From: Abyssibius alkaniclasticus
Lineage (GTDB): Bacteria > Pseudomonadota > Alphaproteobacteria > Rhodobacterales > Rhodobacteraceae
DNA: 64,000 nt
Direction: 5' to 3'
NCBI RefSeq assembly: GCF_020447305.1
Contig: NZ_CP095732.1
Coordinates: 1,148,501 to 1,212,500, forward strand
Translations under genes and position numbers: made by a program
Shown here: positions 1-64,000 of the stretch, piece by piece
Layout: each line of letters opens with the position of its first letter
Numbering within the stretch: position 1 is the stretch's first letter
The notes under the pieces: model-generated
The model's database searches: none
What the model was told of the DNA's origin: nothing
Seen by the model: the letters and a program-made list of their open reading frames with translations, nothing else

Positions 1-360
1 ACACCGCCCGATCAGGCCGCCAGGGATGCCGCATTTTCCTATGATGAATATTGCGCCAACCAAAGCCATGTCGTGCTGATGGCGGGCGAAACCCCGCTGG
101 CCATGACCGGGTTCAATGCCCGCATTCCCGAAGCGGTGCAAATCGGCGGGGTGTTTACGCCGCCCGATTTGCGTGGCCGGGGATATGCACGCCGCGCCTT
201 GGCGCTGCATCTGGACAGCGCGCGCGGAAAAGGCGTGAGCCGCGCCAGCCTGTTTGCCGCCAGCGAGGTGGCGGCGCGGGCCTATATTGGCATCGGGTTT
301 GAACGCATTGGCGACTGGACGCTTTACATGATGGCCGATACCCATGTGGTTGGCGCGTGA
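1..360 (+). CDS. GNAT-family N-acetyltransferase, 5'-truncated by the window edge
   Basis: The frame is open from base 1 and ends at TGA 358-360, so at least 119 residues of the C-terminal part are present and the start lies outside the window. The stretch GGVFTPPDLRGRGYARRAL matches the acetyl-CoA pyrophosphate-binding motif A of GNAT enzymes (R-x-x-G-x-G/A). The later part (AARAYIGIGFERIGDWTLY) is the usual C-terminal 'Y-x-x-x-GF' strand of that fold. Known family members move an acetyl group from acetyl-CoA to an amine. The substrate cannot be deduced. The next gene begins about 43 bases downstream. Confidence 0.8.
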   Translation, partial: TPPDQAARDAAFSYDEYCANQSHVVLMAGETPLAMTGFNARIPEAVQIGGVFTPPDLRGRGYARRALALHLDSARGKGVSRASLFAASEVAARAYIGIGFERIGDWTLYMMADTHVVGA

Positions 361-402
361 ATTGCCCTTGTGCCGCGCCGCGCCCAGCCCCAAGTTAGCC
401 CC

Positions 403-918
403 ATGAGCCTGATCCGCCCCGAAGCCCGTGAAAGACTTTCCCGCTGGATAGAGCCGCTGGCGCTGGCCGCGGCCATGTTATTGGCGCTGCGCTTGGCATG
501 GCTTGGAATTGCGCGCGGGGCCTGGGTGCTTGTGGGGCTGGGGCTGGTGCTGGCCGCTGTGCTTGGCGTGCTGATCTACCTTGCGATTTTGCGCGCCAGC
601 CTTGCGCGGCGGCTGGCGGCGGTCGGGCTGGTCGAGGTGGATGAGCGGCGCATCACCTATCTGGCGCCCAGCCTTGGCGGTAGCCTCGATCTGGATGATC
701 TGCGGCGAGTGGCGCTGTCTACCGGCAGGGGTGGCACCCAGTCCTGGGTGCTATATGCACCCGACCAGACCCCGCTGGTTATTCCGCTCGGGGCCGAGGG
801 GGCCGATATTTTGCCCGACACCTTTGCCGCCCTGCCGGGGCTAAGCCTTGCGACGCTTCTGCGCAGCGTGGCGGCGGCCAGGCCGGGGATGGAATCCATC
901 TGGGAAAAACAGCGTTGA
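403..918 (+). CDS. Hypothetical membrane protein with two N-terminal transmembrane helices
   Basis: From ATG 403 the product has 171 residues. An in-frame GTG at 370 would add 11 residues, but they are Pro/Arg-rich, so the ATG is preferred. Two hydrophobic helices near residues 17-37 and 41-62 (Leu/Ala/Val-rich) are followed by a soluble domain of about 105 residues with short beta-like segments (EVDERRITYLAP, SWVLYAPDQTPLVIPLG). This layout resembles small bacterial proteins with a membrane hairpin followed by a PH-like domain, but I do not recognise the family with certainty. It lies between a GNAT gene and gshA, and a strong hairpin follows its stop codon directly. Confidence 0.65.
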   Translation: MSLIRPEARERLSRWIEPLALAAAMLLALRLAWLGIARGAWVLVGLGLVLAAVLGVLIYLAILRASLARRLAAVGLVEVDERRITYLAPSLGGSLDLDDLRRVALSTGRGGTQSWVLYAPDQTPLVIPLGAEGADILPDTFAALPGLSLATLLRSVAAARPGMESIWEKQR

Positions 919-962
919 CGGCTGCGCGCAAGAGCGTGGCTTGAATGCCCCGCGCGCAGCCG
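919..962 (+). other. Strong intergenic hairpin between the membrane-protein gene and gshA
   Basis: Bases 919-929 (CGGCTGCGCGC) are perfectly complementary to 952-962, giving an 11-bp GC-only stem with a 22-base loop. It starts right after the stop codon at 916-918 and ends 37 bases before gshA. No T-tract follows, so it is not a standard intrinsic terminator. It could stabilise the upstream message or affect read-through into gshA. Confidence 0.5.
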
Positions 963-999
963 CTAAGTCGGAGCAAACCCTTTAGGCGGAGGCCAGCCC

Positions 1000-2370
1000 A
1001 TGTCGATCCCTCAATCCGGTGGCGGGCCCATCGAAAACAAAGCACAACTGGCGCAATATCTGGCCGATGGCTGCAAGCCAAAGGCCGATTGGCGCATCGG
1101 CACCGAGCATGAGAAATTCGGCTATTGCCGCGATACGCAAAAGCCGCTGCCCTATGCGGGCGCGCGCTCGGTCCAGGCGATGCTGGAAGGCTTGCGCGAC
1201 CGGTTCAACTGGGCGCCCGTGGTCGAGGGCGACAAGCTGATCGGGCTGGTCAAGGACGGCGCGAATGTGAGTTTGGAGCCGGGCGGGCAGCTGGAACTTT
1301 CGGGCGCGCCGCTGGAAACCATCCACCAGACCTGCGACGAGGTGAACCTGCATCTGGCCGAGGTCAAAGAGGTGGCCGACGAGATTGGCGTGGGCTTCAT
1401 CGGGCTGGGGGCCGCACCCGTCTGGAGCCATGAGCAGATGGACCTGATGCCCAAGGGCCGCTACAAGCTGATGGACAGCTATATGCAGCGGGTCGGCACG
1501 CATGGCACACAGATGATGCGGCGCACCTGCACGGTGCAGGTGAATCTCGATTTCGCAAGCGAGCCGGACATGGTGCAGAAATTGCGGGTTGCATTGGCAT
1601 TGCAGCCGATTGCCACGGCGCTTTTTGCCTGTTCGCCGTTTTTTGAAGGCAAGGTCAACGGCTATCAAAGCTGGCGTGCGCGTATCTGGCAGGATACCGA
1701 CAATGCCCGCACGGGAATGCTGCCCTTTGTGTTTGAAGACGGGTTCGGCTTTGAGCGCTGGGTGGATTATGCGCTGGATGTGCCGATGTATTTTGTCTAT
1801 CGCGACGGGAAATACATTAACGCGCTGGGCCAGAATTTCCGCGATTTCATGGAGGGAAAACTGCCCGCCCTGCCCGGAGAAACCCCGACGCTGAGCGACT
1901 GGGCCGATCATTTGACCACCGCCTTCCCCGAAGCGCGCATCAAGAAATTCATCGAAATGCGCGGGGCCGATGCTGGCCCGTGGCGGCGGATTTGCGCATT
2001 GCCCGCCTTCTGGGTGGGGTTGATCTATGAGCAAGGCGCGCTGGATGCGGCCTGGGATCTGTGCAAGGGCTGGAGCCTTGATGCGCGCGAGGCGCTGCGC
2101 CTTGATGTGGCCAAAGACGGGCTACATGCCACGATTGCCGGGCGCCGCGTGCTGGATGTGGCGCGCGACGTGCTGGACATTTCGCAAGCCGGGCTTGCGG
2201 CGCGCGCCCGCCCGGGCGCGGGCGGTTTGGTGCCGGACGAAACCCATTTCCTGAACGCGCTGCACGATATTGTAGCGCGCGGTGAAAGCCCGTCGGATGA
2301 GCTGCTGAAACGCTTTCATGGCGACTGGAAGGGTGATTTGAGCAATATCTATCGCGAATATTCCTATTAA
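1000..2370 (+). CDS. gshA: Glutamate--cysteine ligase, plant/alphaproteobacterial type
   Basis: The 456-residue product joins glutamate and cysteine with ATP, the first step of glutathione synthesis in the cytosol. The sequence is recognisable as the GCS2 (plant-like) class: an early RIGTEHEKFGY segment (catalytic Glu of the ATP-grasp-like core), LEPGGQLELSGAP near residues 93-105, and the TCTVQVNLDF strand. Length fits the alphaproteobacterial and plant enzymes of about 450 residues. A good ribosome site (GGCGGAGG, about 8 bases upstream) supports ATG 1000. Glutathione is the cofactor of the AdhC/FghA formaldehyde route, whose genes lie 9-13 kb downstream in this window. Confidence 0.93.
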   Translation: MSIPQSGGGPIENKAQLAQYLADGCKPKADWRIGTEHEKFGYCRDTQKPLPYAGARSVQAMLEGLRDRFNWAPVVEGDKLIGLVKDGANVSLEPGGQLELSGAPLETIHQTCDEVNLHLAEVKEVADEIGVGFIGLGAAPVWSHEQMDLMPKGRYKLMDSYMQRVGTHGTQMMRRTCTVQVNLDFASEPDMVQKLRVALALQPIATALFACSPFFEGKVNGYQSWRARIWQDTDNARTGMLPFVFEDGFGFERWVDYALDVPMYFVYRDGKYINALGQNFRDFMEGKLPALPGETPTLSDWADHLTTAFPEARIKKFIEMRGADAGPWRRICALPAFWVGLIYEQGALDAAWDLCKGWSLDAREALRLDVAKDGLHATIAGRRVLDVARDVLDISQAGLAARARPGAGGLVPDETHFLNALHDIVARGESPSDELLKRFHGDWKGDLSNIYREYSY

Positions 2371-2443
2371 TGTATGCTGCGCCCGATTGTCGCATGTCAG
2401 CACAAGATGCGGCAGTCGGAACAGTATAAAAACAGGAGTATTT

Positions 2444-2689
2444 ATGAAAGATATGATCATCAAATCGCTGGAGCTTTTGGTCTGGCTCATGGTTATCCTC
2501 ATCGTGCTGGGCGCATTGGGAGGTGGTGCCGCGATGATGGGCAATCCGATGGGCGGCTTCCTGATGGGGCTGGGGATCATGATTGGCGGCGTGCTTTACG
2601 CCATCATCTTTGGCGGGATCATGTTCCTTGTCATTGGTATTCACGACAATACCAAGCGCACGGCCGAGGCGCTGGAGCGCAAAGGCTAG
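2444..2689 (+). CDS. Small hypothetical membrane protein (81 aa)
   Basis: ATG 2444 is preceded by AGGAG at 2433-2437, so this start is preferred over an upstream in-frame ATG at 2387. The protein has two hydrophobic segments (LLVWLMVILIVLGALGG and a Gly/Ile/Phe-rich stretch ending MFLVIGI) separated by a Met/Gly-rich turn, then a short charged tail. It has no recognisable enzymatic motif and is probably an inner-membrane protein of unknown function. An intrinsic terminator follows 24 bases after the stop, so it is the last gene of its transcript. Confidence 0.7.
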   Translation: MKDMIIKSLELLVWLMVILIVLGALGGGAAMMGNPMGGFLMGLGIMIGGVLYAIIFGGIMFLVIGIHDNTKRTAEALERKG

Positions 2690-2712
2690 GCCGGTATTTC
2701 AGGGTCAGGGAG

Positions 2713-2737
2713 CGGCCGGGAATCTCCCGGCCGTTTT
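2713..2737 (+). terminator. Rho-independent terminator after the 81-aa membrane protein gene
   Basis: CGGCCGGGA (2713-2721) pairs perfectly with TCCCGGCCG (2725-2733) around a 3-base loop and is followed by TTTT. It ends the plus-strand transcript before the convergent pyrB-plsY operon. Confidence 0.8.
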
Positions 2738-2754
2738 CATGTGTCCTGACGGGC

Positions 2755-2820
2755 GGTGGCCAGGGGTTTCACACCTCCTGACCCGATGCTGGTGGCCGGG
2801 GGTTTCACACCCCCGGACCC
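2755..2820. repeat. Two tandem imperfect 30-bp palindromic repeats
   Basis: Bases 2755-2784 and 2791-2820 are near-identical direct repeats (GGTGGCC-GGGGTTTCACACC core), separated by 6 bases. The second copy folds into CCGGGGG / CCCCCGG with a 7-base loop (2796-2816), and the first copy forms the same hairpin with mismatches. They lie between convergent transcripts, immediately before the 3' end of plsY. This is typical of extragenic palindromic elements in GC-rich alphaproteobacteria and could act as a transcript 3' end for plsY. Confidence 0.6.
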
Positions 2821-2848
2821 CCGTGGGATATTTATGAGCAAAAGATGA

Positions 2849-3490
2849 TCAGGGTTTGCGGGTGATCTTTGGCTCGGTGCCGTTGATCAGCCGCGCGATA
2901 TTGGCGCGGTGCCGCCAGATGATGAGCGCGGCGAGTGCAAGCGCGAGGCCGGTCATTTGTGGCTGGCCCAGCAGATAGAGCCAGAGCGCGGCGCTGGTGG
3001 CCGAGACAAGTGCTGCGAGCGAGGAGATGCGAAACAGCAGGGCGGCGACAAGCCAGGTGGCGCAGGTGGCCAGACCGGCCAGCGGGTTGAGTGCCAGCAA
3101 GGTGCCAAGGAATGTGGCCACGCCCTTTCCGCCCCTGAAGCGCAGATAGACCGGGTAAAGATGGCCGATGAAGGCGCCAAGCCCGGCGACCTGGGCGGCG
3201 GCATCGCCAAACATGGCGCGGGCAAGCAGAACGGCGATGGCGCCTTTGCCGGAATCCAGCAGCAACGTGGCCAGCGCCGCCCCCTTGTGGCCGGTGCGCA
3301 GCACATTCGTGGCGCCGATATTGCCCGAGCCGATTTTGCGCAGATCGCCAAGGCCAAGCGCGCGGGTGATGACAAGGCCGAAGGGCACGGCGCCAAGCAG
3401 GTAGGCGGCGGCAAAGACCAGCGCAAGGCTCGGGGCGGCTGCGGCAAAGCCGCTGCCTTCGGCCCAGAACCTCAGCATATCGGGTATCAT
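2849..3490 (-). CDS. plsY: Acyl-phosphate:glycerol-3-phosphate acyltransferase PlsY
   Basis: This 213-residue polytopic membrane enzyme transfers an acyl chain from acyl-phosphate to glycerol-3-phosphate, the first step of phospholipid synthesis. Diagnostic PlsY motifs are visible: IGSGNIGATNVLRT (substrate motif SGNxGATN), FRGGKGVATFLG (the GGKG loop) and a late RHRANIARLINGTEPK (motif HxxNIxRLxxGxE). At least five hydrophobic helices separate these loops. The gene is last in a minus-strand operon and its start overlaps the dihydroorotase-like stop by 4 bases, so it is probably translationally coupled. Confidence 0.93.
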   Translation of the reverse strand: MIPDMLRFWAEGSGFAAAAPSLALVFAAAYLLGAVPFGLVITRALGLGDLRKIGSGNIGATNVLRTGHKGAALATLLLDSGKGAIAVLLARAMFGDAAAQVAGLGAFIGHLYPVYLRFRGGKGVATFLGTLLALNPLAGLATCATWLVAALLFRISSLAALVSATSAALWLYLLGQPQMTGLALALAALIIWRHRANIARLINGTEPKITRKP

Positions 3491-4752
3491 TCAAGCCCCC
3501 AAACCTGCCGCCCGGCCAGCCATGTGCCCAGAACGCGGCCCTGCATTCGCCGCCCATCATAGGGGGTGTTCTTGGATTTGGAATGCAGCGTTGAACGGTC
3601 GAGGATATAGGGTATGTCGGGGTTGAACAGCACCAGATCGGCCGGGGCGCCGATGGCCAGCCGCCCGGCGGGCAGGCCCAGCAGCCTGGCCGGGTTCAGC
3701 GAAAGCGCCGCAAAAAGCTGCGGCAGGGACAGATGCCCGGCATGGACCAGTTGCAGCGCGGCGGGTAGCAGGGTTTCCAGCCCGACAGCGCCGGAAGCGG
3801 CATCGGCAAAGGGCAGGCGCTTGCTTTCCTCATCCTGGGGGGTGTGGAGCGAGCAGATGATGTCGATCTCGCCCGATGCAAGGGCTGCGACCATTGCCAT
3901 ACGGTCATCTTCGCTGCGCAGGGGTGGTTTGAACTTGAAGAAAGTTCGGTAGCCTTCAATGTCAAACTCGTTCAGCGTGAGGTGGTGAATGCTGATGCCC
4001 GCTGTCACTTTCAGCCCGGCTGCGCGCGCACGGGCCAAGGCGGGCAGGGCGGCGGCGGTGGTGATCTGGTCGATATGGTAGCGCGCGCCACTCGCCTCGA
4101 CCAAGGTCAGCTCATGCTCCAGCCGCAGGCGCTCGGCCATAGGCGAAACGCCGGGCAGGCCCATTTTGGCGGCCAGGGCGCCCGAAGTGGCGGCCGCGCC
4201 AAGGCTTAGCTGCGGGTCTTGCGCATGGCCGATGATCAGCGCGTTGTCAGCCGCCGCATAGGCCATGAGGCGCGACAGGGTTTTTGCGTTGGGCACGGGG
4301 CTGTCACCATCACTGAAGGCCACGGCGCCAGCATCGGCCAGAAAGCCAAGCTCGGTCATTTCAACCCCGGCGCGGGCTTTGGTGAGCGCGGCCATCGGCA
4401 GCACGTTCACGCAGCAAAGAGCGGCGGCGCGGGTGCGGAAAAACTCCAGCATCTCGGGTGTGTCGATGGGGGGCGATGTATCGGGGCGGGTAACCATCGT
4501 GGTGACACCACCCGCCGCAGCCGCCGCGCCTGCCGTGCGGAAACTTTCCTTGTGCCGCTCGCCCGGCTCGCCGATCTTGACGCCGATATCGATGATGCCG
4601 GGGGCAAGATACTGTTCGTTGCAGTCGATGATTTCGCCCGTCGGCGCAGCATCGCGCGCGGTAATGACACCATTATCGATGGTCAGGCTGCCGAGCGAGT
4701 CGCTGCCGAATTCCGGGTCGATCAGGCGGGCATTGGTGAAGGTTGTGGTCAT
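3487..4752 (-). CDS. Dihydroorotase-like protein lacking the metal-binding HxH motif (PyrC'/PyrX type)
   Basis: The 421-residue product has the amidohydrolase fold of class I dihydroorotase (LAPGIIDIG, TTMVTRPDTSPP, SIHHLTLNE, NPARLLGLP). The zinc ligands are not intact. The HxH pair that follows 'GxID' is Gly57/Lys59, and the catalytic Asp of the usual DHAPH motif is Leu302. His176 (GHAQD) and His256/His257 remain. In Pseudomonas such inactive PyrC' proteins are structural partners of aspartate transcarbamoylase. Its place in an operon with pyrB suggests the same here; an active PyrC should be encoded elsewhere. The start overlaps the end of the PH-domain gene by 4 bases. Confidence 0.85.
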   Translation of the reverse strand: MTTTFTNARLIDPEFGSDSLGSLTIDNGVITARDAAPTGEIIDCNEQYLAPGIIDIGVKIGEPGERHKESFRTAGAAAAAGGVTTMVTRPDTSPPIDTPEMLEFFRTRAAALCCVNVLPMAALTKARAGVEMTELGFLADAGAVAFSDGDSPVPNAKTLSRLMAYAAADNALIIGHAQDPQLSLGAAATSGALAAKMGLPGVSPMAERLRLEHELTLVEASGARYHIDQITTAAALPALARARAAGLKVTAGISIHHLTLNEFDIEGYRTFFKFKPPLRSEDDRMAMVAALASGEIDIICSLHTPQDEESKRLPFADAASGAVGLETLLPAALQLVHAGHLSLPQLFAALSLNPARLLGLPAGRLAIGAPADLVLFNPDIPYILDRSTLHSKSKNTPYDGRRMQGRVLGTWLAGRQVWGLE

Positions 4753-5336
4753 ACCGCCCCCCGCTGCACGCGGCGCAAAAGCTTGTAGACCTCTTCGCCG
4801 TCATCAATCCGCACGAAGCCAATGGCGGCTTGGTAGGTGCGCGCGCCGCCGTTTTTGGAACTGCGCCGCCGGGTTTCGGTGGCGAAATGTATCGTCGCGG
4901 GGTGGTTGCCATCGGTTTCCAGCACCGAGGCTTCGGTGATCGGGTAGGATTTGAGCTTGCGGCCCACAAGCGGCATATCGGTGGCAATGAAGGCGCGGCG
5001 GTTGGAGAGCGCATACCATGTGCGGGCGCGCGTAAAGCGGCTGCCGAAGATTGCCGCGAACATGATCCCGAAGCCGACCGAGAAATGGATAAGGCCGAAG
5101 GCCCAGAAGCCGCCGCCCGCGCTGGCTGCCATGACCATCCAGAACAGCGCAAAGCCGCCAAAGGCAGCACCGAACAGCATTAGCGCGATATTGCCCGGCC
5201 CGATGATGATTTGCGTATCCGGCCTTCCCTGCCACAGAATGCGCTCGTCAGGGTCGAGAATCCCCTCCCAGCCATTGCTTGCGGTGCGGTCGGGTTGCTC
5301 GGGGGTGGAATTGCGAAAACCAATGCGGCGGGCCAT
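4749..5336 (-). CDS. Bacterial PH-domain-like membrane protein between pyrB and the pyrC homologue
   Basis: ATG at 5336 overlaps the pyrB stop (TGATG), giving 195 residues; a GTG one codon earlier is also possible. The N-terminus has ILDPDERILWQGRP, a phrase typical of bacterial PH-domain (YdbT-like) membrane proteins. Two hydrophobic helices follow (IALMLFGAAFGGFALFWMVM and FWAFGLIHFSVGFGIMFAAI), then the beta-rich part with TWYALSNRRAFIAT and a C-terminal helix. The biochemical role is unknown. Overlaps on both sides with pyrimidine genes show a tight operon but do not prove a pathway role. Confidence 0.7.
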   Translation of the reverse strand: MARRIGFRNSTPEQPDRTASNGWEGILDPDERILWQGRPDTQIIIGPGNIALMLFGAAFGGFALFWMVMAASAGGGFWAFGLIHFSVGFGIMFAAIFGSRFTRARTWYALSNRRAFIATDMPLVGRKLKSYPITEASVLETDGNHPATIHFATETRRRSSKNGGARTYQAAIGFVRIDDGEEVYKLLRRVQRGAV

Positions 5337-6271
5337 CACGCTTCTCCTTGCTGCACGTGCCGGGTGAGCAAATCCATCGCGGCCATGCGCACGGCGACGC
5401 CCATTTCCACCTGCTCCTGGATGACCGAACGGTTGATGTCATCGGCCAGCAACCCGTCGATTTCCACACCACGGTTCATCGGGCCGGGATGCATGACAAT
5501 CGCATCGGGTTTGGCGGCGGCCAGCTTGGCGGCGTCCAGACCCCAGCGGTGGTAATATTCGCGCTCAGACGGGATGAAACCGCCATCCATGCGCTCTTTT
5601 TGCAGGCGCAGCATCATCACCACATCGGCGCCTTCCAGCCCCTTTGCCATGTCATCCGTCACCTCGACCCCCAGTTTCTCAACGCCCGCTGGCATAAGCG
5701 TGCGCGGGCCGACAAGGCGGATGCGGCTTTCCATTTTGCCCAGCAGGAACATGTTGGAGCGGGCCACGCGGGAATGCGCGATATCGCCGCAAATCGCCAC
5801 GGTCAGCCGGTGCAGGCGGCCTTTGGCGCGGCGGATGGTGAGCGCGTCGAGCAGCGCCTGTGTCGGGTGTTCATGCGCCCCGTCGCCCGCGTTCAGCACG
5901 ATGCAGTTGACCTTGGAAGCCAGCAGATCGGCAGCACCGGAGGCCGGGTGGCGCACGGCCAGAATATCGGGGCGCATGGCGTTGAGCGTAAGCGCGGTGT
6001 CGATCAGCGTTTCACCCTTCTTGACGGAACTGGTCTGCATCGACATGTTCATCACATCGGCCCCAAGGCGCTTGGCGGCCAGCTCGAAGCTACTTTGCGT
6101 GCGCGTCGAGTTTTCGAAAAACATGTTGATGAGGCTGAGGCCCGACAGAATGGCGGGCGGCTTTTGGTGGGCGCGGTTGGCCTGCGCATAGGTTTCGGCG
6201 CAATCAAGAATGGTTGTGATATCGGTCTGGGTCAGGGGCTCTATCCCCAAAAGATGCCTTTGGCTCAGCAC
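5336..6271 (-). CDS. pyrB: Aspartate carbamoyltransferase catalytic subunit
   Basis: The 311-residue enzyme condenses carbamoyl phosphate with aspartate in pyrimidine synthesis. The carbamoyl-phosphate site [12 protein letters not shown], the [11 protein letters not shown] loop and the [12 protein letters not shown] aspartate-binding stretch are all present, as is AVRHPASGA. Length is normal for a catalytic chain. No pyrI-like regulatory chain is nearby. The neighbouring gene for an inactive dihydroorotase homologue suggests a class A-type PyrB/PyrC' complex, as known in pseudomonads. It is the first gene of the minus-strand operon, and its promoter should lie in 6272-6419, shared with the divergent udg. 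Confidence 0.95.
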
Positions 6272-6419
6272 GCCGCATACTCCACCTGATTTGGCGCGTT
6301 ATAGCAGGGTGCGCGGGCTAAACAACCATTCTTGCGCATGTAGCACTCGCATCCTTTCGGGCAGGGGGCTAAACTGGTGGCTGGCAAGGGCGAAATGGAA
6401 TCGGCATGGGTGCGGCGCG

Positions 6420-7235
6420 GTGAGCGGATTACAGGCAAATGCGGCAGATCTGGCAAGGCTGCGCTGGCTGATCGAGCTTGGCGCCGATGAGGCGATTGGT
6501 GACAGCCCGATCGACCGTTATGCGCTGCCCGCCCCCGTGGCCAAACCGGCGGCGGGCAGGGCGGTTGCAGAAGCGCCAGCGCCGGTTGCTGCGGCTGTGC
6601 CCGCCGCCGAGGGCGCAGCGGCGGCTGTTGCCGAGGCAGAGCGCGTGGCGGCAGGCTGCAACAGTCTTGAGGACTTGCGCGCAGCACTTGCGGCCTTTGA
6701 GGGTTGCGCGCTGAAGAAAGGCGCGCGCAACACGGTGTTTGCCGATGGCAACCCCGAAGCACCGCTGATGATTATTGGCGAGGCGCCGGGGCGCGAGGAG
6801 GATGCGCGCGGCCTGCCCTTTGTCGGCCCGGCGGGGCAGATGCTCGACCGGATGCTCGCCGCCATTGGCATTGCGCGCGACCATGCGGATGTGGCCAATG
6901 CCTGTTACATTACCAACCTCGTGCCCTGGCGCCCGCCGCAAAACCGCGACCCGAGCGCCGATGAGGCGGCAATGATGAAACCCTTCATGCTGCGCCATAT
7001 CGAACTTGCCGCCCCCAAGCTGCTGGTGCTTTTGGGCAATGTGCCGGCGCGCGGGCTGATGGGGGCAACAACCGGCATAACCCGGCTGCGCGGCAGTTGG
7101 GTGGACCTGGCAGGCCGGCCCGCCCTGCACATGCTGCACCCGGCCGGGCTTTTGCACAACCCGGCCAACAAGCGCCATGCCTGGGCCGATTTGCTGGCAC
7201 TGAAAGACAGGCTTGAAGGATTGGACAATGGCTGA
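6420..7235 (+). CDS. Uracil-DNA glycosylase, family 4-like
   Basis: This enzyme removes uracil from DNA after cytosine deamination. GTG 6420 gives 271 residues starting just before the conserved helix LARLRWLIELGADEAI; longer starts add sequence that looks non-coding. Motif 1 is GEAPGREEDARGLPFVGPAGQ, near residue 120, and motif 3 is HPAGLLHNPANKR, near the C-terminus. An Ala/Pro-rich linker (residues 35-80) is unusually long. The first Cys of the CxxC iron-sulphur motif of classical family 4 enzymes is Phe here (FEGC), so the cluster may be absent or ligated differently. The 3' end overlaps moaB by 8 bases. Confidence 0.85.
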   Translation: MSGLQANAADLARLRWLIELGADEAIGDSPIDRYALPAPVAKPAAGRAVAEAPAPVAAAVPAAEGAAAAVAEAERVAAGCNSLEDLRAALAAFEGCALKKGARNTVFADGNPEAPLMIIGEAPGREEDARGLPFVGPAGQMLDRMLAAIGIARDHADVANACYITNLVPWRPPQNRDPSADEAAMMKPFMLRHIELAAPKLLVLLGNVPARGLMGATTGITRLRGSWVDLAGRPALHMLHPAGLLHNPANKRHAWADLLALKDRLEGLDNG

Positions 7236-7758
7236 GCGCAACTTCATTCCCATCCGCATTGCGGTTCTCACCGTTTCCGACAGCCGCAGCCTTGCCGATG
7301 ACCGTTCGGGCGACGTGCTGGTCAACCGGCTGGAGGCGGCGGGGCATATTCTGGCCGATCGTAAAATCCTGCGCGACGAGCGAGCGGAAATAGCCGGCCA
7401 GTTGCGCGCATGGGTGGCGGATGCCGGTGTTGATGTCGTCATCTCCACCGGCGGCACGGGGCTGACGGGGCGCGATATTACCGTCGAGGCGCATCGCGAT
7501 GTCTATGAAAAGGAGATTGACGCCTTCTCCACGCTGTTCACGCTGGTCTCTTTCCCGAAGATCGGCACATCGGCGGTGCAGTCGCGCGCCTGTGCGGGGG
7601 TGGCGGGCGGCACCTATCTGTTCGCGCTGCCCGGCAGCCCCGGTGCCTGCAAGGATGGCTGGGACAGCATTTTGGCCCCCCAGCTCGACTATCGCCATAT
7701 GCCGTGTAACTTTGTGGAAATCATGCCGCGCCTAGAAGAGCATAAACGCCGCAAATGA
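7228..7758 (+). CDS. moaB: Molybdenum cofactor biosynthesis protein B (MoaB/MogA family)
   Basis: The 176-residue product begins at ATG 7228 inside the end of the glycosylase gene. It has the MoCF-binding fold: IRIAVLTVSDSRS at the start, VISTGGTGLTGRDITVEA (the GGTG pterin-binding loop) and LFALPGSPGACKDGWDSIL near the C-terminus. Known MogA/MoaB enzymes adenylate molybdopterin before metal insertion, although some MoaB proteins are inactive. The 8-base overlap upstream and the 4-base ATGA overlap downstream indicate translational coupling, but the neighbours do not belong to Mo-cofactor synthesis. Confidence 0.88.
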   Translation: MAERNFIPIRIAVLTVSDSRSLADDRSGDVLVNRLEAAGHILADRKILRDERAEIAGQLRAWVADAGVDVVISTGGTGLTGRDITVEAHRDVYEKEIDAFSTLFTLVSFPKIGTSAVQSRACAGVAGGTYLFALPGSPGACKDGWDSILAPQLDYRHMPCNFVEIMPRLEEHKRRK

Positions 7759-8273
7759 GTTTGGAACTTCGCACCGAAAGGCTGCTGCTGCGCCCGCCCG
7801 TCCGCGCCGATTTTGACGCTTATGCCGCCATGTGGGCCGAAGAATTTGTTGCCCGTCACGTGACCGGCACACCGCAAAGCCGCGCGGACTCGCATATGCG
7901 GTTCCAGCGGGTTTTGGGGGGCTGGGCGTTTTCGGGCTTCGGGTTTTTCTCGATTTTCAATGCGGCGGGCCAGTATATTGGCCAGACCGGATTGTTCGAG
8001 GCCATGCGCGAGCTTGGAGCTGATTTTGATACCGCGCCCGAAGCCGGCTGGAGCTTGCGCAAGGCCGCCACCGGCAAGGGCTATGCGCTGGAGGCGACAT
8101 TGGCGGTGCATGGCTGGTTTGATGCGCAACCTTTCGCACAGCGCACGGTTTGCATGATTTCGCCCGACAATGCCGCCTCAATCAGCCTTGCGCAAAAATG
8201 CGGCTATGCGGCATTTGGCCAGGCGCACCATGCCGGGGGCGATGTTGTGCTGATGCAGCGGGCTTGCACCTAG
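7755..8273 (+). CDS. GNAT acetyltransferase of the RimJ/RimL type
   Basis: The 172-residue product begins LELRTERLLLRPPVRADFDAY, the standard start of RimJ/RimL-like N-acetyltransferases. It continues with GWSLRKAATGKGYALEAT (acetyl-CoA binding, G-x-G-Y-A-x-E-A) and ISPDNAASISLAQKCGY (the N-x-x-S-x-x-x-x-K-x-G-F/Y signature). Members acetylate protein N-termini or small amines; the target here is unknown. ATG 7755 overlaps the moaB stop by 4 bases. The next gene is separated by a structured leader. Confidence 0.88.
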   Translation: MSLELRTERLLLRPPVRADFDAYAAMWAEEFVARHVTGTPQSRADSHMRFQRVLGGWAFSGFGFFSIFNAAGQYIGQTGLFEAMRELGADFDTAPEAGWSLRKAATGKGYALEATLAVHGWFDAQPFAQRTVCMISPDNAASISLAQKCGYAAFGQAHHAGGDVVLMQRACT

Positions 8274-8301
8274 CCGCATTTGCGTTTATGCCGCCCCGGT
8301 T

Positions 8302-8316
8302 CCAGCATGGTGCTGG
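8302..8316 (+). other. Perfect hairpin preceding the preQ1-like aptamer
   Basis: CCAGCA (8302-8307) pairs with TGCTGG (8311-8316) around a TGG loop, immediately 5' of the riboswitch-like fold. It may insulate the aptamer from upstream RNA. Confidence 0.45.
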
Positions 8317-8351
8317 CAGAAGTCTCCGAACACCTTCTTAAAAAACACGGG
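8317..8351 (+). promoter_or_regulatory. Probable preQ1-I riboswitch in the leader of the queuosine-precursor transporter gene
   Basis: The leader matches the compact preQ1-I layout. P1 is AGAAG (8318-8322) with CTTCT (8334-8338). An 11-base loop ends in AACAC, whose last C (8333) sits just before the P1 3' strand, as does the preQ1-reading C of the Bacillus subtilis aptamer. An A-rich tail follows (six A at 8340-8345). Loop bases CCG (8326-8328) can pair with CGG (8348-8350) as the H-type pseudoknot P2. P2 lies 9-11 bases before the start codon and covers the only G-rich bases available for ribosome binding, which suggests translational repression by preQ1. The gene it precedes encodes a YhhQ transporter, the expected target. 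Confidence 0.75.
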
Positions 8352-8358
8352 TTAAAAC

Positions 8359-8979
8359 ATGAAAAACGGAATTCTCGCAGGCGTTATCGCTATGGCGGCG
8401 GTTGTCGTCGCCTCCAATATTCTTGTGCAGTTCTTGCTGGGCGACTGGCTGACATGGGGGGCGTTCACCTACCCCATTGCCTTTCTGGTGACAGACCTGA
8501 TGAACCGCGCATACGGTGCAAAAGCCGCGCGCCGCGTTATTTTTGCGGGTTTCGTTGTCGGCGTGATCTGCTCGCTGATCGGCACGCAAATCATGCTGGA
8601 ATTCGGCCCCGCCGTGACCTTGCGCATCGCCATCGGTTCGGGCACGGCTTTTCTGGTGGCGCAACTGGTCGATGTGCTGGTGTTCGACAGGCTGCGCCAG
8701 GGCCATTGGTGGCGCGCGCCGCTGGTCTCTTCGCTTATCGGCTCCAGCCTGGATACGGCGCTGTTCTTCACCATCGCGTTTTCAACATGGCTAGCCTTCA
8801 TCGACCCCGCAACCGATGTAAGCTGGGCCAACGAAGCCCTGCCGCTGCTCGGCCTCGGCCCCGTTGTGCCGCTCTGGGCCAGCCTGGCCGTGGCCGATTT
8901 CGGCGTGAAACTGGCGCTGGCACTGGTGGCACTGGTGCCGTTCAGGCTGATCGCGGGGCGGATGCGGGCGCCAAATTGA
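8359..8979 (+). CDS. yhhQ: Queuosine precursor transporter (YhhQ/VUT family)
   Basis: This 206-residue inner-membrane protein has about six hydrophobic helices. It shows the family signature YPIAFLVTDLMNRAYG (in YhhQ proteins 'P-x-x-F-x-x-x-D-x-x-x-E/N-x-Y-G'), then AFLVAQLVDVLVFDRLR and SSLIGSSLDTALFFTIAF. Known members import preQ0/preQ1-type precursors for tRNA queuosine modification. The leader (8317-8351) resembles a preQ1-I riboswitch, which agrees with this role. No classical Shine-Dalgarno precedes the ATG; the GGG at 8349-8351 is within the putative pseudoknot. Confidence 0.92.
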   Translation: MKNGILAGVIAMAAVVVASNILVQFLLGDWLTWGAFTYPIAFLVTDLMNRAYGAKAARRVIFAGFVVGVICSLIGTQIMLEFGPAVTLRIAIGSGTAFLVAQLVDVLVFDRLRQGHWWRAPLVSSLIGSSLDTALFFTIAFSTWLAFIDPATDVSWANEALPLLGLGPVVPLWASLAVADFGVKLALALVALVPFRLIAGRMRAPN

Positions 8980-9008
8980 TCTGATCGCGCAGGTTCACAA
9001 ATTTTTTG

Positions 9009-9036
9009 CTTTGCGATTTCGCAATTCAGTGCAAAG
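9009..9036. promoter_or_regulatory. Inverted repeat CTTTGC-N16-GCAAAG upstream of a very short ORF
   Basis: CTTTGC (9009-9014) and GCAAAG (9031-9036) are exact inverted copies, with a second small palindrome GCGATTTCGC at 9013-9022 inside. It lies about 40 bases upstream of a strong ribosome site, where a promoter or operator would be expected. A regulator-binding role is inference. Confidence 0.35.
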
Positions 9037-9072
9037 ATTCCCCTACTTGCAACAATCAGAAAGGAGGTGCCA

Positions 9073-9129
9073 ATGTCTAATTGGGATTTGGAGCTAGAGG
9101 TCAGGCTAACAAGCGGGGCGAAAATCTAG
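9073..9129 (+). CDS. Putative 18-residue peptide (leader or microprotein)
   Basis: ATG 9073 is preceded by a near-perfect Shine-Dalgarno AAGGAGGTG (9061-9069) and reads MSNWDLELEVRLTSGAKI to TAG 9127-9129. A strong intrinsic terminator follows 65 bases after the stop, so the unit looks like a free-standing short transcript rather than part of a larger gene. I do not recognise the peptide. It could be a leader peptide, a microprotein, or an incidental ORF in a small RNA; the unusually good ribosome site favours translation. Confidence 0.4.
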   Translation: MSNWDLELEVRLTSGAKI

Positions 9130-9194
9130 CAGGCAGCCCTGTTAGAGAAGGAGCCCGGCCTGGATTCGTTCCACTGGCCACCTCCGACCTGGGT

Positions 9195-9228
9195 TGGGCC
9201 GGTTCTGCGGAACCGGCCCATTCTTTTT
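9195..9228 (+). terminator. Strong Rho-independent terminator ending the short transcript
   Basis: TGGGCCGGTTC (9195-9205) pairs with GAACCGGCCCA (9210-9220), an 11-bp stem with a TGCG tetraloop, followed by TTCTTTTT. It has no long gene directly upstream on the plus strand other than the 18-codon ORF. Confidence 0.85.
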
Positions 9229-9297
9229 GCGGCTGAACTTTACCATTGCCTGACTTTGCACAGTGAATGCGCCAGGGAAAGAAGCATGAGAATTTCT

Positions 9298-9318
9298 TGC
9301 TGCTCTACCAACTGAACC
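9298..9318 (-). pseudogene. tRNA D-arm-like remnant
   Basis: On the minus strand these 21 bases read as a classical tRNA D-arm (core CAGTTGGTAGAGC) with stem GTTC/GAGC. Downstream on the same strand an imperfect anticodon-like arm (GCAAG/CATGC, four of five pairs) can be drawn, but U33 is missing and no matching 3' acceptor strand follows. It is therefore at most a decayed tRNA or a fragment left by integration. The rest of 9229-9405 shows no gene. Confidence 0.3.
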
Positions 9319-9377
9319 CCTTCGTTTTTAAATACGCAATAGGTCACAGAATTTTAAGCAGCTTGAAGTATACCGCG

Positions 9378-9394
9378 CTTAAGCATATTTTAAG
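9378..9394. promoter_or_regulatory. Possible autoregulatory operator of the Doc-type toxin module
   Basis: CTTAA (9378-9382) and TTAAG (9390-9394) form an inverted repeat with a 7-base AT-rich spacer, ending 11 bases before the first ORF of the module. Antitoxins of phd/doc systems typically bind such palindromes. The assignment is by position only. Confidence 0.3.
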
Positions 9395-9405
9395 GGGAAA
9401 TAGAA

Positions 9406-9630
9406 TTGCTTGGATGCAATAGCGAAATGACCGATTCAAAATCTGTAGACAAGAAAGGGCGCGGAGTGGCGTCTACCGGCATTCCGAAGCGCGATGCCGA
9501 ATCCGTAATGGTTTCGGGCTACAGTATTGAAGCCCAACTCATAGGCAAGTCTTCGGCGAAATCCCGCGAAATCATTCGCAGGTCTGTGAGCAAGCATTCA
9601 GCGGCGCTGATCCGCTTGGCCGATCGGTAG
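9406..9630 (+). CDS. Putative antitoxin partner of the Doc-like toxin
   Basis: The small basic product is 74 residues from TTG 9406 or 67 from ATG 9427. TTG 9406 has the better ribosome site (AAGGGG at 9392-9397, 8 bases away), so it is used here. The C-terminal part (SSAKSREIIRRSVSKHSAALIRLADR, in two pieces SSAKSREIIRRS and VSKHSAALIRLADR) is helical and basic. No known antitoxin domain is obvious. The call rests on size and on position directly upstream of a Doc-type toxin gene. AT content is higher than in the neighbours, consistent with acquired DNA. Confidence 0.55.
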   Translation: MLGCNSEMTDSKSVDKKGRGVASTGIPKRDAESVMVSGYSIEAQLIGKSSAKSREIIRRSVSKHSAALIRLADR

Positions 9631-9658
9631 GATCAATTACAGGATTACCCTGGCCGAC

Positions 9659-10012
9659 GTGCTGGACGCACATGAAACTTCGTTGGCATTGGCCGGTGGG
9701 CGGCGAGGGGTGTCAAATTATGACAATATTCTTGGCGCTATTGGGCGACCTTTTCATGGGTATCACCGCAAGATTGAGCGCAAAGCCGCAGCACTATTGC
9801 ACGGCTTGGCGACCAGCCACGGCTTTGTAGACGGGAACAAGCGGACCGCTTGGATATCCACCACAGTCCTGATCGAACGCAGCGGTTACGAGTTGGAGTT
9901 GCTTGAGGATGACCGTATAGACGATGTGGTTGTAGACGTCGTTGAAGGCAGTATGAACGAGCAGGAATTGGTGAATTGGTTCCGCGCGCGACTCCGGGCT
10001 TTGCCTGCCTGA
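9659..10012 (+). CDS. doc: Death-on-curing (Doc/Fic-fold) toxin
   Basis: The product has the Fic/Doc core HGFVDGNKRTAW (consensus H-x-F-x-D-G-N-K-R), with catalytic His and the phosphate-binding loop intact. Known Doc toxins phosphorylate elongation factor Tu; Fic relatives AMPylate targets. From GTG 9659 it has 117 residues, close to the 120-130 of Doc. The frame stays open upstream to 9611 and encodes NYRITLADV, which looks like the conserved family start, yet no ATG, GTG or TTG occurs there. The true start is therefore uncertain and may be a weak codon such as ATT 9644. It follows the putative antitoxin by 28 bases. Confidence 0.85.
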   Translation: MLDAHETSLALAGGRRGVSNYDNILGAIGRPFHGYHRKIERKAAALLHGLATSHGFVDGNKRTAWISTTVLIERSGYELELLEDDRIDDVVVDVVEGSMNEQELVNWFRARLRALPA

Positions 10013-10035
10013 CCCAAAGCCGCTATAGCAAAGCC

Positions 10036-10458
10036 ATGTTGCGCATCAATGATGATATTTCCATTGCCGATTGGGAGCTGACGACCACGTTCATGCGGTC
10101 ATCCGGCCCCGGGGGGCAGAATGTGAACAAGGTGGAAACCGCGGTTCTGCTGCGGTTTGAGGCCGCGCGCTCGCCCAACCTGCCCGATCATGCCAAGGCG
10201 CGCCTTCAGCGTTTGGCGGGGCGGCGGTGGACGAATGATGGTGCCTTGCTGATTTCATGCGACAGCCATCGCAGCCAGGCGCGCAACCGGGCCGAGGCAG
10301 AAGAGCGTTTGGCCGCGCTTATCCGTGCATCGCTTGAGCGGCCCAAACGGCGGCGGGCGACCAAGCCGACCTATGGCTCGATCCAGCGGCGGCTGAAGGC
10401 GAAAGCCCGCCGATCGGGGGTAAAGGCCTTGCGCGGGGCGGTTGATGATGATGCGTGA
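10036..10458 (+). CDS. arfB: Alternative ribosome-rescue factor ArfB (YaeJ-like peptidyl-tRNA hydrolase)
   Basis: The 140-residue protein has the release-factor GGQ motif (SSGPGGQNVNKVET, GGQ at residues 26-28) and the basic C-terminal tail of ArfB (KRRRATKPTYGSIQRRLKAK) that enters the mRNA channel. It lacks the codon-recognition domains of RF1/RF2. Known members free ribosomes stalled without a stop codon. ATG 10036 is chosen because an upstream in-frame GTG would overlap doc and break the family length. The stop overlaps the next ORF by 4 bases. smpB, for the trans-translation route, lies 6 kb downstream. Confidence 0.92.
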   Translation: MLRINDDISIADWELTTTFMRSSGPGGQNVNKVETAVLLRFEAARSPNLPDHAKARLQRLAGRRWTNDGALLISCDSHRSQARNRAEAEERLAALIRASLERPKRRRATKPTYGSIQRRLKAKARRSGVKALRGAVDDDA

Positions 10459-11228
10459 ATGATAAAGACTGGCCACGCCGCGCAAGTATGGGTTTTATGA
10501 TGATCGCTCGAATTCTGGCATTTGCCACAGTGCTGACCGCCGCGGGCTGCGTGAATGTCGCCCCGCCGCTCAGCGCCAATATTCCGCGTGCAGCCCTGGT
10601 TGCACAGCCCGTTTTGCGCGCGTTGGAGCGCCCGCCGCTGTTTACCCGCAGCCTGCCGGTGGCCGAAAGCGGTTTGCCCGGCGGTGTGCTGGGGTTTCTG
10701 GTGGGCGAGGCGCGCAACCGCGCGCTCAACGCCGATAACCAGAACCGCACGCAGATCAACACGATCGCCACGCCAACCGAGGTGGACCCGGCGGCGCTTA
10801 TCGACGAGGCGATTGCCACGCATCTGAACCGGAATTTCGCCACCCGCCCGAATTTGCGCGACCTTTATGCCTATAATGTGCGCGGCACGACGGTTGGAGA
10901 ACGCGCGCCGGAGCTTACCGAAATTGCGCGCCGGCGCGGGCTGAGCGGTATTTTGATTGATGTCTATCTGGTGGCTTTTGGCGCCGAATCGACCGGCCGC
11001 GACCTTGGCTTGCGCGATGAGAAATTCTCGGTGCGCGTGGCGGCGAATATGGCGATTTATGACATTGAAACCGGGGCTGTGCTGGTCAGCGGGCAATGCG
11101 ATGAAACCAATACACGCCCGCAGTTGATCAGCGATGCGGCAGCGCAAGGCGTGGCCGCCAGCACGATTTTTGCCCGCGAGGCGGCGAAAAACTGCGCCGA
11201 CAGCCTGATCGAAACCTATCTGCGCTAG
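10455..11228 (+). CDS. Hypothetical lipoprotein
   Basis: The ORF starts at ATG 10455 (ATGA overlap with arfB, 257 residues). Alternative in-frame ATGs at 10488, 10497 and 10500 place the signal sequence closer to the N-terminus (MMIARILAFATVLTAAGC), and one of these may be the real start. The lipobox LTAAGC predicts a lipid-anchored, probably periplasm-facing protein. The mature part is a soluble alpha/beta domain with no recognised motif (DVYLVAFGAESTGRD, AANMAIYDIETGAVL). The stop overlaps the convergent inhibitor gene by 4 bases. Confidence 0.7.
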   Translation: MNDKDWPRRASMGFMMIARILAFATVLTAAGCVNVAPPLSANIPRAALVAQPVLRALERPPLFTRSLPVAESGLPGGVLGFLVGEARNRALNADNQNRTQINTIATPTEVDPAALIDEAIATHLNRNFATRPNLRDLYAYNVRGTTVGERAPELTEIARRRGLSGILIDVYLVAFGAESTGRDLGLRDEKFSVRVAANMAIYDIETGAVLVSGQCDETNTRPQLISDAAAQGVAASTIFAREAAKNCADSLIETYLR

Positions 11229-11497
11229 CCGCAGGTCACGCCGGTGATGATGCCACGGTTATCAACGGCAATGTTGATGCGCTCGGGCCGGTTATCGGTT
11301 GTGGCGGCACTGTCGGGGCGCAAAATGCGCATCGGGGCCACAAAGCGCATGGATGACAGCCGGTCGGCGGGCTGGTCGACCAAATCCTGCAAGGCCGAAG
11401 CGCCGCAAACGTCCTCACCCGCGGGAATGACGGCCGTGCTGCAGGCGGCAAGGGCCATGAAGGGCAGGGCGATCAGCGTGAAGGGTTTGGTGGTCAT
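11225..11497 (-). CDS. Lipoprotein of the I78 peptidase-inhibitor family
   Basis: The product of 90 residues has a lipobox (FMALAAC) followed by a short domain with the I78 features: DVCGASALQDLVDQPAD, then MRILRPDSAATTDNRPERI and a final DNRGIITGVTCG. Family members (elastase-inhibitor type) are small secreted or lipid-anchored proteins thought to block serine proteases. The two Cys (CGA and TCG) could form the conserved disulfide. It is convergent with the preceding lipoprotein gene, so co-regulation is not implied. Confidence 0.8.
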   Translation of the reverse strand: MTTKPFTLIALPFMALAACSTAVIPAGEDVCGASALQDLVDQPADRLSSMRFVAPMRILRPDSAATTDNRPERINIAVDNRGIITGVTCG

Positions 11498-11643
11498 GAC
11501 GGTCTCCTCGGGTTTTTGGGCAGGCTAGGGGCTGGCTTGCGCCGGGTCAAGTAATGCGCCCGGATGCCAGCAAATCCTTGCCGGCACCCTTGCCCCTGTG
11601 CGGCGTTTGCACAAGACTGGCACCAAACGCATGGGAGGATTCG

Positions 11644-12756
11644 ATGAGAACACGCGCCGCAGTTGCCCTTGCCGCCGGCAAGCCGCTTGAAATCATGGAG
11701 GTGAACCTGGACGGCCCGAAAGCGGGCGAGGTTCTGGTCGAGATCAAGGCCACGGGCCTGTGCCATACCGACGAGTTCACGCGCTCGGGTGCCGACCCGG
11801 AAGGCGCTTTTCCGGCCATTCTGGGCCATGAAGGCGCGGGCGTGGTGCTGGAGGTCGGCCCCGGCGTGACCAGCCTGCAACCGGGGGACCATGTCATTCC
11901 GCTTTACACGCCGGAATGCCGCGAATGCGACTATTGCCTGAACCCGAAAACCAACCTCTGCCAGAAAATCCGCGCAACCCAGGGCGCGGGTGTCATGCCC
12001 GATGGCACAAGCCGGTTTTCCATGCTCGATGGCACGCCGATTTTGCACTATATGGGCTGCTCGACCTTCGCCAACCACACGGTTCTGCCGGAAATTGCCC
12101 TGGCCAAGGTGCGCAAGGACGCACCGTTCGACAAGATCTGCTATATCGGCTGCGGCGTGACCACGGGCATTGGCGCGGTGATCAACACAGCCAAGGTGGA
12201 AATCGGCAGCCGGGCGATTGTGTTCGGGCTTGGCGGCATTGGCCTCAACGTCATTCAGGGGCTGCGCATGGCGGGGGCTGATCAGATTGTCGGCGTCGAT
12301 CTCAACCCCGGCAAGGTCGACATGGGCAAACGCTTTGGCATGACCGATTTCGTGAACCCGTCCGAGGTGAAGGGCGACCTTGTCGGCCATCTGGTGGAAC
12401 TTACCGGCGGTGGGGCGGATTATACATTCGATGCCACGGGCAATGTGCAGGTGATGCGCACGGCTTTGGAAAGCGCACACAAGGGCTGGGGTGAAAGCAT
12501 CATCATCGGCGTGGCGCCTGCTGGTGCCGAAATTTCGACCCGCCCCTTCCAGCTTGTGACCGGGCGCAGCTGGCGCGGCACGGCCTTTGGCGGCGCGCGC
12601 GGCCGCACCGATGTGCCCAGGATTGTCGACTGGTATATGGATGGCAAGATCGAGATCGACCCGATGATCACCCACACAATGGGGCTGGAAGACATCAACA
12701 AAGGCTTCGATCTGATGCACGAGGGCAAAAGCATCCGCGGGGTGGTGGTGTATTGA
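11644..12756 (+). CDS. adhC: S-(hydroxymethyl)glutathione dehydrogenase / class III alcohol dehydrogenase
   Basis: The 370-residue zinc enzyme oxidises the glutathione adduct of formaldehyde with NAD+. The catalytic zinc site is visible as GLCHTDEF and GHEGAG, the structural zinc site as [15 protein letters not shown], the Rossmann loop as [13 protein letters not shown], and the class III signature as [22 protein letters not shown] 11644 follows GGGAGGA at a good distance. Upstream in-frame sequence to 11554 is not conserved-looking. The downstream enzyme of the pathway, fghA, is 1.5 kb away with two unrelated genes between. Confidence 0.95.
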
Positions 12757-12887
12757 TGCGCCGCATCAACCGGCCGGGCGCAAGCCACCGCATCGAAAAT
12801 ATCTTTCGCACCCGGGCAAATCTGTTCAGGGGAGGTTGTGCATCGCGCATTTATGCCCCACTTAATCGGTAGAACAACAAAGGCAGA

Positions 12888-13469
12888 ATGATGACCGACG
12901 AAACCGAAACCAAAGACGAAAAAGCCAGCACACCGGTTGAGCAGCTGTTTTTCAAAAGCCGCACGGTCATTGTGACCGGGGCGATCAATGACAAGCTGGC
13001 CAGCCGCACGGTCACGCATCTGCTGGCCCTGGCCGAAGAAAGCGATGACCCGATCAACATGTTCATTTCCTCGCCCGGCGGGCATGTGGAAAGCGGCGAC
13101 ATGGTGCATGACATGATCAAGTTCATCCGCCCCACCGTGCGCACGATCGGCTCGGGCTGGGTGGCCAGTGCGGGTGCCCTGATTTTTGTGGGGGCTGCGC
13201 GCGAAAACCGTTTCTGCCTGCCGAATACCCGCTTCTTGCTGCACCAACCCAGCGGCGGCATCGGCGGCTCGGCCTCCGATATCCAGATCCAGGCCGAGCA
13301 AATCCGCCGGATGAGCGAACGTTTCCACAAACTCTTCGCCGAGGCCACGGGCCAGACACCCGAAAAGATTGCCCAGGACACCAGGCGCGATTTCTGGCTG
13401 AACACCGATGAGGCGCTGAACTACGGGCTGCTCGGCAAGGTGATCAGCTCGGTAAATGAGTTGGGTTAG
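12888..13469 (+). CDS. ClpP-like serine peptidase
   Basis: The 193-residue protein has the ClpP fold: NDKLASRTVTHLLALAEE, MFISSPGGHVESG and LPNTRFLLHQPSGGIGG. The triad is Ser94 (GWVASAGAL), His119 (LLHQPSG) and Asp168 (RRDFW). It differs from housekeeping ClpP1 around the nucleophile (usually GQAASMGA), so it is a divergent paralogue and the main ClpP is probably elsewhere. Known relatives form tetradecameric chambers fed by Clp ATPases. ATG 12888 or 12891 may be the start. The NYN-LOTUS gene begins 2 bases after the stop, suggesting one operon. Confidence 0.85.
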   Translation: MMTDETETKDEKASTPVEQLFFKSRTVIVTGAINDKLASRTVTHLLALAEESDDPINMFISSPGGHVESGDMVHDMIKFIRPTVRTIGSGWVASAGALIFVGAARENRFCLPNTRFLLHQPSGGIGGSASDIQIQAEQIRRMSERFHKLFAEATGQTPEKIAQDTRRDFWLNTDEALNYGLLGKVISSVNELG

Positions 13470-13471
13470 GC

Positions 13472-14242
13472 ATGGCAACCGACCAGAACGGCGATGCACA
13501 GCGACGCCTGCTCGCCGTTCTGATTGATGCGGACAATATCAGGGCCGACATTGCCAGCGACATTTTTGACGAGATCGCGGGCCTTGGCGAGGCGGCCGTG
13601 CGCAGGGTCTATGGCGATTTTTCCAGCGCGAATATGAATGGCTGGAACAAGGCCTTTGGCGCACTCGCGCTTGTCGCGCATCAACAGCACGCCAACACAA
13701 AGGGCAAGAATGCCAGCGATATCGCACTGGTCATCGATGCGATGGACCTGATGCATACGGGCCGGTTCGACGGGTTTGTCCTTGTGTCATCCGATAGCGA
13801 TTTCACCCGACTGGCCAGCCGGATTCGCGAACAGGGGCTGATCGTCTATGGCATTGGCGAACGCAAGACCCCCGAAAGTTTTCGTGAAGCCTGCAACCAG
13901 TTTATTTACGTCGAAAATATTGTGGACTCCGTGCAGGCTGACACGCCGGCAACGAAATCCGCGCGCAAGGTGAGCCCGCCAAGCAAGGCAGTGCCGATCA
14001 TTCACCGCGTTTTGGCTGCAAGCGAGGCTGACGAATGGATGTCGCTTGGCGCGCTGGGGCAAAAAATCCGCGCGATGAAGTCGGATTTTGACCCGCGTGA
14101 CTATGGCAAGGCCAAGCTGATCGACCTGCTCAAAGCTGTCGGTGCATTCGAGGTGGCGACGACGGGCAGCGTGCCGCGTGTGCGCATCAATCCCGCCCAA
14201 GCCCCAAAGCCGAAACCTGCCAGCGGCCAAGCCAAAGGATAG
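13472..14242 (+). CDS. NYN-domain putative RNase with C-terminal LOTUS/OST-HTH domain
   Basis: Residues 12-150 form a NYN/LabA-like PIN-fold domain with acidic residues in the expected places: LLAVLIDADNIR, NASDIALVIDAMDLM and VLVSSDSDFTRLA. Residues about 170-235 (IIHRVLAASEADEWMSLGALG, in pieces, then DYGKAKLIDLLKAVGAFEV) match the LOTUS/OST-HTH RNA-binding module often fused to NYN domains. A basic Pro/Lys tail follows. Family knowledge suggests metal-dependent cleavage of structured RNA; targets are unknown. It is placed 2 bases after the ClpP-like gene, so translation is likely coupled. Confidence 0.85.
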   Translation: MATDQNGDAQRRLLAVLIDADNIRADIASDIFDEIAGLGEAAVRRVYGDFSSANMNGWNKAFGALALVAHQQHANTKGKNASDIALVIDAMDLMHTGRFDGFVLVSSDSDFTRLASRIREQGLIVYGIGERKTPESFREACNQFIYVENIVDSVQADTPATKSARKVSPPSKAVPIIHRVLAASEADEWMSLGALGQKIRAMKSDFDPRDYGKAKLIDLLKAVGAFEVATTGSVPRVRINPAQAPKPKPASGQAKG

Positions 14243-14246
14243 CCCC

Positions 14247-15083
14247 ATGAAGACCATTTCAAAGAACCGTGCATTTGGCGGCACGCAGGGCGTTTATGCC
14301 CATCGATCCGATGTTTGCGATTGTGATATGACCTTCGCGGTTTACACCCCGCCACAGGCCGCCGAAGGGCCGGTGCCTGTGCTATGGTTCCTGTCGGGGC
14401 TGACCTGCACGCATGAGAACGCCATGATCAAGGCCGGTGCGCAGGCCCATGCGGCCGAATTCGGGCTGGCGCTGATCTTCCCCGATACTTCGCCGCGCGG
14501 CGAAGCTGTGGCCAATGACGAAGCCTTCGACCTTGGGCAGGGGGCCGGATTCTATGTAGATGCGACCGAGTCATCCTGGGCGGCGCATTACCAGATGGGC
14601 AGCTACATAACCCGCGAATTGCCCGAAATGCTGGCGCGCAACTTCGCCTTTGGCGATGCGCATGGCATAACCGGGCATTCGATGGGCGGGCATGGGGCGC
14701 TTACGCTGGCCATGAACAACCCCGGCCGCTATGCCAGCCTGTCGGCCTTTGCCCCCATCGCCAACCCGGTGGCAAGCGATTGGGGCCGCAAGCAGCTTGG
14801 CGCCTATCTGGGGCCGGATGAAAGCCTGTGGGCGGCGCATGATGCCAGCCTGCTGATGGCCGAGAAGGGTTTTGAGGGCACGGTGCTGATCGATCAGGGC
14901 ACCGACGACCAGTTTCTGGACCTGCTGCGCCCCGAAGCCCTGGCCGCTGCTATGGCCGCGCGCCGCCAGCCCGGCGTGTTTCGGATGCAGCCGGGCTATG
15001 ACCATAGCTATTTCTTCATCGCCAGCTTCATGCGCGACCATATCGCCCACCATGCCGAGGCATTGTGGGCTGTGATGGACTAG
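14247..15083 (+). CDS. fghA: S-formylglutathione hydrolase
   Basis: This 278-residue serine hydrolase of the esterase D family releases formate and glutathione from S-formylglutathione, completing glutathione-dependent formaldehyde oxidation after AdhC. Visible features are WFLSGLTCTHENAM (oxyanion region), GITGHSMGGHGAL (nucleophilic Ser in GHSMGG), IDQGTDDQFL (catalytic Asp) and PGYDHSYFFI (catalytic His). ATG 14247 has AAAGGA upstream; the longer frame back to 14142 lies inside the NYN gene. It follows that gene by only 4 bases. Confidence 0.95.
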   Translation: MKTISKNRAFGGTQGVYAHRSDVCDCDMTFAVYTPPQAAEGPVPVLWFLSGLTCTHENAMIKAGAQAHAAEFGLALIFPDTSPRGEAVANDEAFDLGQGAGFYVDATESSWAAHYQMGSYITRELPEMLARNFAFGDAHGITGHSMGGHGALTLAMNNPGRYASLSAFAPIANPVASDWGRKQLGAYLGPDESLWAAHDASLLMAEKGFEGTVLIDQGTDDQFLDLLRPEALAAAMAARRQPGVFRMQPGYDHSYFFIASFMRDHIAHHAEALWAVMD

Positions 15084-16453
15084 CGCGCAAAGAATAGTCC
15101 GCGCCTGCGCCCGTGTTTGCGCGCGGTTTGCGCCAGCACAGCAAGTGTAAGCAGCAGGAGCAGCGCCTCGGATATCGGGGCAACACGCCAGATCCAGGCC
15201 TCGCCCAGCAGGCGGGGCAGGATTAACGTGAGCGGCAGCACAAAGAGATAGGTGCGCGACAGGCCGAGAATGGCGGCGCCGGACGCTTCGCCGATGGCTT
15301 GAAAATAACCGCCAATCATCATCAGCGGGCCTGCGAGAATGTAGAGCGCGGTCATCGCGGGCATGATGCGCGCCACCTCGTCAATCACCACGGTTTCCGA
15401 CACAAAGGCCGCGCCGATCTGGCGGGCGCATAGGTTCAGCACCAGTTGCGCAAGGGCCGAATAGACCAGCGCCACGGTGATGGCGATGCGCAGGCTGTCA
15501 TCAGACCGCTGCCACATCTGCGCGCCGAAATTGTTGCCGGTGATGGATTGCATGGCAAAGCTCAGGCCAAGCAGGGGCAAAAACATGAAGGTCTGGATGC
15601 GGGTGACAATGCCGTAAGCCGCGATTGTGTCGGCCATGCGCGGGGTTTGCACCAGTTGCAATGCGGCGATAATCGCCGCCGCCCCCAGCGCGATGCCCAT
15701 GAAGTTCAGGCTGGGCGGTGCGCCAAGTGCAATGATCCGCCGCCAGCCTGCAACAAGGCTGTTTTGCATCAGGGCCGACAGGCGCAGCACCGTGCGCCCC
15801 CACAGGCGGAACACCACCAGCACGCCAAAGGCCAGGCCTTGCGCCAATGCCGTGCCATAGGCCGACCCGGCCACGCCCATATCAAGCAGGGCAATCAGCA
15901 CATAGTTGCAGGCGATATTGGCCAAGGCCACCAGCACCGAAACCAGCGCCATGAACCCGATCCGCCCTTCGCAGCGCAGCGCATCGGAGTTGAGCGCCAG
16001 CACAAAGGCCAGCGGCGTGAACATGACGATGATGCCGATATAAAGCGCGCCCATCGTTGCCAGCGCGGCATTGCCGCCCGCGATGAGCAGCACCAGCGGC
16101 GCGCCAAATTGCCAGAAAGCCACAATCAGCAATGCGGCAATGAGCAGCGCCAGCCCATGCGCACCGGCAAAGACGCGCTGCGCCGCATTTATGTGGCCCG
16201 CGCCCAGATGGCGCGCCAGAATGGAAGACATGCCGCTGGCCACCAGTGTCGCCAATGCGGTGATGAACATGTAAAGCGGAAACATCAGCGTAACCGCGCC
16301 CAATGCCGCCGCACCAACATAATGGCCCAGAAACAGCGCATCGGCAACGGCAAGCAGCCCGTTCATGCCCATCACCAGAATGATGGGCAGGGCGGTTTTG
16401 GCAAAGACCGCGCCGAGCGGGCCGTGCGTATAGGGGTTTTGGGGGGTCGACAT
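15080..16453 (-). CDS. MATE-family efflux transporter
   Basis: The 457-residue protein begins at ATG 16453 (MSTPQNPYTHGPLGAVFAKT); the longer frame upstream is Arg/Pro-rich and unlikely to be coding. Twelve hydrophobic helices are apparent in two halves, with typical MATE stretches (ADALFLGHYVGAAALGAVTL and SFAMQSITGNNFGAQ). Such transporters export cationic drugs or metabolites using Na+ or H+ gradients; the substrate is unknown. It converges with fghA, and the stop codons overlap by 4 bases. It is a single gene with no linked regulator. Confidence 0.88.
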   Translation of the reverse strand: MSTPQNPYTHGPLGAVFAKTALPIILVMGMNGLLAVADALFLGHYVGAAALGAVTLMFPLYMFITALATLVASGMSSILARHLGAGHINAAQRVFAGAHGLALLIAALLIVAFWQFGAPLVLLIAGGNAALATMGALYIGIIVMFTPLAFVLALNSDALRCEGRIGFMALVSVLVALANIACNYVLIALLDMGVAGSAYGTALAQGLAFGVLVVFRLWGRTVLRLSALMQNSLVAGWRRIIALGAPPSLNFMGIALGAAAIIAALQLVQTPRMADTIAAYGIVTRIQTFMFLPLLGLSFAMQSITGNNFGAQMWQRSDDSLRIAITVALVYSALAQLVLNLCARQIGAAFVSETVVIDEVARIMPAMTALYILAGPLMMIGGYFQAIGEASGAAILGLSRTYLFVLPLTLILPRLLGEAWIWRVAPISEALLLLLTLAVLAQTARKHGRRRGLFFAR

Positions 16454-16635
16454 GATCCCGCGCTCTTTCAACAGTCTCGCAAATTGGCGGCGGCGTGCAT
16501 TGCCAACCCGGCGATAGGCGTCAAGGGGGGGAAACGGTTTTACCGGCAGGGCTTCACCAAGACAAACGTCTGCACACGGCGGGGGCCTGCACCCTTGCGC
16601 ATGGGCTAGCGCCAAGGGGTTGGCCTGTCAAGCGC

Positions 16636-17112
16636 CTAGCCGCGTTCGCGCAGCAGCCGGCCCTGTTCGCGCTTCCAGTCGCGCTTTTTCTCGATGTCGC
16701 GCTTGTCGGCCAGTTTCTTGCCCTTGGCAACGCCGATCAGCAGCTTGGCGCGGCCCTTGTCGTTGAAATACATTTTCAGCGGCACCAGCGTCATCCCCTC
16801 GCGCCCGATGGCATTGGCGAATTTCACATATTCGCGCTTATGCACCAGCAGCTTGCGCTTGCGGCGTTCCTCATGGCCAAAGGTGCGGCCGTGGTCAATG
16901 CTGGGGATATGCGCGTTGATCAGGTAAAGCGCGCCATCTTCAACGCTGGCATAGCTTTCGGCGATATTCACCCCGCCGATGCGCAGGCTTTTCACTTCCG
17001 AACCTTCAAGCATGATGCCGCATTCCAGCGTATCTTCAACGGCATAGTTATACCGTGCGCGCCGGTTCTCGGCGACGGTCTTGTTGTTCGGGTCTGATTT
17101 CTTACCTGCCAT
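16636..17112 (-). CDS. smpB: SsrA-binding protein SmpB
   Basis: The 158-residue protein binds tmRNA and positions it in stalled ribosomes for trans-translation. Diagnostic segments are [54 protein letters not shown] (in shorter pieces, including LYLINAHI) and [15 protein letters not shown] with a basic helical C-terminus ([15 protein letters not shown]). Length is typical. A second rescue factor, arfB, is also present in this window. Confidence 0.95.
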
Positions 17113-17172
17113 ACTGGCGCGGATGTAATGCCGCGCGCCGCCAAAGTCCAGTGGCAGCGGCGCGCGGCGGGT

Positions 17173-17793
17173 TCAGGCGGGCAGGCGCGCGGCCTCGGTC
17201 ATGCGTTTTTTCAGGCTGGCAACGGATGTCATCATTTTTTGCAGCACGGCATGGATGCGCTTGATCATCGCCTTGATAACCTTCATGAAATCGAGCTGCG
17301 CGATGATGGTAACAACTTCGGCGAATATAGTCTGGATCGCCGACATTACGCCGCGCAGCGCGCCAACAAGCTGTTCGACCGGGCGCACCCAGTCCAGAAG
17401 CGTTTTCATGGTGGTGACGATCATTGTGATCGTTGTTTCCAGAACCCGCTGCGCAATGGTCCAGGCGCGGATGATGGTGGCCAGCACCTTGCTGCGCACC
17501 GCCTTGAGCAGGTCGCCGATTGTCTTGGCGACAAGGCGCAGCGCCTTGGGCACGGTCTTGACCAGGGTCTTGAGGCATTTCTGCAGACCCTTTGCCACCG
17601 AACTGACCAGATTGGGCACAAAGCTCTTGATCCGGCTGAGCTTGGAGACAAGCAGGTTGATCGCGCTCTGCACCGGACCAAGCAGCGCCAGAACGCTGGT
17701 TGCCAGTCCGCGCATCTTGTCAAAAACCTTGCGCAGCAAGAGTATTTCTTTGTCGATTATCTTGACGAGCGTGTCGGGATCGGGATCGGCCAT
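17173..17793 (-). CDS. Unknown 206-residue amphipathic helical protein
   Basis: The ORF has a plausible ribosome site (AGGA about 11 bases before ATG 17793). The product is almost entirely predicted helix with regularly spaced hydrophobic residues and Lys/Arg on one face (for example KGLQKCLKTLVKTVPKALRL and MKVIKAMIKRIHAVLQKMM). It has no signal peptide, no clear transmembrane span and no catalytic motif, and is strongly basic. It resembles surface-associating or pore-like amphipathic proteins only in general character. It lies between smpB and a LysR gene in what appears to be an accessory insertion, because smpB and dapA are commonly close in this group. Confidence 0.6.
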   Translation of the reverse strand: MADPDPDTLVKIIDKEILLLRKVFDKMRGLATSVLALLGPVQSAINLLVSKLSRIKSFVPNLVSSVAKGLQKCLKTLVKTVPKALRLVAKTIGDLLKAVRSKVLATIIRAWTIAQRVLETTITMIVTTMKTLLDWVRPVEQLVGALRGVMSAIQTIFAEVVTIIAQLDFMKVIKAMIKRIHAVLQKMMTSVASLKKRMTEAARLPA

Positions 17794-17878
17794 TTTGTAA
17801 ATTTCCTAGGTTTCAATGCGCATAACCTAGCATATTTGGTGAGTCGCGCCAATCATCTGCCAGCGTGTGGCGCAGGTG

Positions 17879-18769
17879 CTAGCCCTTCTGGAACTGCGCG
17901 GCCAGATAATCAATGAAAACCCGGATTTTGGGGGCCAGATTGCGCTTGGCGGGAAAATTTACCGCAACATCGGCATGTTGCTGGGTATACCACGGAAACA
18001 GGCGGACAAGCTCGCCCGACGCAATTTTATCGGCAACCAGATAGGTGGAAAGCCGCGCGATGCCCAAGCCCGCAAGCGCCGCCATATAAACGGCATTGCC
18101 GCTATTGCCTTCAAAATTTCCAGAGGCGTTTACATTATGGGTCACCCCTTCATATTCGGCGCGCCAGGCGTTGCGGCCAATGCCGTTGGATGTGCGCAAA
18201 CAGTTGAAATTTTCCAGGTCTTCAAACGAATTTGGCGCGCCATAGCGGGCAATAAAGCTGGGCGCCGCGCAGATAACCCGCTCGTTCTTCATGATTCTGC
18301 GGGTCATGACATCGGGGTGGGTAAGCTGTTCGGCATAGCTGATGGCGGCGTCAAACTTTTCGGCTTCAAGGTCGACATGCCGGTCGGTCAGCTCGAGCGA
18401 GATCTTGATGTCCGGGTAAAGCTCTAAAAAGCGCGGCAATGCTGGAATGAGCTGCGCCTTGCCAAAGGCAACGCTGGTGGCAACGCGCAACTGCCCCTTC
18501 GGGGCCGCCCCAAAGGCCAGAACCAGCTCTTCCGCCTCTTGCACTTTTTCAGCAACCGCGCGGCATTTTTCATAAAAGGGCTGGCCGTCTTCGGTAAGCG
18601 AAATTCCGGCTCTGGTGCGGTGCAGCAACCGATAGCCGACATGGTCTTCCAGATGGCTGATTTGCTTGCTCAGCGCCGAGGGGGTTTGCCCGCTCGACCT
18701 TGATGCGGCAGAAATGCTGCCGGCCTCCACAACACGCACAAAAGTCAGCATTTGCGACGATACGTCCAT
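17879..18769 (-). CDS. LysR-family transcriptional regulator
   Basis: From ATG 18769 (AGGATAAT upstream) the product has 296 residues. The N-terminal winged helix-turn-helix is clear: MLTFVRVVEAGSISAASR, TPSALSKQISHLEDHVGYRL and LHRTRAGISLTEDG. The C-terminal substrate-binding domain begins GQLRVATSVAFGKAQLIPAL. The pattern is close to the CrgA-like LysR subgroup. Regulators of this type usually control a divergent neighbour; the divergent gene here is the DUF1127/sRNA locus, but no LysR box is obvious. The target and inducer are unknown. Confidence 0.9.
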   Translation of the reverse strand: MDVSSQMLTFVRVVEAGSISAASRSSGQTPSALSKQISHLEDHVGYRLLHRTRAGISLTEDGQPFYEKCRAVAEKVQEAEELVLAFGAAPKGQLRVATSVAFGKAQLIPALPRFLELYPDIKISLELTDRHVDLEAEKFDAAISYAEQLTHPDVMTRRIMKNERVICAAPSFIARYGAPNSFEDLENFNCLRTSNGIGRNAWRAEYEGVTHNVNASGNFEGNSGNAVYMAALAGLGIARLSTYLVADKIASGELVRLFPWYTQQHADVAVNFPAKRNLAPKIRVFIDYLAAQFQKG

Positions 18770-18813
18770 ATTATCCTGGCATCCTTTCCTGTTGGGCAAC
18801 GCCCCTATGCGCA

Positions 18814-18840
18814 TTGAGCGTGTTTGATCGCTGCGAATAT
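18814..18840 (+). promoter_or_regulatory. Candidate heat-shock-sigma-type promoter of the ccaF1-like locus
   Basis: TTGAGC (18814-18819) and CGAATAT (18834-18840) are separated by 14 bases, broadly like RpoH-type promoters (TTG ... C-x-x-x-AT). In Rhodobacter sphaeroides the homologous ccaF1-CcsR unit is known to be driven by RpoHI/RpoHII. The match here is only approximate. Confidence 0.3.
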
Positions 18841-18903
18841 CGCGCTACTACTACCGCAGTGCAGCATAAATATTGCAGCGCAGCAAACAGAAAAGGTGGC
18901 ACC

Positions 18904-19152
18904 ATGCAGATCGCAAAAAACAATACGCTCGGCTGGGCTATGCGCGGGCCGAATACCTTGGCCGCAAAACTTGCGCGCAGCCTTGCCGGCATTCCAGTGG
19001 CGGTGCGGCGCAGGGCGCGCCTGCGCGCCACGATCAATGAAATGTCAAAACTGTCCGACCGTTCGCTGGCCGATAATGGCTTTGCGCGCGACGACATTCC
19101 CGCGATTGCCGCAAGGTCGGTCGCGCTCGAATTCAACACGCATAACGTATAA
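18904..19152 (+). CDS. ccaF1: DUF1127 small protein, CcaF1-like
   Basis: The 82-residue basic protein ends in the DUF1127 pattern (RARLRATINEMSKLSDRSLA, then DNGFARDDIPAIAA, consensus L-x-x-L-x-D-x-x-L-x-D-I/N-G-I/F-x-R-x-D-I). In Rhodobacter sphaeroides the first gene of the CcsR sRNA operon encodes such a protein, CcaF1, an RNA-binding factor that affects sRNA maturation and stability under stress. Here too it is followed directly by hairpins with CTCCTCCC loops and a terminator. The ribosome site AGGTGG is 6 bases before the ATG. A longer Ala/Arg-rich N-terminal half precedes the DUF1127 core. Confidence 0.8.
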   Translation: MQIAKNNTLGWAMRGPNTLAAKLARSLAGIPVAVRRRARLRATINEMSKLSDRSLADNGFARDDIPAIAARSVALEFNTHNV

Positions 19153-19217
19153 GGAGGCCGCCTATCAATCCAACTGTATCAGTTACCCGATGATCGTGGC
19201 GAACACACGACATCGAA

Positions 19218-19256
19218 GATATCGGACCTCGCTCCTCCCAGGGTAAATCCGATATC
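19218..19256 (+). ncRNA. CcsR/'cuckoo'-like sRNA hairpin 1
   Basis: GATATCGGA (19218-19226) pairs perfectly with TCCGATATC (19248-19256). The 21-base loop carries CTCCTCCC (19232-19239), which is complementary to Shine-Dalgarno sequences. This is the arrangement of the CcsR family of stress sRNAs downstream of a DUF1127 gene. Confidence 0.75.
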
Positions 19257-19260
19257 AACG

Positions 19261-19299
19261 CGCATCGGCGCTCGCTCCTCCCAGAGTAAAACCGATGCG
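19261..19299 (+). ncRNA. CcsR/'cuckoo'-like sRNA hairpin 2
   Basis: CGCATCGG (19261-19268) pairs perfectly with CCGATGCG (19292-19299). The loop again shows CTCCTCCC (19275-19282) followed by AGAGTAAAA, close to the loop of hairpin 1 (AGGGTAAA). The stem sequence differs from hairpin 1 while the loop is conserved, as expected for a functional loop. Confidence 0.75.
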
Positions 19300-19308
19300 G
19301 AATAGACG

Positions 19309-19333
19309 ACGGTTTGTTCCTCCCAGAACCCGT
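19309..19333 (+). ncRNA. CcsR/'cuckoo'-like sRNA hairpin 3 (degenerate)
   Basis: ACGG-TT (19309-19315) can pair with AA-CCGT (19327-19333) with one mismatch. The loop contains TTCCTCCC (19317-19324), one base off the motif. The stem is weaker than in the first two copies. It directly precedes the terminator at 19343. Confidence 0.55.
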
Positions 19334-19342
19334 TTCTTTCTT

Positions 19343-19384
19343 GGCCGGCCGCTTCACCCATCCCGAAGCTGCCGGCCCTTTTTG
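19343..19384 (+). terminator. Rho-independent terminator of the ccaF1-sRNA unit
   Basis: GGCCGGC (19343-19349) pairs with GCCGGCC (19371-19377), and the inner GCTTC (19351-19355) pairs with GAAGC (19365-19369). A T-tract follows at 19379-19383. It ends the plus-strand unit before the convergent dapA. Confidence 0.85.
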
Positions 19385-19396
19385 TTCGCGCCGTCG

Positions 19397-20272
19397 CTAG
19401 TTGATCAGCCCGGCATGGCGCATCGCGGCTTCCAGTTCTGCCTTGGTTTCGGGCAGGGCGGTGGTCAGCGGCAGGCGCACCTCGTCGCTGCATTTGCCAA
19501 GCAGCGACAGGGCAAATTTGGCCCCCGTCACGCCCGGTTCGCGGAACACGGCCTCGTGCAGCGGCATCAGACGGTCTTGCAGGCCAAGCGCGGCTGTGTA
19601 GTCTCCCGCTGCCATTGCGGCCTGGAATTCGGCACATAGGCGCGGGGCGACATTGGCGGTCACCGAAATGCAGCCAACCCCGCCCTGGGCGTTGAAGCCA
19701 AGTGCCGTGGCATCCTCGCCCGAAAGCTGGATGAAATCCGGCCCGCAGGCCATGCGCTGCCTGGAGACGCGCGCCAGATCGCCGGTGCTGTCTTTCACGC
19801 CGACAATCCGCGGCAGGCGGGCCAGTTCGGCCATTGTCGCGGGCAGCATATCGACCACCGAGCGGCCCGGAATGTTGTAAATGATGATCGGCAGGCTACA
19901 GGCATCATGCACGGCGGTGAAATGCGCCACCAGCCCGCGCTGGGTGGGTTTGTTGTAATAGGGGGTGACAACCAGAATGCCATCGGCCCCCACGCTTTGC
20001 GCATATTGCGCCAGCGCAATCGCCTCGGCTGTATTGTTGGAGCCTGCACCGGCAATAACCTTCACGCGGCCCGCAGCGGTTTCCACGATGATTTTCACAA
20101 CTTCGCGGTGTTCCTCGTGGCTGAGCGTGGGGGTTTCGCCCGTTGTGCCAACCGCCACGATCCCGTTGCTGCCCTCGGCGATCTGCCAATCGACCAGCGC
20201 CTTCAGCGCGGCCTTGTCCACTTTGCCATTTGCAAAAGGGGTGACAAGCGCGGTGAGTGAGCCAGAGAACAT
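19397..20272 (-). CDS. dapA: 4-hydroxy-tetrahydrodipicolinate synthase
   Basis: The 291-residue enzyme condenses pyruvate with aspartate semialdehyde in lysine and diaminopimelate synthesis. The signature elements are [43 protein letters not shown] (catalytic Tyr), [13 protein letters not shown] (Schiff-base Lys) and [13 protein letters not shown] 20272 gives the normal start [13 protein letters not shown]; upstream frame extension is implausible. It is divergent from the lytic transglycosylase gene, so two cell-wall-related genes share the 163-base region 20273-20435. Confidence 0.96.
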
Positions 20273-20435
20273 CGGAAAGCCTCGTAAGGTTGGGCCGGGC
20301 GGTAAAATCGGCGGAAAATTGACCAAGGCGAACGCTATACAGAAATTTGAGCGGCGGGCAAGCTTTGGTGCCGCGACAATATGGCGGCGACATGGTATCA
20401 CATGCCCAAATCATATAAAATCGAGGCCGGGCACA

Positions 20436-24579
<4,144 letters not shown>

Positions 24580-24627
24580 TCGCGGCCATAAACCGTGCCG
24601 CTGCGTCACTTTTATACGCCAAATCGC

Positions 24628-24655
24628 TTGGCAGGTTGCGGCGCGGCCCTATAGT
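24628..24655 (+). promoter_or_regulatory. Sigma-70-type promoter for the T6SS-linked kinase gene
   Basis: TTGGCA (24628-24633) and TATAGT (24650-24655) each match the consensus in five of six positions and are 16 bases apart. Start of transcription would fall near 24662, giving a leader of about 40 bases before the GTG start at 24701. It marks the left boundary of the T6SS-associated block. Confidence 0.6.
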
Positions 24656-24700
24656 ATCGGGCGAACCCGATAACAGCCAACCAGCCCAAGGAGCCCGCCG

Positions 24701-26869
24701 GTGAACGAGTCTGAAACCAGAGGCACGTTGCAGCCCGGCGAGATTTTGAACAACACCTATGTGATTGACATGCTCGTCGGGCTTGGCGGCACGGGCGAGG
24801 TGTATCGCGCGCATAACAAGGTGACGGGCCGGCTTCTGGCGGTGAAGATTCTGCGGCGCGAATTTGCGGCGGATGAGAATTTCATCAACCTGATGCGGCG
24901 CGAGGCTTCGGTCTTGCACGAGGTCGTGGATGATGCGGTGGTGCGCTATTACGACCTGCTTGAAAGCGACACGCATGGCGGGTTTGTCTTTCTGGTGATG
25001 GAGTTCATCGAAGGCCCGTCGCTGGCGCAGATCATCAAGGAAAAAGGGCCGATGGCCCCGGCTGACCTGATGAAAATCGCCGGGCGCGTGGCCAAGGGTT
25101 TGAAGGCCGCGCATGACAAGAAGGCCTTCCACCGCGACCTTTCGCCCGACAATGTGATCTTGCGCGACAGCTCGCCCGACAAGGCGGTGCTGATAGATTT
25201 TGGCATTGCGCGCGATGTGAACGAGAATGCGCAAACCGTGGTGGGTGACGGGTTTGCCGGCAAATACCAATATGCCTCGCCCGAGCAGATGGATGGCAAG
25301 GTCGATGCGCGCTCGGACCTTTACAGCCTTGGCATTACCCTGCTGACGGGCTTTCGGGGCAAGCCGATGGGGGTTGGTGCCTCGCTGATGGAAATTGTCC
25401 AGACCAAGATGAAGGCCGTGGATACATCCGACATTCCCGAACCGCTTGGCGGGCTGATCGCGCGGCTTGTCGCCCCGCGCCCAGAAGACAGGTTCCAATC
25501 GGCCCTTGCTGTCATACAGGCGTTGCGCAGCGGGGCACCCGCCCCGGATAGTGAAGCAACGGTGATCGCGCCGCGCGTGACCACCACGCCGGGGGCGTAT
25601 CAGTCGCAAACCGGGCGCGGCGCGGTAAGCCTGCCCGCCGAGCCGACATCGACCGGGCGGAAGGGTGGCGGGCTGAAATGGCTGTTCGTGCTGCTGCTTT
25701 TGGGGGCGATTGGCGGTGGCGGCTGGTATTTTGGCCTTGGCCCCGGCAAGGAAATGGTCTTTGGCCCGCAATTCCCCATTGAAGAGAACTGGCAGTTTGA
25801 AGCGCGCTTCGCCGGGGGAAATTTGCAGGTGCAGGGTTTTGTGCAAGGCCCGGAGGCGGCGGCAGAACTGCGCAGCGCACTTGGCCTGGCCACGGATGCG
25901 GGTGATCTGCAAAACGCCTCGGGCGCGCCGATTTCCGATTGGGAGACACGTCTGGCCGCCCTTGTCGCCGCGGCCCGCCCCCTGCCGGAATGGTCGCTCG
26001 CCGTTGACGGGTTGAACGCAAGGATAGAAGGCACTGCACAGGATGATGCGCAATCGGACGCAGTAAGCGCCGGCCTGCGCGCCGCCGCCACATCAGCGGG
26101 CATGACCGTGAGCATTGCTTTGCGCAGCGAAAGCCAGCCGCTGGCGCTTGCCGATGTTGAAGCCGCCATAAAGCGCTATGAAACCTGCGGCCCGTTGCGC
26201 CCCTCGGGCGGTGATGGCGTGGCGCTGCAGGCCACGGACCGGCTTGCCGTTTCGGGCATTATTGCACGTGAGGGCGATATCGACGTGCTGCGCACGGCGC
26301 TGGATGATGTGCTTGACGGGCGCGCGGTTGACTTTAACCTTGCGGTGCTGAACGAGCCGGTCTGTCTGGTCGACAATCTGCTGCCAAGCCGGTCGAGCAT
26401 TGTTGTAAACCTCGATTTTCTTTACGGAGACCGCGAGGGCGAGGCGCGCGACGGGGTTTACTATCTGGGCGAAAACCCGGTGATCGACGTGACATTGCCC
26501 GCCAGCGCCGTGGGCTATCTGACCGCGTTTTACGTGGATCAGGAGGGTCAGGTGTTTCACCTGCTGCCGCATATGGCACGCCCGGAAAACAACCTTGTGC
26601 GCCTGGGTGAGATTGATGGCGCGCTGCGCCGCGTGCGCCTGACATGGCCGGTCGCCGAGGCGTCGACATCGCAACTGGGCTTTAACGTGGTCGAGCCGGT
26701 GGGCACGAATATGGTTGTGGCCATCGTCAGCGACACGCCCCTGTTCGACCGGCTGCGCCCGCGCGCGGAATCGGTTTCGGCCTTCATGGATGCGTTTCGT
26801 GAAAAAGCTGCGTTCTTGCAGCTTGGCACAACGATGGTGACACGGCGTTATCTGGTAACAGACAAGTGA
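24701..26869 (+). CDS. Membrane-anchored Ser/Thr protein kinase, T6SS-associated (PpkA-like)
   Basis: The 722-residue protein starts with GTG after AAGGAG. Residues about 20-275 are a Hanks-type kinase: GLGGTGEVYRAH (glycine loop), LAVKIL (Lys), FHRDLSPDNVIL (catalytic loop), IDFGIARDV (DFG) and YASPEQMDGKVDARSD. A transmembrane helix follows at residues 326-347. The periplasmic part ends in a domain (YYLGENPVIDVTLPASAVGY, then VFHLLPHMARPENN) resembling DUF4384 found in T6SS and caspase-like proteins. PpkA kinases phosphorylate FHA proteins to trigger T6SS assembly; a TagH-type FHA protein is encoded at 56.1 kb. Confidence 0.88.
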   Translation: MNESETRGTLQPGEILNNTYVIDMLVGLGGTGEVYRAHNKVTGRLLAVKILRREFAADENFINLMRREASVLHEVVDDAVVRYYDLLESDTHGGFVFLVMEFIEGPSLAQIIKEKGPMAPADLMKIAGRVAKGLKAAHDKKAFHRDLSPDNVILRDSSPDKAVLIDFGIARDVNENAQTVVGDGFAGKYQYASPEQMDGKVDARSDLYSLGITLLTGFRGKPMGVGASLMEIVQTKMKAVDTSDIPEPLGGLIARLVAPRPEDRFQSALAVIQALRSGAPAPDSEATVIAPRVTTTPGAYQSQTGRGAVSLPAEPTSTGRKGGGLKWLFVLLLLGAIGGGGWYFGLGPGKEMVFGPQFPIEENWQFEARFAGGNLQVQGFVQGPEAAAELRSALGLATDAGDLQNASGAPISDWETRLAALVAAARPLPEWSLAVDGLNARIEGTAQDDAQSDAVSAGLRAAATSAGMTVSIALRSESQPLALADVEAAIKRYETCGPLRPSGGDGVALQATDRLAVSGIIAREGDIDVLRTALDDVLDGRAVDFNLAVLNEPVCLVDNLLPSRSSIVVNLDFLYGDREGEARDGVYYLGENPVIDVTLPASAVGYLTAFYVDQEGQVFHLLPHMARPENNLVRLGEIDGALRRVRLTWPVAEASTSQLGFNVVEPVGTNMVVAIVSDTPLFDRLRPRAESVSAFMDAFREKAAFLQLGTTMVTRRYLVTDK

Positions 26870-26874
26870 CCAGG

Positions 26875-26904
26875 ACAGGGGTAATTTTGCATACCCCCTG
26901 TTTT
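26875..26904 (+). terminator. Terminator after the kinase gene
   Basis: ACAGGGGTA (26875-26883) pairs with TACCCC(C)TGT (26892-26901) with one bulged C, followed by TTT. A TATATT box at 26922-26927 shortly after may serve the next gene. Confidence 0.6.
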
Positions 26905-26952
26905 ATGGCGTAAAAATACCCTATATTGGGCGGATTGAAATGGAGAATTACA

Positions 26953-27576
26953 ATGGCGAAATGGCGACTTTATAGCGTAGCCTGCGTTGCTGCATTTAGC
27001 GCGATGACGGCCCAAAGCATTGCCCAGGAAATGACCGCAGAAGATATTCTGGCCCTTCTGCAGGCCCAGCGCGAGGCCTTGGCCGAGACAAGCACAATCA
27101 ACCTTGGCACATCGCGCACGCTGGAATTTGTAACCGAATCGACCCCTGAAACCGATGCCGGCATTTCGGTTGGCACCGAAGTTGCGGGCGATGCGCAAGC
27201 CGTGGCCGCCGGTGATGGCGCCGCAGCCCTGCCCGAAGAGCTGGTGCTTGATTTGACGATTTTCTTCGAGTTTGACTCGGCCCTGCTGAAACCGGAATCG
27301 CGCGAGCAGGTTCAGGCCCTGTGCAGCGCAATCCAGACCGCGGGCGGCGAGGGTAAATACCAGATCATCGGCCATACCGATGCGGCCGGATCGGTGGAAT
27401 ACAACCTGTCCTTAAGCACGGCGCGCGCGCGCGAAGTGGTGCGTTATATGATAGACAGCTGCGGCATTCCCGCCGATCGGCTGGAAGCGGTTGGCATGGG
27501 CGAGGCGCGCCTGAAAGACCCGGCGAACCCGGACGGTGATGTGAACCGCCGTGTCGAAATTCAGGTTCTGTTGTAA
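26953..27576 (+). CDS. OmpA-family periplasmic/outer-membrane protein
   Basis: The 207-residue product has a signal peptide (WRLYSVACVAAFSAMTAQS, cleavage near IAQ). A linker of about 75 residues precedes the OmpA C-terminal peptidoglycan-binding domain: TIFFEFDSALLKPESREQ, QIIGHTDAAGSVEYN, LSTARAREVVRYM and GEARLKDPANPDGDVNRRVEI. The Asp and Arg residues (HTDAAG, NRRVEI) that bind diaminopimelate are present. It likely tethers an envelope complex to peptidoglycan. It lies downstream of the kinase gene with its own possible -10 box, and a second OmpA-type domain is fused to TssL at 59 kb. Confidence 0.85.
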   Translation: MAKWRLYSVACVAAFSAMTAQSIAQEMTAEDILALLQAQREALAETSTINLGTSRTLEFVTESTPETDAGISVGTEVAGDAQAVAAGDGAAALPEELVLDLTIFFEFDSALLKPESREQVQALCSAIQTAGGEGKYQIIGHTDAAGSVEYNLSLSTARAREVVRYMIDSCGIPADRLEAVGMGEARLKDPANPDGDVNRRVEIQVLL

Positions 27577-27601
27577 CCAGACGCGCGGCTGAAACGCCAA
27601 A

Positions 27602-27636
27602 ACCCGGCGCGGCCAAAGCCAGCGCCGGGGTTTTTG
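27602..27636. terminator. Bidirectional terminator between convergent genes
   Basis: CCCGGCGC (27603-27610) pairs perfectly with GCGCCGGG (27622-27629). TTTTT follows on the plus strand (27631-27635) and AAAA precedes it, which reads as TTTT on the minus strand. It can therefore end both the OmpA gene and the minus-strand lipoprotein operon. Confidence 0.85.
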
Positions 27637-27644
27637 TATCCGCC

Positions 27645-28106
27645 CTAGCTTGAAAGCCGTGCAAGATCGGCTGAAAGGGCGCGGGCATTGGCGATTGCGG
27701 CCTGCAAATTCGCCAGCCGCTCGGCATCATTGGCGCCACCGGGCGAGGCGTTGACCACCGCATTGACGCGCGTGACCATCGAGGCCGGAATGGCAACACC
27801 CGAACTGCGCAATTCTGCCTGCTGGTTGGCGATTTGAATGCGCAGACGGGTCAGCTCGTCGCGCAGTTGGTCTATCTGCACGCCGACCGAGGCGGTTTGC
27901 GCCGCGACGCTGGATTGCTGTGCAGCAAGGGCGGCGGCGCGGGCCTGTTCGCTATCCACATCGGCCTGACGCTCGTCGACCCGAGCCTGATAGCCCCCGC
28001 CCGCAAGGCCAGAGACCCCGTTGAAAAAGCCACCAGCCGCCGGATCATCGGAGGTGGCGCAACCGGCAAGGAGCGCAAGCGCCACCGGGATGAGAACATG
28101 TTTCAT
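27645..28106 (-). CDS. Small coiled-coil lipoprotein
   Basis: The 153-residue product starts at ATG 28106 with signal KHVLIPVALALLAGC (lipobox LLAGC). The mature part is Ala/Gln/Arg-rich with heptad-like segments (DERQADVDSEQARAAALAAQ and VGVQIDQLRDELTRLRIQIA), predicting a coiled coil. It lacks the beta-sandwich features of the T6SS lipoprotein TssJ. It is the last of three consecutive minus-strand genes with the caspase-like gene and another coiled-coil lipoprotein, all probably co-transcribed. Function is unknown; an envelope scaffold is plausible. Confidence 0.75.
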   Translation of the reverse strand: MKHVLIPVALALLAGCATSDDPAAGGFFNGVSGLAGGGYQARVDERQADVDSEQARAAALAAQQSSVAAQTASVGVQIDQLRDELTRLRIQIANQQAELRSSGVAIPASMVTRVNAVVNASPGGANDAERLANLQAAIANARALSADLARLSS

Positions 28107-28123
28107 TTGAAATCCTTTCAACG

Positions 28124-28846
28124 TCAAAGCTGTGTGGCCAGCGCGTCGGCCACGGCGCGCATCTGGGTGATACGCTCGCTCAGCGCGGCAATTTCCGCAT
28201 CCGAGGCCGGGTCGGGCTGCGCGCCGGCGATCAGGCTTCGGCTTTGGCTAAGCTCGGTGCGCCGGGCCTGTGCGCCTTCCAGCGCGCGCTGCATCTCGTT
28301 GAGGTTGGCGCGCGCTTCGCTCACCTCACGCGCCAGTGCCGCAGATTCACCCGATGACGCGGCAACCGCGGCGCGCAGGCGGTTCAGCTCTTCGGTCTGG
28401 TTGGCCAGAACCACCCGCATGACCGAAAGCGTCGCCTCGGTTTCGGCGTTGTTGGCGCGCAAATCGGCGCGCACGCGTTCAAGCTGGTCTTCGCGCGTGG
28501 CGTATTGGTCTTGCAGATAGGCCACATAGCTGCCCGCAGCGCCCCCCAGCACGGCGCCGGTTGTAAACGCGCCGGCAAAGCCCAGATTGGTTCCGCGCGT
28601 CCGGTTGCCGACCACAAAGTTGAGCGCGGCCCCCGCAAGGCCACCGGCGGCAATCGCCTCGACGACGGTGCGCTGCATGGCGGCGGCACGTTCACGCAGC
28701 TCCACCTCGGAGGCGGTTGCCCCCTCGGGTGCGGTGCTTACATCGGATGCATTGGTATTTCCAAAGCTCACCGCGCAGCCCGCAAGCGGGGTTGTTCCAA
28801 CCAGAATGGCAAGGGTCAGGTTTTTGGCAGAAAGTCGATAAGCCAT
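28124..28846 (-). CDS. Lipoprotein with glycine-zipper and coiled-coil regions
   Basis: The 240-residue product has a lipoprotein signal (NLTLAILVGTTPLAGC). A Gly/Ala-rich zipper-like segment (residues about 65-110: AAGGLAGAALNFVVGN, TTGAVLGGAAGSYVAYL) is followed by a long coiled coil (TREDQLERVRADLRANNAET, LREVSEARANLNEMQ-like heptads). Glycine zippers often associate with or insert into membranes. Its 5' end overlaps the caspase-like gene by 31 bases, so translation is likely coupled. Together with the downstream coiled-coil lipoprotein it may form a periplasmic assembly. Confidence 0.75.
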   Translation of the reverse strand: MAYRLSAKNLTLAILVGTTPLAGCAVSFGNTNASDVSTAPEGATASEVELRERAAAMQRTVVEAIAAGGLAGAALNFVVGNRTRGTNLGFAGAFTTGAVLGGAAGSYVAYLQDQYATREDQLERVRADLRANNAETEATLSVMRVVLANQTEELNRLRAAVAASSGESAALAREVSEARANLNEMQRALEGAQARRTELSQSRSLIAGAQPDPASDAEIAALSERITQMRAVADALATQL

Positions 28847-30387
28847 GCATATGTTCCTTTGTTTTCTGGGGTTAGCCCCTGCACATGGCGAACGAATTGT
28901 TCGGCATCGCGGGCGAGTCTTTCCTGAAGCCGGGACAGGCCGCCCGATGTTCCCTGCACGTCCATCAGATCGTAGGTGATTTCGTCGGGGAAGTTTTCAT
29001 AGGCGTTGTCAAGCAGGCTTTGATAGTAGGTGCGCGTCGCGTCGAGCCGGGCCAGCACCTCGTTTTGCGATGCGGAAATGGCATCGACATCGGCGCGGGC
29101 CTGTTGCAGCAGCGGCAGGGCATCGGGGTTGCTGGCGGCGATATCTTCGATCTGGCGCAGCGCATCGCGCGCAATCGTCAATGTGCGGTCTATGGCTGAC
29201 AGCGCCACAATATCGGTGCGGATCTGCTGCGCCGTGGTCGCGGCCAGAAACATGGTCATGCGCGCCGCATCGACATACAGCGTTTCCGGCGTAGCGGTTT
29301 CGGGGTTCAGAAGCTGGGCGCGATACACATCGAAAGCGCTGGTCAGGCTGTTCTGGGTGACGATGCTCAGGCTGCGCGTGTCGGTCAGAAAGCCAAGGGT
29401 TTCCAGCGCGGCCGCCACGCGGGTCGGCTCGGCATTGGCCAGAATTTCGCCGCTGGTCTGGCCCGCGCGCGACCCGGAAAGCCGTGCCTGTTGCAGCATC
29501 CGGATACGATCTTCGGCAAACTGGCGGAACATGCCATCGGGAAAATCGGCAATATATGCCTCGAACGGCTCGATATCGCTGCGCACCGAAATTTCGCGCC
29601 AGACCTGCATTTCGCGCGCCGATGCGACATTCACCGCCGGTGTGTCCCCCGGATTGGCGAAATAATGCTCACCCAGGGTTGCCTCTTCCACCCAGGGCAC
29701 CTGTGCGCCGCGTGTGGCGAGAATCACCTCCTGGCGGACCCGTCCGAACATCAGCCGTGCTTCAAGCCCGTCAGTTGGAAGATTGTTGGCCAGCGCCTCG
29801 GCAAAGACCGAATTGTTGCCCGCCCCGTCATAGGCCACATTGCCCGGATCGGTGGAATAGGCAAGAAGCAGCCCCGCGCCGCCCTGGCTGCGCGCCAGCC
29901 CCTTGGGCACCGTGCCGGCTTCAACAAACGGGTTATTGCGACAGGCATCGAGGATGATAATGCCGATTTCCGGTTTGGCAACGGTTAGCACGTCGCGGAC
30001 CGCGCCCATTGGCAACCCCCCGGCCAAAAGGGCATCAACATCATTGCCCGAAAAATCGCGCCCGATCAGGTAGTTGGAACCGTCAATCTGCACACCGTGG
30101 CCGGCATAAAAGAACACGGCCATTTCGGCCCCTTCAGCGGCAGCGCCAAAATCGTTTATGGCGGCCTGCATCCCGTCGCGGTCTTCATCCGTTACGACGG
30201 TGACATCAAAATCGAGGTCGCGCAGCGATTGGGCCAAAAGCTCTGCATCATTGACCGGGTTGCGCAGGCTCAGGTCGGGATTGTCGTAATTGGAATTGCC
30301 GATCAGCAAAGCAACACGGTTTGCGGCATATGCACCGGCTGGCGCCGTTGCGATAAGCAGCACCAAAACTATTCGCTTCAAAAACAT
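28816..30387 (-). CDS. Caspase-like (peptidase C14) exported protease
   Basis: The 523-residue protein has a signal peptide (LKRIVLVLLIATAPAGAYA). The caspase/metacaspase p20-like domain is clear: RVALLIGNSNYDNPDLSLRN, NDAELLAQSLRDLDFDVT, VFFYAGHGVQIDGSNYL (catalytic His) and IGIIILDACRNNPF (catalytic Cys). Residues beyond 260 form a helical region of unknown role. Such proteins cleave after basic residues in known orthocaspases; substrates here are unknown. Periplasmic export beside T6SS kinases and lipoproteins is notable. It heads a three-gene minus-strand operon. Confidence 0.9.
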   Translation of the reverse strand: MFLKRIVLVLLIATAPAGAYAANRVALLIGNSNYDNPDLSLRNPVNDAELLAQSLRDLDFDVTVVTDEDRDGMQAAINDFGAAAEGAEMAVFFYAGHGVQIDGSNYLIGRDFSGNDVDALLAGGLPMGAVRDVLTVAKPEIGIIILDACRNNPFVEAGTVPKGLARSQGGAGLLLAYSTDPGNVAYDGAGNNSVFAEALANNLPTDGLEARLMFGRVRQEVILATRGAQVPWVEEATLGEHYFANPGDTPAVNVASAREMQVWREISVRSDIEPFEAYIADFPDGMFRQFAEDRIRMLQQARLSGSRAGQTSGEILANAEPTRVAAALETLGFLTDTRSLSIVTQNSLTSAFDVYRAQLLNPETATPETLYVDAARMTMFLAATTAQQIRTDIVALSAIDRTLTIARDALRQIEDIAASNPDALPLLQQARADVDAISASQNEVLARLDATRTYYQSLLDNAYENFPDEITYDLMDVQGTSGGLSRLQERLARDAEQFVRHVQGLTPENKGTYAWLIDFLPKT

Positions 30388-30464
30388 CTGGTCCGCCCAA
30401 GGCTAATAAAAAGCACGAAATGCCCGATGATACACCCCGGCACGCCAAGTGCCAAGCAGCACGT

Positions 30465-31574
30465 CTAATGAAACGCGGCAAATTGGTCTTCGGTCAGAAG
30501 CCCGGTCGGCTCTGCGCCGATAGATTCCTGATAGGCCTCGATGGCGCTTTTGGTCTGGCGGCCGAACAGCCCGTCGATCAGCCCGCGATAAAAGCCAAGC
30601 GCGCGCAAACCGCGCTGGATTTCGCGCTTGTCGCTGCGCGACAGGTTGTTTTCGAACGCTTGCAGCTCTTCGAGCGACACGGCGCGCGGCGTTGCACCGG
30701 CGGGCGCGGTTTGCTGGGCGGCCAGTTCTTCGGCGCTGACCTGCGGCAGGCCGGCAGTATTGCCATTTTCGGGCGCAGCTTCCGGGGCGGATTCCTCTGG
30801 AGCGGGTGCCTCTGCGGCGGTTGCCGGGGCGGTCGTGGTTTGCGGCTGCGTGGTGGCCGGTGGTGCTGCGGGCGGGGCCGGGGTTTGCGTGCGGCTCACA
30901 ACAGGCGGTGCGCGCAGCACGACCGGGCGCGGCAGGGTCTGGGATTGCGTGACATCGTTGATGCTGGTCAGCGTTGCCATCATGTCACCAAGCTCGACCG
31001 TGGGTTTTTCAAGGGCAATGGCCAGCGCGGCGATGGCGCTATCGGCCGCGCCCTGGGGTATGAACACAATCGGGGCCAGGCCGTTGCGCGGGCCGGGCGC
31101 GGCGCTGGCTTGCGTGGCACCGCTGGGAACAGTGCCGCCAAAATCCTGTGCGCCCACCATGACCAGCCCGCCATTTCCGGCCAAAGCCGCGGCGCGTGCA
31201 AAGGCCGAAAGCGGCACGGCACGGGTGAGCAGCGCCGAGGCGCGCGGCAAGGTCAGCCCGCGCGTGGCCACAAAGCCGCGCTCGCCCAGTTTCAGGATCG
31301 GGGCATCGATATAGATAATCACCACATCTGATTCGAGCGCAATATTGGCAAAGCTTTGCAACAGGGCGCGCATTTCAGAATCACTTGGGGCGGCCACGAT
31401 CTTGGTTTCGGCATTCACCCCTTGCAGCGCCGTTGCAAGCCGTTCGATGCGGCTGTTGTCGGCATCGGCCGAAATCAGCACGGCGACAACGCGCGGCGCA
31501 TCGCTTTGTGCATAGGCTGAAACGCCAAGGATCAGGGTTGAAAATGCAAGGCAAAGGATACGTAGCAAAGGCAT
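30465..31574 (-). CDS. Caspase-fold-like protein without catalytic dyad, with peptidoglycan-binding domain
   Basis: From ATG 31574 the product has 369 residues with a signal peptide (RILCLAFSTLILGVSAYAQ). Residues about 25-200 resemble the caspase-like layout (APRVVAVLISADADNSRIER, VVIIYIDAPILKLGERGF), but the His-Gly and Asp-x-Cys motifs are missing: the expected YAGHG position reads YIDAP. A Pro/Ala/Thr-rich linker (residues about 230-290) leads to a C-terminal PG_binding_1 domain (REIQRGLRALGFYRGLIDG, then FGRQTKSAIEAYQESIG). It may be an inactive partner of the neighbouring caspase-like protease, anchored to peptidoglycan. Confidence 0.7.
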   Translation of the reverse strand: MPLLRILCLAFSTLILGVSAYAQSDAPRVVAVLISADADNSRIERLATALQGVNAETKIVAAPSDSEMRALLQSFANIALESDVVIIYIDAPILKLGERGFVATRGLTLPRASALLTRAVPLSAFARAAALAGNGGLVMVGAQDFGGTVPSGATQASAAPGPRNGLAPIVFIPQGAADSAIAALAIALEKPTVELGDMMATLTSINDVTQSQTLPRPVVLRAPPVVSRTQTPAPPAAPPATTQPQTTTAPATAAEAPAPEESAPEAAPENGNTAGLPQVSAEELAAQQTAPAGATPRAVSLEELQAFENNLSRSDKREIQRGLRALGFYRGLIDGLFGRQTKSAIEAYQESIGAEPTGLLTEDQFAAFH

Positions 31575-31689
31575 GACAGCTCCAGATAATGACCGGATTC
31601 CTGGTGCAGGCGGAATCCGTGCTAGCGAAATTCGACAAACTCTAATACACATCGGCACTATAAGATACCGTCGGACAGGATAGTTGCAA

Positions 31690-32565
31690 ATGCGTTTGCG
31701 GACCAAATTTAACCTCGTTCTTGTAATTGCCTGTTTGATCGGCATGACAACCGCGTCATATTTTGCCTATGTCGCGGCGCGCAAGAATGCGATTGTCGAA
31801 ATTGAAAACGAGATTGCGATTATTCGCGGCAATGCGCTGGCCGTGCGCGCCTATACCTCGACCGGGGTCGCCCCGCTGCTGGCCGCCGATAACGACATTC
31901 TGTTCCTGCCACACCGCGTGCCGTCTTTTTCGGCGCAAACGGTGTTTGCACAGTTCCAGGGCAGCTTTCGCGACTACTACTATAAAGAGGCCGCGCTGAA
32001 CCCGACCAACCCCGATGACCTGGCCGAGCCCTGGGAGGCCGAGCTGATCAACCAGTTGCGCGACAATCCCGATCTGGCCTCGGTGTCGGTCGAGCGCGAG
32101 GTCGACGGAATCGGCCCGGTGCGTGTTGTGGCCTTTCCGCTGAAAGTCGGCGCGGAATCCTGCCTTGAATGCCATTCCGACCCGGCGCTTGCCCCGGCGG
32201 CGATGGTCGATCTTTACGGCACCGAAAACGGCTTTGGCTGGCAATTGGGCGAAACCATTGGCGCACAGGTCATCTATGCGCCGCTGACACTGGCCGACAC
32301 CCGCGCCAAACAGCTGATCATCGTGCTGGTGGCCACCGTGCTTGGGGCATTCTCGATTGTCATCATCGTGATCAACGTGCTGCTTTCACGTATTGTTATT
32401 CGTCCTGTGACAACTATGTCCAAAATGGCCGAACAGGTCTCGCTGGGCGATTTCTCTGCACCCGATTACGTCAAGCCGGGCAAGGATGAAATTTCCTCGT
32501 TGTCTGTGTCGTTCAACCGGATGCGACGCTCGCTTGATTCGGCCATGAAATTGCTGGACGACTAA
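31690..32565 (+). CDS. Membrane sensor with Tll0287-like heme domain (DUF3365) and HAMP
   Basis: The 291-residue protein has an N-terminal transmembrane helix (residues about 8-28) and a periplasmic domain with the c-type heme motif CLECH (Cys158, Cys161, His162) as in DUF3365/Tll0287 proteins. A second helix (about 203-226) and a HAMP region (LSRIVIRPVTTMSKMAEQVS, then GKDEISSLSVSFNRMRRSL) follow. It has no kinase or cyclase output of its own. The next gene, 28 bases downstream, is a soluble Ser/Thr kinase, so the sensor may act through it. Redox or gas sensing is inferred from the heme motif. Confidence 0.82.
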   Translation: MRLRTKFNLVLVIACLIGMTTASYFAYVAARKNAIVEIENEIAIIRGNALAVRAYTSTGVAPLLAADNDILFLPHRVPSFSAQTVFAQFQGSFRDYYYKEAALNPTNPDDLAEPWEAELINQLRDNPDLASVSVEREVDGIGPVRVVAFPLKVGAESCLECHSDPALAPAAMVDLYGTENGFGWQLGETIGAQVIYAPLTLADTRAKQLIIVLVATVLGAFSIVIIVINVLLSRIVIRPVTTMSKMAEQVSLGDFSAPDYVKPGKDEISSLSVSFNRMRRSLDSAMKLLDD

Positions 32566-32593
32566 CGCGCATACGCAGAAATTTGAGGTGAAC

Positions 32594-33916
32594 ATGCCTG
32601 CGGAACAGCCGCAAAGTGTCGGGAAATACCGTGTCGATTCGGTATTGGGCGAAGGTGCAATGGGCGTGGTCTATAAGGGCCATGACCCGGATATCGACCG
32701 CACCGTGGCCATCAAGACCCTTCATGCGCATCTGATGAGCGATAGCGAGCGCGCCGCCTGGCTGGAACGGTTCGCGCGCGAGGCGCGCGCCGCCGGGCGC
32801 GTGCTGCACGGCAATCTTGTCACGATTTTTGATTATCTGGAGCAGGATGCGCAGCCCTATCTGGTGATGGAATTCATCGAAAGCGAAACCGTGGGCGACC
32901 GCCTTCGCCGCCCGCCCCTGCCGCCGCTTGGTGAAGCGCAGTCGATCATGGTGCAGATGCTGGCCGGGCTCGATGCGATCCACGGTGCTGGCATCATCCA
33001 CCGCGATGTGAAGCCCGCCAATGCGCTGCTTTTGCCCGATGGCCGCCTGAAAATTGCCGATTTCGGTGTGGCGCGGGTCGAATCGCTTGGGGCGACCTAT
33101 GGCGGCATGATCGGCACGCCCGATTACATGTCGCCCGAACAATTCGCCGGCCAGCAGGTTGATGCGCGGGCCGATCTGTTTGCAGCGGGCGTGATTTTCT
33201 TCGAGCTTCTGACCGGGCGCAAGCCGTTTCAGGCCTCGGGGCTTGGCGAGCTGAGCCAGAAGGTCATGTCGGGCAATGCGCTGGCTTTGCTCGACATTGC
33301 ACCGGAGCTGCCGCAAAGCCTCGATGACATCATGCGCCGCGCGCTGGCGGTGGAGCCCGCCGCACGTTTTGCCACGGCGCGCGATTTCGCCGCCGCGATC
33401 AACGCAGCCATGCGCACGCTCGACGCGCAGGCAATGGAATCGATGGAGCGCACGATTGTGGCCGCCCCGCGCAGTGCCGCACCCGCCGCGCCAATGTCAC
33501 AGACAATGGCCGATCTGATGCCGCGCTCGGCGATGGAAAAGATCGAGCGGCTTTTGGCCGAACAGATCGGCCCGATTGCCAAGCATCTGATGCGCAAGGT
33601 TTCCTCCAGCACTTCGTCCACCGACCAGTTGGTTGACAAGCTTTCGGCCGAGATCACCCCCGAGCAGCGCGAAAAGTTCCGCAATGCGGTAAAGGCGATG
33701 CTTGGCGGGTCGCAAACCCAGGGCGGGCTGGGGCTGGATGAGGCCACGCTTGATGCGATGACCCAATATCTGCTGCCGCATCTGGGGCCTATTGCCAAGG
33801 TGCTGGTGCGCCGCACGGCCAAGACCTGCCGCAACCGCGCCGAGCTGTGCGAAAGCCTTGCCGGGCATATCGACAGCGACAGCGCGCGCCGCGCATTTCT
33901 CAGCGAAATGGGCTAG
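32594..33916 (+). CDS. Cytosolic Ser/Thr protein kinase
   Basis: ATG 32594 follows TGAGG at 5-6 bases and gives 440 residues. The kinase domain (residues about 10-270) is complete: VLGEGAMGVVYKGHD, VAIKTLHAH, HRDVKPANALLL, IADFGVARV and TPDYMSPEQFAGQQVDARAD. The C-terminal part (residues about 310-440) has two similar helical stretches (AEQIGPIAKHLMRKV and LPHLGPIAKVLVRRT), which look like an internally duplicated domain of unknown role. No membrane segment is present. It likely works with the heme/HAMP sensor encoded 28 bases upstream. Confidence 0.88.
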   Translation: MPAEQPQSVGKYRVDSVLGEGAMGVVYKGHDPDIDRTVAIKTLHAHLMSDSERAAWLERFAREARAAGRVLHGNLVTIFDYLEQDAQPYLVMEFIESETVGDRLRRPPLPPLGEAQSIMVQMLAGLDAIHGAGIIHRDVKPANALLLPDGRLKIADFGVARVESLGATYGGMIGTPDYMSPEQFAGQQVDARADLFAAGVIFFELLTGRKPFQASGLGELSQKVMSGNALALLDIAPELPQSLDDIMRRALAVEPAARFATARDFAAAINAAMRTLDAQAMESMERTIVAAPRSAAPAAPMSQTMADLMPRSAMEKIERLLAEQIGPIAKHLMRKVSSSTSSTDQLVDKLSAEITPEQREKFRNAVKAMLGGSQTQGGLGLDEATLDAMTQYLLPHLGPIAKVLVRRTAKTCRNRAELCESLAGHIDSDSARRAFLSEMG

Positions 33917-33941
33917 TTACCGGCCCTTTTTGGGGGGCTGA

Positions 33942-34793
33942 TTACTGGGGCGCGGGCGCGGCCCCTGACATGATCGCCGCCACCGCAGCCTCATCGGGCA
34001 ACAGGCCAAGGCGGCGCCATTGCTCGACCTTTTCGCGCGAAACCTCGAAATGCATCGAATCTTCGCGGCCAAAGCCCGCCCCCCAATACCAGCCCTCGCG
34101 CTGGAAGAACTCCGACAGCAGAATCAGGCCCAATTGGGTGCGGTCATCGCCCAAAGTATCGGTCACACCGTCGATATTGAGGTCGAGCGACAGCCCGAAA
34201 CTATGGGTGGATACCGAACTGTCCGAGCCACGGATAAGCCGCACGCACAGGCTGCCGGCAGAACGGATGCGCGCATAAAGCTCGGGTTCGAAAATTTCGA
34301 CATTCTTGAACACCTGCCGCAGTGAGATGATGGCCGGTTCCAGCATCTGCACATTGATCGGCCCCACATTTTCGGTGCGCAACATGCCGGACAGAACCGG
34401 GTTGGTCATGGTCTGGCAATCTTGCGTCAGATCGGTGCGGGGTGGACCGAACAGGCTGGTCAGATAGCTTGGCGATGCGGTCGACATCCCCTCGTTCACC
34501 TCGCGACGGTCGGCGATCAGCACGACTTGCGCAAAGGAGTCTTGCAAACTGTCCGATGCGACGGGCGCATCCGAAAAGGTGATGGTCTCATCCCCGCCAA
34601 CGCCGCGCTGTTCGAGCATTTCAACCTGCTGGCGCAAATTGTTGAAATCGATCGTCAAATCACGCAGTGCCGTTGAAACCTGCTCGAGATCGGCGCGTGT
34701 GGCGGTATCGCGGCCCAGCAAATAATAGGCACCAAACCACCCGGCAGGTGCCGTAACTATTGCAAGCGCAATCAAAACCAGTGCCCAACGCAT
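33942..34793 (-). CDS. Membrane-anchored M15-family D-Ala-D-Ala carboxypeptidase-like protein
   Basis: The 283-residue product has an N-terminal transmembrane helix (LVLIALAIVTAPAGWFGAYYL region), a short coiled coil (residues about 33-64), then a zinc peptidase domain. The M15 signature SVSTHSFGLSLDLNI (S-x-H-x-x-G-x-A/S-x-D) and the distal EDSMHFEVS with the second His are present. Such enzymes trim or cleave peptidoglycan stem peptides. It is divergent from tssA by 255 bases, so it may locally remodel the wall for the T6SS apparatus. An effector role is less likely because of the membrane anchor. Confidence 0.82.
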   Translation of the reverse strand: MRWALVLIALAIVTAPAGWFGAYYLLGRDTATRADLEQVSTALRDLTIDFNNLRQQVEMLEQRGVGGDETITFSDAPVASDSLQDSFAQVVLIADRREVNEGMSTASPSYLTSLFGPPRTDLTQDCQTMTNPVLSGMLRTENVGPINVQMLEPAIISLRQVFKNVEIFEPELYARIRSAGSLCVRLIRGSDSSVSTHSFGLSLDLNIDGVTDTLGDDRTQLGLILLSEFFQREGWYWGAGFGREDSMHFEVSREKVEQWRRLGLLPDEAAVAAIMSGAAPAPQ

Positions 34794-35048
34794 AAACCGC
34801 TCCTCTGAAATTCACGCGCAGTCTAGCGGCCCGGCAAGGGACTGTCGATACGATGAGGCCCGATCAGCGCGCGCCAGACAGGAAATTGCGCATAGGGCAA
34901 TGCGCAAGGATTGCAAGGCGAAGTTGGCCGCGGCGGTGAAAATTTTGTGGAATAAAATGCTTTCCCAAATTGGCAATTTCCGCTTAGGATAGCCGCATTA
35001 TGGCGGATTTCCGCCCAACAATAATTTCTGCCCTAGGGGAACGTCGGC
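34794..35048. promoter_or_regulatory. Divergent control region between the M15 gene and tssA
   Basis: This 255-base intergenic region must hold the promoters of the M15 gene and of the T6SS core operon. The part near tssA is AT-richer (34938-34980). A small hairpin GGCGG/CCGCC with an ATTT loop occurs at 35002-35015. AGGGGA at 35035-35040 is the tssA ribosome site. I see no clear -24/-12 sigma-54 element and no confident -35/-10 pair. Confidence 0.45.
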
Positions 35049-36089
35049 TTGAATATTGATGTAGAAGCCCTCATCGCACCGTTTGACGGGGACTCGCCTT
35101 GCGGCGAAGACCTGGAATATGACCCGGATTTTGTCGAGCTTGAAACCCTGGCCAAGCCCAAGGATGAACAGCAGGTTGGCGATGCTGTTATCGCGGGCGA
35201 AGCGGTTGACTTCAACGATGTGGGCAAGCGCGCGCTGGAGCTTCTGGGCCGCAGCAAGGATTTGCGCATTGCGGTAATTCTGGCCGAAGCGGCACTGCAT
35301 ACCGAAGGTTTTGCTGCGTTCGGCAAGGTCATGGAGTATATCGACCGCGCGCTCGACATGTATTGGGACACGGTGCATCCCATGCTCGACGCCGATGATG
35401 ACGATGACCCGACCATGCGTGTGAACGCCATTCGCGGGCTTGTCGGCACCGATACCGTGCTGCGCGCCGTGCGCTGGGCGCCGCTGACGCTTTCACGCGG
35501 GATGGGCCGCTTCGGTCTGCGCCATGTGCAGGTGGCCGAGGGTGAAAACCCGCCCGCCGCCGATATGGACGAGGTGCCGACCACGGCGATCATCAACGGT
35601 GCCTTTGCCGATACCGACCCCGAGCAGATGGATGGCATCCGCACGGGCATTGCGAAATCACGCGATGCGCTCAAGCAGCTTGGCAAAACGCTCGATGCGC
35701 GCATTTCCAGCCAAAGCCCCGATCTTTCGGCGCTCGACAAGCTTTTGTTCAAGGCCCAGGGTGCTGTGAACAAGGCGCTTGGCGGCGGTGAGGCCGAGGC
35801 CCCGGCAGCCGGCGATGATGCCCCGGCCACGACCGGCGGTGGCGGCCCGCGCCCGACCGGCGGCGGTGGTGGTGGCGCAATCGCTTCAAACGATGATGTA
35901 ATACGTGCGATTGATCGCATTTGCGAGTATTATGCCCGTTATGAGCCTTCAAGCCCGGTGCCGCTTTTGATGCAGCGCGCGCGCAGGCTTGTTTCGGCAG
36001 ACTTTATGACCATCATGAAGGATATGGCTTCGGGTGGCGTGGAACAGGTTGCAACGATCAGCGGGATTAGCGAGTCCAGCGACTATTAA
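35049..36089 (+). CDS. tssA: T6SS protein TssA (ImpA N-terminal domain)
   Basis: The 346-residue protein caps and organises sheath and tube assembly. The N-terminus FDGDSPCGEDLEYDPDFVEL is the ImpA-N signature, followed by KRALELLGRSKDLRIAVILA and YWDTVHPMLDADDDDDPTMR. A Gly/Ala-rich linker (residues about 250-278) separates the C-terminal helical part (IDRICEYYARYEPSSPVPLL). TTG is the only plausible start: an in-frame stop lies 15 bases upstream and AGGGGA is suitably placed. It is the first gene of the core operon. Confidence 0.93.
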   Translation: MNIDVEALIAPFDGDSPCGEDLEYDPDFVELETLAKPKDEQQVGDAVIAGEAVDFNDVGKRALELLGRSKDLRIAVILAEAALHTEGFAAFGKVMEYIDRALDMYWDTVHPMLDADDDDDPTMRVNAIRGLVGTDTVLRAVRWAPLTLSRGMGRFGLRHVQVAEGENPPAADMDEVPTTAIINGAFADTDPEQMDGIRTGIAKSRDALKQLGKTLDARISSQSPDLSALDKLLFKAQGAVNKALGGGEAEAPAAGDDAPATTGGGGPRPTGGGGGGAIASNDDVIRAIDRICEYYARYEPSSPVPLLMQRARRLVSADFMTIMKDMASGGVEQVATISGISESSDY

Positions 36090-36139
36090 GTAATTATAAG
36101 CCCAGGGATCGGGCGACATATCAGGAAGGAGACTTTACA

Positions 36140-36649
36140 ATGGCTGGCAGCCAAAAGTTTATAGCGAGAAACCGCGCCCCACGCGTGCAGATCGAGTATG
36201 ATGTAGAAGTTTACGGCGCAGAAAAGAAGATGCAGCTGCCATTCGTGATGGGCGTGATGTCAGACCTTTCCGGCAAGTCGGAAGAGCCACTGCCCGCCGT
36301 GGCAGACCGCAAGTTTCTGGAAATCGACATCGACAATTTCGATGATCGCATGAAATCCATGAAGCCGCGCGTGGCCTTTTCGGTGCCCAACACGCTGACG
36401 GGCGAGGGCAATATGCCTGTCGATATCACCTTTGACAGCATGGACGATTTTACCCCCGCCTCGATTGCGCGCAAGGTCGAGCCGCTGCGCAAGCTGCTGG
36501 AGGCGCGCACCCAGCTTTCCAACCTGATGACCTATATGGACGGGAAAACCGGGGCCGAGGATTTGATGGCGAAAATCACCCAGGACCCGGCGCTGCTGAA
36601 GGCGCTGGCCGCCACCCCGAAACCCAAATCTGATGCGGCGGAGGAATAA
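36140..36649 (+). CDS. tssB: T6SS contractile sheath small subunit TssB
   Basis: The 169-residue protein pairs with TssC to form the contractile sheath. SQKFIARNRAPRVQIEYDVE, LPFVMGVMSDLSGKS and FTPASIARKVEPLRKLLEAR match the VipA/ImpB family. A good ribosome site (AGGAAGGAGA) precedes ATG 36140. The first 48 residues are almost identical to the N-terminus of the giant fusion protein at 47.7 kb, although the DNA differs at many third positions, so the two copies are an old duplication under strong selection. tssC follows after 2 bases. Confidence 0.97.
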   Translation: MAGSQKFIARNRAPRVQIEYDVEVYGAEKKMQLPFVMGVMSDLSGKSEEPLPAVADRKFLEIDIDNFDDRMKSMKPRVAFSVPNTLTGEGNMPVDITFDSMDDFTPASIARKVEPLRKLLEARTQLSNLMTYMDGKTGAEDLMAKITQDPALLKALAATPKPKSDAAEE

Positions 36650-36651
36650 GA

Positions 36652-38145
36652 ATGGCTGAAGCTGAAAAACAAGCCGAAGGTGGGGCAACGAAAACCATCT
36701 TTGCGAATGAGGAATTTGCAGGCCTGCTGCAAAAGGAGTTTCGCCCGAAATCCGACTCGGCGCGCACTGCGGTTGAACAGGCGGTAAAAACCCTGGCCGA
36801 GCAGGCGCTGGCCAATACGAATCTGGTATCGGATGACGCGCTGAAGACCATCGAAGGCATTATCGCCGCGATCGACAAGACGCTGACCGCACAGGTGAAT
36901 GAAATTCTCCATCACGAAGATTTTCAGAAGCTGGAAAGCGCCTGGCGCGGCCTGTCCTATCTGGTGAACAACACCGAAACCGACGAAATGCTGAAAATTC
37001 GCGTGCTGAACATTTCCAAGAAGGATTTGGGCAAGACGCTGAAAAAGTTCAAAGGCACCGCTTGGGACCAGTCGCCGATTTTCAAGAAGCTGTATGAAGA
37101 AGAATATGGCCAGTTCGGTGGCGCGCCCTATGGCTGCCTGATGGGCGATTACTATTTCGACCATTCACCGCCCGATGTGGAACTGCTTGGCGAGATGTCG
37201 AAAATCGCCGCTGCGGCACATGCCCCCTTCCTGACCGGGGCCGAGCCGACATTGTTCCAGATGGATAGCTGGTCGGAGCTTGCCAATCCGCGCGATCTGA
37301 CCAAAATCTTCCAGACACCGGAATATGCCGCATGGCGCAGCCTGCGCGAAAGCCAGGAAGCGCAATATGTCGGCCTTGCCATGCCGCGCTTCCTGGGCCG
37401 TTTGCCCTATGGCTCCAAAACCGACCCGGTCGAGGATTTCTCGTTCGAGGAAGACACCGATGGCTCGGACCATTCCAAATATGGCTGGGTGAACGCCGCC
37501 TATGGCATGGCCACGAACATCACGCGTTCGTTCAAAATGTATGGCTGGTGCACGCGAATCCGCGGTGTTGAAAGCGGCGGCACGGTTGAAAACCTGCCCA
37601 CGCATACTTTCCCGTCGGATGATGGGGGCGTGGACATGAAATGCCCGACCGAGATTGCGATTTCCGACCGTCGTGAGGCAGAGCTTGCCAATAACGGCCT
37701 GATGCCGCTGATTCACCGCAAGAACTCGGATATGGCGGCCTTTATCGGCGCGCAATCGCTGCACAAACCCGCCGAATATGACGATCCGGACGCGACCGCC
37801 AACGCCAATCTTGGTGCGCGTCTGCCCTATCTGTTTGCCACCTGCCGCTTTGCGCATTATCTGAAATGTATCGTGCGCGACAAGCTCGGCTCGTTCAAAG
37901 AGCGCGAAGCCATGCAGAACTGGCTACAGGAATGGATCAACAACTATGTTGATTTCAACGCCGACATTTCGTCGGAAGAGGTAAAGGCTGAAAGACCGTT
38001 GGCCGCTGCTGAAGTGGTCGTCGAGGAGGTCGAGGGCAACCCCGGTTATTACTCTTCGAAGTTCTTCCTTCGCCCGCACTATCAGCTGGAGGGGCTGTCA
38101 GTTTCGCTACGTTTGGTTTCGAAACTACCGTCAGAAAAAGGCTGA
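36652..38145 (+). CDS. tssC: T6SS contractile sheath large subunit TssC
   Basis: The 497-residue protein is a full-length VipB/ImpC. Recognisable parts are ILHHEDFQKLESAWRGLSYL, GMATNITRSFKMYGWCTRIRG and the C-terminal domain (RFAHYLKCIVRDKLGSFKER, then VEGNPGYYSSKFFLRPHYQL) that makes the interlocking strands of the sheath. This C-terminal part is complete here, in contrast to the TssC-like region of the fusion protein at 47.7 kb. It starts 2 bases after tssB and is followed by a strong hairpin before hcp. Confidence 0.97.
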   Translation: MAEAEKQAEGGATKTIFANEEFAGLLQKEFRPKSDSARTAVEQAVKTLAEQALANTNLVSDDALKTIEGIIAAIDKTLTAQVNEILHHEDFQKLESAWRGLSYLVNNTETDEMLKIRVLNISKKDLGKTLKKFKGTAWDQSPIFKKLYEEEYGQFGGAPYGCLMGDYYFDHSPPDVELLGEMSKIAAAAHAPFLTGAEPTLFQMDSWSELANPRDLTKIFQTPEYAAWRSLRESQEAQYVGLAMPRFLGRLPYGSKTDPVEDFSFEEDTDGSDHSKYGWVNAAYGMATNITRSFKMYGWCTRIRGVESGGTVENLPTHTFPSDDGGVDMKCPTEIAISDRREAELANNGLMPLIHRKNSDMAAFIGAQSLHKPAEYDDPDATANANLGARLPYLFATCRFAHYLKCIVRDKLGSFKEREAMQNWLQEWINNYVDFNADISSEEVKAERPLAAAEVVVEEVEGNPGYYSSKFFLRPHYQLEGLSVSLRLVSKLPSEKG

Positions 38146-38154
38146 TTATGAACT

Positions 38155-38180
38155 GGGCCCGGGGGTTCGCCCCCTGGTCC
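38155..38180 (+). other. Intercistronic UUCG-loop hairpin between tssC and hcp
   Basis: GGGCCCGGGGG (38155-38165) and CCCCCTGGTCC (38170-38180) pair with one mismatch and one G-T pair around a TTCG tetraloop. No T-tract follows. Such hairpins often protect or separate segments of a polycistronic message, here just upstream of the highly expressed tube gene hcp. Confidence 0.6.
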
Positions 38181-38229
38181 GCCGCAACCGTAACATTAAC
38201 GGATACGACCATATCACAGGAGAGATATC

Positions 38230-38769
38230 ATGGCATTTGACGCATTTGCATTTTTTACAGCCAGTGCTGACAAAGACAAGGTTCCCGGCGAAACGCTTGA
38301 CGCTGGCTACAAAGACAAGGGCGCATGGGAGCTGATCAGCTTTTCCTTCGGCGCCGAAAACGTGATCAATATCGGTTCTAGCTCGGGCGGCGGTGGCGCT
38401 GGTAAAGCCACCTTCAAAGAGTTCAGCATGACCAAGAAAACCGACACAGGCTCGCCGGGCATTTTCCAGCAGCTCTGCGTTGGCCGCCATTTCGACGAAA
38501 TGCTGGTCGAGCTTCGCCGTTCCGGCGGTGCTGCCGATAAATCCGGCGCGATCTTCATGCGCTTCTCCTTCAAACACGTCATGGTGCAAGACATTGAATG
38601 GTCTGGCTCGGACGGTGATGACATCTGCGAAGAAAGCATCACCTACCAGTATGGCGCGATGAAGGTCGAATACATCCCGCAGAAGGTGGATGGTTCGATG
38701 GATACCGGCAAAACCAAAAAAGCCGAATGGAGCCGCGTGCTCAACACTGCGAAATACGCGGTCGCCTAA
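38230..38769 (+). CDS. hcp: T6SS tube protein Hcp (TssD)
   Basis: The 179-residue protein stacks as hexameric rings forming the inner tube. Visible family features are WELISFSFGAENVINIGSSS, GKATFKEFSMTKKTDTGSPG and the late ESITYQYGAMKVEYIPQ. It has an own ribosome site (CAGGAGAGATATC before ATG 38230). The gene is bracketed by three hairpins (38155-38180, 38780-38803 and 38825-38846), which fits the need for much higher Hcp levels than its neighbours. Confidence 0.97.
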   Translation: MAFDAFAFFTASADKDKVPGETLDAGYKDKGAWELISFSFGAENVINIGSSSGGGGAGKATFKEFSMTKKTDTGSPGIFQQLCVGRHFDEMLVELRRSGGAADKSGAIFMRFSFKHVMVQDIEWSGSDGDDICEESITYQYGAMKVEYIPQKVDGSMDTGKTKKAEWSRVLNTAKYAVA

Positions 38770-38779
38770 ATCTGATTGC

Positions 38780-38803
38780 GGCGGCAGGCTTAAACCTGCC
38801 GCC
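38780..38803 (+). other. Hairpin 1 downstream of hcp
   Basis: GGCGGCAGG (38780-38788) pairs perfectly with CCTGCCGCC (38795-38803) around a 6-base loop, 11 bases after the hcp stop. There is no T-tract, so it is more likely a message-stabilising or attenuating element than a complete terminator. Confidence 0.6.
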
Positions 38804-38824
38804 AGAATCGGGCCAGCTAAACCT

Positions 38825-38846
38825 CGCGGCGCCTTTGTGCGCCGCG
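38825..38846 (+). other. Hairpin 2 downstream of hcp
   Basis: CGCGGCGC (38825-38832) pairs perfectly with GCGCCGCG (38839-38846) around CTTTGT. It ends 14 bases before the ribosome site of the next gene. Confidence 0.6.
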
Positions 38847-38868
38847 ATGCAATGCGCCTTGGGGAGGT

Positions 38869-39717
38869 ATGAGTGTGGCTGCTGAAGATATTCTGAAAAC
38901 GGGCAGCATTGCTGAAACTATGGCCGCCCTGACCGACCAGGTGCGCAAAAACCCCGCCGATGCGCGCGGGCGGATTTTCATCTTTCAAATGTATTGTGTG
39001 CTGGGTGCCTGGGAAAAGGCGCTGACCCAGCTCAAGGTTTGTGGCGAGCTTGACGCCGGCACCCTGTCGATGGTGCAAACCTATCGCGAGGCGATTGCCT
39101 GCGAAATGATGCGCGAAAAGGTCTTTGCCGGTAAAAAGGCGCCGCTGGTCTTTGGCCAGCCGGAAAACTGGATCGCGCTGCTTATTCAGGCGCTGGAGCC
39201 TGCCGCGCGTGGGGACGGCGCCGCCGCTGCCGCCTTGCGTGAAAAAGCCTTTGAGGACGCACCCGCCATTGATGGCACGCTGAACGGTGAACCTTTCGCG
39301 TGGGTCGCCGATGCCGATAGCCGCCTTGGCCCGGTTTGCGAGCTTATCCTGAACGGCAAGTATTACTGGGCGCCGTTTTCCAATATCAAACGCATCCAGA
39401 TCGAAGAGCCGACAGATTTGCGCGACAGGGTCTGGACCCCTGCCAATATCATGTTCGCCACGGGCGGTGAATCGGTCGCCTTCATTCCCACGCGCTACCC
39501 CGGCGCCGGGGCTTCAGACAGTGATGATGTGCGCCTTGCACGGCTGACCGACTGGCAGGATATTGGCGCGGAAACCTATTTGGGCGCCGGCCAGAAGCTG
39601 TTTGCCACCGATGGCGGCGATTTCGGCGTGATGGATATTCGCGCGCTGGACTTGAACCTGCCCGAGCCCGAAGAGATGCCGGAAGATGAGGCTGAAGCCG
39701 AGGTGAAGGATGGCTAA
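38869..39717 (+). CDS. tagJ: T6SS accessory protein TagJ (ImpE family)
   Basis: The product of up to 282 residues is an ImpE/TagJ protein. The N-terminal TPR-like part (NPADARGRIFIFQMYCVLGA, WEKALTQLKVCGELD) is followed by the ImpE domain (ICELILNGKYYWAPF-like LILNGKYYWAPFSNIKRIQI, WTPANIMFATGGESVAFIPT). TagJ is known to bind TssB and aid sheath handling. ATG 38869 is only 1 base after the strong GGGGAGG at 38861-38867. The in-frame GTG 38875 has an ideal 7-base spacing and may be the real start (280 residues). The end overlaps tssE by 8 bases. Confidence 0.9.
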   Translation: MSVAAEDILKTGSIAETMAALTDQVRKNPADARGRIFIFQMYCVLGAWEKALTQLKVCGELDAGTLSMVQTYREAIACEMMREKVFAGKKAPLVFGQPENWIALLIQALEPAARGDGAAAAALREKAFEDAPAIDGTLNGEPFAWVADADSRLGPVCELILNGKYYWAPFSNIKRIQIEEPTDLRDRVWTPANIMFATGGESVAFIPTRYPGAGASDSDDVRLARLTDWQDIGAETYLGAGQKLFATDGGDFGVMDIRALDLNLPEPEEMPEDEAEAEVKDG

Positions 39718-40204
39718 TCAGGGCGATCTTGAGCGGCTTCAACCCTCGCTGCTCGACCGATTGACCGATGACAACCCTTCGGAGGTAAAGGAATCGGCGC
39801 GCGAGCGGGTGATCGACATGCGCCGGCTGAAAGAGATCGTCATGCGCGATCTTGGCTGGCTGCTCAACACCGTGAACCAGGATCTTGCCATCCCGGCCGA
39901 TACCTACCCCTATGCGGCAAAATCCACGCTGAATTATGGCATTACCGATGTATCGGGCAAGCGCGCGGTCGAGGCGCGGCCCTATGAATTGGAGCGGATG
40001 CTGCACGCCGCCATCGAAGCCTTCGAGCCGCGTATCATAAAGGGCAGTTTGCAGGTTGACCTGTCGGCCGGTGATATCGGGGCCGCGTCGCGGATTGTGT
40101 TCAATATCAACGCCGATCTTTGGGCGGAGCCCGTGCCGATGGAGGTGTATCTGCGCACCGAACTCGATGTCGCATCGGGCAATATGGTGGTGAACAAGGC
40201 CTGA
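39710..40204 (+). CDS. tssE: T6SS baseplate wedge protein TssE (gp25-like)
   Basis: The 164-residue protein is the gp25-like baseplate component that starts sheath polymerisation. The segment LLDRLTDDNPSEVKES, the block VMRDLGWLLNTVNQDLAI and IIKGSLQVDL are typical. A conserved arginine pair and the late LRTELDVASGNM match the ImpF/TssE family. The ATG lies inside the end of tagJ and the stop is 1 base before tssF, a compact arrangement of baseplate genes. Confidence 0.95.
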   Translation: MANQGDLERLQPSLLDRLTDDNPSEVKESARERVIDMRRLKEIVMRDLGWLLNTVNQDLAIPADTYPYAAKSTLNYGITDVSGKRAVEARPYELERMLHAAIEAFEPRIIKGSLQVDLSAGDIGAASRIVFNINADLWAEPVPMEVYLRTELDVASGNMVVNKA

Positions 40205-40205
40205 C

Positions 40206-42092
40206 ATGGACACCCGGCTTCTCAAACATTATGAACAGGAACTCGCCTATATGCGCGAGATGGGCGAGGAATTCGCCGAGAGCTACCCGAAAATCGCCGC
40301 CCGCCTTGGCATGGACGGGATCGAAATTCGCGACCCCTATGTCGAACGGCTGATGGAAGGCTTTGCCTTCATGGCGGCCCGCGTGCAGCTTGAACTCGAT
40401 CTGCAATATCCGGTGCTGACCCAGCATTTGCTGGAAATCGTCTATCCGCATTACCTGGCCCCGACACCTTCGATGATGATCGCCAAATTCGTGCCCGACC
40501 CGGCACAGGGCGGCATGGATGAAGGCTTTCTGATGAAGCGCGGCGCGACCCTGCGCAGCCCTTTGAGCGCGGGCGATGTGACCGCCTGCCAGTTTACCAC
40601 CGCGCATGATGTAACGCTTTGGCCAATCGAAATTGCCGAGGCCGAATATATCGACGGGCGCGGGGATGTGGTTGCCGCCGGGCTTGGTGGCAATAAAGAG
40701 GCCAAGGCCGCCGTGCGCCTGCGCCTCAGAGCCCTTGGTCAGGCCAAGCTGGGTGAATTGCCGCTGGATAAGCTGACCCTGTTCATGACCGGCACCGGCT
40801 GGCAGCCCTGGCGGCTTTACGAGCATCTGGCCAATGATGGCGTGGGCATCGGTGGCCGCTCCATCAACCGCCGTGCCGATTGGAGCCATGTGAACCCGCC
40901 CGGCGGCATTGCGGCCAAAGGCTTCGCCCCCAACGAGGCGATGTTGCCCTTCCCCGGCCAAAGCTTTGATGGCTATCGGCTGTTGCAGGAATATTTCGCC
41001 CTGCCGAACCGGTTTTTCTTTGTCGAACTGTCCGGGCTGAAGCCGATCATCAAGAAGGTTCAGAAGGAAAACGCGGTCGATATCTATATTCTGCTGTCAC
41101 AATCGGTTGGCAGTTTGAAAACCCTGATCGAGCCTGCGAGTTTCGAGCTTTTTGCCACGCCTGCCATCAACCTGTTTGAAAAACGCTGCGACCGCGTGCA
41201 TGTCGATGGGCGCGATGTGGACTATCACGTTGTGCCCGACCGCACAGCACCACTGGATTTCGAGATATTCGAAATTCAGGATGTGCGCGGGATCAGCGCC
41301 GAGGGCAAGGATGACGTGCCGTTTCAGGCCTTCTATTCGGCCAATGATTTTACCGCCGCCGGTGAAAGCCACAGCGCCTATTACACCTTGCGCCGCCGGA
41401 TGCGCCAGCGCAGCGAACGCCAGCGGTTGAAGGGCACGCGCACCTCGTATCTGGGCAGTGATACCTTCATCAACATGGTCGACCAGAATCAGGCGCCCTA
41501 TGGGCCGGATATCGACCAGCTTGCGATCAAGGCGATCTGCTCCAACCGCGACCTGCCGCTTTTGCTGAATACCGGCAAGCCGGAGGGCGATTTTGTGCTG
41601 CCCGATGGCGGCCCGGTGAAGGCAACCGTGGCCATCACCCCCATCACCCGCCCGCGCGCCAGCCTTGCGGTGGAAAGCGACAGTGCCTGGCGGCTGATCT
41701 CGCATCTCAGCCTCAACTATATCTCCATATCGCAAACCGATCGGGGCGAGCCTGCCTCGGCCCTGCGCGAGTTGTTGGGCGTCTATGGCCCCCTGGGTGA
41801 CAAGGCGCTGTCAAAGCAGCTTGAGGGCATTACAAAACTGTCGACCCGCCCGATTGTGCGGCGCATGGCCGATGGGGTGCTTTCAACCGCCGTGCGCGGG
41901 CTGGAAGTGACGATTGAGTTTGACGAAAGTTTTTATGAGGGCACCGGCGTTTACCTGTTGGGCGCGGTGCTGCAACAGTTTTTTGCGCGGTATGTTGCGG
42001 TGAATTCCTTTACCGAAACCGTTATTATCAGCCCCGACCGAGGAGAGATTGCCCGATGGCCAGCGATGAGCGGGAGGCGCCAGGTGCTGTAA
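40206..42092 (+). CDS. tssF: T6SS baseplate protein TssF (ImpG/VasA)
   Basis: The 628-residue protein begins LLKHYEQELAYMREMGEEFA, the signature N-terminus of TssF, and has FMAARVQLELDLQYPVLTQH early on. With TssG and TssE it forms the baseplate wedge. The C-terminus (FARYVAVNSFTETVI) is the usual end. The gene starts 1 base after tssE, and its 3' end overlaps tssG by 37 bases, so translation of the two is coupled. Confidence 0.96.
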   Translation: MDTRLLKHYEQELAYMREMGEEFAESYPKIAARLGMDGIEIRDPYVERLMEGFAFMAARVQLELDLQYPVLTQHLLEIVYPHYLAPTPSMMIAKFVPDPAQGGMDEGFLMKRGATLRSPLSAGDVTACQFTTAHDVTLWPIEIAEAEYIDGRGDVVAAGLGGNKEAKAAVRLRLRALGQAKLGELPLDKLTLFMTGTGWQPWRLYEHLANDGVGIGGRSINRRADWSHVNPPGGIAAKGFAPNEAMLPFPGQSFDGYRLLQEYFALPNRFFFVELSGLKPIIKKVQKENAVDIYILLSQSVGSLKTLIEPASFELFATPAINLFEKRCDRVHVDGRDVDYHVVPDRTAPLDFEIFEIQDVRGISAEGKDDVPFQAFYSANDFTAAGESHSAYYTLRRRMRQRSERQRLKGTRTSYLGSDTFINMVDQNQAPYGPDIDQLAIKAICSNRDLPLLLNTGKPEGDFVLPDGGPVKATVAITPITRPRASLAVESDSAWRLISHLSLNYISISQTDRGEPASALRELLGVYGPLGDKALSKQLEGITKLSTRPIVRRMADGVLSTAVRGLEVTIEFDESFYEGTGVYLLGAVLQQFFARYVAVNSFTETVIISPDRGEIARWPAMSGRRQVL

Positions 42093-43108
42093 GCCCGGTT
42101 TCCCGGCTTGGCGAGCATCCGGAACACTACCATGTCTTTCAGGCGTTGCGCCTGATCGAGGCCGCCTATGGTGACAGCCCGCGCCTTGGGCGCTCGACCC
42201 GTCCCAAGCAGGATCCGGTGCGCCTCAAGCAGCGGGTGGATATGGCCTTTGCGCCCTCGACCATAACCAAATTCCGGCCGCGCGCGGGCAAGAACGGCGC
42301 GCCGGGCGAGGTGGTTCAGCTGATGTTCGGCATGTTCGGCCCCAACGGCCCGCTGCCGCTGCACCTGACCGAATACACCCGCAACCGTGTGCATTCGCAC
42401 CGCGACCCGACCATGTCGGCCTTTGCCGATATTTTCCATCACCGAATGCTGAGCCTGCTTTACCGCGCCTATGCCTCGGCCAGCCCGGCGGCCAGCTTTG
42501 ATCGGCACGGCGAAGATGACCCTTTTGCCGATATGGTGGCATCGCTGGTCGGGCTGAAGGGCCGCAGCTTTGACGGGCGCGATGAAATGCCCGACCTTGC
42601 CAAGCTGCGCTATGCCGGGCGGCTGGCACAGGGGGCAAAAAACGAAGAAGGGCTTGTGGCGCTGGTGGCCGGCTATTTCGGCACACCCGCCCGGCTGGAA
42701 ACCTTTATCGGCTGCTGGCTGGAACTGGACCGGCAAGACACATGGCAGTTGGGCGATGCGCGCAACCCCGCACGGCTGGGGCAGACCTGCTCGCTTGGCT
42801 CCAAGGTCTGGACCCGCCATGCCAAATTCCGCTTTGCCATCGGCCCGGTTTCACTGGCCGATTACAAGCGCCTTTTGCCCGATGGCACAAGCCTGGGCCG
42901 TTTGCGCGCGCTTGTGCGCAACTATCTGGGCGACACATATGATTGGGATGTCAACCTGATCCTCAAGAAGGGCGAAGCCGAGCCGCTGAAACTGGGTGAG
43001 CAAGGCCAGTTGGGCTGGACAACCTGGCTGGGCAACACACCAAAAGACCGGGATCTTGATGATCTCTACCTCAATCCGCATTCAAGCCCGCATGTAAGCG
43101 CCGCATAA
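42056..43108 (+). CDS. tssG: T6SS baseplate protein TssG (ImpH/VasB)
   Basis: The 350-residue product shows FQALRLIEAAYGDSPRLGRS, VDMAFAPSTITKFRPR and MFGMFGPNGPLPLHLTEYTR, characteristic of TssG. It then has FHHRMLSLLYRAYASASPA and a C-terminal QLGWTTWLG. It is the partner of TssF in the baseplate wedge. ATG 42056 follows AGGAGAG within the tssF coding region. clpV follows after 25 bases. Confidence 0.96.
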   Translation: MASDEREAPGAVSPVSRLGEHPEHYHVFQALRLIEAAYGDSPRLGRSTRPKQDPVRLKQRVDMAFAPSTITKFRPRAGKNGAPGEVVQLMFGMFGPNGPLPLHLTEYTRNRVHSHRDPTMSAFADIFHHRMLSLLYRAYASASPAASFDRHGEDDPFADMVASLVGLKGRSFDGRDEMPDLAKLRYAGRLAQGAKNEEGLVALVAGYFGTPARLETFIGCWLELDRQDTWQLGDARNPARLGQTCSLGSKVWTRHAKFRFAIGPVSLADYKRLLPDGTSLGRLRALVRNYLGDTYDWDVNLILKKGEAEPLKLGEQGQLGWTTWLGNTPKDRDLDDLYLNPHSSPHVSAA

Positions 43109-43133
43109 CAATTCAGGGAGCAAAACCGAAGCT

Positions 43134-45827
43134 ATGGCACATATTGACCAATCCAAACTGTTCGGCAAGCTGAACGCGCCTTGTTTCAAGGCTTTCGAAA
43201 GCGCGATGGTGTTTTGCAAGTTAAGGCAGAATCCAAGTATCGAGCTTATCCACTGGGTGCATCAGGTGTTGCAGCTGCAAGACAGCGACCTGCACCATAT
43301 CCTGAACCATTTCGAGGTGAACCACGCCGCCCTGGCCCGCGAAATGACCGAGGCGCTGGACAGGTTGCCGCGCGGGGCCAATTCCATTTCCGGCATTTCC
43401 GACCATGTGCATAATTCGGTCGAGGAAGCCTGGCTTTATGCCAGCCTGCGCTACGGGTCGGGCAATATCCGCTCGGGCCATATGATTCTGGCGATGGTGT
43501 CGCGGCGTGATCTGCGTGAGATTCTCATCCAGATGTCTGGCGAGTTCCGCAAGATCAAGGCTGAAGAGCTGAAGGATGATTTTGCCGATATCGTTGACGG
43601 CTCGCCCGAAGACCGCCATGTGACCACCGCCGGTGGCGGGGCCGTGCCGGGCGAGGCATCGGGGGCCATGTCGCCCGCCGAAATGGGGCAGGGCGAGGCG
43701 CTGGCCGCCTATTGCGTGGATATGACCGAGCAGGCCCGCAATGGCGAGATTGACGCGATTGTCGGCCGCGATGAGGAAATCCGCCAACTGGTCGATGTGC
43801 TGATGCGCCGCCGCCAGAACAACCCGATTCTGACAGGCGAAGCCGGCGTGGGTAAAACCGCCGTTGTCGAAGGTTTTGCGCTGCGCATTGCGCGTGGCGA
43901 TGTGCCGCCTGCCCTGCATGATGCGCGGCTTCTGGCGCTGGATGTTGGCCTTCTGCAAGCCGGTGCCAGCATGAAGGGCGAGTTTGAGAACCGCCTGAAA
44001 CAGGTGATCGAGGAAGTCCAGGCCTCGCCCACGCCGATTGTCATGTTCATTGACGAAACCCACACGCTGGTGGGCGCTGGCGGTGCGGCGGGCACGGGCG
44101 ATGCGGCCAACCTGCTGAAACCGGCTTTGGCACGCGGCACGTTGCGCACGATCGGGGCCACAACCTGGGCCGAATACAAGAAGCATATCGAAAAAGACCC
44201 CGCCCTGACCCGACGCTTTCAGGTGGTGAAGGTGGATGAGCCGGGCGAGGAAAAGGCGATTCTGATGATGCGCGGCATCGCCGGAATGCTGGAAAAACAC
44301 CACAAGGTGCAGGTGCTGGACGAGGCGATCGAGGCGGCGGTGAAGCTGTCGGCCCGCTATATTCCGGCACGGCAATTGCCCGATAAATCGGTCAGCCTGA
44401 TCGATACCGCCTGTGCGCGCGTCGCCATTTCGCAACACGCCGTGCCAGCGGAAGTGGATGACAGCCAGCGCCGTATCGCATCGCTTGAAACCGAATTGGG
44501 GATTATCGGGCGCGATGAAACTGCCGGGTATAATGTTGCCGAACGGCGCACACGGGTTGATGGGCTGATGGCCGAGGAAAAAGCCCGGCTAGAAGTGCTG
44601 ACCGAGCGTTGGAATGGCGAAAAAGCCATTGTCGATGAAATTCTGGACCTGCGCGCCAAGCTGCGCCAGGATGGCGGCACGGTTGACGAGCCCGATGCCG
44701 AGGAAGCCCCGCCCGCCAGCCCGCTGAGCGATGAAGACCGCGCGGCGCTCTTGGCCCAGCTTGGCGAGAAACAGGCGGCATTGCTCGCGCTTCAGGGCGA
44801 AAGCCCGCTGATTTTGCCAATTGTCGATGCGCAAGCCATTGCTTCCGTGGTGGGCGATTGGACGGGCGTGCCGGTGGGCCGGATGCTGAAAGATGAAATC
44901 GCAACGGTGCTGAGCCTTGATGAACATCTGAACAAGCGCGTCATTGGCCAGGATCATGCGATGGCGATGATCGCCAAGCGCATCCAGACCAGCCGCGCGG
45001 GGCTGGACAACCCCTCCAAACCCATTGGCGTGTTCATGCTGGCCGGGCCTTCGGGCGTTGGTAAAACCGAAACCGCGCTGGCACTGGCCGAGGCGCTTTA
45101 TGGTGGCGAGCAGAATGTCATCACCATCAACATGTCGGAATTTCAGGAAGCCCATACCGTTTCTACCCTGAAAGGCGCGCCGCCGGGCTATATCGGTTAT
45201 GGCGAGGGTGGGATTCTGACCGAGGCTGTGCGCCGCAAACCCTATTCGGTTGTGCTGCTTGACGAGGTGGAAAAGGCCCATAGCGATGTGCATGAGATCT
45301 TCTTTCAGGTGTTCGACAAGGGCATCATGGAAGATGGCGAGGGCCGGCTGATCGACTTCAAGAACACGCTGATCCTGCTGACATCGAATGTCGGCTCTGA
45401 CCTGATCATGGATATGTGCAAAGACCCCGACCTGATGCCGGAACCCGACGGCATTGCCAAAGCCCTGCGCGAACCGCTGCTGAAAGTCTTCCCGGCGGCG
45501 CTGCTGGGGCGTATCGTGGCCATTCCCTACTATCCGCTTTCACCCGATATGATTGCGAAAATCAGTGCGCTTCAGCTCAACCGTATCGTCAAACGCGTGC
45601 GCGCCAGCCACGGCGTGCCGTTTGAATATTCCGATGCCGTTGTGCAGCTGATTGTCGACCGTTGCCAAGAGCTTGAAAGCGGCGGGCGCATGATTGACGC
45701 GATCCTGACCAATACGATGCTGCCAGAGGTTTCGGGCGAATTTTTACGCCGGATGATGAATGGCGAGCCGGTCAACGGTGTCAAAGTTGATGTGGCAGAC
45801 AACGAATTCACGTATAGTTTTTCGTGA
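43134..45827 (+). CDS. clpV: T6SS sheath-recycling AAA+ ATPase ClpV (TssH)
   Basis: The 897-residue ClpB-like ATPase disassembles contracted sheath. The N-domain (residues about 1-160) is followed by AAA1 with Walker A GEAGVGKTAVVEG and Walker B VMFIDETHTLVG, a middle coiled-coil region (about 420-530), and AAA2 with Walker A GPSGVGKTETAL and Walker B VLLDEVEKAH. The length matches ClpV. Known ClpV binds an N-terminal helix of TssC; TssC-like substrates here include both tssC and the fusion at 47.7 kb. A GC hairpin follows at 45835-45858. Confidence 0.96.
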   Translation: MAHIDQSKLFGKLNAPCFKAFESAMVFCKLRQNPSIELIHWVHQVLQLQDSDLHHILNHFEVNHAALAREMTEALDRLPRGANSISGISDHVHNSVEEAWLYASLRYGSGNIRSGHMILAMVSRRDLREILIQMSGEFRKIKAEELKDDFADIVDGSPEDRHVTTAGGGAVPGEASGAMSPAEMGQGEALAAYCVDMTEQARNGEIDAIVGRDEEIRQLVDVLMRRRQNNPILTGEAGVGKTAVVEGFALRIARGDVPPALHDARLLALDVGLLQAGASMKGEFENRLKQVIEEVQASPTPIVMFIDETHTLVGAGGAAGTGDAANLLKPALARGTLRTIGATTWAEYKKHIEKDPALTRRFQVVKVDEPGEEKAILMMRGIAGMLEKHHKVQVLDEAIEAAVKLSARYIPARQLPDKSVSLIDTACARVAISQHAVPAEVDDSQRRIASLETELGIIGRDETAGYNVAERRTRVDGLMAEEKARLEVLTERWNGEKAIVDEILDLRAKLRQDGGTVDEPDAEEAPPASPLSDEDRAALLAQLGEKQAALLALQGESPLILPIVDAQAIASVVGDWTGVPVGRMLKDEIATVLSLDEHLNKRVIGQDHAMAMIAKRIQTSRAGLDNPSKPIGVFMLAGPSGVGKTETALALAEALYGGEQNVITINMSEFQEAHTVSTLKGAPPGYIGYGEGGILTEAVRRKPYSVVLLDEVEKAHSDVHEIFFQVFDKGIMEDGEGRLIDFKNTLILLTSNVGSDLIMDMCKDPDLMPEPDGIAKALREPLLKVFPAALLGRIVAIPYYPLSPDMIAKISALQLNRIVKRVRASHGVPFEYSDAVVQLIVDRCQELESGGRMIDAILTNTMLPEVSGEFLRRMMNGEPVNGVKVDVADNEFTYSFS

Positions 45828-45834
45828 AACCCAA

Positions 45835-45858
45835 CCCCGGCGGGGCAACCTGCCGGGG
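45835..45858 (+). other. Intercistronic hairpin after clpV
   Basis: CCCCGGC (45835-45841) pairs with GCCGGGG (45852-45858) around a 10-base loop, 8 bases after the clpV stop. No T-tract follows. It separates the standard tss genes from the unusual block beginning at 45918. Confidence 0.5.
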
Positions 45859-45917
45859 CACGACCCGGACGAATTTGAGGCACTGACGACTAATTTTAGC
45901 AAGGATTGGAAAATATT

Positions 45918-46874
45918 ATGGCCAATGACAATGTGATCCCCGTCAAGATCTCCATCGACCCGCTCACCGAGATGGACAAGAAGAAACTCGCGCTGCTGAT
46001 GGCCAAGGAAATTGGCTATAAAAAGCCGAAACCGATGAGTTTTTCACAAGATTTCAAGCCGACTTCGGCCAAGTGGAACAAGAAAACCATCGAGGCGCAG
46101 ATGCGTGCCATCGCGCGCTATGACCTTTCGCTTTTTGCCACGCAGTTGATGGAGGTTTACGGCCATATCGAAAAGGCCAAGAACGGCCAGGACAAGATGA
46201 AGCTGACAAAGGCGTTTCACAAGAAGGCCGGCACATTGCTGAAATCGCTGGAAGACAAGATCGGCGAGAAGATCGGTGATCTGGGCGAAGAAATTTCCTC
46301 GGAAGCCAAGTTCAACGAAAAGGCGCTGAACGAGGCCGCCAAGGCGCTGGACCCGAAAGCCGCCGAAAGCTTTCTGACGCTGATCGAGGATGCGGGCGAG
46401 GAAATGCGCAACTTCCTGCTGACAATGGAGGATGAGCGCGACGATATGAAGGAAAAAGGCGAGCCCGATGACAAGCTCGCCAAGGCGCTGAAACTGTCGG
46501 CGGCCAGCTTCAAGACCCTTACGCGCGATTTTGCCAGCAATGCGCTTGGCAAGGTGAAAGAGGTGCAGGACATGCAGAAAACTTTTGCCGGCGCGTTGAA
46601 GGCGGGCGTGGCCGATAACGAGGCCAAGGACGCCAAAACCTCGATCACTGCGATCAAGAACGAAGTTCTGCGCCTGGGCAATGCCGCCAAAACGGTCATT
46701 GCCAACCATACCGCAGCACTTGCGCTGGTCACGCGCGGCGAGACGGGTGCGAAAACCGCCAAGCTGATCGTCGATAGAAATACGCCCTTGTATAAATCGG
46801 CCACGGCAATCATCGACCTGGCCTCGAAACTGGAAGCAACCTACAAGAAAAAGGCGAAAGCCGCCAAAGCCTGA
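45918..46874 (+). CDS. Unknown 318-residue helical, Lys-rich cytosolic protein in the T6SS operon
   Basis: ATG 45918 is used (AAGGATT upstream); a TTG at 45906 is in frame but has no ribosome site. The protein is charged and almost wholly helical, with repeated Lys/Glu-rich amphipathic segments (LLKSLEDKIGEKIGDLGEEI, LAKALKLSAASFKTLTRDFA) and an Ala/Lys-rich C-terminus (KLEATYKKKAKAAKA). It has no signal peptide, membrane helix or known domain. Its basic tail contrasts with the very acidic fusion protein two genes downstream. It ends 11 bases before the ion-channel gene, so it belongs to the same unit. Confidence 0.75.
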   Translation: MANDNVIPVKISIDPLTEMDKKKLALLMAKEIGYKKPKPMSFSQDFKPTSAKWNKKTIEAQMRAIARYDLSLFATQLMEVYGHIEKAKNGQDKMKLTKAFHKKAGTLLKSLEDKIGEKIGDLGEEISSEAKFNEKALNEAAKALDPKAAESFLTLIEDAGEEMRNFLLTMEDERDDMKEKGEPDDKLAKALKLSAASFKTLTRDFASNALGKVKEVQDMQKTFAGALKAGVADNEAKDAKTSITAIKNEVLRLGNAAKTVIANHTAALALVTRGETGAKTAKLIVDRNTPLYKSATAIIDLASKLEATYKKKAKAAKA

Positions 46875-46885
46875 ACAGGAACACC

Positions 46886-47713
46886 ATGCCGTTTATCAGC
46901 GATGCACCCAAAGGTAGCCTGCGCGAACGCGCCGCACTATTTGTTGACAGCCCGGCCATCCGTTACGGGATTCTGGCGCTGATCGTGTTCAACGCGATCA
47001 CGCTGGGCCTGTCGACCTCGGATGTTGTGCGCGACAATCTTGGCGGCGCGCTTCGGTTTATCGACAGCGCCGTGATCGTTGTCTTTGTGCTTGAAATGGT
47101 GCTGAAGCTCTATGCCTATGGCTGGCGTTTTTTCCGCAATGCCTGGAATATTTTCGACCTCAGCATTGTGGTGATCGCGGTTTTGCCCAGCACGGCGGGC
47201 CTGTCGGTGCTGCGCGCCTTGCGGGTTATCCGCGCCATGCGCATCCTGTCGGTGGTGCCGCAGTTGCGCTCGGTCATCCGTGCTTTGCTCGAAGCCCTGC
47301 CCGGCATGGGCGCGGTGATCATCCTGCTCGGCATCGTCTATTACGTCTTCGCCGTAATGACGACCATGCTTTACGGCGATGCCTATCCGCAATGGTTCGG
47401 CACGATCGGTGAATCGCTTTACTCGCTGTTCCAGATCATGACATTGGAAAGCTGGTCGATGGGGATTGTGCGGGTGGTGATGGAGCAATACCCGCAGGCC
47501 TGGCTGCTGTTTGTGCCCTTCATCGTGATGACGGCATTCGCCGTGTTGAACCTGTTCATCGGTATTCTGGTCAACACCATGCAATCGGCCGTGGAAGAAG
47601 CGCAAGACCAGGAGCTGGAGCGTATCTTGAAAATCGTGACCGATGGCAACGAGGCCACGCAAGCCGCGCTTGCCGATATTCGCAAACAGCTCGAGGCCCG
47701 CGATGGCCGGTAG
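46886..47713 (+). CDS. Voltage-gated sodium-type ion channel (NachBac/NavAb family)
   Basis: The 275-residue protein has the full six-helix plan. S1 starts near residue 28 (YGILALIVFNAITLGL). S4 carries arginines every third residue (LRALRVIRAMRIL). The pore loop has the filter TLESWSM at residues 186-192, the same as NavAb-type sodium channels. S6 is FIVMTAFAVLNLFIGILVN, followed by a C-terminal coiled coil (ELERILKIVTD, ALADIRKQLEA). Four subunits form a channel in known members. The gene sits between T6SS genes, starts 11 bases after the helical protein gene, and overlaps the fusion gene by 11 bases. Confidence 0.93.
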   Translation: MPFISDAPKGSLRERAALFVDSPAIRYGILALIVFNAITLGLSTSDVVRDNLGGALRFIDSAVIVVFVLEMVLKLYAYGWRFFRNAWNIFDLSIVVIAVLPSTAGLSVLRALRVIRAMRILSVVPQLRSVIRALLEALPGMGAVIILLGIVYYVFAVMTTMLYGDAYPQWFGTIGESLYSLFQIMTLESWSMGIVRVVMEQYPQAWLLFVPFIVMTAFAVLNLFIGILVNTMQSAVEEAQDQELERILKIVTDGNEATQAALADIRKQLEARDGR

Positions 47714-50700
47714 TCAGAAGTTCATCGCGCGCAACCGCGCGCCGCGTGTGCAGATCGAGTATGATGTCGAGGTTTACGGCGCCGAAAAGAAAATGCAATT
47801 GCCCTTTGTCATGGGGGTGATGAGCGATTTGTCCGGCAAGTCTGAGGTGGCGCAACCCAGCGTGGCCGACCGGAAATTCCTTGAAATTGATATTGATAAC
47901 TTTGATGAGCGGATGCGCGCCATCAAGCCGCGCGTGCAGTTTGCGGTGCCCAATACGATGACGGGCGAAGGCAATCTTTCGGTTGATATCGCCTTTGAAC
48001 GGATGGACGATTTTTCGCCCGCCGCGATTGCCCGCAAGGTGGAGCCCTTGCGCAAACTGCTGGAAGCGCGCGAGCAGCTCAATAATCTGATGACTTATAT
48101 GGATGGCAAGGTCGGCGCAGAGGAATTGCTCGACAGGCTTGTCGGCAATCCCGAGCAGTTGCGCGCCTTGCTGGCGGGCGGGGCCGCTGATGCCGCCACC
48201 AAATCCGATGTGGGGGCCGAAGTGCAGGCCGATGTGCTGAACGCGGTTGCGGCCAGCGCGCCCGAGGATGCGCCGCAAGCAGATTCGGCAGGCGGAATTC
48301 TGGCCGATATCGCCGCCAATGCCCCCGATGACGCGCCCGTGAAAGATGAAAGTGCAGCGGTTCTGGCCGGCCTGGCCTCAGACGCGCCCGAAGATGAAGC
48401 CGAAGATGATGGCGCAGCCCACGTGCTGGCCGGAATGGCGGCAGACGCACCAGAGGATGAGGTTGAGGAAGACGGTTCGGCCGCGCTGTTAGCGGGCATG
48501 GCGGCAGGCGCGCCGGAAGATGAGGATGAGACCGACGATTCCGCTGAACTGCTGGCCGGAATGGCTGCCGATGCGCCAGAAGATGAGGATGAGGAAGACC
48601 TGTCGGCTGATGTGCTGGCAGGTGTTGCCGCCGATGCGCCGGAAGACGCAGCGGAGGAGGATGACTCCGCTGAACTGTTAGCGGGCATGGCGGCAGGCGC
48701 GCCGGAAGATGAGGATGAGACCGACGATTCCACTGAACTGCTGGCCGGAATGGCCGCCGATGCGCCAGAGGATGAGGTTGAGGAAGACGATTCCGCTGAA
48801 CTGCTGGCCGGAATGGCTGCCGATGCACCAGAGGGTGAATTTGAGGAAGACCTGTCGGCTGATGTGCTGGCAGGTGTTGCCGCCGATGCGCCGGAAGATG
48901 CTGCGGAGGAGGATGACTCCGCTGAACTGTTAGCGGGCATGGCGGCAGACGCGCCGGAAGATGAGGATGATACCGACGATTCCACTGAACTGCTGGCCGG
49001 AATGGCCGCCGATGCGCCAGAGGATGAGGTTGAGGAAGACGGTTCGGCCGCATTGCTGGCCGATATGGCGGCAGATGCGCCCGAGGATGTGCCTGAAGAT
49101 GACGGCACGGATGCCTTGCTAACAGATATGGCAAACGATGCACCGGTAGATGAAGCCGAGGAGGATGGATCGGCAGAATTGCTTGCGGGCATGGCGGCAG
49201 ACGCGCCAGAGGACGTGTTTGAAGACGATCTGGCCGATGAATTGCTGGCAGGCATGGCGGCTGATAGCCCTCAGGACGACGATGTCGAAGACGATAGCGC
49301 GGCAGACCTGCTTGCCGGCATGGCAGCGGATGCGCCTGAGGACGCGCAAGAGGATAGCCCTGACGCGCTGCTTGCCGATATGGCGGCAGATGCGCCCGAG
49401 GAAGCCGACGAGGATGATGACAGCGCCGGAGTGCTGGACAGCATGGCCGCGGCGGTTGAGGATGAGGCGCCGGAAGATGACGGTTCGGCGGCGCTGCTTG
49501 CCGAGATGGCGACCGGCCTGCCCGAAGGTGAGGCCGAGGATGATGACACATCGGCACTGCTGGCCGATATGGCCGCAGCACCTGATGAAGCCGACGAGGA
49601 TGATGACAGCACCGACACGCTCCTGGCCGACCTGGCCGCCGATATTCCGGAGGATGACGAGGAGGTAGACGGTGCCGATGATCTGCTGGCGGGCATGGCG
49701 GCCGATGTGCCGGAAGATGAGGCGGATGATGACAACGCAGACCTGCTGGCCGGTATGGCAGCGCAGGCTCCGGAGGATGAGGCGGAGGAGGGCAATGACA
49801 GCCTGCTCGCCGATATGGCCGCTGCGGGCGATGATGAGCCGCCCGAGGAGGATGGCACCGATGGGCTTTTGGCGGATATGTCGGTTGAACTGCCCGAGGA
49901 TGAGGCCGAGGACGATACCGATGATCTGCTCGCCGACATGGCGCTTGATATCGCGGATCTGCCCGAAGAGGATGATACCGATGATCTGCTTGCCGACATG
50001 GCCGCAGATCTTCCCGATGACGACCCTGATGACGGCCCTGATGACAGCAACACCGACGCGCTTTTGGCCGAGATGGCCGATGTCGATGAGGATGAAGATG
50101 CGGATGGCGGGGCGCTTGATGATATTTTGGGCGCATTGTCGGACGACGCAGCCGATGACGACGTAACCCGGCAAGATGCCTTGCGCGATGACAGCGCAGA
50201 TGCGAATGCCGGTGATGACCCGCTCGCCGCGCTTATGGCCTTTGCGGCAAGCGATGATCCGGTCGATGACGGTGATACCGCGCTTGACGATCTGCTGGGC
50301 GATGATGATGGCGGGCTGGATGCACTCTTGGCCGAGGACGCGCCCGACGAAACCATCCCCTTTGACGCGGATGACGAAATTGCTGACAACCTGCCCGATC
50401 TTGACGATTTGCTCGCCGATGGCGATGAGGCCGGGCTTGATGCGCTGTTGGGCGATGCTGCGGACGACAGCGACCTTGACGCCATGCTCGGCGAAGATGG
50501 CGATGATGCGCTGAATGACCTGCTGGGCGATGATGGCGACACCGATCTGGATGCGTTGCTGGCCGATGACGATGACAACAGCCTCGATGATCTGCTGAGC
50601 GATGCAGGCGATGCCGACGATGATCTGGCCGATCTGTTGGGCGACGATACCGATACCGATGACGACCTTGACGCCCTTCTGGCCGATGATGACAGCGACG

Positions 50701-52646
50701 CCGATCTGGCCGATTTGCTGGGCGATGACGATGGCGATCTTGACGCCCTGCTTGCCGAGAGTGACGATGACCAACCCGATGATGACCCCGCCCCCGAGGA
50801 GAAAAAAGTGAGCAAGCCCAAAGACGGATTCCAGCCCAATTTCGGCACGCTCGACGCCCCCGCGCTAAGCCACGAGGCCGGCGCGCGGCGTAAATTCCGC
50901 ATCGCCGTGCTGGGCGATTTTTCGGGCCGCGCCAACCGCGGCGCCCTGGAGATTGGCACCGATCTGGCGGCGCGCAAGGGCTTCAAGCTCGACTTTGATA
51001 CGCTGGAAACGGTCGTCAGCCGCTTTCGCACCACGCTGACCCTGCCTGTGGGCAATGACGGCGCGGCGATGGAGGTGGAGCTGAATGAGCTGGACGACCT
51101 GCATCCCGACGAGTTGTTCGACAATATGGAGGTGTTCTCCGAGCTTTCGGCCATTCGCCGCAGCCTGACCTCGGGGCGCAATCTGGAAAGCGCCATTCGC
51201 CAGTTGGAAGGCTGGGGCGCCGAATTTGCCGATTACAAGGTGAAGTCCAGCAAACGCGGCAAGGGCGGTGCCGCCCCCGCCGATATGAAGCTGAGCGATT
51301 TTCAGTCGCTGATCGGCGATACGACCCCGCGCGCCGAGGCCAGCGATGCGACCGATATCATCGCGCGAATCGTCGGCCCCTATATCACCGCCAGTCCGCA
51401 AAAGGGCACCGAGGCTATGGTCGCCGCCGTGGACAAGGCGCTGTCGGGGCTGATGTCGGCCATTTTGCACCACCCCGATTTCCAGTTCCTGGAATCGGCT
51501 TGGCGCTCGATCGATCTGCTTGGCCGGCGTGTGGAAAGCGGCACGAATTTGGAGGTGGTTGTCTATGACATGGCTGCCGAAGAGCTGGCGGCCGATCTGG
51601 CCGGCACCGAGAATATGGCCGAAACCGGGCTGTTCGATATGCTGGTCGAACGCCCGCGTGCCGATGAAAGCCAGGGGCCGCTTTCGGCCGTGATCGGGCT
51701 GTTCACCTGGGAAGAAACCCCGCCCCATGCCGAAATTCTGGCGCGTATGGCCCGGATTTCGGCCTATATGGATGCGCCCTTCATCTCGTCCATTTCCACG
51801 GGGTTCATGGGCATCAAACCCGAAGACCGGCACCCGCTGGTGCAAAAAACATGGGGTGCCTTGCGCGAAATGCCCGAGGCGCGATACCTGGGCCTGGCCA
51901 CGCCGCGCTTTATGCTGCGGATGCCCTATGGCAAGAAATCTGACCCGATCGACCGGTTTGAATACGAAGAATTCAGCACAAAAGAAGGTGTGCGCAGCTT
52001 CCTGATGGCCAATCCGGCACTGCTGGTGGCCGTGCTTCTGGCCGAAAGCGTCAGCCAGCAGGGCAAGAATATCAAGCTTGGCAGCATCATGACTTTGGAT
52101 GATGTGCCGTTTTACTATATGCTGGACCAATATGGCGACCAGGTGGCGCTGCCCTGCACCGAGCGGCTGCTCAATGTGCGTTCATCCGCCGAGGTTGTGG
52201 CGCGCGGCTATATGCCGGTTCTGTCCATACAGGGGCAGAATGTTGTGCGGCTCGGCTCGTTCCAGTCGGTCGGCGGCGGCGAGCTTCTGGGCATATGGTC
52301 GGGCGATAGCGCGGGCGAGCTTGGGGCCGGGCGCATTCAGGCGCGCACCTCGGTCGGCATTGGGGCGGCCACACCCAAGGCGGCGGGTGGCGGTGGCAAG
52401 GCCGCAGCCGCCGCGTCTGCGGGCGCGGGCGGTGATGACGATGGTGACGATGACGATCTGGACCTCGATTTCGGCGGCGATGATGACGATGGCGGCGATC
52501 TCGACCTGGATCTGGATTTTGGTGACGACGGCGATGATGGCGGCGATCTTGATGATTTGCTGGCCGGATTCGGCGATGATGACGATGACGGCGGCGATGA
52601 CGGCGATATGGATGCCGACCTTGCCGCATTATTGGGGGATCTGTGA
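47703..52646 (+). CDS. Giant TssB - acidic repeat - TssB/TssC-like fusion protein (1,647 aa)
   Basis: One uninterrupted frame encodes four parts. Residues 1-160 are a complete TssB, nearly identical to the stand-alone TssB at its N-terminus. Residues 178-1034 are acidic repeats: 30 units of 21 residues (LLAGMAADAPEDE type), then 14 shorter Asp-rich units (LLGDDDGDLDA type). Residues about 1060-1180 are a second TssB-like domain (KFRIAVLGDFSGR, ELSAIRRSLTSG). Residues about 1216-1550 are TssC-like (ILHHPDFQFLESAWRSIDLL, YLGLATPRFMLRMPYGKKSD). The C-terminal TssC domain is missing, replaced by a Gly/Ala linker and an Asp-rich tail. Rhizobial ImpD proteins are the nearest known relatives of the last part. 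ATG 47703 overlaps the channel gene. Function is unknown. Confidence 0.92.
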   Translation: MAGSQKFIARNRAPRVQIEYDVEVYGAEKKMQLPFVMGVMSDLSGKSEVAQPSVADRKFLEIDIDNFDERMRAIKPRVQFAVPNTMTGEGNLSVDIAFERMDDFSPAAIARKVEPLRKLLEAREQLNNLMTYMDGKVGAEELLDRLVGNPEQLRALLAGGAADAATKSDVGAEVQADVLNAVAASAPEDAPQADSAGGILADIAANAPDDAPVKDESAAVLAGLASDAPEDEAEDDGAAHVLAGMAADAPEDEVEEDGSAALLAGMAAGAPEDEDETDDSAELLAGMAADAPEDEDEEDLSADVLAGVAADAPEDAAEEDDSAELLAGMAAGAPEDEDETDDSTELLAGMAADAPEDEVEEDDSAELLAGMAADAPEGEFEEDLSADVLAGVAADAPEDAAEEDDSAELLAGMAADAPEDEDDTDDSTELLAGMAADAPEDEVEEDGSAALLADMAADAPEDVPEDDGTDALLTDMANDAPVDEAEEDGSAELLAGMAADAPEDVFEDDLADELLAGMAADSPQDDDVEDDSAADLLAGMAADAPEDAQEDSPDALLADMAADAPEEADEDDDSAGVLDSMAAAVEDEAPEDDGSAALLAEMATGLPEGEAEDDDTSALLADMAAAPDEADEDDDSTDTLLADLAADIPEDDEEVDGADDLLAGMAADVPEDEADDDNADLLAGMAAQAPEDEAEEGNDSLLADMAAAGDDEPPEEDGTDGLLADMSVELPEDEAEDDTDDLLADMALDIADLPEEDDTDDLLADMAADLPDDDPDDGPDDSNTDALLAEMADVDEDEDADGGALDDILGALSDDAADDDVTRQDALRDDSADANAGDDPLAALMAFAASDDPVDDGDTALDDLLGDDDGGLDALLAEDAPDETIPFDADDEIADNLPDLDDLLADGDEAGLDALLGDAADDSDLDAMLGEDGDDALNDLLGDDGDTDLDALLADDDDNSLDDLLSDAGDADDDLADLLGDDTDTDDDLDALLADDDSDADLADLLGDDDGDLDALLAESDDDQPDDDPAPEEKKVSKPKDGFQPNFGTLDAPALSHEAGARRKFRIAVLGDFSGRANRGALEIGTDLAARKGFKLDFDTLETVVSRFRTTLTLPVGNDGAAMEVELNELDDLHPDELFDNMEVFSELSAIRRSLTSGRNLESAIRQLEGWGAEFADYKVKSSKRGKGGAAPADMKLSDFQSLIGDTTPRAEASDATDIIARIVGPYITASPQKGTEAMVAAVDKALSGLMSAILHHPDFQFLESAWRSIDLLGRRVESGTNLEVVVYDMAAEELAADLAGTENMAETGLFDMLVERPRADESQGPLSAVIGLFTWEETPPHAEILARMARISAYMDAPFISSISTGFMGIKPEDRHPLVQKTWGALREMPEARYLGLATPRFMLRMPYGKKSDPIDRFEYEEFSTKEGVRSFLMANPALLVAVLLAESVSQQGKNIKLGSIMTLDDVPFYYMLDQYGDQVALPCTERLLNVRSSAEVVARGYMPVLSIQGQNVVRLGSFQSVGGGELLGIWSGDSAGELGAGRIQARTSVGIGAATPKAAGGGGKAAAAASAGAGGDDDGDDDDLDLDFGGDDDDGGDLDLDLDFGDDGDDGGDLDDLLAGFGDDDDDGGDDGDMDADLAALLGDL
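48234..50123 (+). repeat. 30 tandem 63-bp units encoding a 21-residue acidic repeat
   Basis: The block is exactly 30 x 63 bases. Each unit starts with a hydrophobic LLA-G/D-MA core and continues into an Ala-Pro-Glu-Asp acidic stretch. Units 5, 8 and 12 (starting 48486, 48675 and 48927) share the otherwise rare codon pair CTG-TTA and almost identical DNA, showing recent unit duplication with spacings of three and four units. The reading frame is kept throughout, including small length changes in units 17-29. Confidence 0.9.
50124..50806 (+). repeat. About 14 shorter Asp-rich coding repeats
   Basis: Following the 21-residue units, the protein continues with units of mostly 11-14 residues, each with an LLG or LLA core followed by Asp/Gly (LLGDDDGDLDA, LLADDDSDADLAD). 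They diverge in length at the first units (50124-50290) and become regular toward 50790. Alternating Asp/Asn/Gly positions resemble calcium-binding acidic sequences in general, but no defined EF-hand or RTX motif is present. Confidence 0.85.
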
Positions 52647-52909
52647 TGACGTCCGAGGAACAATCGGATATCATTCTGGTTAGCGACGGCAATACCACGT
52701 GGCTGTTGCAGGGTGATGCGTATCTGGCGGCGTTGCTATCGGACGAGGAATATTATCCTACGCCCGTGCGCCTGATCAGCTACGAATCGGCTTACGAGAT
52801 GAGCTTATCAAAGCCGGAAGAGCTGAATATGAGCAGTCTTTGGGCCATTCATCCAAATATTATCGACCGGCTTCGCCGGGAAAACAATTTGATCGAATTG
52901 AAAGGCTAG
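52646..52909 (+). CDS. Small unknown T6SS-operon protein (87 aa)
   Basis: ATG 52646 overlaps the fusion stop by one base (TGATG); GTG 52643 is also possible. The product is acidic with a beta-like N-terminus (QSDIILVSDGNTTWLLQGDA) and a helical C-terminus (NIIDRLRRENNLIELKG). No known domain is recognised. The tight coupling to the fusion gene suggests a function with that protein or with VgrG, whose gene starts 35 bases downstream. Confidence 0.65.
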   Translation: MTSEEQSDIILVSDGNTTWLLQGDAYLAALLSDEEYYPTPVRLISYESAYEMSLSKPEELNMSSLWAIHPNIIDRLRRENNLIELKG

Positions 52910-52944
52910 GGATTTCGCCCATGCCGATTTCTTAAGGAGATAAA

Positions 52945-55134
52945 ATGGCTGGTCAGGACATTGTTCAGAAAAACCGCCAAGTCCGCATCAAGGGGCCGTT
53001 GGGCCCGGAAAAAATGGTCTTGCTGCGCGCAGAAGTTGAAGAAGGGCTAAGCCAGATCGGCAAGGCAGATATTCAGTTCCTGTCGCCCGATCATGATTTG
53101 AGCCTTGAAGACATTGTCGGCAAGCGGCTTGGTTTGGAAATAGACGATAAAGACGGCAATACCCGCTATTGGCAAGGGTATTGCGCCAATGCGGCCTATG
53201 AGGGGCGCTATGGCGGGCAGGCGCTGTTTCGCTGCGAAATGCGCCCGACGCTGTATTTTCTGACCCTCGGGCGCGATTGCCGGATATTTCAGGATAAATC
53301 GGCGCTGGATGTTGTGAAACAGGTCATGCGCGACGCCGATCTCACCGATTTTGAAGACAAGACAACCGCCACCTACAACCCGCGGGTTTACACCGTGCAG
53401 TATCGTGAAAGCGACTTTGATTTCATCTCGCGGCTGATGGAAGAAGAGGGCATCTACTATTATTTCAAGCATGACGACAGCAAGGAAACGCTGGTGCTGG
53501 CCGATTCAAGCTCGGCCCATGTGAAGCTGCAGCACGGCGCCGACAGTCTGGAATTTCACTTCAAGGAAGATGAATACAAGCGCGATCAGGACCATATTTA
53601 CGAGTGGAAGTCGGCCGAGGCGGTGAATACCGGCAAGGTCACGATGACCGATTACGATTTTGAGAACCCGACATCCGATCTTGCTGCGGTGACGGCGATT
53701 GCCAAGGGCACGCATAGTTTCAAGGATATCGAGTATTACGACTATCCTGGCCACCATCTGACGGCTGAAGAAGGCAAGGTGCGCACACGCGTGCGCACCG
53801 AAGCCCATGCCGCCCAGCACAACCGTTCGCGCGGGAAGGGCAATGTGCGCTGGCTGGCGGCGGGCGGCACCTTTACCATGAAGGAACATCCGCGCAGCAG
53901 CTTCAACAAGGAATATCTGGTGCTGAGCGCGCGCCACAAGCTGAGCATCGAAACCGATACCGAAGACAAGGGCCAGGCGCAGACGGCGCTGCAATCGGAA
54001 GGCGGGCAGGGCGGCGCACCGGTGGGTGACGCCAAAGAGGGCGACAAGGAAACAACGCCGGCCATCGAGTCGGATTTTTCGGTGCAGTTGAAGGCCGAGC
54101 CCTATCGCGCCCCGAAACGCGCGCCGATCCCGAAAATATCGGGGCTGCAAACCGCGGTGGTCACCGGCCCCTCGGGCGAGGAGATTTACACCGACAAGCA
54201 TGGCCGCATCAAAGTGCAGTTCCACTGGGACCGCGAGGGCAACAAGGACGAGAAAACCACCTGTTTTGTGCGCGTGATGCAGCATATGTCGGGCCAGGGC
54301 TGGGGCGCGTTCCATATTCCGCGCATCGGCCAAGAGGTTGTCGTGCAGTTTGAAGAGGGCAATCCCGACCGGCCCATCATCATCGGTATGCTTTACAACG
54401 AGGCCAAGAAGCACCCCTTCGCCTTCCCCGCGAATATGACTCAATCCGGCATCAAGACCAACAGCTCCAAAGGCGGTGGCGGTTTTCATGAACTGGTGTT
54501 TGAAGACAAGAAGGACGAAGAATTTGTCCGGCTGCAATCGGAGAAGGACTATAAGGAAACCATCAAGAACAACGCCGAAATTTCCATCGGCTTTGAAAAG
54601 ATGGACCCCGGGGATTTAACCGAGAAGATCTACAACCACAAAACCACCGAACTTGAGAAGGGCGACCATACCTTCACCGTGAAGGAAGGTAGCGAAGCGC
54701 GCAGCATTGCCGCCAGCCGCACGCTGACCGTTGGCGAGGATGAAACCACCGATATCGGCGCCAACCGCACGGAAACCGTGGGAGCGAATGAGGAGGTGAC
54801 GATTGGTGGTGACAATACTGTCACAGTTTCGGGTAACTATACGCTGGATGTGACGGGTGATATTCTGATCAAGTCCGGCAGCAAGATAACGCTGGAGGTG
54901 GGCGGCACGAGTGTTGTGATAGATAGCTCGTCAATCGCTATCAGCACCACCAATGTCAGCGTTGACGCAAGTAGCTCGTTCGAGGTTTCAGCGGGCGGGT
55001 CGGCCTCGATCAGTGCGGGGGGCTCTGCCGAATTGACGGCCGGTGGCTCTGTCACGGTAGAAGCGAGCGGCGCAGCCGAGGTGAAGAGTAGCGCCATTCT
55101 TGCGCTGCAAGGCTCCATTGTGAAAATAAATTAG
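52945..55134 (+). CDS. vgrG: T6SS spike protein VgrG (TssI)
   Basis: The 729-residue protein has gp27-like and gp5-like parts. Typical stretches are ALFRCEMRPTLYFLTLGRDC, FQDKSALDVVKQVM, SDFDFISRLMEEEGIYYYFK, then the OB-fold HGRIKVQFHWDREG, WGAFHIPRIGQEVVVQFEEG and NPDRPIIIGMLYN. The C-terminus is a beta-helix needle of short Ser/Gly/Ala repeats (VSAGGSASISAGGSAELTAG) with no effector extension. It follows the 87-residue gene by 35 bases and has its own ribosome site (AAGGAGA). Confidence 0.96.
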   Translation: MAGQDIVQKNRQVRIKGPLGPEKMVLLRAEVEEGLSQIGKADIQFLSPDHDLSLEDIVGKRLGLEIDDKDGNTRYWQGYCANAAYEGRYGGQALFRCEMRPTLYFLTLGRDCRIFQDKSALDVVKQVMRDADLTDFEDKTTATYNPRVYTVQYRESDFDFISRLMEEEGIYYYFKHDDSKETLVLADSSSAHVKLQHGADSLEFHFKEDEYKRDQDHIYEWKSAEAVNTGKVTMTDYDFENPTSDLAAVTAIAKGTHSFKDIEYYDYPGHHLTAEEGKVRTRVRTEAHAAQHNRSRGKGNVRWLAAGGTFTMKEHPRSSFNKEYLVLSARHKLSIETDTEDKGQAQTALQSEGGQGGAPVGDAKEGDKETTPAIESDFSVQLKAEPYRAPKRAPIPKISGLQTAVVTGPSGEEIYTDKHGRIKVQFHWDREGNKDEKTTCFVRVMQHMSGQGWGAFHIPRIGQEVVVQFEEGNPDRPIIIGMLYNEAKKHPFAFPANMTQSGIKTNSSKGGGGFHELVFEDKKDEEFVRLQSEKDYKETIKNNAEISIGFEKMDPGDLTEKIYNHKTTELEKGDHTFTVKEGSEARSIAASRTLTVGEDETTDIGANRTETVGANEEVTIGGDNTVTVSGNYTLDVTGDILIKSGSKITLEVGGTSVVIDSSSIAISTTNVSVDASSSFEVSAGGSASISAGGSAELTAGGSVTVEASGAAEVKSSAILALQGSIVKIN

Positions 55135-55144
55135 GGCGGGCGAG

Positions 55145-55768
55145 ATGACTGATAAAGATCCATTCGCCAAACTGACCAAGATCGACGGTAAAACCGCCGC
55201 CGATGTCGTTCGCCTTGGTAAACTGAAATTCAACACGCAAATCGAAACGCCTGCCAATGCGCCGGTGTCGCATCTGATCAAGGAACTGGTGGCGCAGAAC
55301 CTGCTGATGGACGCGCTCAAGGTTCTAGCCCTTGCCCTGCCGGGGCGCGAAGCCGTGTGGTGGGGCTGCCTTGCGGTGCGTGACCTGATGCCGGAGGGCA
55401 AGAAAACCCCGCATCTGGAAGCCGCCGAGGCCTGGGTGTTCAAGCCGACTCTGGCGCAAAAGCAAAAGCTGCGCCCGATGTTCGAGGATCCGGGCGGCAT
55501 GGATGTGGCCATGTGCGAAGCCGGCTTTAACGTGCCCATGCCCGATGACGAGGAGAAATCGGTCTCGCCACCGCATCTGGTGGGGTTGCTGGTGTTTACC
55601 GCGCAGGTCAAATCGCATTTCTCATCGAAAATTCCCGAAGAGATTGCGCTGCAGGGCGAGCTTTTGCTGGCGCGCGGGCTGGATATTGCCCGCGGCGGCT
55701 CGGGGCAGGTCGAACCGAAAGCAACGAAATCCGACAAGGCCATTGGCGAAGCCGATCTGGCTGGATAG
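55145..55768 (+). CDS. Unknown protein between vgrG and PAAR, possible adaptor
   Basis: The 207-residue soluble protein has helical segments (LIKELVAQNLLMDALKVLAL, EAVWWGCLAVRDLMP) and a central Pro-rich loop (NVPMPDDEEKSVSPPHL). Position 10 bases after vgrG and 22 bases before the PAAR gene suggests a role in loading cargo or PAAR on the spike. It does not match the chaperone families (DUF1795, DUF2169, DUF4123) as far as I can see. No toxin motif is visible. Confidence 0.65.
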   Translation: MTDKDPFAKLTKIDGKTAADVVRLGKLKFNTQIETPANAPVSHLIKELVAQNLLMDALKVLALALPGREAVWWGCLAVRDLMPEGKKTPHLEAAEAWVFKPTLAQKQKLRPMFEDPGGMDVAMCEAGFNVPMPDDEEKSVSPPHLVGLLVFTAQVKSHFSSKIPEEIALQGELLLARGLDIARGGSGQVEPKATKSDKAIGEADLAG

Positions 55769-55790
55769 ACTAGGCTGAAAGGAGACTGAA

Positions 55791-56084
55791 ATGGGACAAC
55801 CCGCAGCCCGTGTCGGCGATATGCATACCTGCCCGATGTTTAACGGGCCCGTGCCGCATGTTGGCGGGCCGGTTTTGCCACCCGGTGGCGTAACCTGCCT
55901 GATTGCATGTGTGCCCGCAGCGCGTTCAAGCGACATGTGCACCTGTGTCGGCCCGCCGGATGTCATCACGAAAGGCTCGGGCACCGTCATGATTTCCAGC
56001 CTTCCCGCTGCACGCCTGGGCGATATGACGAGTCATGGCGGCGCCATCGTGCTGGGCGCACCAACCGTTCTGATCGGAGGATAA
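55791..56084 (+). CDS. PAAR-domain spike-tip protein
   Basis: The 97-residue protein is a stand-alone PAAR that sharpens the VgrG spike. It opens QPAARVGDMHTCPMFNGPVP, has VPAARSSDMCTCVGPPDVI in the middle and LPAARLGDMTSHGGAIVLG near the end, three PAAR-type turns. Two His and several Cys (HTC, MCTC, SHGG) provide zinc ligands. It has no C-terminal toxin domain. AAAGGAGA precedes the ATG. Confidence 0.95.
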   Translation: MGQPAARVGDMHTCPMFNGPVPHVGGPVLPPGGVTCLIACVPAARSSDMCTCVGPPDVITKGSGTVMISSLPAARLGDMTSHGGAIVLGAPTVLIGG

Positions 56085-56093
56085 CACGACCGC

Positions 56094-57602
56094 ATGGGGC
56101 TAATTCTGAATATTCAAGGCTCTGGCGTCGTGCCCGATGGCCCGTCGCAAATTCCCATGCGCGGGGGCGCACTCACCATTGGCCGCGCCGCAGGAAACGA
56201 CCTTGTTCTGCCCGACCCTGATCGCGTTGTCTCGTCGCGCCATTGCGTGATCGAGGAGCGCGGGAACGACTATGTCTTGATGGATATTTCCACCAATGGC
56301 ACGTTTTTGAACTTTGAGCCGGGCGCGCTTGGCCCGGTGGCAACGCCGCTGAACAACGGCGATATCGTGCAGATCGGCCCCTATGAGCTGCGCGTCGACA
56401 TTCAGGAAGCGCCTGCCGCCAGCACATCCGACATTCTGGCCGATCTTGCGCCGCCCTTGGCCGATGAGGAACTTTCGCCGCAAGGCCGCGCCGCCAATAC
56501 CGGCGATTTGCCGGGTTTTGGCGGGCCGGGCGCGGGCAATGATGATTTTCTGGGCGATCTGCTGGGCGCAGGCCCGGCGGCTGGCCCGAAAGCCACATCG
56601 CTGTCGGCCCCGCCACCCGACCCGGCGCCGCTTATTCCCGATGATGATGATATTCTGGGCGGCAAGGGCCCGGACCCGTTTGCCGAGTTTGGCCATAGCT
56701 CGGAAGACCATACCGCCAGCGCGAATGACTATTTCGCGGCACCCGAAGTTTCGGGGGGTGGCGCGGGGTTCATTCCCGATGACTGGGATCTGGATGGTGA
56801 GGAGGAAGCGCCTGCTCCCGCCCCGGCACCCGCCCCCGCCCCGGCCCCGGCCCCGGCCCCGAAGGCCGCGCCAACCCCGCCACCGGCCCCGGCTCCGGCA
56901 GCACCCCATGCCGCTGCACCGCCACCCCCTGAGCCGCTTGCGCCGGCGCCGCCCGCACCACCGGCCCCCGAGGTCAAGGCGCCTGACGCGGCCAGACCCG
57001 CGCCCGCAGTTGCGGCCAGCGGCCCCGTGGTGAATGCCGATCTTGCCAAGGTCTTCCTGGCATCGGCTGGCGCGGAGAAGGTCAAAATCGACGATGCCGA
57101 CCTGGCCGCTGCAATGGAGCGTGCCGGTGCCGCCTATCGCAAGATGGTCGAAGGTCTGCGCGAAGTGCTGATGACCCGCGCCTCGATCAAATCCGAATTC
57201 CGGCTTGGCCAGACGATGATCTCGCCCGACGGGAACAACCCGATCAAGTTTTCGGTCTCGGCCGATCAGGCGATCGAGGCAATGCTGCGCCCCGGAATGC
57301 CCGGCTATTTGCCCGCTGATCGCGCCGCCGATGAGGCGCTCAAAGACATCAAGGCGCATGAGGTTGCCATGATGACCGGGATGCAGGCCGCCATCACCTC
57401 GCTGCTCAAAAAATTCGACCCCGCCAGCCTTGCGGGCCGAATCGAAGGCAAGGGCGGGCTTTTCGGCGGTAAAAAGGCAAAATACTGGGACGCGTTTGAA
57501 AAAATGTATGGCGAAATCGCCGCCGAGGCCGAAGATGATTTTCAGAATCTGTTCGGCAAGGCCTTTGCGGAAGCGTATCGTTCGCAATTGAAGAAATTAT
57601 AG
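56094..57602 (+). CDS. tagH: T6SS FHA-domain protein (TagH/ImpI-like)
   Basis: The 502-residue protein has an N-terminal FHA domain (residues about 10-100: LTIGRAAGNDLVLPDPDRVV, VSSRHCVIEERG, DISTNGTFLNFE), which binds phosphothreonine. A long acidic then Ala/Pro-rich linker (residues about 105-310) contains LLG/LLA-type motifs (SDILADLAPPL, DDFLGDLLGAG). The C-terminal TagH-type domain (residues about 320-500) ends FQNLFGKAFAEAYRSQL. In known systems PpkA phosphorylates the FHA protein to activate secretion; two kinases are encoded at 24.7 and 32.6 kb. It starts 9 bases after PAAR. Confidence 0.93.
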   Translation: MGLILNIQGSGVVPDGPSQIPMRGGALTIGRAAGNDLVLPDPDRVVSSRHCVIEERGNDYVLMDISTNGTFLNFEPGALGPVATPLNNGDIVQIGPYELRVDIQEAPAASTSDILADLAPPLADEELSPQGRAANTGDLPGFGGPGAGNDDFLGDLLGAGPAAGPKATSLSAPPPDPAPLIPDDDDILGGKGPDPFAEFGHSSEDHTASANDYFAAPEVSGGGAGFIPDDWDLDGEEEAPAPAPAPAPAPAPAPAPKAAPTPPPAPAPAAPHAAAPPPPEPLAPAPPAPPAPEVKAPDAARPAPAVAASGPVVNADLAKVFLASAGAEKVKIDDADLAAAMERAGAAYRKMVEGLREVLMTRASIKSEFRLGQTMISPDGNNPIKFSVSADQAIEAMLRPGMPGYLPADRAADEALKDIKAHEVAMMTGMQAAITSLLKKFDPASLAGRIEGKGGLFGGKKAKYWDAFEKMYGEIAAEAEDDFQNLFGKAFAEAYRSQLKKL

Positions 57603-57640
57603 TGCCGCCATGTGGCGGAGCGTTGAAAGGGTAGGCAGCG

Positions 57641-58981
57641 TTGGCTTGGGATAACAAGGTCGTCTGGAATGAGGGGCTGTTCTTGCAGCCGCATCATTTT
57701 CAGCAGCAGGATCGCTATATCGAGGCGTTGGTCGGCGGTGTCGCCACCAGCGTGGCGCCCTATGCCTGGGGTGTGGCCGAGCTTACGATTGATGAAGAAC
57801 TGCTGCGCCTGGGCAAGATCGCGCTGAAAACCGCCCGCGGGATGACCCCGGATGGCGCGGTGTTCCGCGTGCCCTCGGCCGATGACCACCCCCCGGCGAT
57901 GGATGTGCCCGAAACCATCAAGAACACCGTGGTTTACCTGACCGTGCCCACCCGCCGCCACGGCGCAACCGAGGTGGACCTGACAGGGGCCGAAAAATCT
58001 GCCGCGCGTTTCCGCCCGGCCGAAGTGGAGGTGACCAATGCGGTTGGCACCGAAAAAACCCCGGCAACCCTGGCGGTGGCCAAGCTGCGGCTGGGGTTCG
58101 CGCTGGATGTCGATGATACATCCGATATGCTGGTCATCCCGATTTGCCGCATCATCGAAGTGCGCTCTGACAATGCCGTGGTGCTTGACAAAGGGTTCAT
58201 ACCAAGCTGCCTTGATGTGCGCGCCTCGCCCACCCTGGCCGATTTCCTGCAAGAGGTGGAAGGCCTGCTGACCCATCGTTGCGATGCGCTGGCCGGGCGT
58301 CTGGCTGAAAGCGGGCCGGCCAAGGGGGCCGCCGAAATTCAGGATTTTTTGCTGCTGCAATGCGTGAACCGCTACCTGCCGATGGTGCGCCACCTGACGC
58401 ATATCGAAAACACCCATCCCAGCGCGATGTATGAAATGCTCATCGGTCTTGCGGGCGAACTTTCAACATTCATGGACAGCGCCAAACGCCTGCCCGATAT
58501 GAAACCCTATAAGCATGACGACCTGACCGCGACCTTCCGCGACCTGATGCGCGCGCTTCGCCAGTATCTCAGCGCCGTTCTGGAGCAAAACGCCGTCAAA
58601 ATCGCGCTTGAAGCCCGCAAATACGGCATTTCGGTGGCGATGGTTGCCGATAAACGCCTGATAGGCGGTGCAAAATTCGTGCTGGCCGCCAAGGCCGAGG
58701 TGACACCCGAAAGCCTGCGCCGCCATTTCCCGACACAGGTGAAAATCGGGCCGGTGGAAAGCATTCGCCAATTGGTGAACTCGGCCCTGCCGGGCGTGGA
58801 AATGCGCCCGCTGCCCGTGGCCCCGCGCCAGGTGCCGTTCAATTCCGGCACCACCTATTTCGAGCTTGATCGTGATGGCCCGCTGTGGAAACAGCTGACA
58901 ACATCGGGCGGGATTGCCGTGCATGTCGCGGGCGATTTTCCGGGGCTGGAAATGGAACTTTGGGCCATCCGCAATGCGTAA
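57641..58981 (+). CDS. tssK: T6SS baseplate-membrane adaptor TssK (ImpJ)
   Basis: The 446-residue product begins VVWNEGLFLQPHHFQQQDRY, the TssK signature, and links the baseplate to TssL/TssM. Further typical parts are LLQCVNRYLPMVRHLTHIEN and YFELDRDGPLWKQL near the C-terminus. The start codon is TTG 57641: no ATG lies nearby in frame, and the protein would otherwise lose the conserved first residues. The upstream AAAGGGTAGG is a moderate ribosome site. Confidence 0.96.
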   Translation: MAWDNKVVWNEGLFLQPHHFQQQDRYIEALVGGVATSVAPYAWGVAELTIDEELLRLGKIALKTARGMTPDGAVFRVPSADDHPPAMDVPETIKNTVVYLTVPTRRHGATEVDLTGAEKSAARFRPAEVEVTNAVGTEKTPATLAVAKLRLGFALDVDDTSDMLVIPICRIIEVRSDNAVVLDKGFIPSCLDVRASPTLADFLQEVEGLLTHRCDALAGRLAESGPAKGAAEIQDFLLLQCVNRYLPMVRHLTHIENTHPSAMYEMLIGLAGELSTFMDSAKRLPDMKPYKHDDLTATFRDLMRALRQYLSAVLEQNAVKIALEARKYGISVAMVADKRLIGGAKFVLAAKAEVTPESLRRHFPTQVKIGPVESIRQLVNSALPGVEMRPLPVAPRQVPFNSGTTYFELDRDGPLWKQLTTSGGIAVHVAGDFPGLEMELWAIRNA

Positions 58982-58994
58982 TGGGAGCTGATAG

Positions 58995-60446
58995 ATGAGT
59001 GGTGACGACCCCTTTGCAGAACCCGGCGACACCGAGAAAACGGTTGTCAATCTGCGCCCCGGTGGCCGTGCCCCGGCGCGGCCTGGTGCGCCAGCAGCCC
59101 CGGCGCCGCCGCCACCGCGTGCGCCGCAAGCCCCCTATGATCCTTATGCGCAAGCCCCGACGCCGCCACCGCCCGCAGCCCCGACGGCGCCACCCGCCCA
59201 GCCTTCCGGCGCGCCTGCCGCCGCGCGTTCGGGTGTGGATGAGGCCGAGTTTTCAACGACCGGGCTGAACCCGCTCAACGCCGCCGCCGCGCCGATTTTT
59301 GCGCTGATCGGCCGTATTCGCAACCGTGCCCAGCACACCAACCCCGATGCTTTGCGCGGGGCCGTGGTGCGCGAGGTGCAGCAGTTCGAGAACCGCGCCT
59401 TGCAGGCAGGCGTTCATGCACGCAACGTGAATATTGCCCGCTACGCGCTTTGCGCCACGATCGATGATGTGGTGCTGAACACCCCCTGGGGGGGGCGCTC
59501 CATCTGGACCCAGCAATCGATGGTGGGCACCTTCCACAAGGAAACGCATGGCGGTGATCGGTTCTATGATGTGCTGGCAAAGCTGGAACAGGATCCGGCC
59601 AACAACCTGGAACTGCTCGAATTCATCTATGTCTGCCTGTCGCTCGGCTTTGAGGGGCGCTTGCGCGTTGAACACCAGGGCACCGACAAGCATTTGCGCA
59701 TTCGTGAGGGGCTGGCGCGGCTGATCCGCGCCAATCGCGGCCAGGCGGAACGTGCGCTTTCCCCCATGTGGAAGGGTTTGAAACTTGGCCACAAGGTGCT
59801 GCGCGCCTGGCTTTCTGTTTGGGTGATTGCCGGAGTTCTGGCCGTTGTGCTGAGCCTTGCCTTTACCGGGCTTACCTTTGCGCTTTCGGGTGATACCGAA
59901 CGCGTGCAGGGCCAGCTGGCCACGCTTGGCTCTTCCCAGGAGGTTGAGTTGCTGCGCCGCGCCCCGCCCCCGCCGCCCCCGCCGCCGCCGCCCGCAACGG
60001 TGGATCAGGTTGGCCGTGTGTCGGAGTTCCTTGAGGCGGAAATTGCCGAAGGTATTGTCGAGGTGTTCCAGACCGGCAATACGCTGACCATCCGCATCGC
60101 ATCCGAGGGCGCAGGGCTGGCCATGTTCGGCCCTGGCTCGGACGAGCTTCAGAGTGAATATCTGCCGAAAATCCAGCGCGTGGCCGAGGCGTTGAACAAC
60201 GAGGAAGGCACGCTGATCATTGCAGGCCATTCCGATTCCGTGCCGATTTCGACGGCGCGTTTTCCCAATAACACAGTACTTTCGCTGAAACGGGCCGAGG
60301 CGGTCATGGCCTATATGGCCACAATTCTCGATATTCCGGGCCGCATGTCGGCGGAAGGCCGCGCCGAATCTGAACCCATTGCCGATAATGGCACCCGCGA
60401 AGGCCGCGCCAAGAACCGGCGCGTCGAAGTCATACTTGTGCGTTAG
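58995..60446 (+). CDS. tssL: T6SS membrane protein TssL with C-terminal OmpA domain (evolved DotU)
   Basis: The 483-residue product has a Pro/Ala-rich N-terminal extension (residues about 20-75) and a DotU domain (residues about 85-260: FALIGRIRNRAQHTNPDALR, VNIARYALCATIDDVVLNTPW). One transmembrane helix follows (WLSVWVIAGVLAVVLSLAF). After a run of prolines comes a periplasmic OmpA-like domain (LIIAGHSDSVPISTARFPNN, GRAKNRRVEVILV). This peptidoglycan-binding version is known as 'specialised' TssL and may reduce the need for other anchors. It starts 13 bases after tssK. Confidence 0.96.
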   Translation: MSGDDPFAEPGDTEKTVVNLRPGGRAPARPGAPAAPAPPPPRAPQAPYDPYAQAPTPPPPAAPTAPPAQPSGAPAAARSGVDEAEFSTTGLNPLNAAAAPIFALIGRIRNRAQHTNPDALRGAVVREVQQFENRALQAGVHARNVNIARYALCATIDDVVLNTPWGGRSIWTQQSMVGTFHKETHGGDRFYDVLAKLEQDPANNLELLEFIYVCLSLGFEGRLRVEHQGTDKHLRIREGLARLIRANRGQAERALSPMWKGLKLGHKVLRAWLSVWVIAGVLAVVLSLAFTGLTFALSGDTERVQGQLATLGSSQEVELLRRAPPPPPPPPPPATVDQVGRVSEFLEAEIAEGIVEVFQTGNTLTIRIASEGAGLAMFGPGSDELQSEYLPKIQRVAEALNNEEGTLIIAGHSDSVPISTARFPNNTVLSLKRAEAVMAYMATILDIPGRMSAEGRAESEPIADNGTREGRAKNRRVEVILVR

Positions 60447-60457
60447 GACCGAATTGA

Positions 60458-63400
60458 ATGTGGCGTATCATTAAGAAGATCTTCGGTTCGGCCTGGCTGC
60501 TTTGGCTGCTGATCACCACGGTATTTGCCGTGCTGATCTATCTGTTCGGCGACCTTCTGGCCTTTGGCAGTTGGCGGCCCTTTGGCACCCAGCTTGCAAA
60601 ATACATCACCATCGGGGTGCTGTATTTCATTGTCATCCTGATGCTGATCATCCGCACCATTCGCCGCCGCCGCCGCGAGAGGCGCATGGATGAGGATATC
60701 GTCGCCGAGGAAGAAGACGGCGACGATGTCGTTGAAGAAGAGCTTCTGGAAATGCGCAAGCGCATGAAAGAGGCGCTGCAAATTCTGAAAAAATCCAAGC
60801 TGGGCGGCAAGGGTGGCAGACGGAACCTGTATCAACTGCCCTGGTATATCATGATCGGGCCACCGGGCGCGGGCAAAACCACGGCAATTGTCAATTCCGG
60901 CCTGAATTTTCCGCTGGCCGAGAAAATGGGAATGCAGGCGCTGGGCGGCATCGGCGGCACGCGCAACTGCGACTGGTGGTTCACCGATGAGGCCGTGCTG
61001 ATCGACACGGCAGGCCGCTATACCACGCAGGATTCCGATGCCGAGGCCGACCGCGATGCCTGGCTCGGCTTTCTGGCCATGCTCAAACGCAACCGCAAGC
61101 GCCAGCCGATCAACGGGGCAATGGTGGCGATTTCGCTGTCCGATATTTCGATGCTCGACACCGCCGCGCGCAAGGAACATGCCAATGCCATTCGCCAGCG
61201 GCTTGTGGAATTGCGCGAAAAACTGGGCGTGCGCTTTCCGGTTTACATCCTGTTTACCAAGGCCGACCTGATTGCCGGGTTCAGCGAGTTCTACGAGAAT
61301 CTGGGCCGCGAAGAGCGTGAACAGGTCTGGGGTTTCACCTATCCGATCAAGGGGCCGAAAACCAAAATCAACGCGCTGGCCGAATTTGACGGGCAATTCA
61401 CGGCCTTGCTTGGCCAGTTGAATAACCTGACGCTTGAGCGGCTCCAGCAGGAAACCGACAGCCAGCGCCGCGGGCTGATCAACGGGTTTGCGCAGCAACT
61501 GGCCAGCCTGCAAACCGTTGCAAAAGAATTCCTGACCGATGTGTTCCAGGAAAACAAATATCAGGACCAGCAGTTTCTGCGCGGGGTCTATTTTACCTCG
61601 GGCACGCAGGAAGGCACCCCGATTGACCGTTTGATGATGAACATGGCCCGCACCTTTGGCATTGGCCGTCAGGCAATTGGCACAGGCTCGGGGCAGGGGC
61701 GCAGCTACTTTTTGCGCAACCTGATCGAGACCGTGATCTTTGGCGAGGCCGGGTTGGTTTCGGCCGATGACAAGGTCGAGCGCCGCTATCGCTGGATCAA
61801 GCGCGGCGCGATCACCGCCGCAATTCTGTTTGCTGCGGGGGTTGGCACGCTCTGGACCTTCTCCTTCCTTGGCAACAAGGAGATGATCGCGCAGGCCAGC
61901 GCCGATGTCGATCGCTATAACCAGATGGTTTCGGTCATACCCGTCAGCCCGGTTGATGAAGTCGACCTGTTGCCGCTGATCGAGCCGCTGAACATATTGC
62001 GCGATCTGCCGGGCAACCCCGCGCAAGACGATCCGGCGCCGCCGCGCGAGCTGACCTGGGGGCTGTGGCAGGGCGACAATGTCGGCAATGCCGCCTCTCA
62101 AACCTATCGCCGTGCGCTGAACGAACGCTTTTTGCCGCGCATCCTGCTCAAACTCGAACGCCAGATGCAGGCCAACCTGAACAACCCCGAACTGCTTTAT
62201 GAGCTGTTGAAGGTCTATATGATGCTTGGTCTGCAAGGCCCGATCGACGAGCAACTGGTTGTTGATCTGCTGAGCGTCGATTGGGATATGACCTATCCGG
62301 GCGAGCAGATGGCGCAGGCGCGCGAAGATCTGGTCGGCCATCTGACGCAGATGATCAACCAGCCGATGCAGGAAATTTCGCTGCACGGCCCGCTTGTCGC
62401 GCAGGTGCAGGCGCTGCTCAGCGAAACGCCGGTATCGGTGCGGGTATACAACTCGATCATCGCCAGCCCGGAAGCGCGCGCCATCAATGACTGGCGCGTG
62501 CTGGAACAGGGCGGCCCGCTGGCCGCACGCGTGCTGATCCGCCCCTCTGGCCTGCCGCTGTCCGAAGGCGTTGAGGGGATCTATACCCGCGCGGGATTTT
62601 ACAATGTCTTCCTGCCCGCCGCCCTGGATGTGGCCGAACAGCTGCGCGCCGAAAACTGGGTGCTTGGTGAGCGTGGTGAGGATTTGAGCGATGAAGAGGC
62701 GCTGACCCGCATCGCCAGCGAAGTGCTGGACCTGTATTATACCGATTACATCGCCAATTATGAGCGCATCCTTGGCGATGTCGATATTGCGCCGATGGGC
62801 GCGATGAGCGAGGTTGTGCAGACGCTCGACATTATCTCCGGCCCCAATTCTCCGGTCGCCAAATTGATGACAGCGGTTGCCTATCAAACCCAGCTGACCG
62901 CCCCGCCGGGCGCGGTCGATATTGCCGGCGCCGCTTCGGATGTTACCGAATTTGGCGCGCAAACCGCGCTGGACAACCTGTCTATCCGCACGCGGATGCT
63001 GGTGGATGTTCTGGCCTCTTCGGCCACGGCAAACGGCCAGCCCGCCCCGCCGCCACCGGGCACAACCGTTGAAGAACGGTTCCGCTGGCTGCGCGATTTC
63101 ACCGTTGGTGAAGAAGGTGTGCCAACCGAACTTTCCGACACGATGGCACGGCTGACGGCGCTGTATCAGGAGCTGAACCGCCTGTCGGTGACAGGGGGCA
63201 GCACCAATATCAATTCGACCGCCACGCAGGATTTGCAGGTGGCGCTTGGCCGCATCCCCGACCCGATGAAGCGCTGGGCGACGCAGATCACCGAAGCCAG
63301 CTCCGGTGTGGCCGCGGGCGGTGCGCGCGCGGCGCTGAATGCGCAATGGCAGGCGCAGGTCTTGCCAACCTGCAACCGCGCCATCACCGACCGTTTCCCC

Positions 63401-64000
63401 TTTTTCAGGGGGCAAAGTGCTGATGTGCCCATTCAGGAATTTGCCCGCCTGTTTGCGCCGCAAGGGCTGATCGACGGGTTCTTCCAGGCCAATCTGGCCG
63501 AATTCGTCGACACAACAAGCAGCCCGTGGAAATGGCGCCGTGTGAACAACCAGGAGCTTGGGATATCGGATTCGGTGCTGTCGCAATTTCAGCGCGCCGC
63601 CGAAATCCGCGATGCCTTCTTCCTTGCCCCCGGCCTGCCGGCGGTCACATTCGATCTGAAGCCGGTCGCGCTCGACCCGGCCGCCGATCGTGTGCAGATC
63701 GTGGTCGACGGGCAGATTCTGGACTATCGCCAGAGCCAGCCGCAGCAGGTTACACCCATGCAATGGCCCGGCTCGGGCGGGGCGACGCAGGTTGCCTTCC
63801 AGCCCCAGAACCGTAACACCGAAAACGGTGTCGGCTTTGAAGGGCCCTGGGCGTTTTTCCGGATGCTCGAAGGGGCCGAGGTGCGCCGTGGCAATGCCGC
63901 CGACCGTAGCCGCATCATCTTCAATGTCGGCGGGCGCATCGCGGTGTTCGAGCTGCGCGCGGGTGCGGCGATCAACCCGTTCGATCTTGAGATGCTGCGC
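60458..64000 (+). CDS. tssM: T6SS membrane-complex protein TssM (IcmF/VasK), 3' end outside the window
   Basis: The frame is open from ATG 60458 to the window edge, 1,181 residues, slightly short of full TssM length. Two N-terminal helices (residues about 10-30 and 43-68), a cytosolic NTPase-like domain with Walker A GPPGAGKTT (residues about 134-142) and LIDTAGRYT, and a third helix at 450-471 are visible. The large periplasmic part follows and still continues at base 64000. With TssL it forms the envelope channel. The start is 11 bases after tssL. Confidence 0.95.
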   Translation, partial: MWRIIKKIFGSAWLLWLLITTVFAVLIYLFGDLLAFGSWRPFGTQLAKYITIGVLYFIVILMLIIRTIRRRRRERRMDEDIVAEEEDGDDVVEEELLEMRKRMKEALQILKKSKLGGKGGRRNLYQLPWYIMIGPPGAGKTTAIVNSGLNFPLAEKMGMQALGGIGGTRNCDWWFTDEAVLIDTAGRYTTQDSDAEADRDAWLGFLAMLKRNRKRQPINGAMVAISLSDISMLDTAARKEHANAIRQRLVELREKLGVRFPVYILFTKADLIAGFSEFYENLGREEREQVWGFTYPIKGPKTKINALAEFDGQFTALLGQLNNLTLERLQQETDSQRRGLINGFAQQLASLQTVAKEFLTDVFQENKYQDQQFLRGVYFTSGTQEGTPIDRLMMNMARTFGIGRQAIGTGSGQGRSYFLRNLIETVIFGEAGLVSADDKVERRYRWIKRGAITAAILFAAGVGTLWTFSFLGNKEMIAQASADVDRYNQMVSVIPVSPVDEVDLLPLIEPLNILRDLPGNPAQDDPAPPRELTWGLWQGDNVGNAASQTYRRALNERFLPRILLKLERQMQANLNNPELLYELLKVYMMLGLQGPIDEQLVVDLLSVDWDMTYPGEQMAQAREDLVGHLTQMINQPMQEISLHGPLVAQVQALLSETPVSVRVYNSIIASPEARAINDWRVLEQGGPLAARVLIRPSGLPLSEGVEGIYTRAGFYNVFLPAALDVAEQLRAENWVLGERGEDLSDEEALTRIASEVLDLYYTDYIANYERILGDVDIAPMGAMSEVVQTLDIISGPNSPVAKLMTAVAYQTQLTAPPGAVDIAGAASDVTEFGAQTALDNLSIRTRMLVDVLASSATANGQPAPPPPGTTVEERFRWLRDFTVGEEGVPTELSDTMARLTALYQELNRLSVTGGSTNINSTATQDLQVALGRIPDPMKRWATQITEASSGVAAGGARAALNAQWQAQVLPTCNRAITDRFPFFRGQSADVPIQEFARLFAPQGLIDGFFQANLAEFVDTTSSPWKWRRVNNQELGISDSVLSQFQRAAEIRDAFFLAPGLPAVTFDLKPVALDPAADRVQIVVDGQILDYRQSQPQQVTPMQWPGSGGATQVAFQPQNRNTENGVGFEGPWAFFRMLEGAEVRRGNAADRSRIIFNVGGRIAVFELRAGAAINPFDLEMLR

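Follow-up and report, generated by a model that had tools for sequence, protein, structure and literature searches.

The window, a stretch of 64,000 nts of the Abyssibius alkaniclasticus genome, encodes a queuosine precursor transporter whose start codon follows closely on a short leader element (Table 1). With the E. coli-type equivalog model PRK11212, the transporter scores 107.4, under the cut-off of 252. The leader had been described by a sequence-only reading as a preQ1-I riboswitch with a P1 of 5 bp, an 11-base loop ending in AACAC, an A6 tail and a CCG/CGG pseudoknot, and all of these are present base for base at 8317-8351. The tail consists of U8339, six adenines (8340-8345) and CA, and is followed by the CGG (8348-8350) that pairs with the CCG at 8326-8328 in the pseudoknot, to which U8325-G8351 may add a further pair. 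The motif ends at 8351, with 7 bases separating it from the ATG at 8359. The element is linked to a queuosine-precursor transport gene, the leaders of relatives having been fetched via the transporter protein.

Table 1. Leader features and the transporter gene in the window (positions in the window).
Feature	Position	Strand	Remarks
Putative promoter	8264-8292	+	-35-like TTGCAC 8264-8269, 17-nt spacer, weak -10-like TATGCC 8287-8292
P0 hairpin CCAGCA-TGG-TGCTGG	8302-8316	+	directly 5′ of P1; -7.1 kcal/mol
P1 5′ strand AGAAG	8318-8322	+	direct reading; pairing and covariation in orthologous leaders
Loop UCUCCGAACAC	8323-8333	+	11 nts, 3′ end AACAC
U8323	8323	+	counterpart of the preQ1-contacting L1 uracil (role as described in the available part of PMC11625349)
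P2 5′ strand (U)CCG	8325-8328	+	CCG/CGG in 119/130 leaders; fourth position associates more than in shuffles
C8333	8333	+	counterpart of the specificity cytosine; the A before it is the type II signature (roles as described in the available part of PMC11625349)
P1 3′ strand CUUCU	8334-8338	+	direct reading; pairing and covariation in orthologous leaders
L3, A-rich tail UAAAAAACA	8339-8347	+	direct reading; A-rich tails in the alignments of relatives
P2 3′ strand CGG(G)	8348-8351	+	also the Shine-Dalgarno-like GGG; 7 nts 5′ of the ATG
Queuosine precursor transporter (Vut_1, COG1738/YhhQ-like), 206 aa	8359-8979	+	TIGR00697 92.1 bits (cut-off 50.95); Vut_1 100.8 bits (cut-off 27.2)

Taken alone, the window sequence is weak evidence against chance. 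A relaxed structure-only grammar (P1 of at least 4 bp, loop of 8-13 nts, A-rich tail and any P2 triplet) is satisfied by 460 of 2600 shuffled leaders, and the minimum free energy of the leader is not better than that of shuffles (z 0.62, with a folding program blind to pseudoknots), so that such folding was set aside as uninformative. P1 by itself is weak, at -1.4 kcal/mol. The minimum free energy fold of the leader pairs with AAAAACGGAA, located in the first transporter codons (8362-8371), a sequence that resembles the tail plus P2 3′ strand found in relatives and might compete for the CCG loop. Because the grammar is common in shuffles and the fold energy is ordinary, orthologous leaders were examined.

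The transporter was found by protein search in 273 of 295 genomes of the family. The motif is recognisable by eye in all 30 leaders of the best 30 transporter matches and in 18 of 21 further loci taken from named genome records, the exceptions being L041, L047 and L050. A further 80 leaders were chosen by protein coordinates alone, from about 160 places among the matches listed. P1 together with the CCG/CGG pseudoknot is found in 119 of 130 orthologous leaders, while three contain another triplet only and eight give no match; the count leaves out L256, which is cut at a contig end, from 131 leaders. The grammar used for this count fixes no base of P1, only the P2 triplet within the loop, and requires at least 4 A in the tail; where several parses were available, a G at the closing position was preferred, followed by the shorter loop. 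A second script, allowing a wider span, recovered the element in 122 of the 131 leaders.

Two alignments were analysed, whose rows were selected via a pattern that fixes some bases, and whose shuffled controls ignore relatedness. In alignment A1 (47 rows, 44 distinct, without L018, in which a P1 of CATG/CATG does not fit the pattern, and without a chance minus-strand match in L032), pairs 1-4 of P1 are formed in 44/44 rows and the outer fifth pair in 12/44. Sixteen cells are changed on both sides relative to the common pair, and neither this count nor the degree of pairing is equalled in any of 500 shuffles. The covariation score of A1 is 0.233 versus 0.074 in shuffles (0/500 as high), and when one partner is slid by a single column, pairing falls from 85.5% to at most 59.1%. 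Two further measures do not go beyond the shuffles: three pairs have a two-sided change (36/500 as high) and five pair types occur (183/500 as high). Alignment A2 comprises 30 of 48 elements, picked from those with a tail of 5-6 nts and excluding the window. Its P1 and P2 are 97.9% paired, its score is 0.136 versus 0.049 (0/500 shuffles), and three pairs are changed on both sides, a number reached by 5/500 shuffles.

Among 75 distinct leaders, P1 pair 1, the closing pair, is GC in all 75; pair 2 is AU in 70, UA in three and GC in two; pair 3 is AU in 70 and GU in five; and pair 4 is CG in 62, GC in 12 and AU in one. The fourth P2 position is UA in 37, CG in eight, UG in four, GU in two and unpaired in 24, and is thus Watson-Crick in 45 of 75, compared to a mean of 28.2 in shuffles that ignore relatedness (0/5000 as high). 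Covariation is thus present at pairs 2 and 4 of P1 and at the fourth position of P2; on the three inner pairs of P2, which are invariant, it is uninformative. The sequence-only reading had named a lack of covariation among orthologous leaders as grounds for abandoning the preQ1-I assignment; covariation was found, in P1 and in the fourth P2 pair. A chance match in one leader, for which the shuffled leaders and the z of the leader fold would leave room, is refuted by family-wide conservation and covariation and is given virtually no credence.

The layout of the leader is also shared among relatives. Of 120 distinct leaders, 93 contain a hairpin corresponding to P0 that ends no more than 3 nts from P1, versus 11% of shuffles, and at a control position 38 nts upstream only nine of the 120 leaders contain a hairpin. 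The gap between P0 and P1 is 0 nt in 64 of the 93 leaders with P0, and we infer a stabilising stacking of P0 on P1. Counting from P1, the interval -57 to -51 contains 87 occurrences of TTG(A/C) in the 120 distinct leaders, the window copy being at -55, and from this position the mRNA start would fall near the 5′ base of P0, which in the window suggests a transcription start near 8299. A sigma-70 consensus scan returned zero sites in 8200-9300, and the promoter in Table 1 was therefore called from comparative position only. At the other end of the element, CGG is followed by an A or a G in 72 of 75 distinct leaders, and 7 or 8 nts separate the base after CGG from the next ATG or GTG in 75 of 120 leaders. 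Hence P2 would hide a GGA or GGG at Shine-Dalgarno distance, and preQ1 binding probably turns translation off.

According to the available part of PMC11625349, class I aptamers bind preQ1 through a specificity cytosine, an L1 uracil, an adenine from the A-rich loop and a floor formed by a conserved G-C pair. In the family, the first loop base is U and the last loop base is C in all 75 distinct leaders, the closing pair of P1 is the invariant G-C given above, and P2 forms an H-type pseudoknot between the loop and the 3′ tail. Since these invariant bases coincide with the class I preQ1 contacts described there, preQ1 is assigned as the predicted ligand. The same source, as far as available, defines type II by an AC preceding the P1 3′ strand. 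This dinucleotide ends the loop in 70 of 75 distinct leaders and in the window, where ACAC precedes CUUCU. Type I, characterised by UC at this position, was rejected, as UC was found in one of 75 distinct leaders. Type III is described in the same text by a UU following the P1 5′ strand and an AAGG platform, and membership in this type was likewise rejected: UC follows the P1 5′ strand in 36 of 44 distinct rows and UU in only 3, while the P2 3′ strand is CGG, followed by A or G in most leaders, not AAGG.

From these signatures, the element is very probably a class I preQ1 riboswitch that acts on translation and has features resembling type II. The preQ1-I assignment of the sequence-only reading is borne out by the covariation, by the conservation of the leader with the gene and by the invariance of the preQ1-contacting bases, with ligand and regulation following from these as predictions. 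In the mechanism that we propose, the mRNA would probably start at the P0 hairpin, which would stack beneath the short P1. At low preQ1 concentrations, the pseudoknot would be open and the GGG or GGA free, so that the importer could be made. At high concentrations, preQ1 would pair with C8333, U8323 and the A-rich tail would hold it in place, and the G8322-C8334 pair would form the floor beneath it. The bound ligand would lock the CCG/CGG pairing of P2, thereby burying the ribosome-binding site and turning the importer off.

The queuosine pathway of the host provides a context for such a switch. Tgt is encoded in 30 of 31 relatives, the host included, while QueF, the enzyme that converts preQ0 into preQ1, was detected neither in the host genome nor in 16 of 18 other family genomes searched. 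Hence external preQ1 would be the useful substrate for the host, and the switch would exert feedback on preQ1 salvage. In a comparison drawn from 80 family genomes, some of them incomplete, QueF is encoded in 24 of 30 genomes lacking the transporter versus 7 of 41 having it (Fisher p 1.4e-7, uncorrected for ancestry). Transporter and QueF thus tend to replace each other. QueF is also encoded in 6 of 8 genomes that have the transporter without a recognisable element, versus 7 of 41 (p 0.0025, uncorrected for ancestry), in a comparison where the group of eight was chosen post hoc and the 41 genomes were not each confirmed to bear the element; G605 (locus L176) was treated by eye as element-bearing and is outside the eight. 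In the available text of PMC5372724, yhhQ is described as being under various preQ1 riboswitch classes in different bacteria, and preQ1 as the sole salvageable precursor in one configuration without QueF.

The same fold could serve another natural ligand, preQ0, queuine or guanine, instead of preQ1. The E. coli YhhQ was reported to prefer preQ0 (PMC5372724 and PMC10622847, in the parts available), the fourth P2 position is variable and, in five of the 75 leaders, AC is missing before the P1 3′ strand. Against this, the contact bases match those of preQ1 aptamers, for which preQ1 is a better ligand than preQ0 (PMC10622847, part available), and the lack of detectable QueF in the host, in most relatives and in 34 of 41 transporter-having genomes means that preQ0 would not become preQ1 there. 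A different natural ligand is hence considered improbable. It is also conceivable that the leader is structured without being a riboswitch, the 5′ hairpin and pseudoknot protecting the mRNA or binding a protein; P0 is indeed strong and sits at the putative 5′ end, next to a P1 that is weak alone. This would not account for the unpaired first loop U and last loop C, invariant in 75 of 75 leaders and matching the preQ1 contacts, nor for a gene that handles queuosine precursors, and such a role is judged very improbable.

No Rfam gathering match was found in the window. With the preQ1 model RF00522, stretches of 351 and 57 bases yielded no match at E ≤ 10, and the 3.2-Mb genome none at E ≤ 0.001. 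The sequence-only reading had anticipated that profile searches could miss the element, and RF00522 indeed gives no match to it in the window at any threshold tried. The gathering score of RF00522 (39 bits), which is a detection cut-off rather than a defining feature, is not reached by the window, and the best relative scores 20.6 bits. Of 20 loci scanned over their full length, 18 gave no match at the element. In L048 (Pontivivens) and L049 (Monaibacterium), where P1 is GAGG/CCUC and the tail AUAAAAAAC, the element does score with RF00522, at 19.4 and 20.6 bits, respectively, below threshold; in a 91-nt stretch of L049, the match has an E of 0.015 over all families and is aligned across all 45 consensus positions. 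RF00522 is over its cut-off in none of 240 genomes of the class, and the matches that 85 of the 240 have at E ≤ 1 were taken as chance. The yhhQ leader of E. coli K-12 likewise gives no RF00522 match. Since this gene is preceded by a described type III preQ1 riboswitch, a miss by Rfam does not count as evidence against the element, and Rfam was dropped as arbiter.

Searches were also run with R1, a covariance model trained on the 30 relatives of A2, the window not being among the training rows. In the 3.2-Mb host genome, R1 places the window site first of three matches at E ≤ 10 (16.4 bits, E 0.167); E is 0.0033 within the window, and the genome-wide value is not significant by itself, the host genome being counted as a miss in the wider searches. 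A second model, R2, gives the window 44.9 bits, with the window as one of its 14 training rows. In a sample of 292 genomes of the order, R1 matches 269 at E ≤ 0.1, those listed all belonging to the same family, and 245 at E ≤ 1e-4 by hand count, the adjoining gene having been checked for part of the matches. The genome G168 matches R1 at E 0.0025 yet does not encode the transporter. Three of 289 genomes in a class sample, each belonging to the same family, reach E ≤ 1e-4; a further 16 with a match at E ≤ 0.01 were rejected, the contexts being unrelated and the downstream frames containing no transporter. In a phylum sample of 249 genomes, R2 missed four listed family genomes, and its ten weak matches outside the family were rejected, with no transporter downstream. 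Among 50 transporter loci of other families within the class (L116-L165), R2 returned five matches with E of 0.23-1.4, none convincing.

The genomes that R1 matched poorly were followed up as a group of 25, comprising 19 of the 23 without a match (three of the other four were absent from the listing and one is the host genome itself) and six with a weak match. Twelve of the 25 have no transporter, and by eye the remaining 13 leaders comprise five with a recognisable element and eight without. In the transporter leaders of L170, L173, L177, L178 and L179, the riboswitch seems by eye to have been lost or to have decayed, and these loci provide natural material on the loss of a switch. It is possible, though doubtful, that the elements constitute a class I subtype confined to one alphaproteobacterial family, in which P0, as a 5′-terminal hairpin, stacks on a minimal P1 of 4 bp and the whole leader is the switch; such a subtype would serve bacteria that have abandoned preQ1 synthesis (no QueF) and depend on its import, and would decay or be absent where QueF is kept.

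Compared to known systems, the element is most readily set beside class I type II riboswitches (B. subtilis queC, T. tengcongensis; RF00522), with which it shares the small H-type pseudoknot, the G-C floor pair, the L1 uracil, the AC before the P1 3′ strand, the specificity C and an A-rich L3. The likely platform is the burial of part of the ribosome-binding site, as in the T. tengcongensis riboswitch. In contrast to RF00522 type II, P2 is mostly (U/C)CCG/CGG(A/G), P1 has 4 bp in most rows, P0 abuts P1, the score is below gathering and the gene predicted to be controlled is yhhQ-like. The type III riboswitch of E. coli yhhQ is similar in the kind of gene, predicted here to be controlled at the level of translation as well, and in the AC before the P1 3′ strand, whereas the family has UC after the P1 5′ strand and a platform that is mostly CGGA or CGGG. 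In our own reading, the E. coli yhhQ leader has a P1 of 6 bp and a loop of 9 nts. Class II and III preQ1 riboswitches share the metabolite (predicted here) and the same sort of transporter genes; they are larger HLout folds according to the available part of PMC11625349, and no such architecture was seen at the element.

A preQ1 class I riboswitch upstream of yhhQ is already known, since the accessible part of PMC10622847 describes type III before E. coli yhhQ and as almost restricted to gammaproteobacteria. A title search returned no report of a preQ1 riboswitch in Rhodobacteraceae; the elements may have been listed earlier in the McCown 2014 survey, and a Dinoroseobacter phage paper (PMC11806900) names preQ1 once. 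What is newly seen is the distribution of R1 matches in the family, the hairpin abutting P1 and the tendency of the transporter to replace QueF. A large alphaproteobacterial family, the relatives retrieved via the transporter from named records being mostly titled Rhodobacteraceae, thereby joins the likely range of preQ1 riboswitches, with no match over the cut-off of the reference model; surveys based on RF00522 would thus seem to undercount the class. Structure-function studies could also draw on dozens of natural variants in the family, among them compensatory changes in P1 and P2. Judging from the QueF pattern, the switch would govern salvage rather than synthesis, a role that makes an exchange of preQ1 between the family and its neighbours a testable prediction.

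Several minor observations concern the surroundings of the transporter. A match to the fluoride model on the minus strand (8371-8490; 14.5 bits versus a cut-off of 34) was rejected as chance. A Death-on-curing (Doc-type) toxin family protein is encoded at 9659-10012 (TIGR01550, 50 bits, cut-off 38.65). About 90 nts 3′ of the transporter, the region 9060-9129 contains an 18-codon ORF (9073-9129; MSNWDLELEVRLTSGAKI) preceded by a very strong Shine-Dalgarno sequence, AAAGGAGGTG, and a strong terminator follows at 9195-9220. A small ORF 3′ of the transporter is found in 49 of 51 loci (L001-L051), has exactly 18 codons in 42 of the 49 and in relatives often encodes a peptide resembling MSRxILERGVGTVREV. 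Sub-threshold matches to Rfam RF01867 (CC2171 ‘sRNA’) overlap this conserved small ORF in 18 of 20 loci scanned; hence RF01867 may represent an mRNA that encodes a conserved micropeptide.
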